Below are positions 1 through 64,000 of a stretch of 64,000 bases of DNA, piece after piece; the stretch's first letter is position 1; every line of letters begins with the position of its first letter. Under the pieces are notes generated by a model. The model saw nothing but the letters and a program-made list of their open reading frames with translations, searched no databases and was not told the origin of the DNA. The stretch is from contig OZ020489.1 in assembly GCA_963971405.1 (NCBI GenBank), positions 37,667,047 through 37,731,046 of the forward strand. The letters run 5' to 3'. Source of the DNA: Psococerastis gibbosa. Lineage: Eukaryota; Arthropoda; Insecta; Psocodea; Psocidae. The translations under genes and the position numbers were made by a program.

Positions 1-297
1 CCCCCTTGCCTGGACCGACTACAGCAGGATCGAAACATTTTCAAATGTACGTTCGCAGCGCGTAAGATTTATTTTAATTTAGTAAAAATAGAAGCATTTT
101 GTTTGGTTACAGTAATTTCACCAGTCTTCATGAACATCTTTACAATGTGTAGATTCTATTTTAGTCAACAAGAAATATTCTTTATCTTATGAAAATTTCA
201 CAGCTTTTTCTTTCCTGCCAAGCTGTATGTTTGAACAATGAGACTTTCCGCAAAAGGCTTTTTTAGTTCCCGCACTTGCTACAATTTTCTAGACATT
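1..297. other. AT-rich, nothing recognised
   Basis: No open frame, repeat or RNA signal is supported here. Confidence 0.5.
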
Positions 298-1192
298 ATT
301 TAACAAAGGTTTAGTTGGACTTACATTGCAAGCTGTGTTAATAGTCATTAGAGGCAGGAGCTTCACAGTCATCGAACACTTTGGGTGGAGCCAGTAGTCA
401 GGGAAAGGGGGTCAAGCCCGTAGCCAGGATTTTTTTTCGGGGGTGGCTGCGGCAACTGTGATCCTATCCAGTGTAAAAAAAATTTCTTGAATTCAATTGT
501 ATCTAGTGTATTCTTTTGAGGTTATGGTGTTACTGAGTATATATGATAGTATAGGCACACCAAACGTCAATTTCTAGGCGGACTTAGTTTTGGTGCGAAC
601 ACTGACACACAATATTTTGCGGAAATGCGGACTAAATCCTAATGTTACCATTACGACAGTTTAGATTGAATAGAAATAATATTGCATTTCAACCCAAATG
701 GGGGGTTCGGGGGGAAAATTTGAAAATATTAGTGCAAAATAATGGGGTTTTACGCATTTTAACAGCAGCAAAAGATAGATTTTACAAAGCTAACAACGGA
801 ATACTTACTCATAGAAATAATATTGCATTTAAACCAGAGGGGGGCCTCCCCCGGGGAAAAAAAATCCACATATAAGTGCAAACAGTGGGGTTTTACAGCA
901 GCAAAGCTTACAAAGGCATGCATATTCATATATCGGCAAACAGGGGGGCCCGAGGGTCTCCCCCGGCGGATATGTTTTTCAAAAGTTTTCATTTGGGGGG
1001 GGGGCTGCAGCCCCCCCTTGCCTACGGCCTTGAAAGGGGTGACTTTTCCGGAGTGGGTATTACTCCCAACATCAAGTCAAGTGATCGATTGACTCATTGC
1101 TCTTGTATTTTTCTTTGAATTATTGAGTAAATCTGATCCCCCTGAGGATTCGTTCTCCCGATTGAAATGCAGCTCTCTAATCACTCGACAAA
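298..1192 (+). repeat. TIR element carrying a tRNA-like module, split by a MITE
   Basis: The left end (AACAAAGGTTTAGTTGGAC) matches the left terminus of the complete copy at 49183-49497. The right part (about 1041-1192) matches the middle of that copy, including the reversed tRNA-like segment near 1145-1188. The two parts are separated by the hAT-like MITE at 413-1032. The right terminal inverted repeat is missing or unrecognisable. Confidence 0.6.
413..1032. mobile_element. hAT-like MITE (620 bp), CAAGCCCGTAGCC ends
   Basis: The ends are CAAGCCCGTAGCCAGG and the inverse of TGCCTACGGCCTTG. The flanks aagggggt (405-412) and aaaggggt (1033-1040) match at 7 of 8 bases, as expected for the 8-bp duplication made by hAT transposases. 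The interior holds diverged tandem units with 'ggggttttac' and 'ccccgggg' cores, like the array at 59160-60185. No transposase frame is present; the short ORFs inside are chance frames. Confidence 0.75.
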
Positions 1193-1499
1193 ACTAAAAA
1201 AACTTGGTAACTGTAATTACATTCTAAAGAGTTGACTCGGATTTGAATGAGGTTTGAATATTACCTTTTTGACCTATCTTCTTAATCTTTTCGTAGAAAC
1301 CAGATATGAGAACGACTGTGCTTGTGCTTTCGTAATGGTTGGGTTAGTGGTTGAGGAATTTTTGTTTTCATTACTTCATCAACTTTCTTCTTGGGAAAAC
1401 CATTTTTTTCTTGAAGGTCCTTTCTGATCTTACTTTAAGTTCCTTTCTAAGCGCTATTTATCGGTGGTCATGACTTCTGACGAATATCATACATTTTGT
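1193..1499. other. No feature recognised
   Basis: AT-rich sequence with no coding frame or repeat that I can match within the window. Confidence 0.4.
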
Positions 1500-2095
1500 C
1501 TGTTTTCTAACGCCTGCTTTCAGCATTTCTGCTTTTTAAGCAACCCTGTCAGACTGGTGGGGGAGTGGGTCTGTTTATTAATTTGAGGCACACCCCTTCA
1601 CCTCAGGCAGAAGGGGAGTTGACTAACAGGGTGGACCTCCTGATTACAGTGAATTCTGCCCCACTTGGGGAACATATAGTAAAGGAGGAACCACATTCGG
1701 CACGCACTGAGAGTCTGAAGCTGGCCATACACGAGGGCTCCAAACGGACTCGAGCCAAGCCAAATGGCGCGTCCTGTTCCATTTGGCGTTAGCGCCATTT
1801 AGAGGGGTCATCACGACTACGCTGAACCAGTCGCTCCAAATCTTTCAAATTGTACAGTGTGACGATATGGAAGAGGTACTTTTACACTGACATGGAGCCC
1901 TAGTGAATGGCCAGCTTGAGACAGACTGATAGTATCAGCGCGTTGGGTTAGTAATAGAAACAATAAAAAGTCCTTATTTATTTATTTATTTATCATGTCC
2001 CACCATGTTCCCCTGCCAACGCTGTGAACACTGCCAAGTTTACCACAGTTATGAACAGGCTCTGTTCTGGTGGACTCACCTTAGTATTCTTGGCT
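1500..2095 (+). repeat. Interspersed repeat family R-A (decayed copy)
   Basis: 1509-1690 matches 28750-28960 and the inverse of 39890-40030 (shared 'aacgcctgctt', 'ggacctcctgatta', 'cacttgggg'). 1988-2060 matches the inverse of 39715-39790 ('ccatgttcccctgccaac'). The middle, 1691-1987, is diverged or holds an insertion. No protein is seen in the family, so it may be a SINE or the non-coding part of a LINE. Confidence 0.6.
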
Positions 2096-2247
2096 AGAAT
2101 ATCCTGAATTGGTAAGCTCGTACATGAGTATCTTTTCAAATAATAAAAATAAAAAGAAAAGAAAAAGGAAAAAAGAAAAAATAAAGGACAAAAATGATAC
2201 ATTGAATAATGAGATTTTTAAATGGAAAAAGATTATACGCATGTATA

Positions 2248-2392
2248 GATAGACAATTCAATGTACGTATCCAAAAAAACCTCTTCAGCCGCCTCTGTAG
2301 GTAGCCGAATACCTGTGTTGAGTTACGACAGGTTTCCGATCACATGGTGTAGAAATTCGCACAAGTACACACAAGCTACTACCACTATGCCA
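2248..2392 (-). mobile_element. SINE-B copy (tRNA-derived)
   Basis: This copy matches the ones at 8566-8738, 12096-12262 and 30258-30412. Read on the minus strand it starts 'tggcatagtggtagt', an A-box-like tRNA head. It continues through a body with 'acctgtcgtaactcaacac' and ends near 'attgaattgtct' next to an AT-rich tail. Confidence 0.7.
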
Positions 2393-2455
2393 TAATTTAA
2401 TTGCATCTAGTTTCATTCAGTAACTGTACGGAATGCTTTATTATCATCAACGGTC

Positions 2456-2630
2456 CTGCAGCATTACCATGGCGATTATAATACCGGTATTTATTTAATC
2501 CCCTGGTATTAAAAATGTAAACAAACAAATTTTGAAAAGCACTTTTCATTATAAAATTATCTTGTTTACATTTTTAATACCAGGGGATTAAATAAATACC
2601 GGTATTATGATCGCCATAATCAGGCTGCAG
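2456..2630. mobile_element. Fold-back MITE, CTGCAGC ends (175 bp)
   Basis: The arms at 2456-2524 and 2562-2630 are near-perfect reverse complements containing 'ataataccggtatttattt', with a short AT-rich loop of about 37 bp. The arm tips match the tips of the larger fold-back at 52039-52536. No clear target duplication is seen. Confidence 0.8.
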
Positions 2631-2784
2631 AAACAGGAATGCAGGAGCGACAAATAATAGTCTCCGACTCCCTCCCTCCCCCGTTACCCTAGACGTCAAG
2701 CTCACCTGAGTAGAGCCACAACTCGAGCAGGAATAAATAAATATTGACTTTTTTTGTACTATTACTATGCCAACCCAGCGAAGT

Positions 2785-2946
2785 TAGGGCTATAAAGCCC
2801 TCTCTTACACTCAACTAGAAAGACCCGGGACCGCCTGATTTACATGCACTCCGATGCATGGCCAGATAATGTAGCAAGTGTGGGACTCAAACCAACAACC
2901 TTTCGTGTGAATGTCAGAGTCTGTACCACTACTCTACATGTCCTGA
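2785..2946 (-). mobile_element. SINE-A copy (tRNA-derived)
   Basis: On the minus strand the head reads 'tagagtagtggtacagact' (A box) followed by 'ggtttgagtccc' (B-box-like). Copies lie at 11071-11220 and 32876-33033 and share the body 'atgcatcggagtgcatgta'. It is adjacent to an R-type tail 'ctctcttacactcaacta'. Confidence 0.7.
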
Positions 2947-3291
2947 CTATAATGGGGGAACTATAGCGAGAAAGAAAAAAAAGACCTCGAGGGTGATCAA
3001 CTGATAGAACGGTACTAGAAGAGGGGGGAGGGTAGGGGGGCTTTAGGATCAATCCCCTTAGGAGATCAGAGAGAACATAGTGAGAAGCGCCAAGGAAAAG
3101 AATATTGTGGGGGAAGGAAAAACTCCACAGAAATCCTCTTTTTTTTTCTATTCCATGTGCCCTTTTATTATTTACAGATTTTCCCTTTTATCTTTGCAGG
3201 TGTAATTACAAAGTTTAGTGGAATTTTAATGGGACTTTAATGATAACTGCCTAGTGACGTCGAAAGGTGGTCCAGAAGGCATTCTACGGTT

Positions 3292-3296
<5 letters not shown>
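2947..3296. other. No feature recognised
   Basis: Mixed low-complexity sequence with a purine-rich stretch near 2965-3000. No gene or repeat family is supported. Confidence 0.4.
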
Positions 3297-3337
<41 letters not shown>

Positions 3338-3390
3338 GCGCGGGACTCTTTCGAGTATTTGCGCCGGTCGGTGTGTAATTTATTATATAT
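3297..3390 (-). repeat. Poly(A)-tailed retroposon end
   Basis: A 38-base T run (3297-3334) is followed by 'aaggcgcgggactctttcg'. The same junction, T-rich tract then 'aaagcgcgggtccct', recurs at 18060-18125. This implies a dispersed retroposon on the minus strand with a poly(A) 3' end. Confidence 0.5.
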
Positions 3391-3712
3391 AAGATTTAGT
3401 TAGGTGACTCATACCGTCCTGCTGGTAAAGGTCCACGCAGTACAAGATTTGTGTATGAATAATATATAATAATAATAATACAGAATAATAAAGAAGAAGA
3501 AGTGTTATGTAAATGTGAATGTTTTTTGACAAACTGATGAGCACATTGGGCAATGGGGTTAGTTAAAGTTAAACAATTCGCCTTTTCTTATACTGAAATA
3601 GTGGGGGTGTTTACTTTGTATTGTATTCTTAATTTTGAATATATTGATTGATTGATTGATATGAAGTGTTTAGGTAGGTACCTAACATGATCCGCGATTA
3701 TGCACGTGAAAA
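3391..3712. other. AT-rich, (TGAT)n microsatellite at 3645-3662
   Basis: Contains AAT/AAG simple repeats near 3465-3500 and a short TTGA run before the LINE tail. Nothing coding is seen. Confidence 0.5.
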
Positions 3713-3985
3713 CTTCTTCTTCAAGTTACAGCCGGATGGCTGGTTGGCAGCAACATGTGACTTCGATGCCTCCACTCCCCTCGATCCTGGCACGCTCTCT
3801 TCAACACCACGTATGTCTTGGCCCCTACATCCTCCATAACGTGCTGCAGGTAATCGTTTCTTGGGCGCCCAGGTCGGTTTACGCCTTCTATTGTTCCCTC
3901 TGTGATGCAGCTTACTAAGTTTTCGTGTCTAAGCAAATGGCCAATCCAGTGAGCTCTTAGTTTCCTTATCGATGCAAGGAGAGTG
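3713..3985 (-). mobile_element. LINE 3'-tail fragment (family L-tail)
   Basis: Minus-strand translation gives the conserved C-terminal block of an insect-type non-LTR retrotransposon: 'WIGHLLRHENL', 'EGTIEG', 'GRPR', then 'LKRACQDRGEWRHR' and a stop near 3720. The same block recurs at 7768-8200, 22905-23070, 24050-24335, 41474-41629 plus 43685-43790, and 57560-57787. The end has 'gaagaagaag', typical of this family's 3' tail. It is truncated at the 5' side. Confidence 0.8.
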
Positions 3986-4616
3986 AAAACTAAAATACTG
4001 TATTATACTGAAGAGGTTTAAGAAATACAATATACAGAGAATTAAAGTAAATACTCCAAGGGCTTAACACGAGTAGGTTGCTGCACTTGTATACAATTTC
4101 TTAAAGGATCCGATATGATACATATTTATGGGGAAAGTTAATGCAATTTATTAGTATCTGACATTTGAACCCTTATCATGGCATTGCACAGTGTTTGCTG
4201 ATTTACCCTTAAAATAATTCGCATCACTAAGTCGCTGACTCGGCCAGTTTGGCTAAAGGTTTACATAGTAATTCCTTGAAATGATCTAAAAATTTATTAG
4301 TTTTACTGCTTAGCCAAAGGACAAAAATTTAATGCCGGGAGATTTCAAAGGCCTGAATAATACCATTTAAAATCAGGCCGGTCATTTATCGGAAAAGCTA
4401 GCAAACAGCGGGGAATTCATTTTCCAGATAATGAAAAACCTAGTAATTGAAAAACCGACTAATTTATTTATGCTATTTAATATACCTACCTCAGGAGGCT
4501 CATGCAAAGTAATTAGCATTGAATTACAAGGGCGTAGAATGCAGAAGTCACTCAAAGCTCGAAAATTCACCCCTAAAGCAATACAGCTTGCAGAATGCAA
4601 CTCATTCCCATACATA
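3986..4616. other. No feature recognised
   Basis: AT-rich sequence. Short frames around 4382-4640 lack codon bias or any recognisable family. Confidence 0.4.
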
Positions 4617-4750
4617 GGCGGCTATTCCACTTGTCAATAATCCGTCATTTGTGCTTCAATAATTGCGATTTTTTTACTCTATATAAAAACAAAAATCTCA
4701 TCAATTATTGATGCACAAATGACTGAATAATGACAAGTGGATTTGCCGCC
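4617..4750. mobile_element. Fold-back MITE flanked by TA (134 bp)
   Basis: Inverted arms of about 50 bp begin GGCGGCTATTCCACTTGTC on the left and end GACAAGTGGATTTGCCGCC on the right. Both sides are flanked by TA (4615-4616 and 4751-4752), consistent with a Tc1/mariner-type target site. Confidence 0.75.
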
Positions 4751-4829
4751 TAATGAAAACCCGATTAATAGAAGAATAACTATCCAATGATACACGGCAG
4801 ACGGAGTCTTTCGGAGTCCTCCCCAAGCT

Positions 4830-5090
4830 TTTTTTTTTGAAATTTTTTGAAAAATCGCCCTAAATATGTTCAAAGGCCATGGGTCAGATAACTTAGTAGG
4901 CATAATCCTGGTATAAATAGGTGCTGAGTAAATCAGGGTCCCTTGTGGAGTTCTTGGAAAGGGGAGTTGAACCCAAGTTTAAAAAAAATCGTAAATATGT
5001 TGTCAGGGTAATTTGCTTATACGACCTACTAATTTGCCTAATGTGTAAATCAGCGTATTTTTAGGGCTCCTTGTGAACAGCTAATGCTGT
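4830..5090. repeat. Imperfect tandem duplication
   Basis: Two diverged units share 'aaatatgtt', 'taatttgc/cataatcc', 'gtaaatcag' and 'ctccttgtg/tcccttgtg', with a period of about 130-150 bp. There is no coding signal. Confidence 0.4.
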
Positions 5091-5105
5091 GCTAACAATA
5101 ATTGA

Positions 5106-5485
5106 GGCGCCCATTCCATTGACCGGCTAGGGCTATTTCCAAAAACAGTGACGTGGTAGCAGACATTCAAGACTGAGGTTGCGTTTCCACCGATCTCGCA
5201 TTGCAGAATGCAAATGACATTGACGGAAATTAGAATTTTTCTTTTTATAGAAATCTATTAAAATGTTTGTACTTAACATATCCCATGACGCCATTTTTTA
5301 ATTTTAGTTTGTTTATGATTTTACTGTATGATCATTGATCAATTTTAACTATGGCATAGAGGAAAATAAACATTTCCGTCAATTCTGCAATGTGAGGTCG
5401 GTAGAAACGCCACCTAAGTCTTGAATGTCTGCTACCACGTCACCGTTGTTGGAAATAGCCCTAGCCGGTCAATGGAAAGGGCACC
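5106..5485. mobile_element. Composite fold-back element CF, copy 1
   Basis: Arms of about 105 bp begin GGCGCCCATTCCATTGACC and contain 'gacgtggtagcagacattc' and 'ctcgcattgcagaatg'. Between the arms lies a unique AT-rich core with 'tcatgacgccattttttaa'. Other copies are at 16657-17049, 17366-17749, 45807-46190 and 53976-54359. The flanks here (TGA/ATA) are degraded; in other copies they are a 3-bp TAA or TTA, the target of PIF/Harbinger transposases. Confidence 0.85.
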
Positions 5486-6182
5486 ATAGGACAATTATTG
5501 TCCTCAATTGCGCATAAGAATGATTTACTCTTGACAGGTATAGGTCTGATGAACCTCTTTTAAGCATATACTGCATCACTCAGTTTCCTAAAATTTATGG
5601 AGGAACAATACGTACTGGGATGGCTGTTGGATTCTGAGGCAAAATGTTACAAATAAAATTACATAAAAAATACTCAATTAGTTCAAAAAACATTTAAAAA
5701 AAAATGTTTCATGGATTCTCATAACGTCAAAACGGCCATTCATGGAACTGAATGCCCCAAAACAATTTAATTTCAAAAAGAATTGCTGAAAAGCATTCTA
5801 TGTTGAGCTTGCAGGTTTGACAGTCTTCACTAGGCTATGTGATGCGTGACGAAATATTTAGAGAAGCATGAAAAGTTTTATCTCGTATGGAGGGCAATGA
5901 CATGGGGGGGGGGGGGGGTTAAAATCTGTTGACATTTGAACAGAGCCTCATGGGGTTCATAAGGCTGTAAGCCCCCTCCCCTCTACCCCCCCCCCCCCCC
6001 CCCGCCCTCAGGCCGCCCATTTTGCTATACGTACGTCCCAGGAGCTTACACTTTCTCTAAATTTCCATAATGTCACAGGTCCCTTAACTTCCAAATCTTA
6101 TCACCATTACAATATTTAACATTATTACATTTATTATTACATAATATATAGCCTACATTATTTTATTATCATTTCCATTTCC
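5486..6182. other. No gene; poly-G and poly-C tracts
   Basis: Holds a G run near 5905-5919 and a C run near 5986-6003 that may mark a decayed MITE, but no clear termini or target duplication can be defined. The rest is AT-rich. Confidence 0.4.
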
Positions 6183-6660
6183 AGAGGTATAGCCGGAACA
6201 GGCGTCGAGAAAAATCGTACTTCAGCGGGGCTACCAACTACCACAGTTACTTGAACTATATAGTCTGTCCATCCGTCTGCCCTTGGACACCCCTGAGAAT
6301 CCTTTGACATCCTTTACACTAGATAGACACTTCACTGTCACCCCTGGAAATCCTTATACTGTATATGCTTGTACTAATCTGAGAGAATTTTGGTCAGGAA
6401 CTACCACAATTATCGTACTTGAGTCATAGTCTATATATACATCCTTCTGTCCTTGGGCACCCCTGGCAATCATTATACATAGGCGGTACCAGTCTTTGGA
6501 GAGAATCGTAATTCAGGGGGTACCACAGTTACTTGAGCTATAGTCTGTCCATCTGTCTGTCCCTGGACACCCCTGGCAATCCTTATACACGGGCGGTACA
6601 AGACTTTTAAGAGAATTGGAGTTTAGGGGCTACCACAGCTATACATGAATTCAGTCTGTT
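6183..6660. repeat. Tandem repeat, about 115 bp, four degenerate units
   Basis: 'taccacagttacttgag' recurs near 6240, 6402, 6520 and 6631. Each unit is followed by 'agtctgtccatc', 'ggacacccctggcaatcc' and 'ggcggtac'. The first period is longer (about 162 bp), implying an indel. No protein frame persists. Confidence 0.75.
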
Positions 6661-6914
6661 CAAGGCAGCACTGTACTGGTGTACTATATATACAATATAT
6701 ATACTGTATACAGGTATATGAGTATTGTAGTATATATAGGTAGAACCCCATTTGCTCTTCGAAGCAAACCCAGCTGCTTTTGTAGGCAGTTGCTCCATAT
6801 TTCAAATTTATGAAACAAAAACTTTCTTTCTTTTATGGATTTCACAATTTGAGTCTCAAAACATAATAATTGAAAAACGCTAACTTCGGGTACTACTGAT
6901 ATTTTCACAATACG

Positions 6915-7200
6915 CTCGTAGTAGTAGTAGTAGTAGTGTTCGTCGGGTTAATAACGACTTAGGCCTCAAATTTGGGCCCATAGAGGGACCCCGACTTGAC
7001 TGTCCTACGCCAGCCCATAGGACAGTGGACCTCCTGATTATAGTGGATTCCGAACCACTTGGGAAACACAGTGAAGTCACACGATTAGTTCGGAGGTGAC
7101 CAGGACAAGTCCTACCATGTTTCCCTACCGGAACTGTGCACACGACGAAGTTATCTGCAGCTTTGAACCTGCTCCGGTCCGCTGGATTCAACTTGGTACG
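6915..7200 (+). repeat. (TAG)n plus R-A family fragment
   Basis: A TAG run (6918-6937) is followed by 'gtgttcgtcgggttaataac'. The inverse of this junction appears at 34090-34128. From 7025 it matches R-A ('ggacctcctgattatagtgg', 'cacttggg', 'cacacgattagttcgg'). Confidence 0.6.
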
Positions 7201-7767
7201 GCGGCCGGTTTACAAAACGCTCGTATTCAGTATATCCACGGGAGATTAACGGCTTGTACCAAATTTGAGAAAGTTAGGAAATGAGGGATCTCAGGGACTT
7301 ATTTGGATTAAAAGTACAGGGAAACTGAGTTTAAGAAGTCAGTTCCTGTGACTTTGTTATGCATTAAAAGTATGGTGCCGGTATTAAAAGTTAGGGCGAT
7401 GCGACATTGAATTGGGGAAAGACGCCAAAGGCTAATGTTCGGAAGAAAGAACTTTTATCAACTTTCCGAAGCTTTTCTGAACAACCCAACCAGGATCAAT
7501 GCAGCCTTTTCAAAGATTTCGTGCAAAATAGAAATTGCTTTTTGGTTCCAATAAGGCATCCGCCACACTTCATTTTCGCATTTTGAGAAAAAACACCTGA
7601 TCGTAACCTGAACCCGGTTTACGTGATTGATGGAAGCCGATGGTAGTACCTCTGCGGGCCATAGAAATATATTAACTGACTTAGACCCTTATTGGGCTGT
7701 CATGCCACGGCGTTTTTTTGTGATAGAGCTTTCGACTATTGCCAATCAGATGTAAACGATTGACAAA
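7201..7767. other. No feature recognised
   Basis: No coding frame and no match to other repeats in the window. Confidence 0.4.
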
Positions 7768-8200
7768 ACACATCTTCTTCTTCAAGTTACAGCCGGATGA
7801 TGGCTGGTTGGCAGTAACATATTGCAGCGATGTCTCCAATCTCCGCGATTTTGACATGCCCTCTTCAGCTCCACATAGGACGTTATCCCCAAATCATGTT
7901 TAACTTGTTGGAGATATTCGTCTCGTGGCCGTCCCCGTCGATTTACGTCTTCCATGGTCCCCTCAATGACGCAGCTGACTATGTTATCATGCCGAGGCAG
8001 GTGTCCAGCGTGCCCTCCTAGTGGATATATCCATATATGGATGCAATAAGGGTCCTCTTTTCATTTATTTGGGTTAGGACTTCCTCATTAGTTACATGGT
8101 CTTGCCAAGGTATTCTCAAAATACGGCGATAACACCAAATTTCGAATGCTTCTATTTTCTTGACATATTTTTCGCTTATGCACCATGTTTCACATGATTT
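7768..8200 (-). mobile_element. LINE 3'-tail fragment (family L-tail)
   Basis: The minus strand shows the block 'VTNEEVLTQINEKRTLIASI' upstream, then with frameshifts 'GRPRDEYLQQ', 'SYVELKRACQNRGDWRHR' and the terminal 'LLPTSHHPAVT' plus stop. The terminus is shared with the copy at 3713-3985. It is frame-broken and 5' truncated. Confidence 0.75.
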
Positions 8201-8565
8201 ATCTTATTTAATTTTTATTATTTTTTCCTATAAAAATGTATTTGGCATTTTCCCCGCCAATTTAAGTTAGATGGTTAAAAAGGGATCACTTGATTTCACA
8301 ATGTGACGCCATTTGTGACGTGGCGGAGTAGCTACTAGTACTAATTCCGTAACACCCGAAACACAATGTGACGTCATTTCGATCTAAAAATCCACAGTAA
8401 AAAACACAAAAATGTACTTATTTATTTTTTAAGATTTATAATTTTTTTCAATCAAGAAAAACATACTATATATTGTCTTATTATTGTTCACATATAAGCT
8501 ACCGGTACTATATCTTATCTGGCATATTTTATTTTTGCAACCTTCAAGTTTTCAATAAATTTTTA
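8201..8565. other. AT-rich, nothing recognised
   Basis: Two occurrences of 'acaatgtgac(g/a)' with 'gtcat' about 65 bp apart (8298 and 8361) are too short to define a repeat. Confidence 0.35.
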
Positions 8566-8738
8566 AATAAAAGTTAATCGCGTACAAGCAATTTAATGAA
8601 TGCATCCAATTGGCATCTTTAATCGCCTCCCTAAGTAACCTAATAGGAACTTGTGCCAAGTTACGACACGTCTCCGACCGCAAGGTGTGTAGGGTCCCGC
8701 ACAAGTACAAGCATGCGCTACCACCTGGCCACCGAAGT
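8566..8738 (-). mobile_element. SINE-B copy
   Basis: Same family as 2248-2392, 12096-12262 and 30258-30412. It shares 'tacaagcaatttaatgaatg' at the tail side and the reversed A-box-like 'gctaccacctggccacc' at the head side. Confidence 0.7.
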
Positions 8739-9150
8739 AGCCTATTGTCTAGTAGTCTCATGAGTAGATTATATTCCTTCATATTTTTGAGAAACAGGAT
8801 GAACTCCAAATCAAGTGAAAAATCACCCATCATGCCTAGGATGTGAAGGGAACTCGATACCAGCTAGCCTGAAAATGCTTGGGGGCACTTCAATCTTCAA
8901 CTCAAACTAAAAAAAATATATTTCAAGAAAAAATGAGGAAAATATTTGAAGCAATATTTTTTATGAACCAGCTGAAAAATTGTCTTCTATGAAATTGATA
9001 AACGAGGTCTGAAATTCTCTAAGATGCGCTCAGCGTTGTGGATTTTTTTTTCATTATGGGATGTACCTATAACCCATTCTAAGAAGAAGGAATAACTATC
9101 GTTTTATCTCGAACAGTGACGTCATCAATATATTTTGCCGGCTTTTTTGT
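8739..9150. other. No feature recognised
   Basis: AT-rich spacer with no supported feature. Confidence 0.35.
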
Positions 9151-9215
9151 CGGGGCTTCCAGTTGATAGAGTACTAGATTTTCCAACGGAAGGTCGAGGT
9201 TCGAGACACGAGGAA
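9151..9215 (+). repeat. tRNA-like fragment
   Basis: 'cagttgatagagtactaga' resembles a tRNA D-arm/A box and 'gaggttcgagac' a B box, with correct spacing. The acceptor stem does not close, so it is a tRNA-derived SINE head or pseudogene. Confidence 0.4.
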
Positions 9216-9394
9216 ACTTTTTTTTGGTGCTTGGATCCCCCCCCCCCTCCGCTCTGTGTCTTCAAAGTAACTGAGCTCCCGAGTAATGCGATATGGCCTC
9301 AGAGGCGAAAATCCCCAATTTGTACCTCCTCGTGGTGAAGATGGAAGAGCATAATAGCGACTGAACAGATAGGGGACTGAGTTTGGGCTGGGAT

Positions 9395-9625
9395 AAGAAA
9401 AAAACAGAGTATTTTCTGTGCAGGGCACAGGGGTTGGGAAACTGGCCCCAAAAGCGGAGAAACTCAATGAAGAGTCAATGGCATAAGGATGCAGAAGGCA
9501 ACGGGAAACCACTGCAGTACAATTCCATATTATAGTCCCCAAGCTGACCGCCAATCTTCGATAGAAGAGGCATTAGAAGCAGAAGAATAACCCACACTTT
9601 ATGTGCCACTTGAGGGAATATCGGA
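9395..9625 (+). repeat. Interspersed repeat family R-C
   Basis: Shares 'tgaagagtcaa(t/c)ggcata', 'atgcagaaggcaacg' and 'aaaccact' with 63895-63955 and, inverted, with 14775-14825. The downstream part ('cttcgatagaagaggcatt') recurs at 51788-51812. No protein is seen. Confidence 0.6.
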
Positions 9626-9907
9626 CTGGTGGAAATTTAGTGCCAAGAGAGGGAAGAAACTGGTCCAGCGTACTACAGGTAGACTGCCTGTATCATGCAG
9701 ACTTCAGGAACTGGACAGGAATTTTCTAACAGCGGTGGTCAGGTTCTTTGAAAAGACGAGCAAAAGAGACTAAAAGAGAGGCAGACTGCCCTGGGCTTCC
9801 TCGTTGTCCAATGAACTCCAGCGGGCCTACTATGGCGATTTTATTAAACCCCAAGAATAAGTTCAAACTAATCGGCATTTTTTTTTTTTTAAAATTACAC
9901 CATAGCG
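9626..9907. other. No feature recognised
   Basis: No feature is supported before the LINE fragment starts at 9908. Confidence 0.35.
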
Positions 9908-10555
9908 CTAGGCTTCCGCCATCAGCTTTCTTGCAGCCCAATACAACACATAATCTGGTGAACCTCTGCTACTGACAAGAGCCTGGCACGTCTTAAGATG
10001 ATTTCCGTCCATCTCTTCCCGGGTGTCGCATAAAGGGCAGAAAGGCTCCGCTGCTACACTTATGCGGTGGAGATGTTTCTGAAGGTAGTCATGACCCGTA
10101 GTTAACCTAAATTCCGCAACTGACTGGTATCTGGGTAGGTTCTTTGGCGGCCTGTCTTTCTTCTGCACTAGTTTTTCCCATGTTTTTCCAGCGGCGTCGG
10201 TCCTGTGGGCTGTCCCGCACTTAACCTGAAAGAATTCTTTGGTATGCCTCTTACAGTCACTTAAGGTCATGGGTTTGTCAGGTTGTTCCATAGCAGCTCC
10301 CTCTCTGGCGAGTCTATCCGCTTCCTCATTTCCATGGACATCAGCATGCCCAGGGATCCATTGTAGTACTATGGTGCAGCCAGTGCGGATGAGATTGCTC
10401 ACGATTTTCCTGCATTGCAGAATATCAAAGTCCTCGTTGTGTTCGTAGCTAGCAATCGACGAGATGGCAGCCTGAGAGTCAACAAGACGACGACTTTTCT
10501 ATTTTCCCATCGCAATTCTGCAATTTTCCTCAGAGCCAGCAGAATAGCACTTACT
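9908..10555 (-). mobile_element. LINE fragment with RNase H domain
   Basis: The minus-strand frame encodes an RNase H-like segment ('LVDSQAAISSI', then 'LQWIPGHADVHGNEEADRLA', containing the conserved GH and final acidic D). A C-terminal Cys/His tail 'CPLCDTREEMDGNHLKTC' follows. Such RNase H plus CCHC-like tails end the ORF2 of Jockey/I-type LINEs in arthropods. The upstream part (10405-10555) is frameshifted. The reverse transcriptase is absent, so this is a dead 3' fragment. Confidence 0.85.
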
Positions 10556-10559
10556 AAAA

Positions 10560-11070
10560 AATTAATCGGCATAGTAGGCCCGCATAGCGCAGTGATGCCC
10601 TACCAGAACAGAATGTATAGGTATAATGGCTTTATATCCACCATTTTAGAATCCCTATATAGGGATCAAATGGTGGGCCGTGGGGGGGGGGGGGGCTAAT
10701 AGATCTGTGCTAAGAAATGAAATATTGACTTTTAAGTTTAAGTCACGTAACAAAATTAAAATGAAGTAATCTTGTTGAAGTTTGTTACGAAAAAGGTAGT
10801 TTATATTAAATTTTGGCGGGACCAGCAGCTTCGCCTGAAACTCTCAAACAAAATGCTTAACTTCGAAAATCTCCTCCATGAATGACTTTACGCTGTTGTT
10901 TTAAAATTAGTTACCTTAAAAAAACGTACGTTGCTATTTTAACTACCTTAGGTCGTATTGAAGCTAAGTAAAAAAGTAAATTCGTGTCGGGGTGGTACTA
11001 CCCGTGGTACAGGAGTTTTCAGGTTGCATCAACAGCCTCCTGTTTAACCTATCGACAGTCAGGGAAGACT
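10560..11070. other. No gene; poly-G tract near 10681-10696
   Basis: A small inverted pair ('atggtgg'/'ccaccat' around 10638-10675) sits before the G run. The rest is AT-rich. Confidence 0.35.
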
Positions 11071-11220
11071 GCCGGGACCGCCGGCTTAACATGCCCTCCG
11101 AAGCATGGTAGTCAGAAGATAAATAATTGTACCACTAGAAAATTTTGGCATTCGGGTGGGACTCGAACCAGTCACCTTCTGGATGATAGTCCGAGTCGTT
11201 ACCTCTACGCCATTCTGACT
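11071..11220 (-). mobile_element. SINE-A copy
   Basis: The minus-strand head has an A-box-like region ending 'aacgactcgga' and a B box 'ggttcgagtccc' at about 11157-11170. The body 'catgcttcggagggcatgt' corresponds to that of 2785-2946 and 32876-33033. Confidence 0.65.
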
Positions 11221-11332
11221 ATTGAAGCTTACCGGGGGCTGTAACAGCCCAAGATATAGGAGTGAGGTTTAGGCGGGGGGTCATAGCTGGAGTTGTAGTG
11301 TTTCAACGGGCCCATGCTTACCCCCAGTTTTA

Positions 11333-11580
11333 TCAATGGTAAGCCTGTCTCAGCTTGTCAACTATCGCTTGTAGCCAGAGTAGGTGAGAGACGGATCCAG
11401 CCCATTTGGGGGGGGGGGGGGTAGTTGTAGGTCAAAATAAAAGAATCATACTGTATGTAGCATCGATTAAATTGGAGTGTACTAAATAAACATAAACATA
11501 CAATTGATATTTACTACTAAGGACTACAGCTACCACCGCCCCCAGTATCCGTCCATGGCGTATGTTGACATTCAGAACAC
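11333..11580 (+). repeat. Repeat family R-D, split by a MITE
   Basis: 11333-11385 and 11558-11580 together match 15888-15950 ('ggtaagc(t/c)tgtctcagcttg', 'gtagcc', 'gttgacat'). The break is exactly where the MITE 11386-11557 sits. Confidence 0.65.
11386..11557. mobile_element. hAT-like MITE, GACGGATCCAG ends
   Basis: The ends are GAGAGACGGATCCAGCCC and the inverse of GTATCCGTCCATG. The interior ('ggtcaaaata', 'gtagcatcgattaaatt') matches 39490-39668 and 55863-56032. The flanks gagtaggt and gcgtatgt match at 6 of 8 bases. The insertion lies inside an R-D copy. Confidence 0.7.
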
Positions 11581-11589
11581 TCAGTTTGT

Positions 11590-12095
11590 AAATGCCCCGA
11601 AATTCTTCTTCTTCCCCCTTAGTGCCGCATTAGCAGTGGGGGGGGGGGGGGGGTAGCCCAGTACCCATTTCCTGAACTCGCCCCGGTTGGACACTAACGC
11701 CTTGAGCTCGGCCGGCCATTGTCCCTCTTGCTCCGGCAGGTTGTTCAATCCTTTCCTCGAGGGTTGTCCTCGGTCTGCCGATAAGTCTTCTATACCTTGT
11801 GGCCTTGCTTCCGCCAACCTCCGGGTGGTCCTATTCTCGTCCATCCTTTGGACGTGGCCGAACCATTGTAGCTGCTTGTTCTCCATTCTTCTCTCTATGG
11901 AATCCACAAGCAGGTCTTGTCTGATACGGTCATTTTGGACTCGATCCCACCTTGTTCGACCAGCAATCCGTCTTAGGCACTTCATCTGAGTCGCGTTTAC
12001 TTTTACTCAGGTCACTTGTTGTAGGTGTCTAGCTTTCGCTCCCATAGAGGAGAATCGGCTCCAAGATGGCTTGTTGGACTCTCAAAATTTCTAAA
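11590..12095 (-). mobile_element. LINE C-terminal fragment
   Basis: The minus strand reads 'ILLYGSES' (end of a reverse transcriptase thumb region), then 'MKCLRRIAGRTRWDR', 'LQWFGHVQRMDENRTTRRL' and 'LSNRGEFRKWV'-type sequence. This is the tail of an RTE-like non-LTR element. A related fragment with a target duplication lies at 30749-31033. Stops and frameshifts show it is dead. Confidence 0.8.
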
Positions 12096-12262
12096 AATAA
12101 CAGTGACTTCGGTGGCAAGGTGGTAGCGTGCTTGTATTTGTATCCAAACACCTTGCGGTCTTGCGGTCGGAGACGTGTCGCAAATCGACACAAGAACCTA
12201 TTAGGTTTCTTAGTGAGGCAATTGAAGAGGTTAATCGGATTCATTCATTAAATTGTTTGTAC
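12096..12262 (+). mobile_element. SINE-B copy (plus strand)
   Basis: The head 'ggtggcaaggtggtagcgtg' is A-box-like. The body has 'ggtcggagacgtgtcg', the end is 'cattaaattgtttgtac', and an A/T-rich tail (AATAATAATAATT) follows. It is inserted next to the LINE fragment 11590-12095. Confidence 0.7.
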
Positions 12263-13406
12263 GAGGTTTAACCTTTTATCAAAATATAAAATAATAATAA
12301 TTAAATAAATATAAATAAAATCTATAAGGTCGTTGGCATTTGGAAAGGTTCAATGTCTTACATCCATAAAAAGCCCTTGACATAACACCACCCCATCATC
12401 AGGATGAAACAGCTGAGAAATTCCATATAATAACTCAACTGGAAGCTTCTGCTGAAGTTAATGGATTTTCGACAGGCCATTTTCCCAAAGTGACCAGTTT
12501 CGAGAAGGTTTGCTCATGTCAATGTGAGGAAAGCCAAAGTGAAAAGGGCGCTCGATGGAACTGGGAGGGGGGGGGGGGGGGGGGGGGGGTGAGCGAAGGA
12601 AGGGCGTGCAGTGAGAAGATTTAAAGGGATGGGGTAGGTGGTAGTAATGTCAACTTGCATTCTATAATGCTTCCCACACACGTTCAATACGGTCAATCGA
12701 CTACCTCTAAATAAACAGACACGAAATGCTGTCAATTAGAAGCATACGGCAGCGATTTTTTGCTGTTCGTATAGTGTAGGGTAAGCATTGTGGAGGTCGA
12801 AATTTTCTATTTCGAAATTACACCGGATTTACACGTTTTGTTTTTGCGAAATGTCTGTTCTCTCTATCCATTCATTTTTGGACCAACTACCCAATGTATT
12901 CCGATGCTAATAGACACCTTTTATGTTGAGTCTCGAACCTTCACCTTTCGTTTCATAGCCCAATCCTCTAACAACTGGACCATTTCGCATCCATAACTTT
13001 CAATGCAAACAATGATAATAAGCACAGTCTTTAGAGCGGGGTTGGAATTTGTATTGACTTTTCAAAGCAAACCAACTAACTATCACCGGTAGCACCACCG
13101 TATTTACTCCCAGCCCAACCCCCCCCCCCCCCATGGGGTCAATTTATCCAGAGTTTCCTCATGGAGGCGTTACACCCAAGCCAATTATTCGAGCGACAGT
13201 GTTTGTTCTGTGGCCGAGTTTCCGTAGTTGTGGTGTTAGTGTACATGTCAGAGGCAATGCCCCCTTCCCTTCTCAAAGTTTGGTTGAATTTCCCAATCGA
13301 ATTACTATGGGAAAAGGGAAAATCCCGGGCTAATTTGTGACAGCAGTGAATTTTCCATGTTTGTTTGTTTACCTGTTGTTAGTATGGTACTGGAATAGGC
13401 TAGTGG
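12263..13406. other. No gene; R-D fragment and poly-G tract
   Basis: 12325-12390 shows the R-D motif 'gtcgttggcattt'. A long G run lies at 12567-12590 and a C run at 13120-13131. A reversed tRNA-like stretch ('tcgaaccttcacctttcg', about 12932-12985) is weak. Confidence 0.4.
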
Positions 13407-13414
13407 GCAGGGAA

Positions 13415-13720
13415 CAGTGGCGGACACACAGGGTCTTACCCCCCCCCCTCAATTTTTTTTATTAAATGAAGATGGCAAAATGATAATTTAAGTTTTTTAC
13501 AAAAAAAAAATATATATATTCAATATAAAATAAGTTATTGTAATACTTTTTTTAATGGTTTCGTTTCGTTCTGTATGTTGCAGCCAGAATTGTTCAAAAG
13601 AATTGTATCAGTTACTACTTACTTAACTCAAATATTGTTCTTATTCTCAGTTTATACCTGAGGAGTATTTTGAGGTATAGCCCCCCCCCTCCCCCCCCAA
13701 AAAAAATGCGTTCGCTACTG
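13415..13720. mobile_element. hAT-like MITE, CAGTGGCGGACAC ends (306 bp)
   Basis: The ends are CAGTGGCGGACACA and the inverse of TGCGTTCGCTACTG. A perfect 8-bp duplication gcagggaa flanks it (13407-13414 and 13721-13728). C-rich tracts lie just inside both ends. There is no coding capacity. Confidence 0.85.
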
Positions 13721-13728
13721 GCAGGGAA

Positions 13729-14476
13729 CAGGGCTATGAAACCGACTCGGCACGCAGTAGTTCAACCCTAATAGTAGCGTTACTCTCACGAACAGGGTCA
13801 AAAATCGGCTGTCGGTCATGTTGCTGACCATAGAATCTCAACAACAAAACCGTCATAATTTCTCTAAGAATCCTCTACCAGTCCTTTGGCTTGAGCCTTC
13901 AAAGAGTTGGCGAGCCACGGCGTTTTTACTGCAACTGTCTACTTCTTGTAGTTATACATACAGCATACCTACGGTTAAGTCCGAAAATTCAAGGAAAATA
14001 AAAATCGGAAAGTAAATACGCAAGCATTAATTTGAATGGAAGATTTAATCATTTACGATACTTTTTTTCCATTACCCCAGTGCTTTGAATTGATTCCCAC
14101 TTTACTAGGTACCGTATGTAACTCAGTATCAGACTATCAAAAATAGATCTTCTTGCCTCAGGGAAATTTTCTAGTATTCACAATCGCATTACCATGCGAA
14201 CCAGGCAGAACAGGAATAAATCGCGATAACAAGGGATTTAAAAAACTTCGTTTCTCTTCTTATGCTCCCCTTTCCTCTCCATACAATACTATCAATAAAT
14301 CGGCTGTGTATGTAAGTAGGTAGGCTTTCGCTATCAACTATTGTTTTTTTTTTTTTTTTTTTTTTTGCAAAAATACTGTCATTGGAAAAAGGAAAAACGG
14401 GTTACTACACTTTCTTATTCTTCGAATGCCTCTTCTTTTGAAGATTGACCATCATCAAGGCAATTGTAAACACATA
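13729..14476. other. No gene; poly-T near 14344-14366
   Basis: No repeat or coding signal is recognised apart from the T run. Confidence 0.4.
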
Positions 14477-14676
14477 ATAGTCCACGCAAAATGAGAAAGT
14501 ATGGAGATGGAATGTTTTGATCCTGTGCAACACTGTAAAAATATTCCTTGCACCATTGTGTGTTACCTTGTTGCATTGGATGCAAGGCATAACAAAAATT
14601 GTGCAAAGAATATTTTTAGTGTTGCACAGGATCAAAACATTCCATGTCCATACTTTTCTCATTTTGCGTGGACTAT
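14477..14676. mobile_element. 200-bp hairpin / fold-back MITE
   Basis: The arms of about 95 bp are near-perfect reverse complements beginning ATAGTCCACGCAAAATGAG. They pair through 'aatgttttgatcctgtgc' almost to the centre. All four short frames here are a by-product of the palindrome. The transcript would fold into a long hairpin. No clear target duplication is seen. Confidence 0.85.
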
Positions 14677-14699
14677 ACATATGTATATACACCATACTT

Positions 14700-14930
14700 C
14701 GGACTTCTCAAAAGGAAGTCAAAGCCAAGTCAAAGAGTATCGAATGTGCTTAGTCATGATGACTGTACTATATAGGTGGTTTCCCGTTGCCTTCTGCATC
14801 CTTAAGCCGTTGACTCTTCATTGAGTTCCCCTGCCTTCGGGGGCCAGTTTCCCAGCCCCAGGACAAAAAAGTGCACTAATAATAATGGTTGCTTATTTAG
14901 TGGCGGCAACTATTCGCATAGCCATCCTCG
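14700..14930 (-). repeat. Repeat family R-C (inverted copy)
   Basis: 'gttgccttctgcat', 'gttgactcttcattgag' and 'tttagtggcggcaactattc' are the reverse complements of 63830-63955. 'gtatcgaatgtgct' also matches the inverse of 'agtacactcgatac' at 63972. Confidence 0.65.
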
Positions 14931-15052
14931 GGCTACTATGGCTTTTCCTAAACTAACAGCTGCACCACCAGACTTGCCACCCCACCCTCCGATTATGCTG
15001 CTGCTTGGTTGGGGACTAATTATTCGTTATATTTGCAGCTAGCCACCGTATC

Positions 15053-15145
15053 CAAGGCCGTCGATTCTATCTACTAGTATGAAGCCATTTCATTTCGGGG
15101 GGGGGGGGGGTTGAACCCCCATGAACCCCCTCGGCTACGGCCTTG
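15053..15145. mobile_element. Deleted hAT-like MITE, CAAGGCCGT ends
   Basis: The left end CAAGGCCGT is joined directly to an interior segment (ttctatctactagtatgaag) of the same family as 22554-22726. The right end is GGCTACGGCCTTG. The flanks accgtatc and atcacatc match at 5 of 8 bases. Confidence 0.6.
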
Positions 15146-15887
15146 ATCACATCTGGTGGCCTATTCGCTATCCGCCACCTGCGACCCCGCTAGTAGCCTG
15201 CAGATCAGCTTATGTAGACCAAATTTGAATGTAGAGGCCATATTGAAAACAGTCTAGATGCTCTATTATGAAAAAAAAATTATTTATGGCACAGATTTAT
15301 GGAACATCCACAAATGCGTAGTTAATATAGGTTCCTGACTTTCGTAGCCTAATAATGGAAGCTCTATCGTCTTCTACTGCGACAAAGACACAATGAAGAA
15401 TTAATTACACGACTTTACATATGACTTGCAAGTCAAGATGCATTTAACTACGTCATTGACAGTGTATAGAACCTTGATTTTTGACGGGTTTCTTAAAAGC
15501 GTCTCAAGGGAAGGAAAGGAGGTAAATGCGGAAATTGAATTTCGTCAGAGAGGTTGACGTCCAAAAGGGTTGGTTCAAAAGGCTACATCGCAAAATGTTG
15601 CATCTTATTCGCTCGCAATATCGGGACCATTTTGACTGGGTGGTTAAAAATCAAATCCAAAGTGATCTGTTTTGTCCATAAATTTACGTATGTAAATTCA
15701 GTAAATCCTGATGTTTGTTTGTCTGGGACAATTGTAAGAGTAAAAGCCCCAAAATTTGCCCATATGGAAAATGAAGACAATTCTTTCTTTACTTCTGTCT
15801 TCTTACTATTCTTGAACGGCTGCTTAAGTTATGTATGGTAGGACTGTCTGTACTTGGTTAAGTCATGCTTTCGCCTGTATCATTGCG
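15146..15887. other. No feature recognised
   Basis: A 95-codon frame at 15554-15841 has no recognisable domain and no splice context. It is treated as chance. Confidence 0.4.
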
Positions 15888-16070
15888 TCAATGGTAAGCT
15901 TGTCTCAGCTTGTCCATTATGGCCTGTAGCCGGTGTAGGTTGACATCGAGAACATATATCTCAGGTTACCAATGGCCAAACATTCATACGGAAACAATAC
16001 AAATCATGTCCGAAATCCATGGGGTCGTTGGCATTCGACAAGGGACCTATGGACCACTATAAAAAGTCGT
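15888..16070 (+). repeat. Repeat family R-D (long copy)
   Basis: Aligns along its whole length with the inverse of 39255-39436: 'gtaagcttgtctcagcttg', 'gttgacatcgag', 'ggtcgttggcatt'. No protein is seen. Confidence 0.65.
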
Positions 16071-16656
16071 TCAAAATAAAAAATCCATACATAAGAAAGC
16101 AAAAACACCAACACCCACGCTCATTACATTTTTTATGAAATAAGTAAACGCATGCTTGTACATGCGATTCTTAATAGAAAACCAATTCACGTTGCTGGAT
16201 TTTGATATCAAAATCAATAAAATCAACGATATTACGTCAATGTATCACGTCTCCTAGTAGCAAATACGTGATATCGCTTCTAACTAAATCCAATAACAAA
16301 ACCTTTGTGAGATTTATCAATATATTCTTTTCTCGTCACCGTCTTTCATTGCGGCAGGCATTGTGTATAAAAAATTAAATTGTGTAAAATAACCAGCCGA
16401 ATATATAAAATACAGAAATATAAATCAAGTTCCCAGAAAATTTTTGTCCATCTTTATTTTGGTCTCGCACGCCAGACTGGATGGTTTTGTCCCTTTTCGG
16501 ATTTTATATGCTCGTCATGAACAGGCATTTTTTGGTTGCGTGCCTTTTTCAGAATACTTTTTCTTCCTTCCTGTTGCGACGCTTAGAATGTGTGAATTGG
16601 AAATTTGAACAGAATACGAGGAAACTGTTTGAAAGCCTTGCAGGCGCATGCTTTAA
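16071..16656. other. No feature recognised
   Basis: AT-rich spacer before composite element copy 2. Confidence 0.35.
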
Positions 16657-17049
16657 GGCGTGGTTTCCACCGACCGGCTAGGGCTAAATACAAATACGGT
16701 GACGTGGTAACAGACATTCAAGACTTAGGCGGGGTTTCCATCGACCTTGCATTGCAGAATGCAAATGACATTGACGGAAATTAGAATTTTTCTTTTTATA
16801 GAAATCTATTAAAATGTTTGTACTTAACATATCTCATGACGCCATTTTTTAATTTTAGTTAGTTTGTTTGTGATTTTACTCTATGATCATTGATCAATTT
16901 TAACTATGCATAGAGTAAAACAAACATTTCCGTCAATGTCATTTGCATTTTGCAATGCGAGGTCGGTGGAATGCCCGCCTAAGTCTTGAATGTCTGCTAC
17001 CACGTCACCGTATTTGTATTTAGCCCTAGCCCGTCGGTGGAAACCCCGC
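16657..17049. mobile_element. Composite fold-back element CF, copy 2
   Basis: Same core and arms as copy 1, but both tips read GGCGTGG/GCGGGG plus TTTCCACCGACC instead of GGCGCCCATTCC. The outer tip therefore resembles the module normally seen at the inner junction. The flanks share TTTAA (left 16652-16656, right 17050-17054). Confidence 0.8.
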
Positions 17050-17365
17050 TTTAAATCCATGGTTATATTGTGTTTTGTAGTTGTGGGCAAGTGTGAGAAG
17101 CCTCCTAAGAATGAATGAGTAAGTAAGTTATTATGTTACCCCCTAAGTTAATAAGTTGTCCCCTAAGTAATTTATTAATAATAAATGAAGAGAATAAAAT
17201 TTTATTTTATTTGATGTACGGTACTATGTATAGGCCGTTTTTGGACTTTGTATGTTGGCAACACATTATAAGCTTATTTATATATTATGCTGTTCCGTAA
17301 GCTTATATGTTGTGCTGACAATTGTCCTATATGGCATAATAATTATTCACTTTGAACAGCTCTAA

Positions 17366-17749
17366 GGCGCCCATTCCACCGACCGGCTAGGGCTATTTAC
17401 AAAAACAGTGATGTGGTAGTAGACATTCAAGACTTAGGCCGGGTTTCCATCGACTTCGCATTGCAGAATTGACGGAAATGTTTATTTTCCTCTATGCCAT
17501 AGTTAAAATTGATCAATGATCATACAGTAAAAACACAAACAAACAAACTAAAATTAAAAAATGGCGTCATGGGATATGTTAAGTACAAACATTTTAATAG
17601 ATTTCTATAAAAAGAAAAATTCTAATTTCCGTCAATGTCATTTGCATTCTGCAATGCGAGGTCAGTGGAAACCCCGCCTAAGTCTTGAATGTCTGCTACC
17701 ACGTCACCGTTTTTGTAAATAGCTCTAGCCGGTCGGTGGAATGGGCGCC
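17366..17749. mobile_element. Composite fold-back element CF, copy 3
   Basis: 384 bp with ends GGCGCCCATTCCACC and GGTGGAATGGGCGCC. A perfect TAA duplication flanks it (17363-17365 and 17750-17752). It is in opposite orientation to copies 1 and 5, judged from the core. Confidence 0.9.
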
Positions 17750-17827
17750 TAAAGGTGACACATGTGCACCAGTGTACCTATGGCCTACTGTCATCAATGT
17801 GCGTCATTGTTAGCCAATCAGAGCGCT

Positions 17828-17995
17828 AGTTACATGTCTTTTAGACTACTGATGGGTAGGCTCCCTCAAGTGATAAAAGACATGTAACGGCGACTTAGAG
17901 GACAATTCGCAGACATTCGCTGTTAACAGACTGAAGAAAATAAGTAAGAGAGAACAACTACAAGATGGATCAGGTTAAGTGTTAGTATTATAATA
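17828..17995 (+). other. Hairpin plus possible 5' exon
   Basis: 'gttacatgtctttta' is repeated inverted about 48 bp downstream. It is followed by a GC-neutral stretch and ATGGATCAG directly before GTTAAGT, a plausible donor. This could be a first exon (Met-Asp-Gln) of a plus-strand transcript spliced to the acceptor-bearing units at 18521-19401. It is speculative because no conserved protein is visible. Confidence 0.25.
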
Positions 17996-18059
17996 TATTA
18001 TCAATTATTTAATCATTTAAGTCACTTTTATATACAGCCTCGTATATGGTGAAATAGAT

Positions 18060-18125
18060 TTTTTTTGTTTTTGTTTTGTTTTTGTTTTAAAGCGCGGGTC
18101 CCTGTTGGGAATTTGCGCTAGGAAA
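18060..18125 (-). repeat. A-tailed retroposon end
   Basis: A T-rich tract (ttttgtttttgttttgttt) precedes 'aaagcgcgggtccctg', matching 3331-3365. It is a second copy of the same retroposon end. Confidence 0.45.
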
Positions 18126-18307
18126 TTGGGAATGTTTACCGATTATTTAGTGGTAGAGAGTTATCCGTTCTGTTGTGTAAGTAGTGGGGAGGGGGGATGG
18201 TGAAATAGACCATAACATATATATTATACTGTCTCCTAATTCGTTAAGTTGTCCCTAAGTACAACAAACATAATAGTCTCCTTAGTAACTTTGTAAAACT
18301 TGATGTC

Positions 18308-18375
18308 ACTCATTGTTAAAAATAACTTTGTATAGTTTTACGTAAAACTACACAAAGTTATTTTTAACAATGAGT
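18308..18375. repeat. 68-bp near-perfect palindrome
   Basis: The two 34-base halves meet with no loop at 'tttacgtaaa' and differ at one base. The outer ends are ACTCATTGTTAAAAA and its complement. It could extrude as a cruciform or form an RNA hairpin. Confidence 0.9.
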
Positions 18376-18520
18376 TCCTAAGTACCATAATACGTTTCCC
18401 CTTTGCCTATGGCCAATGGCTTCAAGAAAAACTTTTTAATCATTTTATAGCTATTTCAAAGTTCCCGCAATCAGTAAACTTTGCTCAATTTTTTTTTTAA
18501 AGGAACATTAAAAAGATTTC

Positions 18521-19401
18521 AGATGGACTTGAATGCTATTACAGTTAATAATGCAAGTTAAAAAATGTTGTTGATGAGCATTATCTAATCCTCGTCGCTA
18601 GCGGAAAAAGATCATTAATATTATAATAGTAATTAATTTAATATCCCAACATCCTCAATAATTTTATTTCAGATGGAACTGAATGCTATTACAGTTAATG
18701 CAAGTTAAAAAATGTTGTTGATGAGCATTATCTAATCCTCGTCGCTAGCGGAAAAAGATCATTAATATTATAATAGTAATTAATTTAATATCCCAACATC
18801 CTCAATAATTTTATTTCAGATGGAACTGAATGCTATTACAGTTAATGCAAGTTAAAAAATGTTGTTGATGAGCATTATCTAATCCTCGTCGCTAGCGGAA
18901 AAAGATCATTAATATTATAATAGTAATTAATTTAATATCCCAACATCCTCAATAATTTTATTTCAGATGGAACTGAATGCTATTACAGTTAATGCAAGTT
19001 AAAAAATGTTGTTGATGAGCATTATCTAATCCTCGTCGCTAGCGGAAAAAGATCATTAATATTATAATAGTAATTAATTTAATATCCCAACATCCTCAAT
19101 AATTTTATTTCAGATGGAACTGAATGCTATTACAGTTAATGCAAGTTAAAAAATGTTGTTGATGAGCATTATCTAATCCTCGTCGCTAGCGGAAAAAGAT
19201 CATTAATATTATAATAGTAATTAATTTAATATCCCAACATCCTCAATAATTTTATTTCAGATGGAACTGAATGCTATTACAGTTAATGCAAGTTAAAAAA
19301 TGTTGTTGATGAGCATTATCTAATCCTCGTCGCTAGCGGAAAAAGATCATTAATATTATAATAGTAATTAATTTAATATCCCAACATCCTCAATAATTTT
19401 A
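18521..19401 (+). repeat. 147-bp satellite, six units
   Basis: Units start at 18521, 18671, 18818, 18965, 19112 and 19259. The first is 150 bp (an extra AAT and a few substitutions). The next four appear identical at 147 bp and the last is cut at its 3' end. Each repeat junction reads 'ataattttatttcag' followed by ATGGAACTGAATGCTATTAC, that is a splice-acceptor-like site, an ATG and an 11-codon frame ending TAA. The unit also contains 'cctcgtcgctagcgg'. The near-identity points to very recent expansion or gene conversion. Confidence 0.95.
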
Positions 19402-20269
19402 AAATGTCATTATCGATAGAAATCAGAATTTTATAATTTTCTTCCAGCTCCTAACTTTCAACGCACCCTATCTTTCTATTAAAACTGTATTTATTTAACA
19501 ACTAGTAAACATTTTATCTCGATTTTGTTCACGTTAGTCGTCATCAACGTTCTTTCCCATTAATCTCTGTTAAGGAAGATTAACATTATTTAAGTTTAAT
19601 ATAGTCTGTTATGTGGCATTAATGGGGGATTATTAGCAACTATTACAGTAAAACTACTTATCCCAACGTGTTTAACAAGTTTAGCAAAAACTGACAAGTT
19701 TATTGATGCGTTGTTTTATATAGTCTACTATTCATCGTAAACACCACATCATAACAAAAACAGGGGGATTTCTCAATACAAAGCTGCATTATCAGATTAT
19801 TGTTCCGACATGAATTAAAGCTATAAAATAGCAGATGCAAACACGAACTTGTTCTCATTAATATTTTAGCTTACCACAATAGGTTTACAGAGAGCGTGAG
19901 AGAAGATTCATAATTTATCGGGCTACAGCCGGGGTGAAAATTAATTTTCGCGAGGTAGAAACTTCATATTTTGAGTGTAGCACTTCAAATCAGGGAAATT
20001 GAATACGACATTTTGATTAAATTCGCACTGAATCATATATACACTACGTAACGAATGGGAACGTTGAATTCCACATAGGGGTGAACAAACATTTTCAATT
20101 TCCCGCCAAGACAAATAAGTCCTTAATAAATATTCCAATTTTGGCGATCTATCTGAAGATTGCCATGATGAATTCAGTTTTTTTTTTAAAATTCAAGTAG
20201 GCTAGTTGATGTTAATAACCCTAACACATTTGATTCTTCAAGAGCTAGCTTACTTTTACGCCGTCTTAT
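19402..20269. other. AT-rich, nothing recognised
   Basis: No repeat, RNA or coding signal could be supported over this 868-bp stretch. Confidence 0.45.
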
Positions 20270-20825
20270 CCTCATGGAGGGTCGGCGACACGATAACAGC
20301 GTTTCCACACAGTCCTGTCCTGTGTGTCCTCGGTAGAGAGCCCCAAACTTCTTATATCTCCGGCGATCTTTCTTCTTAGTATTACTTTCGGCCTCCCTGG
20401 TGGTCTTCTTCCTTGTATCACCCGGTTCATTACTCTCTTGACTAGGTGGTTTTTGTCTCTACACGTTCTACATAGTCCACACCAATTCAGCCTCTTTTCT
20501 CTAAGTTTACCTTGTACGTCATGGGTTCTCATCCCATGTCTTACATCTTGGTTTCCGCGTTGGTCTCTCAGCGCTACACCGCAGGATCTTCATAGCATTC
20601 GCATTTCCGCTGCGTGAGTCATATTTCCCTCACACTTTCGTAAAGCCCAGCGCTCGGACCCATACAGCATACTCGGGCGAATAACTTTTCAGCTCGTTGG
20701 CATTTTTCGGTCTGTGAGTATCCCGGACATATATCTCGAAACTTCACCCTTTCCGACTCTTGACATCCTCTTGACAGACCCTGTTTTGCTCTATGGCTCT
20801 GCTTATAGGTACTTGAACCTACCTA
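20270..20825 (-). mobile_element. LINE C-terminal fragment
   Basis: Minus-strand translation (frames interrupted) gives 'LYGSERWALRKCEG', 'MRMLRRSCGVALRDQ', then 'LREKRLNWCGLCRTC', 'QGRRPPGRPK' and 'EDTQDRTVWKRCYRVADP'. This is the typical tail after the thumb of an RTE-type non-LTR reverse transcriptase, related in form to 62437-62754. The catalytic region is missing. Confidence 0.8.
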
Positions 20826-21068
20826 CTTTGTTTAGGGGTTGACTTCCAATGCTGATGGTACGTAGAATCTTTAAATTGGCATTCTCCAAAATGGTCCCAA
20901 AGGTACATTTCGCAACAACGCACTCAAGAAACTTCAGGAGCCATAATCGCGTAATATAATAACGAACTTTCAATGGCAAAGTTTGATGTAGCAGTCTACT
21001 ACTGCTCAACTTCCCAAGATATCATCTGAAATTGAGTATTGTTGCTGTCTGCACATTCGGAAACTTAC

Positions 21069-21139
21069 CTGAAGAACACTAGGACAATGCGAGAAACATT
21101 CAATAACGCGAAATGTACAAGCGAAAGTTAAAACGTCTT
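21069..21139 (-). other. Possible 71-bp exon (weak)
   Basis: On the minus strand 'ctatttgtaacag' precedes 71 bases ending CTTCAG at a consensus GTAAGTTT donor. The phase fits the exon at 22196-22440 and the frame stays open. The encoded residues (EDVLTFACTFRVIE...) do not continue a GPCR helix 1, which should resume with Asn. It may be chance, an alternative exon or part of another transcript. Confidence 0.2.
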
Positions 21140-22195
21140 CTGTTACAAATAGAAATGTTGCCTGGATACTTTGCATGGGAAACTTGATTAGCAAGTTGCA
21201 ATTCATCCGACGAGGGGTTGGCAGGGCTTTGGACGGGTTTTTGAGAATCTCAGTATCAGCGCATGCGCGCGGCTATTAGTGAAAAAAAGATGTGGAAAGT
21301 GGATTGAAACGGGATTTGAAGCCTAGTCTCCACTATGCTGGGTGTGTGTAGATACGTCTTGTAGCTTGTAGTTTAATTCAAAATTATTTTTACATTATTT
21401 TTGACAGCATCAAGTAGGAAATTTATCGCAATAGGCTACTTCATATATTTTATTGCAAATTGCTCAGCAACACAGATCCCCCTAGGGACACTTAGGGCTG
21501 AGCTTGACCATTCAACTGCATGTGATTGAAATTTGATGAAATATATTTACTTACTTAATTACTTACTTGAACGTGACCGTGGACGGATAGGAGGGCTATA
21601 TGACAATCTCCATTATTGAAATTTGATCGTAATTGGAAAACGCGGGAGAAAGTAATGTCTGCGGTGTTTGATGTGAAGTTTTAAAAGTATTTTTTCCAAT
21701 GTTTGGTTTTTACCTTTGCTTTAATTGAAATTTTACACTTTAAAATTTCAATTTTTTTCATTTTCCACCATTCGTTGGCGGTAGCCAGTGGGTTCGAAAT
21801 TAGTTTCCGTCATTTTTTTCATGTCTTCCTTTCTTTAATTCCCCTGTGGAGACTATCGACAAAATTGAGAGGTACTCAATACCCCACCAAAGTGTTGTTA
21901 AATGTTATGTTAATTTCTTAAATGTTTCGTTTAGTTTTAATCCTTTGATTATTCTATATGGTAGAAATTGTTAGGTCTCAACACGGGAAATCTTTTGGGC
22001 CCCGAAGGCATTGGTACTCGTCCGATTTGAACTTGACTGATTCGATTTTGACTGTTTTGCTTGTAAATTACTGTATTGTCGTTCAATATAATATTCACCT
22101 ATCCATCCATTCATTTATATATGAGCTCGGGCATTGGAACCACTCATCACAAAAAGAGAGTACACATTTTGTTGAACACGACAAACTTAACTTAC

Positions 22196-22440
22196 CTAGC
22201 ATGGTAGCAAGAATAACTAAACCCAGAGCCAAGCCTGTGCAGACTTGAATGGTCACGTTGGCACCGCCATCGCCTTCGAACGAGGTATCGAAGAACGTGG
22301 CGTTCGCGTCGAACAGCCAAGAGACGTTTGTTCCATTTTTGCCGACGTCCAGGAACGATGGCGTCTCAGTGCTGAATATCACAGAGGTATTGCTATGAAG
22401 GCCAACAACGTCAGTGGTCCGCGATGTCACCACTGTCGAA
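22196..22440 (-). CDS. Internal exon of an aminergic-type class A GPCR (partial)
   Basis: A polypyrimidine acceptor (ttctctttacag) precedes the exon. A consensus donor (CTAG|GTAAGT) ends it at 22196. The frame (phase 1 base, then TCG ACA...) runs open for 81 codons and carries several N-glycosylation sequons (NTS, NGT, NVS, NAT, NVT). It ends with a hydrophobic segment TGLALGLVILATMLG. In 5-HT1-like and related amine receptors this position is the extracellular N-terminus followed by helix 1, whose next residue is the conserved Asn; here it would be encoded by the following exon. There is no in-frame start, so the ATG is upstream. Helices 2-7 were not found in the window. The family assignment is from helix-1 resemblance and is moderately sure; the exon itself is well supported by its splice sites. 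Confidence 0.6.
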
Positions 22441-22553
22441 CTGTAAAGAGAACGAAAATTGTTAGTAGTACGAAAAGGTCCTATAGCATTTATCTACCAC
22501 TTTATCCGTCGTAACAGCCAAATTAGCCGACTCGACAAGAGTCTTAACATACC

Positions 22554-22726
22554 CACGGCCATAGCCAAGCGGGGGGGGGGGGGGGGGTTCATGGGGTTTC
22601 AACCCCCGCCCCCCCCCCCCGAAATGAAATGGCTTCATACTAGATAGAATCGGATTTTGAGATGAAAAATCAATGAAATTTCTAACCCCCCCCCCCCCCC
22701 GAAAAAAAATCCTGGCTACGGCCTTG
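22554..22726. mobile_element. hAT-like MITE, CAAGGCCGTAGCC ends
   Basis: The ends are CACGGCCATAGCCAAG and CCTGGCTACGGCCTTG. The flanks aacatacc and gacatacc match at 7 of 8 bases. The interior has G/C homopolymers and the marker 'ggcttcatactagatagaat'. It lies 113 bp from the GPCR exon acceptor. Confidence 0.85.
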
Positions 22727-22904
22727 GACATACCTATACATTAAAATGAATTTTTAATATATTGTATATTGCCATTAAGTGTATACGCTGATGTTGTGCC
22801 ACGGTACCTCGGACTCGGACAAATTTACCCGTGACAAAACAAAGGACTTTCTCAAAGTCGTTATAGAAGGTCTCAACCATTGAGGGGACTACTTAACTGC
22901 TGTA

Positions 22905-23070
22905 GGGATTGACCAAGAAAACGCTACGCATAGCAAGAAATGGGATACGGAACCTGTCAAAATCTGCCAAGGATTGGACGGAATGAAAAGGAAGGTGGGA
23001 ACCTTTGCTGCAAACCAATCGTTAGATTGCACCTAAAGAAGAAAATGATATACAACGGAGGCATCTCAGA
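22905..23070 (+). mobile_element. LINE 3'-tail fragment (family L-tail)
   Basis: 'tgctgcaaaccaatcg' followed by 'tagattgca' and 'aagaagaaaa' matches the stop-proximal end at 43745-43785. Translation gives 'KRKVGTFAANQSLDCT' and a stop. The upstream part is too diverged to follow. Confidence 0.65.
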
Positions 23071-23223
23071 CCGCATCATTTTTAAATGCGCGCACTACAG
23101 CCAGGAGAGGGTAGTATAGGACCTATACTAAATATATATATATATATAGGTCACCATACAGGATCGCGGACTAATACAGACATTCTCCTACATCGAAATA
23201 CTCCAGGAACTGGTCAAGTTATG

Positions 23224-23411
23224 CAAGGCCGTAGCCAAGGGGGGGTTCATGGGGGTTCAACCCCCCCCCCCCCCCCCCCCACCCGGAAATGAAATGGCTT
23301 CATACTGGATAGAATCGGATTTTGAGAGGAAAAATAAAAACCACTATGTAATATCCAATGAAATTTCTAACCCCCCCCCCCTCCCCGAAAAAAATCCTGG
23401 CTACGGCCTTG
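23224..23411. mobile_element. hAT-like MITE, CAAGGCCGTAGCC ends (188 bp)
   Basis: Intact ends CAAGGCCGTAGCCAAGG and CCTGGCTACGGCCTTG, with a perfect 8-bp duplication aagttatg at 23216-23223 and 23412-23419. The interior matches 22554-22726 and the inverse of 38609-38743 ('ttttgagaggaaaaataaaa'). Confidence 0.92.
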
Positions 23412-23419
23412 AAGTTATG

Positions 23420-24049
23420 TAGTAACACCAGATAAGGTAAGATATGTCAAAAGTAGTAGGTACAGTAGCTGGGTGCTTGGGCAAACTGTTTTAGACTGTA
23501 TTTGGGTAACCTAGTTGTGCAATGCAATCTTGAAAGCAGTTTGCTTATCAAACCGGTGAGGAAATAGGCAATAGGTACCACAAAGTGAAGTTTATCCACT
23601 AAACAAAATACAAAAAAATACAGTGAACTTCAAATCAGAAGCAATCATAATATGCCTTTTCTTGTTTATATAGCCGTACCTGCAATTTTTGGGGTAGCCC
23701 GCCGTCTCCCATACCATCGTCAAAGCGGTATTTGCTAACCATTAACAAGCTTGAAGAAAAAGTGCGTGATGCACTGGCTAAAAATGTCGATTAACTGTGT
23801 TGTTTAGATACTACAAATGCATGTGCAAATGGGCGAGGTCAGTTATGCAATATTTTTGCATTGATTAGAATGCCAATTATCAAAGTGCCGTAAGAAAGAT
23901 TGAAATGCTGTTGAACTGCCGCTGTTCCATGACATTTAAGATTTATTTATCAATTTATTAATTTATAAGATAATAAGCTAGGTGCAAGATTCCGGTGCAA
24001 AAAAATAACAATTAAAAAAAATATCGTCTGCCTTATTGGCTTATTCTTC
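23420..24049. other. No feature recognised
   Basis: No supported coding, RNA or repeat signal. Confidence 0.4.
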
Positions 24050-24335
24050 TTCTGGGGTTACAATCTATCGATTGGTTTGCAGCAACTTGACTCTTCTTCT
24101 CCACTCCTCCCTGTCTTCCGCGATCCTTTTCATTTCCCAGTAGGTCCCGCACTCCATGTCCGCCATTACGTCCTCCATGTGCTCCTTTCTCGGCCCGCCT
24201 CTGTGATTTGTGCCCTCGACTGAGCCTTCAACAATGGTGTTTAGAAGGCTTTCATGCCTGATAAGGTGCCCCATAAATCTGGCCCTCCTCGTAGATATAG
24301 CTATCGTTAATGTTCTTTTTATTATAAGACGTTAA
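24050..24335 (-). mobile_element. LINE 3'-tail fragment (family L-tail)
   Basis: The minus frame reads 'MGHLIRHESLLNTIVEGSVE', 'GGPRKEHMEDVMADM', 'GTYWEMKRIAEDREEWRRR' and ends 'LLQTNR' with a stop at the 'agaagaagaa' tail. It is the same family as 3713-3985 and the nested host at 41474-43790. Confidence 0.85.
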
Positions 24336-24346
24336 TTCACTACTAT

Positions 24347-24476
24347 GGCGGGGTTCCCACATACGTCAATGGTCAATGAGAAATGTGAAATTGACGTTTT
24401 AGCAGACATTAAAGACATACTAAAAATTCTGCTACCACGTCAAAACCATATTTACCATTGATGTGGAAACCCCACC
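24347..24476. mobile_element. Small fold-back MITE (130 bp), TAT flanks
   Basis: The ends are GGCGGGGTTCCCACATACG and GATGTGGAAACCCCACC, with TAT on both sides. The centre has 'agcagacattaaagac' and 'tctgctaccacgtcaaaac'. It is the same family as 50149-50290 and shares the 'gctaccacgtca' motif with the composite element arms. Confidence 0.8.
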
Positions 24477-24717
24477 TATGGTTTCTTTCTCTCACACATA
24501 GAAGAGCTAATGCTACAAAATGCTGAAATCATCAGTCAATCAAAGGCTTAAATTTTTCTTCTATTTTTTAACTGCACCACAAAGGTTTCTCTCTTACTCT
24601 CTGGCATGGCAGTCCAATGGCTTCCCTCTTGCACCCTTGATATACGTTACTGAAATAGCTAGTTGCATTTCCATGCACCATGGTGGTTTTCTCTTTTGCT
24701 TTATGACATGGCACTAC

Positions 24718-24892
24718 CAAGAGCGGATCCAGCGAAAAATTGATGGGGGGGGGGGGGGTTTAGAAGTTTTAATGTACGTTAAAGAAATAATTTTTTGTTG
24801 AAAAGTTGAATTTTATTCTTTTTTTCCTTATGAATTTATTTATTTAGGGGGGTCGTGACCCCCTGACCCCCCTCCCCGTGGATCCGCCATTG
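24718..24892. mobile_element. hAT-like MITE, CAAGAGCGGATCCAG ends
   Basis: The inverse right end is CAATGGCGGATCC. The flanks ggcactac and ggcactgc match at 7 of 8 bases. A poly-G tract lies inside the left end and a C-rich tract inside the right end. Confidence 0.82.
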
Positions 24893-25045
24893 GGCACTGC
24901 AAAGGTTCCCTCTAGCACCCATAGCCTACATTCATCTTTCTATATTGTCACTGTAGTTGCTCGTTCCACTGCTACGGTTTCTCTCTTGCTTTGAGGCATG
25001 GCACTCTTCTCTTGCAGCCTTGCTTCTATTGTACCTGTACTTACT

Positions 25046-25335
25046 TTACTTTTTCGTGTCCAAGCGCGTCCAAAACTGGGCGAAATTCATAGCCGCCACA
25101 TTGGCCTCCCACAGGTCTTCAGGTGTGCAGCGGTGGGGGCAAATGCTGCACAGGAACAGATGTTCTAAATCTTGGCGCTGGCCGCAGGCGCAGAGGGTGT
25201 CATTTTCATTGAGCTGACCCCATCTAGCCCTGTTGGTCTTCGTACGGGCCGCACCAGAGCGTATTTGGTTTAGGGTCGCCCATGTCCGCCAGTCGAGATT
25301 GGTACCTGTCGTTTGAGGCGGCCGTAGAGGGTACC
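25046..25335 (-). mobile_element. LINE C-terminal (post-RNase H) fragment
   Basis: The minus frame reads 'LDWRTWATLNQIRSGAARTK', 'RARWGQLNENDTLCACGQ' and 'DLEHLFLCSICPHRC', then an Ala-rich end with 'FAQFWTRLDTKK' and stop. This Trp/Leu-rich segment with a CxCG...H...C knuckle is the usual C-terminus of arthropod LINE ORF2 proteins. No catalytic domain remains. Confidence 0.8.
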
Positions 25336-25585
25336 AGGCTGGAGGCTCCAGTATACAGTATATAGGTATGCATGTTACAGAAATATAGCAGCGAGTCGCT
25401 CTTACATACACTACGGTGGTTTTCTCCCTCGCTTCTCTCTAGCACCCATTGCCAACACCATCTTCTTATTGATGCTGTAGTTACACTGTAACGGTTTCTC
25501 TCCTACTCTGTGGCACGGCAGTTCAAAGGCTTCTCTCTTGCACCCTTGCTTCCATTGTATATATATGTTACTGAAATAGTTAGTC

Positions 25586-25908
25586 CAGAGCCGTAAAGTT
25601 TTAGAATGATGGCGGGGGCAAAACTAAGTAGACCTTATGACGTCATCAGGCAGAATAAGGAAAATGTGAAAATATAAGAGCAAAATAGAAGGGTTTTACG
25701 CATTTTAATAGTAGTAAAGTATAGCTGTAGATTTTACAAAGCTAAAAAAAAGGAATGTCTATATTCATATTGCTGCAAAGGAGACCATGAAGTATGAACC
25801 ACGTCTTACAATGCAAAGCAAAACAAGGCAAAGCCCCCAAATGGAGCTGGGGGGGGGGGGGGCTAGTTCATAGACCATGCCCTCCCCCCTCCCAACTTTA
25901 CACCCCTG
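25586..25908. mobile_element. hAT-like MITE, CAGAGCCGTAAAGTT ends (323 bp)
   Basis: The ends are CAGAGCCGTAAAGTT and AACTTTACACCCCTG. A perfect 8-bp duplication agttagtc flanks it (25578-25585 and 25909-25916). The interior 'ggggttttacgcatttta' unit is shared with 413-1032 and the array at 59160-60185. Confidence 0.9.
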
Positions 25909-25916
25909 AGTTAGTC

Positions 25917-26455
25917 GCACTTCCATGCACTACAATTCAACTCCTGCTTTATGATATAGCACTGCAAAGGCTTCTCTCTAACAGTTTCTCTTCAACCGTC
26001 TTTAGAGATATTTTATACGTGATTAACCCCATTAGTTAATCAGGCTTAAGTTATGCGGCCAGCAGGAAGGGAAGAACATGATTTAATTTATCATAATTAT
26101 TCTTGACGGCACGACGGGGCGCTCTTGTGTTATTCTAGTGGTCGTTAGTTTTCTTCTGATTTAAAAATAATTGAAGAGCAAGTAGACGTGCTTCGCATTG
26201 TAATGACAGCTTCTTTCCGGCTTCATGCCTTGAATATAATTATCACTTAAGGAGTTAAACTTAACCCGTTATTTTTTTCGCTTATAATCCGTGCTAGGAA
26301 AGTATTAGTCTTTAAGTTTTTAGGTTTTATGGGAACGGAATACGCTCGGATGATTATGACATAATTTTTAAAGCTATGAACTCACACTAATTTTTGGTGA
26401 TGGCTTCATTTCAGGGAAAGTATCCCCTAGTGTCGATACACACCATAGTTACGAC
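25917..26455. other. No feature recognised
   Basis: No coding or repeat signal supported. Confidence 0.35.
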
Positions 26456-27268
26456 CGGTGTTGCCAACGTTGTACTACCAAACTTTTCTCACAATTTTTT
26501 CTGAAAATTCCCGGAATTTCTAATTCAATATTAAATATAAAATTTTGATGGAAAATTTCATATTGTTATTTAAATAGTAAACTATATTTTGAAAATTGCA
26601 TGATTATTTGTTATTTTCCATCAAATTTCTGAAAAAACATCATGAAATATGTCGAATAATATAATTACTTAAGAGGACATGCTACGTAGAAAATGAGCAC
26701 CCCAAAATTTGTTGTTTTTATTGACTTTTTATTTTTTATTTAATTAACAACGCAAGTCATTAAAAATTTGGCTCATGGAAGTTGTAAAAGACTGCTTCAT
26801 TCATCATGTAATGGGAAATATTAAATTTTTGGCAGCTTAGTTCTTTCATAAATACCAGAACGGACTAAAATTATGCGTATTCTGAGATTTTTGGAAGAAC
26901 TACAAAACCGAAAAGTAAAAATACTCGATTGTATGATGCACGAAGTAGTCTTCTACAACTTCCATGAGCCAAATCTTTAATGACTTGCTTTGTTAATTAA
27001 ATAAATAAAAATTGCCCATAAAAACAACAAATTTTGGGGTGCTCATTTTCTACGTAGCATGTCATCTTAATGTTTTCTTTAAATGTTTCTACCTACTTAT
27101 TTTACTAATTATTATAGGGCCTATAATAGTTTCTTGAAGTTTACTTATAATATTTTTTTAAATCAAGAAAACCTTTTGAAAATTCACGGAAATTCCCGGA
27201 ATCCCATAATCAAAATAATAAGTCAATAATCCAAGAATTTGCGAAAAATCCCGGAATTGCCAATACTG
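26456..27268. mobile_element. hAT-like element (813 bp), CGGTGTTGCCAA ends
   Basis: The left end CGGTGTTGCCAACG and the inverse of GAATTGCCAATACTG are similar. The flanks gttacgac and gttaagac match at 7 of 8 bases. Near both ends are 'cccggaatt' motifs. There is no transposase frame. A separate fold-back (26673-27066) is nested in the middle. Confidence 0.72.
26673..27066. mobile_element. Fold-back element flanked by TTAA (394 bp)
   Basis: Arms of about 140 bp begin GAGGACATGCTACGTAGAA and contain 'ttggctcatggaagttgta'. Both sides carry TTAA (26669-26672 and 27067-27070). TTAA is the piggyBac target, but the termini do not look like the usual piggyBac ends. A decayed relative lies at 49618-50047. 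Confidence 0.8.
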
Positions 27269-27534
27269 GTTAAGACTTCCATCAGTTACTTATTAGGTGT
27301 ATTGCTACAATACTTAATAATATTGTAAGTTTAAAAAATAGGCTGGTCTATGCTGGCTTATCAAGCAAAGTTTTAGTGACTATATATATTTAAAAATGAT
27401 TATTTGAAACCACCATTCACCTTTTTTAGGAACTTTTTGCGGGAGTTTATGGGGAATAAAACTGTTTCCGCTTGTACTGGGTGTACGGGAAAGGCTTGAA
27501 ATCTCGATGTTCGGGAGAAGAAACCACACAGGTT

Positions 27535-27758
27535 CAGGGACGGATCCTTGGGGGGCGACCGCCCCCACCGCCCCCCCAAGGATCTGCCCCCCCCCCCCCA
27601 AGGATCCGCCCTCCCCCTGAGAGAAATAGCTTTATACTAGATAGAATAGACTTTTGAAGGAAATTAAAAAAATTATTACTCAAGCAAAAGAATCGCGATA
27701 TTTTTCAGGCCACCCCCGCCCCCCCCCCCCCCGAAAACTTTTTCTGAAACCGTCCCTG
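27535..27758. mobile_element. hAT-like MITE, CAGGGACGGATCC ends (224 bp)
   Basis: The ends are CAGGGACGGATCCTTGG and CTGAAACCGTCCCTG, with a perfect 8-bp duplication cacaggtt (27527-27534 and 27759-27766). The motif 'aaggatc' is repeated inside with C-rich tracts. Confidence 0.9.
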
Positions 27759-27766
27759 CACAGGTT

Positions 27767-28740
27767 GGATGTTAAAAGTGGTCAGGCTGTATTTTTAATA
27801 ATATGGACGGTTATGGGTAGCAGCTCCAAAACAACACTGTGAGCCGATTGTTCCCCCACTCCAGTGCAACCCCAATCATCACTGCTTTAGTCGAGAAGGC
27901 AGTGTCGGATTAAGACCCATTGTATTTATTCATTAAATCATATTACATTATGAGCAACCTGTAGGCCATTAATACTGTATGCGTATAAATATGGTTGTTT
28001 GTTAGGCCAACTCCTATTGGAAGTTAGCCTTAACAAAACGACCTTCAAAAATGGAGTTATCGGGGGAAAAAAATTTGTTAACCTATTTACTATTTTATGG
28101 CAAATTTCATCAAATTGCCGGATTTACCTATATAATAGGCATTGTGTGCACATGCACGCAGGTCTCCATAAACTTCGACATATGTACAAAAAATATGTAT
28201 ATTTTGAAATGCTTGCAATAAGTAAAGCATAATTTAGTTTCAAAAAGTAAAAGGTATTGAAGGAGTTAAACGAAATTGGCGGGAAAATAAAACTTTTAAT
28301 TTTTTTCCTACGTCAAAGTGTTGGTTTTGAATAAGGTTGGTTTTATATAAGGGTAGGTATTATAAGTCAGCAGAGTCACGCTGCTGAAATTTGACTAAAA
28401 TGAAAATGTCGTGTCCTTCAGGATGGATAAACATCATCTGCAGCAATCTCGGGACGGTTATCAAAATAGACGGCGTCAAAAGGGTTGCCGAGCTTTAAAT
28501 TATTTCTTTGTCGATTGCCACAGGTTTATATTTTAATTTTAATAGGGGCCAGAGGCGGGTTTAAAGGGGGCGTTAAACTCCCCCGATTATAATTTAGTAG
28601 TAACCATTATTTTGCTCTTATATATCGATACCGGTGGGGTTTGGAAGCCTCCACTGCAGCATTTTCACTTAATGTAATTCCCCCCGTTACAGTCTATTTC
28701 TTCGCCTATAAAACCTTAACTTTTGCAGAAATTTAGAAAT
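27767..28740. other. No gene recognised
   Basis: A segment starting 'ccagaggcgggtttaaag' (28549) resembles a MITE terminus, but its partner end was not found. Otherwise AT-rich. Confidence 0.35.
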
Positions 28741-28985
28741 TGTTTGTTTGTCTTCCAACGCCTGCTTTTAGCATTTCTGCTTTAAGCAACCCTGTCAGCC
28801 CGGCGGGGGGAGTGAGTCTGTTTATTAACTAGAGGCACCCTAAGGGCAGATTCCTTCAACTCGAAGAGAAGGGGAGTTGACTGACTGGGTGGACCTCCTG
28901 ATTATAGTGGATTCCGAACCACTTGGGGAACATGGTAAAGTCACACGATTAATTCGGAGGTGACTAGGACTCGACACTCAATTAA
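28741..28985 (+). repeat. Repeat family R-A (partial copy)
   Basis: Matches 1500-1690 and the inverse of 39850-40030 ('aacgcctgcttttagcattt', 'ggacctcctgattatagtgg', 'cacacgattaattcgg'). Confidence 0.7.
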
Positions 28986-29001
28986 GAAATGAGTAGGATC
29001 C

Positions 29002-29261
29002 ATAATTGAGGAGCTTGGTTACAAACGTGGCCAACTCCATTTTTTTTACAAAATGGGGTTTTGATCCGACCTTGCAGAAAATTTTAATGTCCACCTGCAC
29101 GTTGTAAAATAAAGTGACAAATGCAGCCAGATTGCGCACAGAAGCGCTGAGAAGTCTAGGGTTAGCTATAAACTTAATGCAATTTTCAACAGAAAATCCA
29201 CTCTCCTGAAAAATTCTACAACTTGGAGTTAGTCATGTTTGTAAACAGTCTCCTCAATTAT
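29002..29261. mobile_element. Fold-back MITE (260 bp)
   Basis: The left end ATAATTGAGGAGCTTGG and the right end CTCCTCAATTAT are inverted. The arms continue with 'tacaaacgtggccaactcca' against the inverse of 'ttggagttagtcatgtttgt'. No transposase frame is seen. Confidence 0.7.
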
Positions 29262-30100
29262 TTCCCGCCTAAATTAATTTTTTTTTTTTAAATTCAATCA
29301 GGGGAAACACCCCTCCCCCCTTATTCGCAAAACTATGACTTTGAAGCATTACTGCTGTCAAAATGAGTGAAAACGCACTATTAAAATTTTCTTGCGTATA
29401 CCCTCAGAAAATTTCCTATATGTAACCTATGGGCGGTAAAAATTATAAACCCTCTCCGAAATGGAAACTAGCTAAAGCCTTAATCCACACGAAACAGGAA
29501 GACATTTTATTTTATACGACAAGTTAAAATATTCCGGCTTTAATCAGCAGTAAGTATAAACAGTACACTTTTGAATTATTCAACCTCGCTTCGAGCCGAA
29601 ATATAATCCGTTAAGTACTAGCTAGCGGGTTATTATTATATATAACCATCTCAGACAGATAAAAAAAAAAAACAGGTTCTGACGTCATCAAGCAAAATGT
29701 AAAATCCAAAACAGCCCGCAGTATAATATTTCATCATCATTAGTTTCATGCCCCTTCCCCCTTTCCTTAACCCCCTCCCCCCATCTACCATTGGCCCAAA
29801 CATTTTGCTCCATACGAGCAAAATGGAATAACTTTCACAGTTTCTTCGCCAATATCTTTTTGCTTCCACTCAAGTCCCAGTAATGTGGTAGCTGATTTCT
29901 GCGAGACAATTTCTATGCTTTAAGTTAATGAGGACTGGAAATGCTGATTCTATGAAATATTTTTCTCCCTTCTTGTTAATTACATTGCATATATACACGG
30001 TTCACCTTGTGTACTACTCACTAGCCACAGTCACAAGCTGCGGCATATGGCAATTTGTGCGCCAATAGCACGTGTGCCATTCGCACCCTACCGTTCTGAT
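29262..30100. other. No feature recognised
   Basis: AT-rich sequence with no supported gene or repeat. Confidence 0.4.
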
Positions 30101-30257
30101 AAGCCCGGTACACACGGACGATTTTGTCAGTCGTGATTTGCCGTATGTACGTGCTCGGCCCAAAGAGTTCAAATGTAGAGACACTCTTCTTTTATCTATT
30201 AATTCTTCAATGATAACTTTACGATCAAATGTCTTTTTATTTTTTTATTTTTATTTT

Positions 30258-30412
30258 TAAAAGACTATTAGCATACAAACAATTTAATGAATGTATCCGA
30301 ATAAGCTCTTCAGTCGCCTCTGTAGGTAATACCTGTGTTGAGTTACGACAGGTCACCGACCGCATGATGTGTAGAGACTTGCACAAGTACGAACAAGCTA
30401 CCACTATGCCAT
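30258..30412 (-). mobile_element. SINE-B copy
   Basis: Shares 'aacaatttaatgaatg', 'gttgagttacgacagg' and the reversed head 'gctaccactatgcca' with 2248-2392. A T-rich tract at 30228-30258 is its A-rich tail on the minus strand. Confidence 0.75.
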
Positions 30413-30748
30413 CGTAAAAGTTTAATTTCTGAAGAAAAAAAACGGATAGTGTCTGGTTGTCTCATAAGAAAACGCTTATTTCTCCTTCTTTGTTGCATGG
30501 AAACAAAACTAAGGCCCGACGGACGTACTTTTCATTGTAGCCATAGGCCTAGCACAAGATATCTTGTCGTTTTCTCGACGATTTCGCCAGCTGACGTGAA
30601 GCAGACCGCACAAAACTGCACGGGTTTCCCCCTCGACACGCCCCGAATACACGTCAACATCGCAAAACTGTTGAAAGTGCGCTCAGAAATTAACTTTTCT
30701 TTGCACCAACCTATCACCAGACCGTTTGTTCCTATGATAAATTTCTCA

Positions 30749-31033
30749 ACAAGCAGCTGCAATGGTTCGGCCACATCCAAAGGATGAACGAGAACAGAAC
30801 CACCCGGATGTTGGCGGAAGCAAGACCATAAGGGAGAGGACTCAACAGCAGACTGAGGACAACCCTCGAGGAAAGGATTGAACAACTCATCGGAGCAAGC
30901 GGGGAAACAATGGCCGAGCTCAAGGCGTTATTAGCGTCCGACCGGGGTGAGTTCAGGAAATGGGTTTGGGGCGACCCCTCCACGCTGCGCACGCGGCACT
31001 AAGGGGGAAGAGGAAGAAAAAGAAGAAGAAGAA
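30749..31033 (+). mobile_element. 5'-truncated LINE insertion with 13-bp target duplication
   Basis: The sequence 'gataaatttctca' flanks the insert at 30736-30748 and 31034-31046. The insert translates as 'KQLQWFGHIQRMNENRTTRM' and, after a frame break, '...ELKALLASDRGEFRKWV'-type sequence matching 11590-12095. It ends in a (GAA)n tail. This is a textbook target-primed insertion of only the last 285 bp of the element. Confidence 0.88.
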
Positions 31034-31046
31034 GATAAATTTCTCA

Positions 31047-31825
31047 GCATCTCACTCCGCGTTGAACGTTAATGTGTACCGGGTCTTGGTTCTTGGCGGT
31101 CTCGATAGTTTACAAGGTCATTGATAACAGCTGATGCTCAGTACTCAAATTGATCATAATGTCACAATTTGCTGCTAGCCAGAATTCCAGCAAAAAGCAA
31201 TGGCTAATTCATTATGTCTTATAAAATAAAATACCCCTCAGCCAAAAACTTTTTGAGCCTTCAATTCTATATTTAACTAAATTATTTTGAATAAAAAGAG
31301 AAAAACTAAATAATTAACAAGAAGTTGAGCTGAAATATTATACTTTAATCTGCTACAGACATCTGCTTTCAAATGAAATGGCAAATCGATGAAAATGCAA
31401 ATGGAATTGCAAATTGAAAAGTTTGTTAGGCGTTCTTCTTCCAACCATTTCTTATCTTGAACAAAAACAAGGCCCCCTTCTTAACGTTTTTTCTTCTTTG
31501 CCATTTCCCTTTCTATGCCGTTGTGTAAATTACTGGGTCTTGGACTTAACTCGTAATTTTTTTATGGGGAACTTTTAATTTTTTTAATTCCATCAAAAAC
31601 AATGTCTCCTTTTTCAAGTTTCTTCTGATTTTCCTTTTTTTATGTCTTTGTGTCCGTTGTAGGATTCAATATATGCATTCTAATAAAATTCATTGAAAAC
31701 TCACAATTATATCTATAAAACAAAGTCGGGATTTCTTTTCAAACATTTACGATGGAACTTAAGAACGACAGAACCAATAATTAGAATGACTTTTGATTTG
31801 TTGCATTCATCTCTGCCCATAATCT
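31047..31825. other. No feature recognised
   Basis: AT-rich; nothing supported. Confidence 0.4.
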
Positions 31826-32310
31826 TCTTCTTCTGGCTCTACAGCCCTTGATGAGCTTTGGCCTATTTGACAACACTCCTCCAGTCCTCTCGGTTTTGTA
31901 CAACGCTCCACCATCTACGGACTCCCAACTCCCGAAGGACAGTTTCCAACTCGTCCTTTCAGCGTTTTTGAGTACGTCTGGCCAGTCGTCTTCCTGTCAT
32001 GCTTGCTTTGTACATCTTTTTCGGCATGTCTGACATTTTAACGGCCCAGCCATCTCATGCGTTGCGCTTTTATGAACCGGACAATGTCTTCTGCGTTAAG
32101 TATTGCGTCTATTTCGGCTTTGTTTCTTATACGGCCAGGCCCGTACCAAGTAGTGATTTTAGTAGTTTTAGCTAAAACTCTTGCATTATTTATTATTTTT
32201 TATCAACTTTAGGGGGGGGGGGCATGGCCCTTGGTACGGGCCTGATATGGCACTCTCCGTCTTCGCATAGAGGTCCATAGGTCCTCCTTATTATCTCTGC
32301 CCATCATACC
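31826..32310 (-). mobile_element. LINE 3' fragment split by a MITE
   Basis: The plus-strand text ('cttctggctctacagccctt', 'cagtcctctcggttttgtac', 'gtacgtctggccagtcgtct') is the reverse complement of a common arthropod LINE C-terminal and 3' region. It stops at 32135 and resumes after the MITE as 'cactctccgtcttcgcatag', consistent with one original sequence. Confidence 0.65.
32136..32244. mobile_element. Small hAT-like MITE, CAGGCCCGTACCAAG ends
   Basis: 109 bp with near-perfect 15-bp inverted ends (CAGGCCCGTACCAAG / CTTGGTACGGGCCTG). The flanks contain 'atacggc' and 'atatggc', a 6 of 7 match. It is inserted in the LINE fragment 31826-32310. Confidence 0.8.
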
Positions 32311-32875
32311 TATTTAAATATCCAAAAATATTAAATACAGATATAAAAATAAATTAAATAACATTCTGAAAATGAAATAAAATCAGTCGAAGTCAGTCGA
32401 AGCTAGTCGAAGGCTTGAAGCTATAGTTTCAGTTTTGATTTGTTTGTTTTTATATTGTGTGGACTTTGTTAATATGTTTTATTGCGCTAGTATTATTACC
32501 GTATTATTGATTTCCTATATACACATACATACTACTGTAGTACATTAATTTGGCGCAGTCAACCTAATTGATTATTATTGTTATTACTAGAAAATTATAA
32601 ATAAATAATTAAAAACTACTAGCGTAATGATTATGCCTTATTTTAGCAGCACTGTATAAGTCCTTTGTCCCAATTTAGCGAAAGCTTGGGGATACACACA
32701 TTATATTATTTATATTATTGAATAGCACGAAATTGCATTGTAATTGTAATGATAAATGTTGGTAAACGTATTATTACGTATTGAATTGGTTAACATATGC
32801 GCCTTGTTCAGGGAATACTGATGGACGAGGAAAGAGAGAGAGAGTGCGAGAGAGAAGAAGAATAAATAGGTACTG
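32311..32875. other. No feature recognised
   Basis: AT-rich; a short GA-rich stretch near 32828-32865 precedes the SINE. Confidence 0.35.
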
Positions 32876-33033
32876 TATATAAAGCCCCTCTCTTACACTC
32901 AACTAAGAAGACCCCAGGCCGCCTGCTCTACATGCCCTCCAAAGCATCCCCAGAAAATGTAGCAAGTGTGGACTCGAACCAACAACCTTTCGGTGAAAGT
33001 CGGAGTCTGTACCACTGCTCTACATGCCCCGAC
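32876..33033 (-). mobile_element. SINE-A copy
   Basis: The reversed head 'gtaccactgctctacatgcc' and B box 'ggttcgagtcc' are seen on the minus strand. The body and 'ctctcttacactcaacta' tail match 2785-2946. Confidence 0.75.
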
Positions 33034-33195
33034 ATACAGTATACAGTAACGTATAGTAAGTACTGTAAGTTTTCATTTGGATTGAGAGCAAGGCGCCCTC
33101 ATTAGTAAGCTCCTCAGGCATCGTCGAAAGGTAATAGTAAGTATACCAGCAGGGCGGTTGACATTTGAGCAATTACTTCCGCTTCATCAAACCTA

Positions 33196-33920
33196 GGACG
33201 TTGACAAATAATCTTATTACCAAAAGCACAATATACAGTATATGTTGAGAGAAAATGTATTAGTTTTATTTTTTCCTCTTTTTTATGTCTGCTGCACAGT
33301 GAAAGTGGTTTGCAATGAAGCAATTACTCATCAGTCAATGCTAGATCAGGAACATAGGTCGCATAGCCGATTCTGCACCATTAAAGGCTAATAAACAAAA
33401 TTCATCGCACATAGTGGGACGTTGACGTTGACAATTAATAATCTTGTACCCGTATCTACGGTATATGTGGGGGCAAATATATTAATTTTATTCTTTACTC
33501 TTTTCTATGATTGTGTCTTACACAGTGAAAGTGGTTTGTAATGACTCATGAGTCAATGCTAGATCAGGAAAGTAGGTCGTATTAACCGATTCTGCACCAT
33601 TATATAATATGATAATAAACAAAATTCAGTGGGACGTTGACGTTGGCAAATAATTGTTATACCCGTTCCTACGGTCAAGGACGGATACGGGGGCGGGAGA
33701 GGAGGGTAGCTCAAAATTTGGTAAGTTTGTTTTAGGTTCAGTTATTACGTTATAATTTAATCTATAGGTACTATACATAAGTTTATTGTATTTTGACCCA
33801 CAATATCTCCCCCCCCCCCCCAAATGGGCTGGATCCGTCCATGCCTACGGTATACATATGTGGGAGCAAATTTATTATTTTCATCCTTATTTACTCTTGT
33901 GCGTCTGCACTTAATACACA
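33196..33920 (+). repeat. Tandem repeat, about 215-220 bp, three units
   Basis: 'gggacgttgacgttg' recurs near 33416 and 33630, with a first copy at 33196. Units share 'acagtgaaagtggtttg', 'gagtcaatgctagatcagg' and 'gattctgcaccatta'. The third unit is interrupted by a MITE at 33676-33843 and resumes at 'gtatacatatgtgggagca'. Confidence 0.82.
33676..33843. mobile_element. hAT-like MITE, CAAGGACGGAT ends (168 bp)
   Basis: The ends are CAAGGACGGATACGG and CTGGATCCGTCCATG, with a perfect duplication cctacggt (33668-33675 and 33844-33851). The undisturbed target can be read in the previous tandem unit near 33455 ('tatctacggtatatgtgg'). Confidence 0.92.
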
Positions 33921-33992
33921 GGCCGAACAAGGTCACGCAACCCCTATTCGTGAGAACCAACGCGATACACCTGGACAGGACTACGCTCGACC

Positions 33993-34040
33993 CAGTGGCG
34001 TAGCCAGAATTGTTTTTGGGGGAGTCCAGTTTTCATAAAG
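33993..34040 (+). mobile_element. Single MITE terminus
   Basis: CAGTGGCGTAGCCAGAATTG matches hAT-like MITE left ends, but no partner end is found before the exon candidate at 34144. It is truncated. Confidence 0.4.
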
Positions 34041-34143
34041 TTTGCCCGCTTCCGATAGGTTTTCCATTGTGGTGGTGTTTCATTTGGCCTAAGTCGTTAT
34101 TAACCCAACGAACACTACTACTACTAGGTCCCTAACAACTTAC

Positions 34144-34459
34144 CTGAAGGACGTGGTGAAGCCAACCCAGCTTTGCGAAGTGCCCTGGCACGACGGACCA
34201 TTGCACCCGGCGAATTGTCGCGTGGGTCGTGCGCGCCTGCTCCTCCGCGAACGCGCTGGTACTTCCGGTTTTCACCCGGCGGAAGCCATCTTTCGGTTTA
34301 GAGTCTGTTCTCTTCAGCTTGTCTTCGCGACGCGGCCATTTCCCGGTGCTGTTGACGTGGCCTATGCCCCATGACCAATAGAACGGCCGCTGTAGGGACT
34401 CGAGGACACCTAACGCTCGGCCGAGCTCTTCTCGAAGAACATCCATTTCATGGTTTACC
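34144..34459 (-). other. Candidate GC-rich exon (coding or 5'UTR)
   Basis: The minus strand has a strong acceptor (tttctttttcag) and a consensus donor (CTTCAG|GTAAGT) enclosing 316 bp that is far more GC-rich than its surroundings. One frame is open throughout: it begins 'VNHEMDVLREELGRALG', a possible amphipathic helix, and continues with 'HHVLQ' at the donor. I do not recognise this protein. Its phase-0 end does not match the exon at 22196-22440, so direct splicing in this frame is excluded. It may instead be 5'UTR of the same gene or belong to another gene. Confidence 0.45.
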
Positions 34460-34490
34460 CTGAAAAAGAAAAGGTATAATTGTACTAAAG

Positions 34491-34541
34491 TTCTTCTTCT
34501 TCTTCTTCTTCTTCTTCTTCTTCTTCTTCTTCTTCTTCTTC
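34491..34541 (+). repeat. (CTT)n microsatellite
   Basis: An uninterrupted CTT run of about 17 units, 30 bp upstream (in gene sense) of the exon candidate's acceptor. Confidence 0.95.
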
Positions 34542-35365
34542 ACTTCAGGTGTGGTAAAATTTCTCACTTAAAAAACTGAACTTAGGAGTTGCGAATTCGA
34601 CTAGCCGCCATTTTGAATAATAATTAATTAAATAATTTAAATAATTAATAATAATAATAATTTCTTTATTTTTCCGAATATGTTAACATTATTGCCATAA
34701 TCAGGGCGTCCCCAGCCTAATGGCGCGTGAGGAAACGCCCAAATGAAGAGAACCGGTACGGTTCACCGGTCCTTAACACTAAAAAGGTCAGCAAAGTAAG
34801 CCATAATTTGAATTTCCCCAAGTAAAGCGGAAAATATGCAACAAACCTACTGGTATAAATGTGGTTGTACCTTGAAATGCACTTCTATGCAGCCTCTGCA
34901 CACTATTTCATTCCTATATGACTGTCTGATAGAATGGCCAAAACAGGTATCCACCAAGCTCTTTAGCCGAAGGCTACACTGCGGTTTCATGGAAACGAAT
35001 ATCCACTGAAAACGTGATATTCATTGCCAATTGGGTAATTATTGGGGAGTTGAGCACTGTGGGTTACATGTCACCGCAGCAAATCCACATCACGGAAATG
35101 CTGTGCCCTAGCCAATCACGTAATCACGTAGGTACGAGGGCTTTGACATAACAACGTTTGTCTTTTAATCTTTTTATAACTTAGCTACTTTGTTAATTTA
35201 ATAAAAAAACAATAAGTCAATGAAAACAACGAATTTTCCTCCATGTTCTCTTCACTAAGCTTAGATACAGTTGATTGCATAAATGTTTTATCTAGTACGC
35301 TTCTGTGGAAAATAATTAGAGCGCCTGTATCCTGTAATATATATAAGGGGTTCTCAGCCCCCTTC
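34542..35365. other. No gene; (AAT)n tract near 34645-34662
   Basis: The (AAT)n tract followed by 'ttctttatttttccgaata' looks like a LINE or SINE 3' end on the minus strand, as at 40765-40800. Nothing else is recognised. Confidence 0.35.
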
Positions 35366-35526
35366 TAAGGGCGGATATAGAGAGCTTCCCCCCCCCCCCA
35401 ATTTAGTGAGTCTGTTGTAAGTAAATTAATCACGTTATAATTTAATCGATACTAAATAAGTAGGCTAGTTTATTCTATTTTGACCCACCAATACCCCTCC
35501 CAAAAAATGGGCTTGATCCGTCCCTG
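35366..35526. mobile_element. hAT-like MITE, AAGGGCGGAT ends (161 bp)
   Basis: The ends are TAAGGGCGGATATAG and CTTGATCCGTCCCTG, with a perfect duplication cccccttc (35358-35365 and 35527-35534). The interior matches 33676-33843 ('gtaagt(t/a)', 'cacgttataatttaatc'). Confidence 0.9.
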
Positions 35527-35534
35527 CCCCCTTC

Positions 35535-36284
35535 TCATGAAATTTATGGGTGCTTGACTACCAAAAATTGGTACTTGTTGAATTTATCATTTGCTTTTTC
35601 ATTTAACGCAATTTCCTCTTTTTTTTGTGTTGGAACCTTAAAAACTCGGTAACATTTTCTTTTTCATTCTCCATCTGTGCAATTCTATGCCATTTTCTAA
35701 TGACATTTCCATCTACGTTTCACCGGTGTCGGCCTTACTTAGCTTATGGTTTGACGCCATCAATTATATTTTAAGTTATTATCCTTGGATGCCACTCCTT
35801 TCTGTTTTCACCCACCATGGTAGAATACTTAGAATAGAATACCGTGTATCTGTATTAATTCATAACAATGAAAACAATAGGCGTTCAATCTACAAACTAA
35901 TACACAATACCTCCGCTAGGTTGGCTTGGTAGTAGAACAAAAAGTAAATATTTATTTATATTTCTTTATTCAAATAAAACACTAAAAACCAGTAGCCTAA
36001 AACAATATACCAGTTGTAGGTAGTGGTTTCAGTACTATTCGTATCTTTTCTTTCTTTCTTTCTTTCTTTTCCTTGTCCAGTATTCCCTAGACAAGGAGCA
36101 TATATTACAAAAATACAATACATAATAATACCATCCCGCATCCCCAAGCTAGCGCTTATTTGGGACAAAAGACTCATACAGTGCTGCTAAACAAGGCTTA
36201 ATCATTTAAATCGCGCGATTTCTTATATCAACGCTTTGGAAATATCCGTAAGAAATACTGGACGGCAACGCTATCTACAACTGC
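35535..36284. other. No feature recognised
   Basis: A (TTTC)n run near 36050-36070. The frame at 35687-35932 has no recognisable domain. Confidence 0.35.
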
Positions 36285-36660
36285 TTAATAATAATAATAA
36301 TAATGCGTGTATTTCTCAAAGAAAACATAAAAAATTTTACTGAACCGGTGCCACAAAGCCAAAAAGGCGCACTGAGAATCACGAGAAGAACACTGGCTGT
36401 CTAGTTCCACATCATGTCCTCCACATACAAGCATTTGTCTTTAAGGTGCCTCTTTAGTCTTCTTCTAAAAACAGCCATTTCTTCCACCTCTCTAATGTTC
36501 CTAGACAACCCTTGTAAGTATCTAGCACCCGCCTAGGCTGGTTTACCCTCATACTTGCTGGTTCCATGTTTATGGATCACAAGGTCATCCAGCTGCCCCT
36601 AGTACCATAGGCATGGGTGTCACCCAGTCTAGGCAAGGAGCCTCCTTACACGTAAAAGGC
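36285..36660 (-). mobile_element. LINE C-terminal fragment with (ATT)n tail
   Basis: The minus strand reads 'RYLQGLSRNIREVEEMAVFR' and 'RLKRHLKDKCLYVEDMMWN' then a stop, the usual closing helix of a CR1/Jockey-like ORF2. It is followed by an (ATT)n tract (36290-36303) typical of 3' ends. The upstream domains are lost. Confidence 0.7.
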
Positions 36661-36873
36661 TAAGCGAACCTTCCAGACATGCAAGCAAAATTCATTCAAA
36701 GCTAAACTTGGCAATTACCGTTCCAAAAAAAATTGTCTTACTTTCTACGCGGGTAAGTGCTCAAGTTTGTAAAAGTTTTATGATAAGGGCTTCCCCAGGG
36801 AACTACAAAAACCTACGCAAATTCATTCTTTTCGTTTTATTTTCTTCGCTTTCTTACGTAATGATAATGCTCT

Positions 36874-37325
36874 GATGGGCTAGGAAAATATTAGTCGAAA
36901 TAACAATGCAAACTTTCTCGACCTCGGCAACCTCTGGTTTTTTATTCGTGTTTTTAAGGTAGAAAATGGAGTAGAGAATTTTTGCCGGTTCTGCCTTTAA
37001 CTCGTATATAGAACATATTTTAGTAATTTCCTGGCGTCATTTTATATAGCGGCACCTTTATACATATGAATTTGTTGAAGGACCAATTACGGTAGTTGTG
37101 CCTAGTTGATGGACTAGGAAAATATTATAGTCGAAATAACAATGCAAACTTTCTCGACCTCGGCAACCTCTGGTTTTTTATTCGTGCTTTTAAGGTAGAA
37201 AATGGAGTAGAGAATTTTTCCCGGTTCTACCTTTAACCTTTAATTTACTGGCGTCATTTTATGCAGTGGCACCTTTATACAGACGAATTTGTTGAAGGGC
37301 CAATTACGGTAGTTGTGGCTAGTTG
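36874..37325 (+). repeat. Tandem duplication, two units of about 234 and 218 bp
   Basis: Units start at 36874 and 37108. Both read 'ctaggaaaatatta', 'cgaaataacaatgcaaac', 'gacctcggcaacctctgg' and 'caattacggtagttgtg'. The second has a deletion of about 20 bp. No protein frame. Confidence 0.9.
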
Positions 37326-38608
37326 GGGGGTTAGGGTGTTGAAAAGACTAACTGAAGACAGTTCTGGAGCAGATGGAGTTCACGTCTGGTTAATCAGGTA
37401 AGGGGGGGGGGGGCACAACACAACTCACTATAGTAATTAAATAAATAAAAATTGAAAACAATCCAAGCCAAGCCTTGCGACTGACAATTGTGAGGTTTTC
37501 TCTTTAGTCAGATTTCTACTTGACTAACAAGGTAGGCCTACCCCTTAAGAGAATATAAACAGAAGACCCGGTCCAAAGTCAGTCAGTGAAATGGGTTTAG
37601 AGACCCATTTAGGGTCTAGAGTCAGAGTCTCACAAGGGTTTAGAGTACCTTTAAAAAAATTGGGACATTTTTTATTTATATCGACGCCCATTATACAGTA
37701 TAACAGTATAATACAAATTTAACAATAATAATTAAATGTAAAATTAGACGACAATACCGATTAAAGAATAATTTACTTGCAGTGGGGTTAAAAATGTAAA
37801 CAAAACACTATAGGCTACTTGACAGTTGTAACAATGAAAAATAAAATAATATGCTAGATAAGGTAACTTATGTAATACAGTAACTATAAAACAAAAGTTT
37901 TTTTGCATTTTTTTTTCTAGTTGTGTAGATTAATCCAATTCCCATGATTCCCATAATCCCCCCTCACATCCGCGAAGTATATATGATTCCGCTTTCCATA
38001 TAGCTGCATCACATTATGGCAAGAGTCATATAAGAGTTTTATAGTACTACATATATATAGACCACATCAGGTAAGTCGACAGTTTAACAGAGGTAATTAT
38101 GTAAAAACGTACCAAAATTTCAGTTAAATACCAAACTCCCTGAGTACTATTTAATTTTAAAAAGTCAGCCCTGACGAAAGTTAAAAACTAACGATGAGAT
38201 CCGGCGTTTGAATTTTAAGCGCGAGAAAAACGACTAATGCCGCGCGCTCTTTAATTTATCCGCTAGCAAACTTGCAACTGAACCAGTCGACTGAATGTAA
38301 ATGTGTCTGTCAGCGGAGCCAACGTTTTCCAACCGAATTGAGTTTAAAGACTGCGTTTTTCTGTTGAGATAAAGCACCGCGTGTAGCCGTTTTCGAATTT
38401 TCCATTCGGAATAATAACAGGGTAGCCCTTAATCCGGCTACTAATTATCGCTTATATGTTTTTTTAGATTAGATTACATAGCAATGAACGAGATTAATAT
38501 TAAGGGCCGTTGACACAATCACTTGAGAGAAAGTCACCGGAAGGAATACTGTGCCGAAATACGGAGTACGGTACGGACCACCACCATCCGAAATTCCTTA
38601 CCAATACC
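37326..38608. other. No feature recognised
   Basis: Mostly AT-rich, with a G run at 37399-37411. No gene or repeat could be supported over 1.28 kb. Confidence 0.4.
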
Positions 38609-38743
38609 CAAGGCCGTAGTCAGGGGGGGGGGGTTAGAAATTTTATTGGATATTACATAGTGGGTTTTATTTTTCCTCTCAAAATCCGATTCTATCTAGT
38701 ATCAAGCCATTTCGATTCGAACCCCCCGTTGGCTACGGCCTTG
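38609..38743. mobile_element. hAT-like MITE, CAAGGCCGTAG ends (135 bp)
   Basis: The ends are CAAGGCCGTAGTCAGG and GGCTACGGCCTTG, with a perfect duplication ccaatacc (38601-38608 and 38744-38751). It is an inverted copy of the 22554/23224 family with an internal deletion. Confidence 0.93.
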
Positions 38744-39054
38744 CCAATACCGGTGGAGACAGAGCCTAAGAGGCAGCCAAGTAGCAAGTACCTCCCCCCC
38801 CCCCCCCACTGTCTGTTTCTTGGAAAAAGTACAACAAAACCTATTACTGAATAGGTTATGATTTCTCAAAAGCGGCACCGGCGATTTCCTTTAAATTCAC
38901 ATAAATATTGTAGCACTAAACTTATGCCTATCAATGTAAACAAAACCCGTTAGGTCACATCCCCTTGTTAGTTTGGTTCATGACGTACAAAAATATAAAA
39001 GGCTCAATTTTCGTTTTAAAAAAAAAAGTGACTAAAACGTAATTTTACTTAGAA

Positions 39055-39240
39055 ACATTTCAATTGATGCTGTCTAACTTCAGGTACGTTTTACTGTGTT
39101 AAATAGAGTAACAAAACCGAATAGGTTGCTTTCCAAATCAAGGTTTTGGTTTTGAAGAGAAAAATCATTTTTTGAAGATGTTATGGATAATCAGAGCCCC
39201 AATGCATTGCATAATACTATTATTATTGTGTCCGGAAGGA
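39055..39240 (+). repeat. Repeat R-F (pair with 62085-62235)
   Basis: Shares 'aatagagtaacaaa', 'aggttgctttcc', 'attttttgaag', 'ttatgga(t)aa' and 'ccaatgcattgc' with the other copy. No protein is seen. Confidence 0.6.
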
Positions 39241-39254
39241 CGTGAAGCCAGGTC

Positions 39255-39436
39255 TACTTATAGTGGCCCATTGACCCCTTCTACAGTGCCAACGACCCCA
39301 TCGATTTCGGACATTATTTATATTGTTTCCGTAAGAATTTTGTGCCATTGGCAAACTGGTATACGTCCTCGATGTCAACCTACACCGGATACAAGCGATA
39401 ATGGACAAACTGAGACAAGCTTGTACCATGTGTAAG
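39255..39436 (-). repeat. Repeat family R-D (inverted copy)
   Basis: Reverse complement of 15888-16070: 'gccaacgaccccat', 'ctcgatgtcaaccta', 'aagcgataatggacaa', 'gagacaagctt'. Confidence 0.65.
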
Positions 39437-39489
39437 TGTAACAGGGAGAATCATGACTTAACCATGTGCAGATACAATACATTGCTATT

Positions 39490-39668
39490 CAGGGACGGAT
39501 CCAGCCCATGTTTTTGGGGGGGAGGTAGTTGTGGGTCAAAATAGGAGAAACCTATGTAGGATCGATTAAATCAGAGCGTAATAAATCAATTTACAATAGA
39601 TTTACAAAATTTTTTTGGGGGGGGGGGGCAGCAACCCCCCTACTCCCCCCCCCCTGTATCCGTCCTTG
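39490..39668. mobile_element. hAT-like MITE, CAGGGACGGATCCAG ends (179 bp)
   Basis: The ends are CAGGGACGGATCCAGCCC and GTATCCGTCCTTG. The flanks ttgctatt and ttactact match at 6 of 8 bases. The interior is nearly the same as 55863-56032. Confidence 0.82.
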
Positions 39669-39669
39669 T

Positions 39670-40032
39670 TACTACTGTGTACCGCCAACGGCCTTACCAT
39701 GATGAATCCAGGAGAACAGAGCATGTTTCAAACTGCGGCAAACTTGGTAGTGTGCACAGCGTTGGCAGGGGAACATGGTGGAACATGACTACGCGTAGAG
39801 GCTGTAGTCAGTCAGTCTACGTGCGTGTCGAGTCCTGGTCACCTCCGATTGAATCGTGTGACTTTACTATGTTCCACAAGTGGTTCGGAATCCACTATAA
39901 TCAGGAGGTCCACCTTGTCAGTCAACTTCCCTTTCCCCCGAGGTGAAAGAGTCTGCCCTTAGGGTCCCTCAAGTTAACAAACAGACTCACTCCCCCGGGG
40001 GTGCTGAAAGCTGGCGTTGGAAACAACAACAA
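39670..40032 (-). repeat. Repeat family R-A (longest copy)
   Basis: Read on the minus strand it joins the two blocks seen separately at 1500-1690 and 1988-2090, giving a consensus of about 360 bp ending near 'ccaacgccagctttcagc'. It starts directly beside the MITE 39490-39668. Confidence 0.7.
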
Positions 40033-40276
40033 CACTATTGTGTACTATTATAAAATATTATTGGCCTGCTCATTCTATACTATGCAACTGTTCCATCTAT
40101 TAATAAAGTGCTTTCGGATAGGGAAAATCTGTAGACAGCCGAAATTTAACCATGGAACGATTACAGTCCTTATGATAATTGATAAGTAGAAGAGCATGTA
40201 CGAGTTCACTTGTACCGCTTCTTCTTCTTATCACCGCGGCCTTTCTACGCCTCTGGGCCCACTCAAGAAATAGTTA

Positions 40277-40484
40277 CATGGCCGTGCTCAGGGGGGTGGT
40301 CCAAGGGGTCCAGATCCCCCCCCCCCCGAAATAACTTTTTTAATAAGAACCTGTATTGTTTGAAGAATTTGAATACATATATTTGAGTTTGAACACTGGA
40401 CAAAATGGACTTTCATTAATAAATTACGTAGAATAATTTTTTAACCCCCCCCCCCCCCGAAATCGAAACCTGGGCACGGCCTTG
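40277..40484. mobile_element. hAT-like MITE, CATGGCCGTGCTCAGG ends
   Basis: Inverted ends CATGGCCGTGCTCAGG and CCTGGGCACGGCCTTG with poly-C tracts inside. The 8-bp flanks do not match, so the target duplication has decayed or the ends are slightly misplaced. Confidence 0.7.
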
Positions 40485-41473
40485 TAGGCATATAGGTAAT
40501 GCGCACCAATGGGCAACTGCTGGGGAAAGGGTAGACTGGTATAGGGCAGGATTTTACGGGTGTAGAAGGTAGAGATTAAAGATGCCTTATTTGTATGCAT
40601 GATTGGATTACTTAGCGCATTACCTGCACAATCTCCCCTGTACGTTACGCTCTGGCTCATCAACTACTTCGTAATTCCATTTCAGTGCATGCATTGAATC
40701 ACATCTCGGAATGGAGAACTTAGTTATAAGGAAATTCCAATACATCCGCAACCAGCACTGTCTATAATATATAATAATAATTTGTTTATTTCACAATAAG
40801 ATTATTGACATAACAACATATACTGTACGCCTCCTTAACCTAATGGTGTGCGGGGATGGAGGTCAGGACCTATTAACCTCTCTAGCAGCCTGACTCTCGG
40901 GCAACATAAATAAGCAGTGAGTAGTATTAATTACTAAATGAATAGGTGTAGTCAAGTTACAATACCTACATGTGAACAGATATACAGTAAAAAGCTAACC
41001 CCGGTGGCCGGATCCGGGTAGAGGCAGCACAGAAGGCAATATTATGATAACGGAAGTTACCAACCCAGTGAGTACTACATCAATATATAGGTATGGGAAT
41101 TTGAAAGAAATTGTCGTAGTCATTTCTAAGAAAACATGTTTTTTAGTGGTTTTTATGAGTTTTGGGCTTAAAACCCCCCAAAATGAAGGTATCCAAAAAT
41201 ATGAAAATAATCCTCCTTTACAATAGTTTTCTGAACTTACATGCCGAATTTTATAAAAATCTATCGAGTAGTGTGGACCCTAACCTAATCAAGATACCGA
41301 GGGACAGGCAAACATTTTGTAAAAAAAAACCTTTCTTGGGCTGCTGGGACCTCAAAACACGTAATCCTGAGTGGTTAGAGAGTCTGCATTTCAATCGGGA
41401 GAACGGCACTTCGAATCCACAATGGAATCGGCTTTACTCAATTAATATTAGAATTATTAATTATTAATAGTAG
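40485..41473. other. No gene; LINE/SINE end near 40760-40900
   Basis: An (ATA)n tract then 'tttgtttatttcacaataag' suggests a retroposon 3' end on the minus strand. 41371-41425 matches the tRNA-like module of the 49183-49497 family ('ggttagagagtctgcatttc'). Confidence 0.35.
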
Positions 41474-41629
41474 GTGAGAAGAGCAAAATGGATGGGCCAC
41501 CTGATCAGACAGGAAGGACTTTTAAGCACCATAATAGAAGGCACAATCGAAGGCACCAATGCAAGAGGGCGACCAAGGAAGGCGTACGCAGAAGACCTCA
41601 GGAAAGATATGAGATGCGGAACCTACTAC
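41474..41629 (+). mobile_element. LINE 3'-tail fragment, left half (host of nested LINE)
   Basis: Translates as 'RRAKWMGHLIRQEGLLSTII', 'EGTNARGRPRKAYAEDL' and ends at 'GTYY'. The sequence is resumed after the inserted LINE at 43685 with 'LELKRAAQDREEW'. The same first half is found at 57661-57787. Confidence 0.85.
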
Positions 41630-43684
41630 AAGTTTACGGAAGAGTCTGGTGATAGTAAAAAACAGTGGAAAGTAATCAATGAAGTAATGGGAGTGTGCAG
41701 TAAAGATAAACAACCGATTGAAATTGTAAATGACGATGGAGTAGTGATCTCTGATCCTAAGCTGGTGGCAAATGAGTTAAACTGGCTGTTTACGAATCTA
41801 CCATTGCAATTAAAGGAGCAGTTAGTAAAACCACCGTTAAACCAACACACTATGTCAGGGTGGGACTCAAAGTCTACACAACAGTCTATTTTTTTATCGC
41901 CTGTAACCCACGATGAAGTAATGACAGTTATTTCTGGACTAAAAAATAAAAACTCCGCTGGTCCTGATGGTCTATCTACAGGCTGCTTAAAAAATGTTGT
42001 GGCTCATATTACTACCTATCTTACACATATCATAAATCTCAGTTTTTCACAAGGAATATTTCCTTATAAAATGAAAGAAGCAATAGTTATACCATTGCAT
42101 AAGAAAGGGGATCGCCGCTCTGCAAAGTCATATCGTCCTATAAGTTTACTCAATGTAACAAGTAAAGTCATAGGAAAACTTATGGCAGCTCGCTTGAACA
42201 ACTTTTTAACGAAACATAATTGGATAAGTTCAAATCAATTTGGGTTTAGGGCAGGTAAAGGAACAGATTTAGCGTTAATAGAATTTACCCGACCCATATA
42301 CGATTCTATAAATAAAGACCGTAAAACAGCCAGCTTGTTCTTAGATATAAGCCGTGCCTTTGATTCTGTCGAACACAATTTGCTCCTAGACATTTTATGG
42401 AATGCAGGGGTAAGAGGAATAGCGTGGGAGTGGTTCAAGAGCTGTCTGATCGGGAGGACTCAGAGAGTACGTTTGCAAATTCAAAAAAGTGGAACAGTTG
42501 GGTTTGTAGATAGTGACGCTTTGGAACAACTATGTTCTGTACCACAAGGCTCAATCTTAGGCCCATTATTATTTATTTTATACACTAATCAACTATGCAA
42601 CTTGCGGCTACATGGTACTATGACTAGCTTCGCTGATGACACGGCACTCTGCTACTCTGCAAGAGACTGGAATGAGATACAAAAGTTTATGACTGAGGAT
42701 TTACAACATCTTAACACTTGGTTCCAAATCCATGGCCTTACAATTAATGTTAGTAAAACCTGTTTTCTGCCATACAATCTAAGAACAGGAAGTATAGATG
42801 AGCCCCTCGAAGTGAGATGCCATGCGTAGAATTGCGACTCACAAAATCCAAATTGTCAATGCCCAGCTATCACTAAAGCACAAACGACGAAATACCTTGG
42901 CGTCCACTTCGACAGTGATATGAAATGGAGCAGCCACTTAAAATCGATAAACGGAAAATGTCGAAATTTTTTAAGACAACTTTTTTACCTCCGCACGGTC
43001 TGCCCTCAAAAAATTTTAATCCAACTATACCACTCACTTTGTGAATCTCGGTTAGCGTATGGTATCCAAGTGTGGGGTGGGACCTTTGTTACAAATTTAA
43101 ATTCACTTGTAGTTACCCAAAAATACCTTATTAGAACAATAGTCAAAAAACCTAGAACTTGGCCATCATTCCCTCTCTTTGCGTCTCTCGGTTTATTCCC
43201 GCTGCGGCACTTGTTCTTATACAAGACATTGCGAATTTTTTACTCTATCAGTGGGGACATGGTACAGAGACCCAGACCAGCAAATACTAGAAGAATTGAG
43301 CACCTTGTAGTACCAAGGGCATACATAGCAAATTTTACCAAATCCTACCAATATATAGCACCAAAATTATTTAACTTACTTAATATTTGTCCTGGGTCGC
43401 TGTCAATAAATAAATTTTCCATATTCGTCCGGGAATGGCTGATGAGACGGGAAGAGGTGGAATCTTTATTTGAAATAGTGGACTAGACTGTTATGTGTTT
43501 ACGAGAGATCTGTTATTAATATGTAAGTGTAGTTTAATAAGTTAAATTAAGTCTAATTGATTTTTTTTCTTTTTTCTTTAGTTTTAGAGTAGGGTAAATT
43601 GTTATAGGTCTTCATGTGGGGCTTTACAATTATTTTATTTAAATTGTTCTATTTAATACATTCATTCATTCATTCATTCATTCA
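41630..43684 (+). mobile_element. Non-LTR retrotransposon, nearly intact reverse transcriptase
   Basis: One frame runs from the junction to a stop at 43486, interrupted by a single TAG at 42827-42829. Motifs in order: 'PLHKKGDRRSAKSYRPISLL' (RT domain 1), 'NQFGFRAGKGTDLAL', 'SLFLDISRAFDSV' near 42338, 'PQGSILGPLLFIL' near 42543, the catalytic FADD at 42629-42640, 'TKYLGVHFD', and a C-terminal region with 'YGIQVWGG' and 'PSFPLFASLGLFPLRHL'. There is no endonuclease (5' truncated) and no RNase H. The C-terminal form suggests a CR1/Jockey-group clade. The 3' end has a short UTR and a (CATT)n tail at 43659-43684. It is inserted within the L-tail ORF; TAC at both junctions may be the residual target duplication. 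Confidence 0.92.
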
Positions 43685-43790
43685 TACTTGGAACTCAAGA
43701 GAGCGGCCCAAGACAGGGAGGAGTGGAGAAGGAGGTGGAAAGATTTGCTGCAAACCAATCGCTAGATTGCAACTACAGAAGAAGAAGTAG
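43685..43790 (+). mobile_element. LINE 3'-tail fragment, right half
   Basis: Continues the host tail with 'LELKRAAQDREEWRRRWKDL' and 'LQTNR' then TAG, followed by the 'agaagaagaag' end shared with the other L-tail copies. Confidence 0.85.
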
Positions 43791-43857
43791 AATACAAGAC
43801 CAATGAGTCAATCGTCCAGAATCCATCTGTCCGTATCAGGGCTAAGCCAACAGTCCT

Positions 43858-44015
43858 TCGCAGAATGTAGTCTGGTGGTGGGATTAGCACCCACCCCCAA
43901 AAGGTCACCCCCTTCCCCTGACAATGCGCACAGCCCTAATTATACGATGACTTTGTCTCTAATGACTATTAACACTGCAGGCAATGTAAGTCCATTACAT
44001 CCATTCCAATCTCGA
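43858..44015 (-). repeat. Fragment of TIR/tRNA-like element
   Basis: 'cccccttcccctgacaat' and 'aatgactattaacactgcag' then 'gcaatgtaagtcca' are the reverse complement of 49186-49270. Confidence 0.65.
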
Positions 44016-44960
44016 AATCGGTCATTTCAAAAAGCTTTCCTAATGTTAACGTATAAATGAGCAAGCAATAATTTTCTACGACCACGACCCATCAGCCCCT
44101 GATTTTACCACTTCATTCAGATATTCAGCGACAATTTTCCTGACCAGATATGCTTGTCAAAGCCAAACTGTCAAACCCAGCAGCTTTTGAAACTGTAGCG
44201 AAAAGTTCAGAGGGAGAGAGATATGAATTAAAATATCATTTGTCCTCATACCTGGAAGTCGGATTAGGGGATGACAGGTACTGCAACGTCCAGAATAAAA
44301 TATTCCTGTAGGATTTCCCTGTTGAGTGGCAGCAGCGCTGACACCGCTGTATAATGATGAATGGACAAAGTTTGAAAAAGGTCACATTATCTGGCAGCCC
44401 CAGATGGGTTGCTACGCCCCTTCAGGGTAATGGATGCTGCCGCAGACATCATCTCTAAGGTAAACAAAGTACCTAGCTCATATTTTTATACTTCTTTCTT
44501 TTTTGAAGTACACATGTACACATACAGGGTGAAATTGAAATTGAAAAAAAACTACTTTTATTGAAAAAGAAACAAAAGGCGAAAGGCTATTTTAAGTGCT
44601 TCATTTGTTTAATGATTTATTGACTTAACGCCTAATGTTTCATATTATGACTCAATGCAAAAATATTCTATTCTATTCTATTCTAATAAGGCTATAAAGT
44701 CTTGTTTTCATGATGCTAACCCTAAAAAACAAAAATATTGTATTATTGATAAATGCTTAAAATTAAATAGAGAAGAAACAATTAAGAGACGAAGAGTGTA
44801 AAAAATAAGGATAAATAAAATATATAGGGGGGGGCGCCCATTGTCATCACCAATCTCAAGCGTTATCTAAGATATATTGTTTAATTATTTTATTAAAGCT
44901 ACTAAGGGTGGTCCACATAAAGCATCAAACTATTTTATTTCTGCAGTACTATGGATAAAA
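44016..44960. other. No gene; (TTCTA)n near 44664-44685
   Basis: Holds a pentanucleotide run that may be a retroposon tail. No coding signal. Confidence 0.4.
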
Positions 44961-45033
44961 GCTCGGCTAGCTCAGTCGGTAGAGCATGAGACTCTTAATC
45001 TCAGGCTCGTAGGTTCGAGCCGCACGTTGGGCG
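44961..45033 (+). tRNA. tRNA-Lys (CTT), possibly a pseudogene
   Basis: A 73-base cloverleaf. Acceptor GCTCGGC pairs with GTTGGGC through G-U wobbles. The D arm is GCTC...GAGC. The anticodon stem TGAGA/TCTCA is perfect, with loop CTCTTAA and anticodon CTT at 44994-44996. A and B boxes are present (tagctcagtcggtagagc, ggttcgagcc). The T stem GTAGG/CGCAC has two mismatched pairs, unlike the usual GTGGG/CCCAC of animal tRNA-Lys, so function is doubtful. There is no intron, no T run directly downstream other than 'tttt' at 45037, and no other tRNA nearby. Confidence 0.8.
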
Positions 45034-45279
45034 AAATTTTGTGTCCTGTGGCCTGGTACTGCCAAATTAACTAATACTATAATATGCTAATTTTCGAAAT
45101 GCGACAAAAGAAGTGGTCAAACATTTTATGGCTGTTGGAGGATTTCAATTTATGTAGCACATTCAAAATACTGGAGATTCTTATTACCTACTGTTTGTAA
45201 GCTTTTACTTTCGATTTTCAAACCCAGACGTCGGCGTTCCATTGAGTTTTAAGGTGCCCAAGACATCTCGTATTCCTCC
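45034..45279. other. No feature recognised
   Basis: AT-rich spacer between the tRNA and the LINE RNase H fragment. Confidence 0.35.
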
Positions 45280-45800
45280 TCAGACTAGGAAAAAACTTAC
45301 CTTGTAAAATCTTAACTTATTGTTAATGGTGTCTCGCCATGCAGCCTGCCAGGCATTTTTGGTTTCCCCTTGGATTATATTGAATACATCTGGTAAAATG
45401 GTTGTGGCCCTAGGGGCGGCAGTCATGATTGCCGCCTCTTTAGCTGCCGCATCAGCTGTACTGTTTCCTTGAATACCCACGTGGGAGGGTATCCAATGAA
45501 AATGCACTTTGGAGTTGGATGGCAAGTCTTTTAACGTTGATAATATGGCATTCGCAAGCGGACACTTAGTGCTTGTATTTTCGATGGTTTGTAAAGCACT
45601 AAGGCTGTCAGAAAAAATGACTGCTTGAGGCAACCTGTCCGCGACAATACGAAGAACGGCCTATATCCTATTGTACAAATAGTTTTAAATATTTGCTATT
45701 TTATTTCGTAGACCTTTTTGTACATGGCTCATCAAGGGGATCGTCCAGAGCTCTTCACAACGCTTGTTCTTTAGCCGTGTCCACACTGTGCCGCCGTTGG
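45280..45800 (-). mobile_element. LINE fragment with RNase H domain
   Basis: The minus frame reads 'LPQAVIFSDSLSALQTI' (Asp of the active site), 'VHFHWIPSHVGIQGNSTADA' (His and final Asp), then 'AWQAAWRDTINNKLRFYKV'. This is the RNase H domain of a Jockey/I-type ORF2. Weakly open sequence continues to about 45800, where composite element copy 4 begins. It is a dead fragment. Confidence 0.85.
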
Positions 45801-45806
45801 CTGTAA

Positions 45807-46190
45807 GGTGCCCATTCCATTGACCGGCTAGGGCTATTTCCAAAAACGGTGATGTGGTAGCAGACATTCAAGACTTAGGTTGCGTTTCCACCGACCTCGC
45901 ATTGCAGAATTGACGCATATGTTTATTTTCCTCTATGCCATAGTTAAAATTGATCAATGATCATAGAGTAAAATCACAAACAAACAAACTAAAATTAAAA
46001 AATGGCGTCATGGGATATGTTAAGTACAAACATTTTAATAGATTTCTATAAAAAGGAAAACCCTAATTTCCGTCAATGTCATTTGCATTCTGCAATGCGA
46101 GGTCGTTGGAAACGCCACCTAAGTCTTGAATGTCTGCTACCACGTCACCGTTTTTGTAAATAGCCCTAGCCGGTCGATGGAATGGGCGCC
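45807..46190. mobile_element. Composite fold-back element CF, copy 4
   Basis: 384 bp with ends GGTGCCCATTCCATTGACC and GATGGAATGGGCGCC. TAA precedes and TTA follows it. It has the same core orientation as copy 3 and abuts decayed LINE sequence. Confidence 0.9.
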
Positions 46191-47220
46191 TTAGGACATT
46201 TCCTACTTCATCCCAGAGCTTCATGACTCCACCATGGATTTTCAATGCAAGTACTATAGTATGAGAATGGCTACAACGATAACGGCCCCCCCCCCCCCCC
46301 CTAGCCCGAGAGCTGGTGACGCCTTTGCGAGCATGTGACTAAATCCAAATAGAGCAGAAGTCACGAAGGTACCTACACCAGCCCTCAGGTTCAACCCATT
46401 GATGAGTTTGCACACCAAGAAGTTTTTTTTATTACAAAGAATTTCAAAACGTGACGAGGATGTTTTTCTCAACTACAGTGAGAAACCCGTTGAAATTCCT
46501 GTGCGTAGTAAAAACAAGAAAAACAATTCAAAGGCTCCCAGCAAAATACATCTTTCGTTCACCCCCTATTCAAGCGTTTTAAAAAAGGGTTGCGGAATGG
46601 GAATAAAAAGCGTGATCTGAAACTTAATTTGGCCACGAGTGAAAAAATGGGCCGCAAAATGCCCCCGGGATGGGAATGGTCGTAATGTTGCCCATCTTGT
46701 GGAGCTACACCTGTCAAAAAGCTCCCTCCCCCTCCCACTGGTTCCAACTCCCCCTTCTCCCTTAACTTTGGCCGTTTATTCCAATCTTGGGGAAACAAAT
46801 GGAAGTTGAACATATCACCGTCAGGGGGATTTTTTTTTTGGAAACTTCATTAATTCCCCGACCTTTTTTTCGACTCTTCAATGCTTTAATTTTGCAGCTG
46901 CTGTGGGGTCAGGCATTCAAGAAAAGGAAGGGAATATATGCTGCATAGCTATTTTAGCTAATAACAAATAATTTACCAATCACATTGTTCAGTCTTTTCT
47001 TGAGTATTTTCCCGCCATTAACGATTTAAAATTATTAGTTTGGCTAAACTGTGAACGCTTGTTGTCACATTAGCGGCTTGGCATGATTTTACTTTCTTCT
47101 TGGGGCACTATGCTCGGAAAATAAACATTAAACCATGAGCATCTAGGCCTATATTGTTCTTTAACTTTAATTAATTGCCTTCTTCTCCTACGATTATGTT
47201 AAACACATAAAACACATAAA
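46191..47220. other. No gene; poly-C tract at 46285-46301
   Basis: No recognised repeat or coding signal besides the C run. Confidence 0.4.
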
Positions 47221-47503
47221 AATGTAACAATTGAATAGCTCCTTCGAATAACGTTCTAACCCTCATTTTTTCAAAACTGTATTAAATTTACCACAATGAT
47301 CTACCATTCAGGGAATTCACTTCCAGCCAGTACCTATATTTAGTTTTTGAATGTTCGACAGACGGCAGATCAATCCTCTCTGCAACTTTAGTGTGAGCGT
47401 AAGAACATAGCAGCCTCTGACTTGGACATTTTATATAACTCCTAAACATATTTTATGAAAATGAGGGTTAAAACGTTATTCGAAAGAGGTATTCAATTAC
47501 ATA
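47221..47503. mobile_element. Fold-back MITE (about 283 bp)
   Basis: Left 'aatgtaacaattgaatagct' and 'cgaataacgttctaaccctc' are inverted at the right as 'gagggttaaaacgttattcg' and 'tattcaattacat'. The arms are about 60 bp. The centre holds AT-rich unique sequence. No target duplication is resolved. Confidence 0.7.
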
Positions 47504-47772
47504 GAAATTCCATTACTCAGTCAACCAATTTCTTTATAGCAATCCAGAATTCCTGTCACCAACTCTTACTAATTTTTCGTAAATTAATGTAATCTTATCT
47601 TGTTACTGTTTGTATTGATTTCATGCCATGTTCTTGTAAAAGCCTCGAACCGAACGGTGTCTAATTTTTTTATTTGAAAAAAAAAACTCCAACCTGTGTT
47701 AAAACCTCTCTGAAACCCGCAATGAAAAGAAATCAATTATCGGCCACGTCCTTGTGCCCCCTCCCAACAAGC

Positions 47773-48018
47773 AACGTCTTCAGCAGCAGCGTCTTCAACA
47801 GCATCGTCTTCAACTGCAGCGTCTTCAACAGCAGCGTCTTCAACAGCAGTGCCTTCAACAGCAGCGTCTTCAACAGCAGCGTCTTCAACAGCAGCGTCTT
47901 CAACAGCATCGTCTTCAACTGCAGCGTCTTCAACAGCAGCGTCTTCAACAGTAGCGGCTTCAACAGCAGCGTCTTCAACAGCAGCGTCTTCAACTGCAGC
48001 GTCTTCAACAGCAGCGTC
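47773..48018 (+). repeat. 15-bp minisatellite, about 16 units
   Basis: Unit GTCTTCAACAGCAGC with a few variants. Because 15 is divisible by three and the unit lacks stops, most frames are open: NSSVF, QQRLQ and TAASS repeats on the plus strand and VEDAA or LLLKT repeats on the minus strand. A 155-codon frame (47674-48141) spans it, but nothing outside the array resembles a known protein. Substitutions change amino acids as readily as they stay silent, so I treat it as a non-coding minisatellite. Confidence 0.85.
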
Positions 48019-49182
48019 GTCGTCTACTTCCGGCGGACCCATCGAGCAACAAATTCGTACCTTCACAACTCTGTGGTTCGACTGGTGCGACACGACCCCG
48101 TAACTCGCGATCGTATGTATAACCTCCGAAGCTGTGGCTAACCCTCATAGTTTCTACAATGAATATATATTATCTTTAACTGTATTTTAATCTAAGAAAA
48201 CTCACACTATTACCAATATTTTTTTCCAGAATGCATCATGGGCTACGGCCTAACTGTCCAAATTTGTAATGATATATGCTACTAGGTTTCCTTGATTTCG
48301 CCGCGGGCAGAGGACTGAAATGACGTTGAATTATACCTACCAATTAAGCCGCTTACCACTCAATCTTGACCTGAATATCCATTAGATTGACAAATTATCC
48401 ATTACAACCACTCACATGGGCTGCCCCCCTCCCCCATATACACGCCATAGGTGAGGCCTAAAGGTTGGTAACTCCCCAAAACTAAAAGCTCAGACTTGGA
48501 AAATGGAGGAATTCACACGTATATTTATTTCTTTTGTACAAGTCGTTACGAATTATCCAATTCCAATACAAATTCTATTGTATATATTTTATGTTTTTAA
48601 GATAGCGGATAGCGAGGTATAGGGATTACGTGCCGATTTCTGGGTTCATTGTAGAAATGCGGGCAATGACGCCCAAAGGCAAATTCCGATAGAAGCTCAG
48701 ATTTCCAAAATGGAGGAAATCTGAGTTTAATTTCTTTCGGTGTATTAGTCTTTAAACCTCTTCCGCGGTTCTATTCCAATATGAAGGCAGCCAAATGTTA
48801 AGTGACCTTTTGTCCCAATTTCAGGCGGTCAAACCGTCAGGGGAATTTGTCTTACCGAAAGGGTTCGGCGCGTAAGATCCCTCGGAAAATCGTGCTCTGA
48901 ATTTCGCAAAGTTGACTTATCTTGAGATTTTAATAGAGAAAGGCGCTTCATCATTTTAATCGCTGAGCTGTAGAGGTAACCTTTTTAATACAAGTTAAGT
49001 TCACGTGTCCTATGCTTAAGACCTGTCTTTATATAAAAGGTTGAGTTGGGTTCCCGTGCTATTCATAAGCGTATAAGCATATGATTACAACTACAGGACT
49101 TGAGCAGCTCCTTCCTTGTAATTTTTCCTAACTTTTTTTGTAGTCTATTTGTAAATGTTAATGGCAATGGTGTAATACTATT
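48019..49182. other. No gene; short direct repeat
   Basis: 48484-48535 and 48693-48742 share 'agctcaga' followed by 'aaaatggaggaa' and a 'tttatttcttt' stretch about 209 bp apart. Otherwise nothing is recognised. Confidence 0.4.
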
Positions 49183-49497
49183 TAGCAAAGGGTTAGTTGG
49201 ACTTACATTGCCTGCTGTGTTAATATAGTCATTAGAAGCATGGGCCTTCCCATTGTCAGGGGAAGGGGGCGACTCCCATCATCAGTCCTAGTCCAAATAA
49301 AGACTGATGGTTTTTAGTCGATTGACCCATCGCTCTTGTATTCTATTCTGAAGTATTGAGGAAGTCCGATCCTCCTGAGAATTCGAACTACCGTTCTCTC
49401 GATTGAAATTCAAGCATTCTAACCACTCGACCACGGCCTCTAATGACCACTAACATAGCAGGCAATGTAAGTGCAACTAACCCTTTGATAAACAGTA
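49183..49497. mobile_element. TIR element carrying a tRNA-like module (complete copy)
   Basis: Terminal inverted repeats of about 52 bp: left TTTAGCAAAGGGTTAGTTGG, right the inverse beginning TTTATCAAAGGGTTAGTTGC. Inside, on the minus strand at about 49368-49440, lies a tRNA-like block with 'gtcgagtggttagaatgc' (A box) and 'gtagttcgaattctc' (B-box-like). A cut-and-paste type terminus around a Pol III-type module is unusual. Other copies are at 298-1192 and 43858-44015. Confidence 0.75.
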
Positions 49498-49617
49498 GTA
49501 ATATAAGTAGTTGTGATTGATGACAAATTCAAAAATAAATTAAAATATGTATACAAATATTGCTGTTCAATTTTTTTCGGTCCGCCTCTGATAATTTGTT
49601 ATTTCGTCTGGCCCTCC

Positions 49618-50047
49618 CCTAAAGAGGATACCTATGCTATGTAAAAAATTGGCGCCCCCAAATTTATATAAAAATTTAAATTTAATTAATTAATAGATAC
49701 TTTTTATTTTTTATTTCATTAACTCAGCAAGTTATTAAAAATTTGGCTCATTTATGCTGTTTAATTAGACCACATTGGGCATCTTATAATCGGGTATTTT
49801 TACTTTTCGGTTTAGTAGTTTTTCCAAAAATTCAATTTTACGTGAAATTTTAATCCCAATGATTTTTATGAAAGAACTAAGGTACCAAAAATGTAATACT
49901 TCCTATTATATGGTGCATGAAGTAGTCTTCTACAACTTACATGAGCCAAATCATCAAGAACTTGCCTTGTTAATTAATTAAAAAATAAAAAGTCAATAAA
50001 AACAACAAATTTAGGGGTGCTAATATTCTACGTACCATGTCCCCTTG
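49618..50047. mobile_element. Decayed relative of the TTAA fold-back
   Basis: Shares 'aaatttggctcat', 'gaagtagtcttctacaact' and 'aaaaacaacaaattt' with 26673-27066. Arm tips 'gaggatac...tatgctatgta' and 'tacgtaccatgtcccc' are recognisable but diverged. No TTAA remains. Confidence 0.65.
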
Positions 50048-50148
50048 CAATATTTCTGATAACACTACAATGAATATATATTATCTGTGAAATTTGACTT
50101 AGTTCACAAAACCCATAGTTCGGTGTGTAGGCCTACGATTTACTCTAA

Positions 50149-50290
50149 GGCGGGGTTTCCACATACGTCAATGGTCAATGGTAAATGTGGTATTGACGTT
50201 TTAGCAGACATTAAGGACATACTAAAAATGTCTGCTACCACGTCAAAACCATATTTACCATTGACCATTGACGTATGTGGAAACCCCGCC
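50149..50290. mobile_element. Small fold-back MITE (142 bp)
   Basis: Nearly perfect inverted ends GGCGGGGTTTCCACATACG of more than 40 bp. The centre has 'agcagacattaaggac' and 'tctgctaccacgtcaaaac'. Preceded by TAA and followed by TTA. Same family as 24347-24476. Confidence 0.85.
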
Positions 50291-50577
50291 TTAGTGAAGT
50301 GTGTACGAGTCACTTATAAATTATTAAGTAAGCACATTTTTAGACATTTCTATTGTATTATATGCTTTTAGATATAGCCTACTGCCTAGGTGGTACTGAA
50401 AAATGCTATTAGCTGGATAAATGTTCCTTGAAAAAGTGCTGCCCTCTGGTGGTTGCTCTTTTCAGCTAATTTATTTTCCCAGGATGGTGGACATTGTCAG
50501 ACGAAATTAACTTTCGTGAATAAAATTAGAATTCAACGAAGTTGCAGCCCCCGCGGTAAGAAGTTGATAGCTAGAGG

Positions 50578-50800
50578 CAGTGGCGGATTTACCAATAGGC
50601 AACTGAGGAGGCAAATGCCTATATGTCCGCGCACGCGTCCATTAAAATAATTATCAGAAATTAAGGAATAATTTTTCATTAAAAAAAAAAGTGGTTTTAC
50701 GCTTATTAGTGAACAACACCCCCCACTATACATACAATAATTATGTAATGTCCGCGACAAGGGCAGTGCCTATATCCGAACAAAGGCAAATCCGCACCTG
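50578..50800. mobile_element. hAT-like MITE, CAGTGGCGGATTTACC ends (223 bp)
   Basis: The right inverse end is CAGGTGCGGATTTGCC. The flanks gctagagg and gctaaagg match at 7 of 8 bases. 'aggcaa(c/a)' motifs lie near both ends. There is no coding capacity. Confidence 0.85.
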
Positions 50801-50808
50801 GCTAAAGG

Positions 50809-52036
50809 CGATCTGGTAATTTGTTCATATTCTTTTCGTGTCCGAGGTAAAAAATTCCTAGTGTCTGGGTCAGTATTCTGCCAACCTGACGCCATAGACG
50901 ATGTACACGCAAAGGTCGTGGTAGTCTTTGGTCTCTTCTCGGTGGTGAAATATTTTATGCATACCCGACTGGTCCCCATGGATTTCCACAGAATCCTCAT
51001 AGCAATGGCAAAACTATCAGTTTATGCCATATAGAAGCTACTCTGACTTCTTGTACGGATCGTACTTTGTTTGAGTTGAAAACGTTTGCAACATTTCAAC
51101 TTTCTTCCAAGCTTGCGGAGAGCAGTGATAGTCGGGTTGAGGGGGAGGGGGGTGGGGGAGTGAGTGTGGTAAGCCCCTGGGGTTATGCATTTGCATTTGC
51201 TATTTCGCCTGATGGCTTCTGTGACTTCTGCTTAACTTGTTGAAAAAAACTTATAATATCAAAAGAGTATTTTTCGTTGTGTTTGGCAATGCCTTGCTTG
51301 ATACCTATACCACCATTAGAAACCACACCCCATCTAGGGGTGGCCAAAATGAAACCGAATCAGTGGCGGATTCAGTTCTCAACCCACTGCAAATACTAAG
51401 CGAACTTAAAATAGCCAGCTTACTCCTTCCCAATCTGAAAAGATATTGTCACTATCATTATAGGCCTACATTGGGTTAAGAGTCCATATATTAAACACAA
51501 ATAACTCTGCTGATGTTAGGTTAGTTTATAGTTTGTAAACGTATATTTCCGCTCTGGCCGATACACAAAATTAGGTTAGCGCGTTCATCTTAGCAAGAGT
51601 TACATAATAAACCTTTAATTCTCGCTTCTTTCATAATTTTGTAAACAGCGGAGTATTCTTATATTTCGCGAATAATGAGAAAAAGCAATATTTTTTGCCA
51701 CCTCTTTAGTTGTGTACAGTCCTAGTGTACTAAGAAGCCTATTCATTGGTTTCCGACCAAGGTCCAAATAAGCCATTATGGTCGCCATTCTTCGACAGAA
51801 GAGGCATTTAAAGAGGAAGAAGGTCCTGCGGGAACTGTTCCCGAATTATATCTGTCATCGTCGTCAAACCTAGATCTACAACTAGGATTATTTTTAATTC
51901 TTTAACCTGGGACTAAAAATGAAAACATGATAATTTTATAATGGAAAATGTTATTCGAAATTGTTTTGTTTACATTGTTAACCCCTGTAATAAGTTAAAC
52001 CTAATCACCGTAGTAGACCCGCGCTGGTTCATACTC
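50809..52036. other. No gene; single MITE end and R-C fragment
   Basis: CAGTGGCGGATTCAG at 51361 is a lone hAT-like end. 51770-51830 matches family R-C. No other feature. Confidence 0.4.
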
Positions 52037-52038
52037 CT

Positions 52039-52536
52039 GCAGCCTGATCATGGCGATTATAATACCGGGGTTAATATAATACCATGTCACGTGATGGTGT
52101 TAATTCAATTAGTTACATTAAATGAACAGCAAATTTCAGAATTTTTTAAATTGTGATGTTGGCAACACTGAAGAACTGAACTGATGCGACGCTGCCATAG
52201 GAAATATAAATAGCAAATATAAACACATATCGCACTAGAAATAAACAAGTTTTAATTTTGAATTAAATTAATATTAAGAATTATAAATAATTTGTATAAT
52301 TAAATAAGGCAGAAAAAATGAAGAAACGCACCAAAAATGTAGCTAAAGATCATTCAATTGTTTAAATAGACACAATTTTAATTTCTCTTGCGACGATCAC
52401 CAACATCAAAAGTTAAAAAATTCTGAAATTTGCAGTTCATTTATTTCAAACAATCGAATTAATACCATCACGTGACACGGTATTATATTCATAGACTATA
52501 TTAACCCCGGTATTAAAATCGCCATGATGAGGCTGC
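52039..52536. mobile_element. Fold-back element, GCAGCCTGATCATGG ends (about 498 bp)
   Basis: Inverted arms of about 75 bp share 'ataataccggggttaatata' and 'taataccatgtcacgtgatgg' and contain a CACGTG palindrome. The tips match the 175-bp element at 2456-2630, but the interiors differ. The central 300 bp is AT-rich, non-coding and includes 'ttggcaacactgaag'. Confidence 0.78.
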
Positions 52537-52935
52537 TGTTCTGTCCCAACTAAACTATATCGGCCCAAAAATTGTTTTGTACAATAGATAGGCCAACGGA
52601 ATACAGTTTTAAACAAAGTGGCATTGGTCTATGGAACCATAGAGGCCGGAGGCAAGAGAACTGATTTCCTTTATGGTTTAAATCAAGCGAACACGGGCAA
52701 CTTCAAAAGAGTTGTTCAGGCATGCGATATGCTGAAAATTCAACTAGCAAGGCTTGGATGATTCTTGTATTTTTAACTAACAACGTTAGTTAGAAAATAC
52801 CTTGTTAAAGATAGTTCCAGTAATTTCAAACTCATATACAGTACAGTTTGGTAAGGAAAGAGAGACTGTCTTTAGTGAAGAGTATTATACCGTACTATTC
52901 AGTTTTCCGTTTATGTTTTAGCGTTAATTTGGCCA
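52537..52935. other. No feature recognised
   Basis: No supported feature. Confidence 0.35.
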
Positions 52936-53262
52936 CTGTTGCAGTCGGATCAATCACTTCAAGCTCTACAATGACCTCGGCGTCATTGACGACCTTAGAG
53001 CAAAAAGGCTACAATGGATAGGACATGTGCACCGAATGCCGGACCACAGACCCCCAAAGGCCGTGTGGGAAGCAATCCCCCGCGGAAGAAGACCAAGAGG
53101 AAGACCTAGGCGAAGATGGGCGGACCAGTTCCAGGAGGACCTCCTTCGAGTTGGCGTCGAGACAGCAGATTGGACTGCGGCTGCTGAGGATCGACAAAGA
53201 TGGAGGGAAATCGTCAGAGTGGCCAAAAGTCCCCCTGATGGGCTGATCGCGTCTAATTAAGC
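52936..53262 (+). mobile_element. LINE 3'-tail fragment (second tail type)
   Basis: Reads 'LRAKRLQWIGHVHRMPDHRP', 'IPRGRRPRGRPRRRW', 'WTAAAEDRQRWREIV' and ends 'DGLIASN' with TAA. It has the same layout as other LINE tails (Trp-Gly-His box, Arg-rich GRPR box, terminal DRxxW box) but a different sequence. It is notably GC-rich against AT-rich flanks. No RT remains. Confidence 0.8.
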
Positions 53263-53269
53263 CAAGTCA

Positions 53270-53972
53270 AGTCAAGCGTTTTGAATTTTTCTCAGGTTAC
53301 TCAGGGCGCGACATGTGTTAGCTAGTACAATTACGAAAAGTGAAATGCCACGAGTAGGTTACTTCGGTCTCCTCAGGCCTAGATTTATACAATTTATTTT
53401 TGACAATGTCAAGAGACTAATATACGCCCCTCTCCCACAGGCCTATATAACTTTCTCACTTTATTACACGAGTAGGTAATTTTTAGCAAGGAAAAACCTT
53501 CAAATCTCTGTATTTTGTAGCAAATGTAAAAAAAAGGCTAATTGACTAATTGTTAATTAACGATCAGTTAATGTATAATAATATTCTATAATATTATAAA
53601 TGTTTGCGAACTATTTATTTACATTTTCCCTAAAAATTGCGCCCTCTTTTTGATTGGGACTAGATCATCAATGATCAGGTCAGTGGTCGGCAACCTTTTT
53701 TTACAAAGTGACCCCAATGCCGGGTTTTCTAAAGCCTTCGCAAAAGCGCCAACAATAATTACAAAACAATTTTCACCACTAATTGAGATTAGGCCTATGT
53801 GTTGTATTGGGCTACATGAAAGCTGATGGTGGAAGCCTAATGCTATGGTGTAATTAAAAAAAAAGATTGCGTGGGATGCTATTTATTAGAATCTTGAGGT
53901 TTCCCAACAAGAAACAGCAGAAACGGATTCATACACCAGCTGCAAGCGATAATGGACAAGTTGAGACAAAGC
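53270..53972. other. No gene; R-D fragment at the right end
   Basis: 53935-53972 matches family R-D ('caagcgataatggacaa'). Composite copy 5 is inserted directly after 'gagacaaagc'. The rest is AT-rich. Confidence 0.4.
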
Positions 53973-53975
53973 TTA

Positions 53976-54359
53976 GGCGCCCATTCCATTGACCGGCTAG
54001 GGCTATTTCCAACAACGGTGACGTGGTAGCAGACATTCAAGACTTAGGTAACGTTTCCACCGACCTCGCATTGCAGATTGCAAATGACATTGACGGAAAT
54101 GTTTGTTTTTCTTTTTATAGAAATCTATTAAAATATTTGTAATTAACATATCCCATGAAGCCATTTTTTAATTTTAGTTTGTTTGTTTGTGATTTTACTG
54201 TATGATCATTGATCAATTTTAACTATGGCATAGAGGAAAATAAACATTTCCGTCAATTCTGCAATGCGAGGTCGGTGGAGACGCCACCTAAGCCTTGAAT
54301 GTCTGCTACCACGTTACCGTGGTTGGAAATAGCCCTAGCCGGACAATGGAATGGGCACC
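53976..54359. mobile_element. Composite fold-back element CF, copy 5
   Basis: 384 bp with ends GGCGCCCATTCCATTGACC and GGACAATGGAATGGGCACC. Perfect TTA duplication (53973-53975 and 54360-54362). Inserted in an R-D fragment. Confidence 0.92.
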
Positions 54360-54362
54360 TTA

Positions 54363-55058
54363 CCAAACGCTTACCACGTTACGACATAGCAGTGGGCAAA
54401 ACTACCCCAAACCTTGAAAACGATAAAGCGCTACCACTCAATTGTACCTTGAAATACATAAAGAAAATGGGAGTATCAACAAAGCAGCACTCACATGGCT
54501 TGCCCCAATTTGAGCTCTTTGTGACAAAGATGCTAAATCAGCACTGTTGCCAACCAAACAACCTGAGTAGCAGAAGACGTGGTAAGCCATTGTTGTTCTG
54601 GTCATGTCAGACCCTTATAATACGTCAGCCATTCGAAACTGCTCAAGGATGAAAACCGACTGACGTAGCGTTTTAGCGAAGAATCCCTAATGAGGGTGCA
54701 TTCAGACTTTTACGGTACACGGAGGTTGCGAAGGAATGGTAATATTACTGTCTTTTTGCTTCTTATTTTTATTTTTTCTGAAAATAAGCCTGACTGAGCG
54801 CTTTTTTGAGATATTTTATTTACTATATGTTTCATAACTAATCATATTCCGCTTTTTCGGAGTTTTTGTGGAAAATATTTTTTCTCTAAGCAGGCAGGTC
54901 CACAATAATGAAGCGGCAAAAAAGTGGTATAAAAAACTTATTCACAAGATACGCCAGATACGCCTACCTACAGTATAGCATAAGGTAAACAATAATTAAC
55001 AATAATTAAACATTTAAAATCGTAGCTCCAATTTTTCCCTTGTTAGCTAAAAGTAAAA
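54363..55058. other. No feature recognised
   Basis: The frame 54299-54652 begins inside the composite element arm and has no recognisable domain. Confidence 0.4.
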
Positions 55059-55300
55059 TCATAAAATTATCGAAGCCCCAGGAGAGGCTGGGAACGTTTG
55101 AATATGTTGGGACAGGTAAAACAGAGTGTCTGGTTTTCTTACTCCGCGTCTGAGTTCTGCTATTCTGTCTTTAAACCCCTTTCCAGTTTGCCCGGTATAC
55201 AAACTCCCACAATCCTTATACTCTATATATGATAAACCTATAATTTCCTCCCTTTCTCCGATTTCGGCTTGCAATCAATAAGTTGCTTACCCAACGTGTC
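55059..55300 (-). mobile_element. Penelope-like element, GIY-YIG endonuclease remnant
   Basis: The minus frame reads 'IEYKDCGSLYTGQTGKGFKD' then 'RIAELRRGVRK' and 'LSQHI'. The C-x-x-C-like start, the Y-x-GQTG-x-x-F-x-x-R core and the downstream His fit the C-terminal GIY-YIG endonuclease of Penelope-like retroelements. The reverse transcriptase part is absent. Identification is from motif only. Confidence 0.65.
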
Positions 55301-55733
55301 CACAAAATTAAACGACACATTCTTGTCAACCCTATCTCTAATTAATTAGGCTTCCTCCACACTAATCTGCCTAGATATTATGGTAACTTAACATAACCTT
55401 TACATCTGGCCGTAAAATTAAACCGAAACCGGCTGTTTTTGTAAAACGTTACTAAGTTATTTTTAGTCACAATAACTGACAGTAAGTTTTACATATAGTT
55501 AATAAAAAAACATAAAGAAACAATCTAGCGGAGTTCGGGCTAAAAAGACTTCTCTTGAACTAAATAAAAATCTAAAATTGTCAGCTTTACATGCCCTCCG
55601 AAGTAGGGTCTAAAATCGAATAGAAATCGATGTAGAAATGACGTCAAATCACAATGTTCAGATTGGTTCCTATACGGAAGAGGTCTATACATGCGTCCTT
55701 TAAAGGATTAATAGTCTATTATGTAGACAGAAT

Positions 55734-56068
55734 CATGGCCGTAGCCAGGGGGGGTCTGGGAGTCCCCCCTCCCAAAATATTTTCAGCGTACACTAGATAG
55801 AATGGAGTTTTAAACATGTTGCGGTATCTCACCTCCGGTGGCGTCAGATGGACCCCCCCCCCCAGGGACGGATCCAACGCCCATTTTATTTGGGGGGGGG
55901 TGTAGCTGAGGGTCAAAATAGGAAAAACGTATGTAGGATCGACTAAATTAGAGCGTAATATTAATTTACAATAGATTTACCAAATTTTGGGGGCAGCTAC
56001 CCCCCTACCCCCCCCCCCTGTATCCGTCCTTGCCCCCCCCCCCCCCCCGAAAAACCTTTCTGGCTACG
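55734..56068. mobile_element. hAT-like MITE interrupted by a second MITE
   Basis: The left end is CATGGCCGTAGCCAGG and the right end CTGGCTACG, short of the usual GCCTTG. A perfect duplication gacagaat flanks it (55726-55733 and 56069-56076). The interior 'cactagatagaat' is as in 22554-22726. Its poly-C tract is split by the element at 55863-56032. Confidence 0.88.
55863..56032. mobile_element. Nested hAT-like MITE, CAGGGACGGATCC ends (170 bp)
   Basis: The ends are CAGGGACGGATCCAACGCCC and GTATCCGTCCTTG, with eight C bases on each side. The interior matches 39490-39668 ('gtcaaaatagga', 'atgtaggatcgactaaat'). Confidence 0.9.
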
Positions 56069-56076
56069 GACAGAAT

Positions 56077-56690
56077 GAGAGATTTCGATACACTATGGCT
56101 GTATTTGGATGCTGCAACTCAGAATTGTGTTAGTGATCTCGTATGAATACCTTCTCAGTCCTTTCCAAATGGCAAAGGTTAAATTTTAACAATAAAATAT
56201 GTACAAAATAAATATTATGGACAATCACCACAACACCTTGAAATAGAGTAGAATACCTACCTAAATAGCAGAATTTCTGTAGTAAAATTACTCAGAATAA
56301 TCAGCCCTTTGTATTAATTGATCCTATACAAACCACTTTCCAGGCGAATTCCAGAAATAGCTTCCAAATCAACAGGTCCTGAGTGAAAGGTCATAGATCA
56401 AGCAGGGTGAAAAAGGGCATAAAGCAACTGCAGGATTCTTTTGCAAAAACCAGAGCTGAAAATACAGGTACAACACACCCTCCGCCCCTATTATTATTAA
56501 TATCTAACCCATAAAAGACTAGTACCTGAACTTGCCCATTATCCATAATCAATGATATTAAGCAGAATAATGTAAATTTTAAAGTCGTTCCCAATACGTT
56601 GCCGTATTTATCAGCCAATAGACATAGATCATTTAACGAATTTCAAAATTTGGCGCGAAACTTAAATAAAAGAAAGTAATGGAAAATTGC
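56077..56690. other. No feature recognised
   Basis: AT-rich; nothing supported. Confidence 0.35.
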
Positions 56691-56694
56691 TTAC

Positions 56695-56880
56695 CTAGGC
56701 AATGTTTTATGGTAGAGGGAAGCGTCGAGTGGACGAGTACGGCTGGCAACAATGTTCGCGAACGCCCGGCGCCCTGGTGCGAACTGCGAGAGAACAGCGA
56801 ACGTTTTAACGCGCAGCTCCAGTTCGGTTCTCCAGCTTCCAGAATTCAGCTCAACCTATGGAGTGTGAGGAAGCAACCAT
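56695..56880 (-). other. Candidate first (5'UTR) exon
   Basis: A GC-rich, CpG-containing block in AT-rich surroundings ends on the minus strand at TTGCCTAG|GTAAGC, a good donor. No acceptor or long conserved frame is seen on its 5' side, as expected for a transcription-start exon. With the exon candidates at 34144 and 22196 it could form the 5' part of one minus-strand gene. The 5' boundary is a guess. Confidence 0.35.
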
Positions 56881-57126
56881 TAAAATATTTCAATCAACAA
56901 ACCACGCCATCTCGCGGGGGTATTAGCATTCAATATCAGTTTGGCGCTCAAAATTTTTTATGGTAATGCAAGCGTTGACATTGCAAAATTATGATTATAT
57001 TTCTTCCGATGAAGTAGTTACTTTACTCGTAATTTGTAGCCTAGTTCTTTCGTGGTTTTGAGCTGTCTCCTTATAGCTTATGAGGAATTCGTCGACTATG
57101 ACCGAAATTAGAGGATTTAGGAAAAA
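56881..57126. other. Possible promoter region; nothing specific
   Basis: If 56695-56880 is a first exon, its promoter would be here. I see no convincing TATA box or other core element. Confidence 0.2.
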
Positions 57127-57290
57127 CATGGACTTGGCGTCAGATGGAAAACCCCCTCCCCCCTCCAAGATGTCCGAAATTTAACTATAGGAAAATTATT
57201 TACCATGAAATTACTCATTTTCTCTATCTACTAATTGATAAATTGCAAAGCATGTTCGAGTAAACTCAGACCGGTTCTTTTACTCATGAC
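57127..57290 (+). repeat. Repeat R-G (pair with 62304-62440)
   Basis: Shares 'atccgaaattta', 'gaaattatttac', 'atgaaatta', 'tctatctactaatt' and 'aaagcatgtt' with the other copy. A C-rich tract precedes both. Confidence 0.6.
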
Positions 57291-57559
57291 AAAGCAATTG
57301 AATGACTTCTGCTCATCCATCACTTTCAGATTAGTTTTAACATCGTGTTATGCTGGCATTAAGCACTCTTAAATCACCATGGTAAGGTATTATTTTCGGT
57401 ACGTGCTATGCCTGTTGGACACACTACGGTTTAGTGGCTAATTAATATAAATATAATTTATATACATAAAAATTTCATTTCATTTCATGGTTTGAAGGAT
57501 GGAACATATGTAGCACCGCAGCACCAGCAAAATTCAATAAGCATAGACACAATATTAAA

Positions 57560-57787
57560 TATCGTACGTTACCCACAAAATACCTTGGAGAGACCACATA
57601 ACGAATGAAGAGGTACTTCAAAGGATAAATGATAAAAGATCCCTAATTGCCTCAATTTCGGTGAGAAGAGCAAAATGGATGGGTCACCTTATCAGACAGG
57701 AAGGACTTTTAAGCACCATAATAGAAGGCACAATCGAAGGCACCAATGCAAGAGGGCAACCAAGGAAGGCGTACGCAGAAGACCTCA
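57560..57787 (+). mobile_element. LINE 3'-tail fragment (family L-tail)
   Basis: Reads 'LGETT..ITNEEVLQRINDKR', 'SLIASISVRRAKWMGHLIRQ' and 'EGTNARGQPRKAYAEDL', almost identical to 41474-41605. It ends abruptly at 'gacctca', where the endonuclease fragment begins. Confidence 0.85.
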
Positions 57788-58260
57788 AGAATTGATATGG
57801 CTATGATACAAGAGCCATGGTTAAGTTCCGAAGGAAAACTTCTTGGCCTAGGCTCACATAGAGGAGCCACAGTGTACTGTACAACTGCAGAGAGACCAAG
57901 AGCAATTATCTTATCAAATATTCCCGTTACAGCTCTAACCGGGTTTTTGCACCGGGACTTGGCTGCAGTCACAATTACCAGGGAGGATGGCACCCCAATG
58001 GTGATGGCGTCAGCTTACTTCCCTCACGAACAAGGAGATAATCCTCCCCCGGACAATGTAAGAAAGATTATGCAGTATTGTGTGCAGAAAGCTCTACCTT
58101 TATTGCTATGCTGTGACGCCAACGCCCATCACACCTATTGGGGCAGTTCGGACATTAATACTATAGGGGAGAAAACTTAATGGATTTCTTAAGAGGATAT
58201 GCTATCGAAATCGCTGTTCAGACCTCTTTGGTTCTGGAGTTTTGACCCACCAGAATTATG
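57788..58260 (+). mobile_element. LINE endonuclease-domain fragment
   Basis: The frame starting in the tail reads 'AMIQEPWLSSEGKLLGL', 'VTITREDGTPMVMASAYFPH', then 'LLLCCDANAHHTYWGSSDIN' and 'GEK'. These are the EP, SxYFP and CDxNAHHxxWGS motifs of the AP-like endonuclease of R1/Jockey-type LINEs. A stop at 58178 and frameshifts follow. The reverse transcriptase is absent. The junction with the L-tail lies at about 57787. Confidence 0.88.
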
Positions 58261-58655
58261 TTAATTGTAACGGCCACTCTTCCTTGGAAGCATGAAACAT
58301 CAATATAGATTTTCCATGCGATGGAATTTTAATTTTAAGGCTCAGAATTTTATTAAAAAATTACAAAATAGCGCAATATTCAGAAAGGGTTCTGGAAAAT
58401 GCAATCTTACCTTCAGTGGAAGAGAGATGCTTTGCATGTTAATATTAGCTAATGGTCTATATCTACATTATTAGTGTGCTATTTTCCACGATTTTGCCAT
58501 AAAAACCATGATATTTAAAAATTTGTTATTTTTGTTTACAATTGGACCTGAAACCAAATAATATTTTGCACCCCAAAATGTATCGCAGTAGTTCCGAGAT
58601 ATTCCGCCGAATTTGCAGCGCTCTTGTTGCTGCCACGAATGTGAACGAGTATACT
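58261..58655. other. No feature recognised
   Basis: AT-rich. 'tgccacgaatgtgaacgag' at 58631 nearly repeats the target site used by the element at 58664. Confidence 0.35.
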
Positions 58656-58663
58656 GCCACGAA

Positions 58664-60461
58664 CAGGGTTGCCGTTTTGCGTGAAAAATCACGAAATGCG
58701 TGTATTTTCAGAGCTTGCGTGATGTGCGTGTAAAGTGCGTGTATTTTAGACAAAATTGATTTTATAATTAAATAAAAATATTGAAATTTAAACCAATAAA
58801 ATAATAAAAAAATTAAAACCCAGGAAAAATGAAAACTTTAAAAAAAAAATGCCGAAAAATGCTGTTTACCTTACCTGATCTAGGACCACAGACCACAAGT
58901 GACAAGACCCCAACACAACTCCAAAAATCATATTCCAAATCTACTCAGCCGGCGGGCGGCCATTGTGATTTGCTCATTATTTCATATTTGTCTGCCTCTG
59001 CGCCACATGGGCGCAAAATCGAACAAGATAATAAACATGCATATTATAGAACAAAGAAATGCCACGTGTGAGAGGTCTTTCTCTGATTGAAAATTAATAA
59101 AAAAAACTACTTATTTACGAACCACAATGTCTCAAAAGAGGTTGAACTCTATTGTTCAAGCGAATAAGGCGACCACTTAAAGCCTTAAAACCCCACGATT
59201 TTATAGGAAGTCAATATTTTGGGCCGAATTATTTAAAAAGTAATAACATAATAAAGTGCTCATCTGAAAAATCTAAACATTTTTGGCAAGATGCGTAAAA
59301 CCCCGTATTTCAGGTCTATTTAACAAACACCTTCTCCCGGGGGAGACCCCTGGACCCCCTCGTTTGGAATTAGCCTATGTTCATCGCCTGTAAACATCGA
59401 AACGTTACTCCTATCAAAATGCATGAAACCCCACCATTTCATCATGCTCATCATTCAAGAATTTGCTCGTAATTGGATTCATTGCCTTGAAAATCTATAA
59501 GCGTTAACCTATCAAAATAAAAACCCTAAAACCCCACTGTTTCAGACCTATTTAAAAAAAATAAAAAATCATCTGGAGGAGACCCCCGATCCCCCTTGTA
59601 TGTAGTTATATTCATCGTCCGTACAATTGAAACATTAGTCCTATCAAAATGCGTAAAACCCTTACCATTTCAGCCCTATTTTTAAAAAAATTTCTCCCGG
59701 GGGAGACCCCCGGCCCCCCTTGCTCGTAATTATATTCATTGTCTGTAAAATCATCAAAACGTAACAACTTAATAAAGTCGTTATCTACAAAATCTAAACA
59801 TTTTTGACAAGATGCGTAAAACCCCGTATTTCAGGTATTTTACACAAATCTTCACCCGGGGGCGACCCCCAGACTCCCTCGTTCGTATTTAGCCTTTATA
59901 CATCGCCTGTAAAAATCGAAACATTACTCCTATGAAATTGCGTAAAACCCCATCATTTCAGGCTTATTTTTCAAAAAGTTTGACCCGGGCCCCCCTTGCT
60001 TGTATTTATATTCATTACGACCCTTGGGGGCCCCCGTTCACGTCTCCCGAACCCCCGGGCCCCTGTGCGACGGACAGTAATGTCATTAATTTAAATGCTG
60101 CGAAAGTCCTTGAGAACGGTTTTCCCCTTATTCTACACTATCATGAAAATGGGGGGGGGGGGGCGAATTAAACACCGCCACCCTCGAAAAACTATCGTTA
60201 CGCCACTGGAAGTAAGAAAAATAATTCACACAGATTTTTCAGCCCCACTACAAGCTAAGCATAGAAGTTGTTAGATAAAATTAGCAAAACAAATGACATA
60301 TTTTTTAGTTACCATATTAAAAAATTTAATATAAATTATGTATTATATGTATATATTATATTAATATGCATATATATTAGCCGATTAGTTGCTTGCGTGA
60401 TATGTCGTGAATTTTGAACGTCAGTGGCGTGATATTTCATATGACACGTCCGGCAACACTG
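58664..60461. mobile_element. hAT-like non-autonomous element (1,798 bp), CAGGGTTGCC ends
   Basis: The left end is CAGGGTTGCCGTTTTGCG and the right end, inverted, CAGTGTTGCCGGACGTG. A perfect 8-bp duplication gccacgaa flanks it (58656-58663 and 60462-60469). Sub-terminal 'tcacg' motifs repeat near both ends (58688-58735 and 60385-60440), as is usual for hAT transposase binding regions. There is no transposase frame. The interior is dominated by an array at 59160-60185. Confidence 0.85.
59160..60185. repeat. Degenerate array, about 125-160 bp, six or more units
   Basis: 'gcgtaaaacccc' recurs near 59290, 59650, 59815 and 59940, with variants near 59430 and 59530. Each is followed by 'catttcag', '(t)ctcccgggggagaccccc' and 'tatattcatcg'. 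The inverse units are in 413-1032 and 25586-25908. Just to the right, CGTTACGCCACTG (60197-60209) looks like the right end of another MITE whose left end was not found. Confidence 0.75.
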
Positions 60462-60469
60462 GCCACGAA

Positions 60470-60700
60470 TGTAAATAATAAACAAATTACTTTTTGTGCA
60501 TGAATTGAATCAAATATTATCTTGTTCTGTGAATTGTAAGTTCGATTTTGATTAAATTACTGTTGTGAGCATCATGGCAAAACGAAAGACTAAAACGGAG
60601 TACAACAAGAAGAGTAAAATGAATTTAAAAAAGTGTTCTGTGGCATTTCAAGCCATGAAATTACTAATCGTGCCAGGTTGTTGTGTTGTTGCTTGGTAGC
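60470..60700. other. No feature recognised
   Basis: A 30-codon Lys-rich stretch from the ATG at 60574 ends quickly; nothing is supported. Confidence 0.3.
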
Positions 60701-61760
60701 AAAAGGCTGATTTGAATTCGGTCCTAATGTCTCGAATAAATGTCTGCTCCCGCTGTACTGCAGCTGAAGTTATACACTCGACCTTCTTCGGCTCTTCGCC
60801 TACCTTCTTTTTAAAAGACTACACTGTTCCACACTCACGTATAGCTTGATTCAGTCGATTGTATACTACACCATTTGCAAAAAAAATTACTTTGGGTATG
60901 AGCCAGTGGCCGAAACTTGTGCAAATCCTGTAAAATATCTTGTAGCGTGTTGATGGACATCCGAGTGGACAAGGGAATTTAAACATGATGGAAGCAAACC
61001 CTTGGCTATTTTAAACAAATGTCATGCCTTCGAAGAAAATAGATTCCTCGACTCATGACTGCCACCTCTGCATCCCGGTTCCTTCTGGCATCTCTAGGTT
61101 TATTTAGGATAATACGCATAGGCATAGCTTCTGTAGAGCGTCAAGCACGGAGCGGTTCGCCGGATAAAACACTGTTATACAGTAGCTGTAGTGCGGCCGA
61201 ATTAAGGAGTTGAACAAAGTGACTTTAGTGGTACATGGTAGAAGGAATTACACCTTACGAAGGAGCGACATTTTGCATTTTGTTTTACTTGTGACCGTCT
61301 CATAGTTCAAATTTAAGGTAAGGCGAGAATCAATGAGTATTCCAAGATACTTGTAGGATTTGACCCATTCTATCACCACCAAGAACCAACTTTTCCAAAC
61401 ACTCCATAGCTCTCGAACTAATAACCATCGCCTTCGATTTTTAATATTAAACACCATCTAGTAATGAAATTCAGTTCCGCATTCATCTTCGAAGTTAATT
61501 CTACTAGGTTTTTTCCCGCCAAGTAGATCAGCATATCAGCAAAGAAATGCTTAACACATTCCAGCAAGAACAGTTCATTGATAAAGAGAACAAACAGTAA
61601 TGGTCTGAATTTACTTCCTTGAACTTCACCGCAGTCGTGGGTATTAACACGCGGCCTTTTGTGGGGCACAGTGAGGCAAGCCAAAAAATATGATTCTGTA
61701 TGTTAAATATTAGGCTATGACCGTGCATTTTAATTTTTGCTTTCCAATTTATACGTAGTA
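60700..61760 (-). mobile_element. Decayed LINE reverse transcriptase
   Basis: The minus strand reads 'RPLLFVLFINELFLLECV', then the catalytic box as FADM (61532-61543) where FADD is expected, 'NLVELTSKMNAELNFITRWC', then after a break 'EWVKSYKYLGILIDSRL'. The C-terminal region (60750-61240) is scattered over frames. The missing second Asp and several stops show it is dead. No RNase H is seen. CR1/Jockey-like by form. Confidence 0.85.
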
Positions 61761-61794
61761 TAAGGAAAGCTTTGTGACGGTCAACATTTCAGCG

Positions 61795-61945
61795 GATTTA
61801 AGCGTTTTGATGTCCCAGGAACCCAAAAGTGGGTTTTACGAAATGTCTGGCTATCTGTCGATTTCCGGGCAAACTATTCCGTCGATTTTGGTGAAATTTG
61901 GCACGTAGGCCTACAAAAATCATACCTCGAGATGATTTTCATTTC
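61795..61945. repeat. Arthropod-type dispersed repeat segment (probable)
   Basis: Contains 'gattttggtgaaatttggca' preceded by 'tatctgtcgatttcc', a phrase I recognise as common in dispersed repeats of many invertebrates. There is no second copy in this window, so the call rests on recall. Confidence 0.35.
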
Positions 61946-62084
61946 TATTTTGGGCTAACTTTATTTGGGGGGGTATTCTCAAAAACGTTATTAATGTTAA
62001 CAAAATGCAGTGGGTCGCTTGCCCCTTGGTAGTTTGCTTCTGGGGGTAAAAAAAAAAAAATTTCAGCGGAATCTTTCTGTCGAT

Positions 62085-62440
62085 GAATTCTACCCTCAGG
62101 TATGTTTTAGGTGTTCAATAGAGTAACAAAGCCAAACAGGTTGCTTTCCTAAAAATATTTGCTTCTGTGCAAAAAATTATTTTTTGAAGAAATTATGGAA
62201 AAATCACGCTCCAATACATTGCGTGCCGTGTCATTGTTACTACTGTTACAATGTAATGGTCTGTTCGTTCCAGAATATGCAATTGAGTTTTAAGGGGTTG
62301 TCAATATATAGATGTCCCCCCCCCCCCCCCCTAGGCATCCGAAATTTATCCATGAGGAAATTATTTACTATGAAATTACACATTGTCTATCTACTAATTT
62401 ACAAATTGGAAAGCATGTTTGCATTATATCAAAAATTTAT
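62085..62440 (+). repeat. Repeats R-F and R-G
   Basis: 62085-62235 pairs with 39055-39240 and 62304-62440 with 57127-57290. A poly-C tract (62316-62331) separates them. The overlapping frames 62184-62800 are not credible proteins. Confidence 0.6.
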
Positions 62441-63700
62441 TTTTGTCGCTTACACCCATGCAGGCCTTTTTTTTTACGGCGCCTCATCCCTCCCACGGGG
62501 TCAGTGGCACGGATCTTATTCTTCCAGGTGTTTCGGTTTTTGGAATCAATCATATCCGGCGAGAGACCGAAGGTTCTGAGGTCCTCTCTCACTTTCGTTA
62601 CAAGGGACATCCTCGGTCGTCCTATAGGTCTTGGGCCCTCTACCTTGCAGTCCCTTACACGTTGTTGCAGGTGTCCATCTTCTCTTCTTAACGTATGGCC
62701 CCACCACGCCAGTCTTCGTTCCCTGACTTTATCGGTGATCGGTGCTACTTGCATCTCCGCCCGGATGCCCTCGTTTCTCCTCCTGCCTGTTAATTTGTAA
62801 CCCAGATATTAACGCAACATGCGTATCCCAGCCACATGCAGCAATTGCTCTTTCTCCTCCGCAATGGCCAGCACTCCGCAATGGCCAGCACTCCGCTCGG
62901 TAGGTCATACACGGTCTCACCACTTGCTTGTACGTATATGCGGAATTTGATTTGAATTTTTCGGCATTCTCCTATCCTTCAAGATCTCCGCCATATCTCG
63001 CCACTTGGCCCAACCTGAGGTTACCCGTACTTTTACATCGTCTTCACAGCCGCCATTCTCGCGTAACGTTGCTCGTAGATATTTGAATGTCTTGGCCTTC
63101 TCTAGGTTTTGGTTATCTACTTTTATCGATCCAGGTTCCTGGCTTATGCATTCCATGTACTCTGTTTTCTTGCGATTCACTTTAAGCCCCTGGCGCTCCA
63201 CCGTTTCCACCCACAGTCTGAGAGTACTCTCGACATCTTCTCGCTAGTCTCCTACCAGGAGGATATCATCAACGAAGAGAAGGCTTTCTGGCGCTTGCCC
63301 TTGCATCTGCCTGGTCACTACGTCCATTATGAGAACGAACAACAGCGGTTCAAGGTTGACCCCTGATGCAACCCATAAGTTACTGGGAAGGTGTAACCGA
63401 CCCCTGCCGCACTACGCACTCGTACATATTCTTTATTAGCCTTATATAGCTTTGCGGAACTCGTCTCTCTTCCAACACATCCCAGATTAAACTTCTCGGT
63501 ATTCTATCATAGGCTTTTTCCACGTCCACGAACACAATGAACAGGTTTTTTCTTTTCTCGATGTTTTTCTAGCAGAGTCCTTGCAATGTGTCGTATATTC
63601 CATCTGTAGTTCCTCGACCTGGCATGAATCCTAGTTGGTTTTTGGAGATGGTCTCATTTATTTGGCTACTAGTGGGGTCACAGGTGGCAGATAGCGAATA
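62441..63700 (-). mobile_element. Decayed RTE-like LINE, RT domain to C-terminus
   Basis: From right to left on the minus strand: 'NQLGFMPGRGT', '[16 protein letters not shown]', the catalytic FVDD at 63265-63276, 'GLKVNRKKTEYME', 'TFKYLRATLRENGGCEDDVK', then 'RERRLAWWGHTLRREDGHLQ', 'GRPRMSL' and a Trp-rich end near 62480. Gaps and frameshifts separate the blocks (for example at 62755-62916). The 5' part with the endonuclease is not present. The K-A-Y-D and FVDD motifs fit the RTE clade. Confidence 0.87.
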
Positions 63701-63814
63701 TAATTATAACGCATAAGCAGTCCCCGACCAAGCAGCGGCATAATCAGAGGGTGTGGTAACAAGTCTGGTGGTGCAGGCTTGTCTAGGGAAAGCCACTAGA
63801 ACCCGACGTATACT

Positions 63815-64000
63815 TTGTGACGGGGCGAATAGTTGCCGCCACTAAATAAGCAACCACTACTAAGGTACTCATCTGTCATGGGGTTGGCCCCGAAGGTGAA
63901 TGAACTCAATGAAGAGTCAACGGCATAAAAATGCAGAAGGCAACGAAAAACCACTGTTAGAAGGCATGTCAAAGTACACTCGATACTCTACATACTTGAC
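63815..64000 (+). repeat. Repeat family R-C (runs off the window)
   Basis: Matches 9420-9530 directly and 14700-14930 inverted: 'atagttgccgccactaaata', 'ctcaatgaagagtcaa', 'atgcagaaggcaacg'. It probably continues beyond the window edge. Confidence 0.65.

Follow-up and report, generated by a model that had tools for sequence, protein, structure and literature searches.

A nested fold-back element in Psococerastis gibbosa, probably formed by insertion of one MITE into the centre of another and amplified as a unit

The window, a stretch of 64,000 nucleotides of Psococerastis gibbosa DNA (C14:37667047-37731046), contains five copies of a composite fold-back element, including copy 2, the end of which is now set at position 17050. 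These copies and two small stand-alone MITEs of the same tip-sharing clan are located as follows.

5106..5485, minus strand: composite copy 1, 380 bp; flanks TGA/ATA (plus strand), decayed
16657..17050, minus strand: composite copy 2, 394 bp; outer tips GGCGTGG/AGCGGGG-TTTCC; flanks TAA/TTA (plus strand)
17366..17749, plus strand: composite copy 3, 384 bp; flanks TAA/TAA
45807..46190, plus strand: composite copy 4, 384 bp; flanks TAA/TTA
53976..54359, minus strand: composite copy 5, 384 bp; flanks TTA/TTA (plus strand)
24347..24476, no strand assigned: stand-alone small clan MITE, 130 bp; flanks TAT/TAT
50149..50290, no strand assigned: stand-alone small clan MITE, 142 bp; flanks TAA/TTA

Copy 3 consists of an outer arm of 68 nt, TTA, an inner element of 242 bp, TAA, and a second outer arm of 68 nt.

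17363..17365, plus strand: left target site duplication (TSD), TAA
17366..17433, plus strand: left arm of the outer MITE; tip GGCGCCCATTCCACCGACC, then a centre half of the ...GACATTCAAGAC type; related to the stand-alone MITE S described below
17434..17436, plus strand: left internal junction, TTA (TTA in 44 of 44 aligned copies); putative secondary copy of the right arm
17437..17678, plus strand: inner MITE, 242 bp; tips GGCCGGGTTTCCAT / GGCGGGGTTTCCAC; core A+T-rich; stand-alone copies at loci L087 and L095
17679..17681, plus strand: right internal junction, TAA; putative original TSD side; same right side at locus L105
17682..17749, plus strand: right arm of the outer MITE
17750..17752, plus strand: right TSD, TAA

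An earlier note on this DNA had described arms of two modules each, with a length of 384 bp for copies 3, 4, and 5 and 380 bp for copy 1, and alignment within the window bears this out. The two arms of each window copy are 91-94% complementary. The tip GGCGGGGTTTCCAC occurs 17 times in the window at ≤3 mismatches, against 3.25 expected, and none of 100 shuffles reached 17. The inner module had been said to start at CTTA| with a terminus of the clan type; the junction stands, whereas a single uniform inner tip does not, as the tip reads GGCGGGG, GGCCGGG, GGTGGCG, GGTTGCG, or GGTAACG depending on the copy. In copy 2, the inner and outer tips are nearly identical over 19 bp (GGCGGGGTTTCCACCGACC). 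Copy 2 had been proposed as an exchanged form, which it probably is not: its GGGGTTTCC-type outer tip is common to composite L090 and to several elements with one inner and one outer end (half-composites, described below), which suggests an older lineage.

The outer module had been likened to the small MITEs at 24347 and 50149, and both do carry the same tip and GCTACCACGTCA. A further stand-alone clan MITE, additional to those listed in the earlier note, lies at 4617-4750 (tips GGCGGCTATTCCACTTGTC / GGCGGCAAATCCACTTGTC, flanks ATA/TAA). Across the window and two 100-kb blocks, we accepted 14 further clan MITEs of 102-226 bp with tips GGCGnnnnnTCCAC; by our own reading, 3-bp flanks are equal in seven of these (four TWA, three TAT), in a pair search that favoured TWA. 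Positions 5-9 of the clan tip differ by subfamily, and the two tips of an element mostly agree, with the exception of L084 (GGCGCCGATTCC at one end, GGCGGGGATTCC at the other). One clan MITE on C1 (L051:4113-4929; C1:30.0341-30.0349 Mb; tips GGCGCCCATTCCACATACG / GGTGCCCATTCCACATGCG; flanks TTA/TTA) has been entered by a composite, and its interior is 81% like part of the composite core over 144 nt. A 766-bp element on the same contig (L055:9306-10000 and L056:1-71; C1:30.0793-30.0801 Mb) has clan-like tips and TAA/TAA flanks, and contains an extended internal inverted repeat along with sequence that looks foreign.

The window also holds repeats of other kinds. A tandem array with a 147-bp period spans 18402-19436, where six overlapping 300-nt windows gave four matches at 100% (including the reference) and others at 91% and 68%; an array of a 15-bp unit at 47725-48069 gave 16 overlapping matches. 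At eight places between 13686 and 56078, C runs are followed by GAAAAAAAATCCTGGCTACGGCCTTG-like sequence (61-100% alike over 44 nt), and these sites are perhaps a dispersed repeat family.

The searched genome comprises 409 Mb in 68 contigs; this size, like the retroelement-like ORFs, is in keeping with a eukaryote. The exact internal junction GACATTCAAGACTTAGGYGGSGTTTCCA had 10,001 genome matches (4958 + 5043) and its control had none, which excludes chance; since an element can hold up to two junctions, the genome contains at least about 5,000 elements. Two arbitrary 100-kb blocks contained two full composites and one half-composite, and a search of viral contigs with two exact patterns gave no matches. 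From a genome similarity search in which the best 40 of 2262 candidates were scored, a sample biased to young copies, we aligned 39 copies (the fortieth was copy 3) together with the five window copies. The consensus of these 44 copies is 384 bp long, and 35 of the copies have exactly this length. Over nearly all of it the consensus pairs with itself when folded (-236 kcal/mol, RNA parameters). Divergence from the consensus is 0.8-2.9% for the genome-fetched copies and 2.6-7.8% for the window copies. The internal junction pair is TTA/TAA in 40/44.

Identical 3-bp flanks were found in 22 of the 44 copies (TAA 13, TTA 7, GTA 1, TAC 1), whereas permutation of the right flanks gave a mean of 12.9 (p=0.0005); when only the 28 copies flanked left and right by TWA are considered, the left-right association is weaker but still there (Fisher one-sided p=0.04). 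TAA/TAA or TTA/TTA flanks thus account for 20/44 copies, mixed flanks, one TAA and one TTA, for 8/44, and decayed or unclear flanks for 14/44. Within the window, copies 3 and 5 are the only ones to keep exact 3-bp duplications. These figures support two proposals of the earlier note, that the composite moves as one unit and that it targets TWA. One composite, at C1:30.0345 Mb, lies inside another MITE and reads GAGTAT|composite|TAAAATTG, where the related core has GAGTAAAA; its target was probably TAA plus one later change.

TWA-targeting MITE behaviour is well supported, and TSD and tip together indicate that the enzyme was most likely of the PIF/Harbinger group. A terminal inverted repeat (TIR) starting with GG is typical of Harbinger, and most copies have GGCG or GGTG tips beside the 3-bp TWA duplications. 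The piggyBac and Kolobok families make a 4-bp TTAA duplication, whereas 4-bp flank identity occurs in 3/44 copies here. Two PHIS groups, as described in an excerpt of PMC4482050, are NuwaII (C|TNA|G) and ISL2EU (AT). Among the 22 copies with exact TSDs, C on the left and G on the right occur together in one and either occurs in 14; C is the commonest base at -4 (17/44), and the internal junction and the 50149 element read C...G. Rather than a 2-bp AT duplication within AATT, the flanks are TWA 3-mers, and the two end-adjacent bases agree in 3/44. The flanks agree less well with NuwaII, ISL2EU, and TTAA-type families than with PIF/Harbinger. Separately, a YqaJ-domain ORF (L051:8462-9034, plus strand; E=6.9e-14) faces a DDE_Tnp_4 ORF (L052:2373-3524, minus strand; E=5.6e-37) about 3 kb away at C1:30.038-30.044 Mb, with a small MITE between them. 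Related transposase genes are therefore present in the genome; the pair was considered as the autonomous parent and set aside, as no clan-type ends were identified on it.

Both modules have relatives that stand alone. Exact inner tips without A at -5 numbered 208, and among the 100 listed we read 20 regions with 21 tips, chosen from the tips lacking the CTTA context. The 21 tips belong to two stand-alone inner elements, seven half-composites, six full composites whose junction is altered, two composites with a broken right side, and four truncated elements. The stand-alone inner elements are 253 bp long and are flanked by TTA/TTA (L087) and TAA/TTA (L095), so the inner module that the earlier note had suggested looking for does exist on its own. 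In a tree of inner sequences, poorly resolved and with too short an outgroup, L087 and L095 do not fall clearly outside the composites.

For the outer module, the results depend on which centre is sought. A palindromic centre joining both arms (AAGACTTAAGTCTT) had no genome matches at ≤3 mismatches, which rules it out as the pre-insertion state. Exact outer arms with 0-25 bases between them occur at four places, none of which is a clean empty centre: three keep inner-tip remnants and one has a short scar (TTGGGC). By themselves, these outcomes spoke against the nested reading of the earlier note. A search with DNA of the joined outer arms gave no full-length match among the best 40 of 343 candidates, only half matches of 72-74 nt. 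Ten such joined-arm loci were read: one is a solo arm, and nine are composites in which the difference at the inner tip end is a changed base, not extra TSD bases. With a 38-nt pattern that runs from the outer half-arm into TTATTAATG, there were 424 matches at ≤3 mismatches; among the 100 listed, none has 0 mismatches, one has 1, and the others have 2, so that an uninterrupted outer MITE whose arms equal those of the 384-bp form (ACGGTGACG) is absent at 0 mismatches from the matches listed. These include near matches at C1:1548577 and C3:43550285, and several derive from a variant with ATTAAAG.

A sister of the outer module does have an unbroken centre. Outer-arm continuations gave 202 matches (controls 1 and 1), and 70 of the 100 listed, counted by eye, run on as TTAATGATATCTGCTACC or a close variant and carry no inner element. 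Two of these loci, L102 (flanks AAA/TAA) and L103 (TTA/TAA), are complete 140-bp MITEs that we call S; the flanks are equal in neither. The S centre is asymmetric, reading ATTAA-TAA-GTC, or GATATCATTAA-TAA-GTCTTGAATGTC on the opposite strand, and its half ...GTAGCAGACATTCAAGACTTA is common to S and the 384-bp form. S links the two modules: over its first 49 nt it matches the inner arm at 94%, and over its first 72 nt it is an 81% match to copy 2's outer arm.

Insertion into a centre like that of S would give inner|TAAGTCTTGAATG on the right side, which is present in the composites, and ATTAATAA|inner on the left side, which is absent from the 384-bp form. The predicted unsymmetrised left junction had eight matches on seven contigs (seven ATTAATAAAGG, one ATTATAAAGG; control 0). 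All eight have an extra A before the inner tip (TAAA|GG), which we interpret as a founder mutation. Two of the eight loci were read, L104 and L105. The left side of L104 is as in L105 and its right side is lost; L105 is intact on both sides and reads TAA|outer left arm...GCAGATATCATTAATAAA|inner|TAAGTCTTGAATGTCTGC...outer right arm|TTA. Its centre, outer-left...ATTAATAAA|inner|TAAGTCTTGAATG...outer-right, has TAA on both sides of the inner element and one extra A.

These sequences support an insertion that hit TAA in ATTAATAAGTC, in an outer donor whose relatives have an asymmetric centre. The proposal that one MITE inserted into the centre of another thus holds in its first part, through L087 and L095, S, and L105, and changes in its second: the point of entry would be TAA in an asymmetric centre, not a TTA centre. 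The expected outer module with an unbroken centre was likewise found in part, as the sister S and as an older cousin that already carries the insert. Given the S centre, the unsymmetrised junctions, and L105, we regard the TTA|inner|TAA mirror junction found in the 384-bp form as probably secondary: the right half of the centre would have been copied, in inverted orientation, over the left half. The likely route to this symmetry would be conversion of one arm by the other in an element that can form a hairpin. Two stand-alone MITEs, at C13:20.016 Mb and C13:20.039 Mb, show a similar symmetrisation that used the other half: their arms read GACATCATTAATAAGTCTCT on both sides (one mismatch in one of four arms).

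The same loci bear on a simpler origin, in which the 384-bp unit is a single element whose long TIR has a duplicated tip, the junction lies within the TIR of a single autonomous parent, and no second MITE took part. The near identity of the two tips of copy 2 fits such a duplication, as does the failure to find the exact unbroken outer module, either as the palindromic centre or among the best 40 of 343 joined-arm candidates. However, each module has a stand-alone relative with a full MITE layout (L087 and L095 for the inner module, S for the outer centre), and L105 has the structure of an S-like MITE interrupted at TAA, with this triplet on either side of the insert, which a tip duplication does not predict. 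We regard this origin as highly improbable.

Elements with one inner and one outer end number eight (L083, L088, L094+, L096, L098, L100, L101, and a copy at C1:30.0604 Mb). By our own reading, core polarity is four each way. Their outer tips are GGGGTTTCC- or GGGGATTCC-like and not GCCCATTCC as in young copies. Equal 3-bp flanks occur in seven of the eight (Fisher one-sided p=0.07), seven of the eight having been selected for TWA at the inner-tip flank; L100 and the C1 copy have decayed outer tips whose ends could be placed only to within a base, and the end of L096 was read by eye. In three (L088, L098, and L101) the flanks are TAA/TAA, whereas the full-composite junction on that side is TTA. 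A related locus, L077/L081 (C20:7.719 Mb), is a solo outer arm of 71 nt including the junction TTA, which reads TTA|arm|TTA and then continues into unrelated DNA.

The sizes of these forms, 253 bp for L087 and L095, 324 bp for L088 and L094+, and 394 bp for copy 2, rise in steps of 70-71 nt. Stepwise growth, in which an inner element gains one outer arm and then a second by copying, with the full composite arising last, would produce such a series, and it would also accommodate the half-composite outer tips that differ from those of young copies. Yet L105 possesses both outer arms while its centre is still unsymmetrised, and half-composites occur in both core polarities. On this evidence, stepwise growth seems improbable.

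Half-composites and the solo arm could instead derive from full composites by deletion or recombination. At locus L075, a deletion has removed 71 bp between the inner-tip and the outer-tip GGTCGGTGG, and inner-tip remnants at three of the four exact-arm places indicate that internal deletions of the inner element exist. A deletion from the TTA of the target duplication to the junction TTA would leave a TTA-flanked half-composite or the L077/L081 arm, with no transposase needed. Such a deletion does not yield the TAA/TAA half-composites, however, and the equal flanks in seven of eight argue in the same direction, at a level that is suggestive only (p=0.07). We consider this derivation rather unlikely, and transposition with mixed ends the likely explanation; the ends of the inner element may still be usable. 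The solo arm also fits an excision of the inner element with the other arm that left one TSD, as far as its structure goes, and a TTA-to-TTA deletion would look alike. For mPing, the part of a report drawn on here gives precise excision in 109 of 110 cases, with one TSD copy left (PMC2836001).

Mixed ends would be accommodated if a single transposase recognised both outer and inner tips. One nested insertion could then give rise to full composites, half-composites of either polarity, inner elements alone, and solo-arm scars, while arm copying would turn the asymmetric nest into a perfect fold-back that was then amplified. We put forward this broader reading tentatively, at somewhat below an even chance, because deletion between TTA repeats could also give the solo arm and the TTA-flanked half-composites.

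Overall, we think it quite probable that the 384-bp unit arose in five steps as a nested DNA transposon of the non-autonomous kind. An inner MITE of ~250 bp entered the TAA of the GATATCATTAA|TAA|GTCTTGAATGTC centre of an outer MITE of ~140 bp, a step shown at a single locus, L105, by comparison with the empty centre of S, both MITEs being of one clan with tip GGCGnnnnnTCCAC and 3-bp TWA duplications. The nest then transposed as a unit, as the eight loci with the same junction show. In one lineage, the inverted right half would have overwritten the left centre half to give CTTA|inner|TAAG. This symmetrical form was amplified to thousands of copies, the best-matching of which are 1-3% from the consensus. 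The inner tips would have remained functional, which would allow pairing of an inner with an outer end and movement of a half-composite, a mechanism suggested by the pattern of ends and flanks.

The origins of MITE arms and subterminal sequences are poorly known, and this genome contains several stages at once: an empty MITE related to the host, the host carrying its guest, thousands of symmetrised nests, and half-nests between flanking duplications. Their coexistence opens two questions to testing, namely if a single transposase can act on mixed ends and if the symmetry of a fold-back promotes its amplification. If true, interchangeable ends together with arm copying would be a general route ("TIR accretion") to new, longer MITE arms.

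Among the entries listed by our literature searches, which covered arm homogenisation as well as MITEs of nested, composite, or chimeric structure, none describes a tip-sharing guest and host with filled, symmetrised, and half forms together, a result that holds for these searches only. The tip strings themselves occur in eight papers, all with titles on other subjects. Composite MITEs as such are already known, as excerpts on two of them indicate. AgaP2-P12MITE of Anopheles is a composite MITE with two ends from two subfamilies (PMC1562414), and the half-composites likewise pair ends of two kinds; AgaP2-P12MITE belongs to the P elements, however, and its description, in the part consulted, contains no nest with full and half forms. 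With NuwaII and ISL2EU, as excerpted, the elements share TNA-like flanks and GG tips, and the facing DDE_Tnp_4 and YqaJ ORFs on C1 are as described for ISL2EU, but C..G surrounds the TSD in 1/22 exact cases and the TSD is 3-bp, not 2-bp AT. The elements also resemble PIF/Harbinger Tourist-type MITEs such as mPing, which are short, have a GG tip and a 3-bp TWA duplication, and reach high copy number; unlike these, the composite consists of two nested MITEs that move together, has long near-perfect arms, and occurs in forms with one inner and one outer end. In MER6, according to the available portion of its description, a SINE inserted into a MITE and the composite then spread (PMC6887750). The course proposed here is alike in that an insertion into a MITE was followed by amplification of the composite; whereas the guest in MER6 is a retroelement, here guest and host share tips, so the parts may move too.
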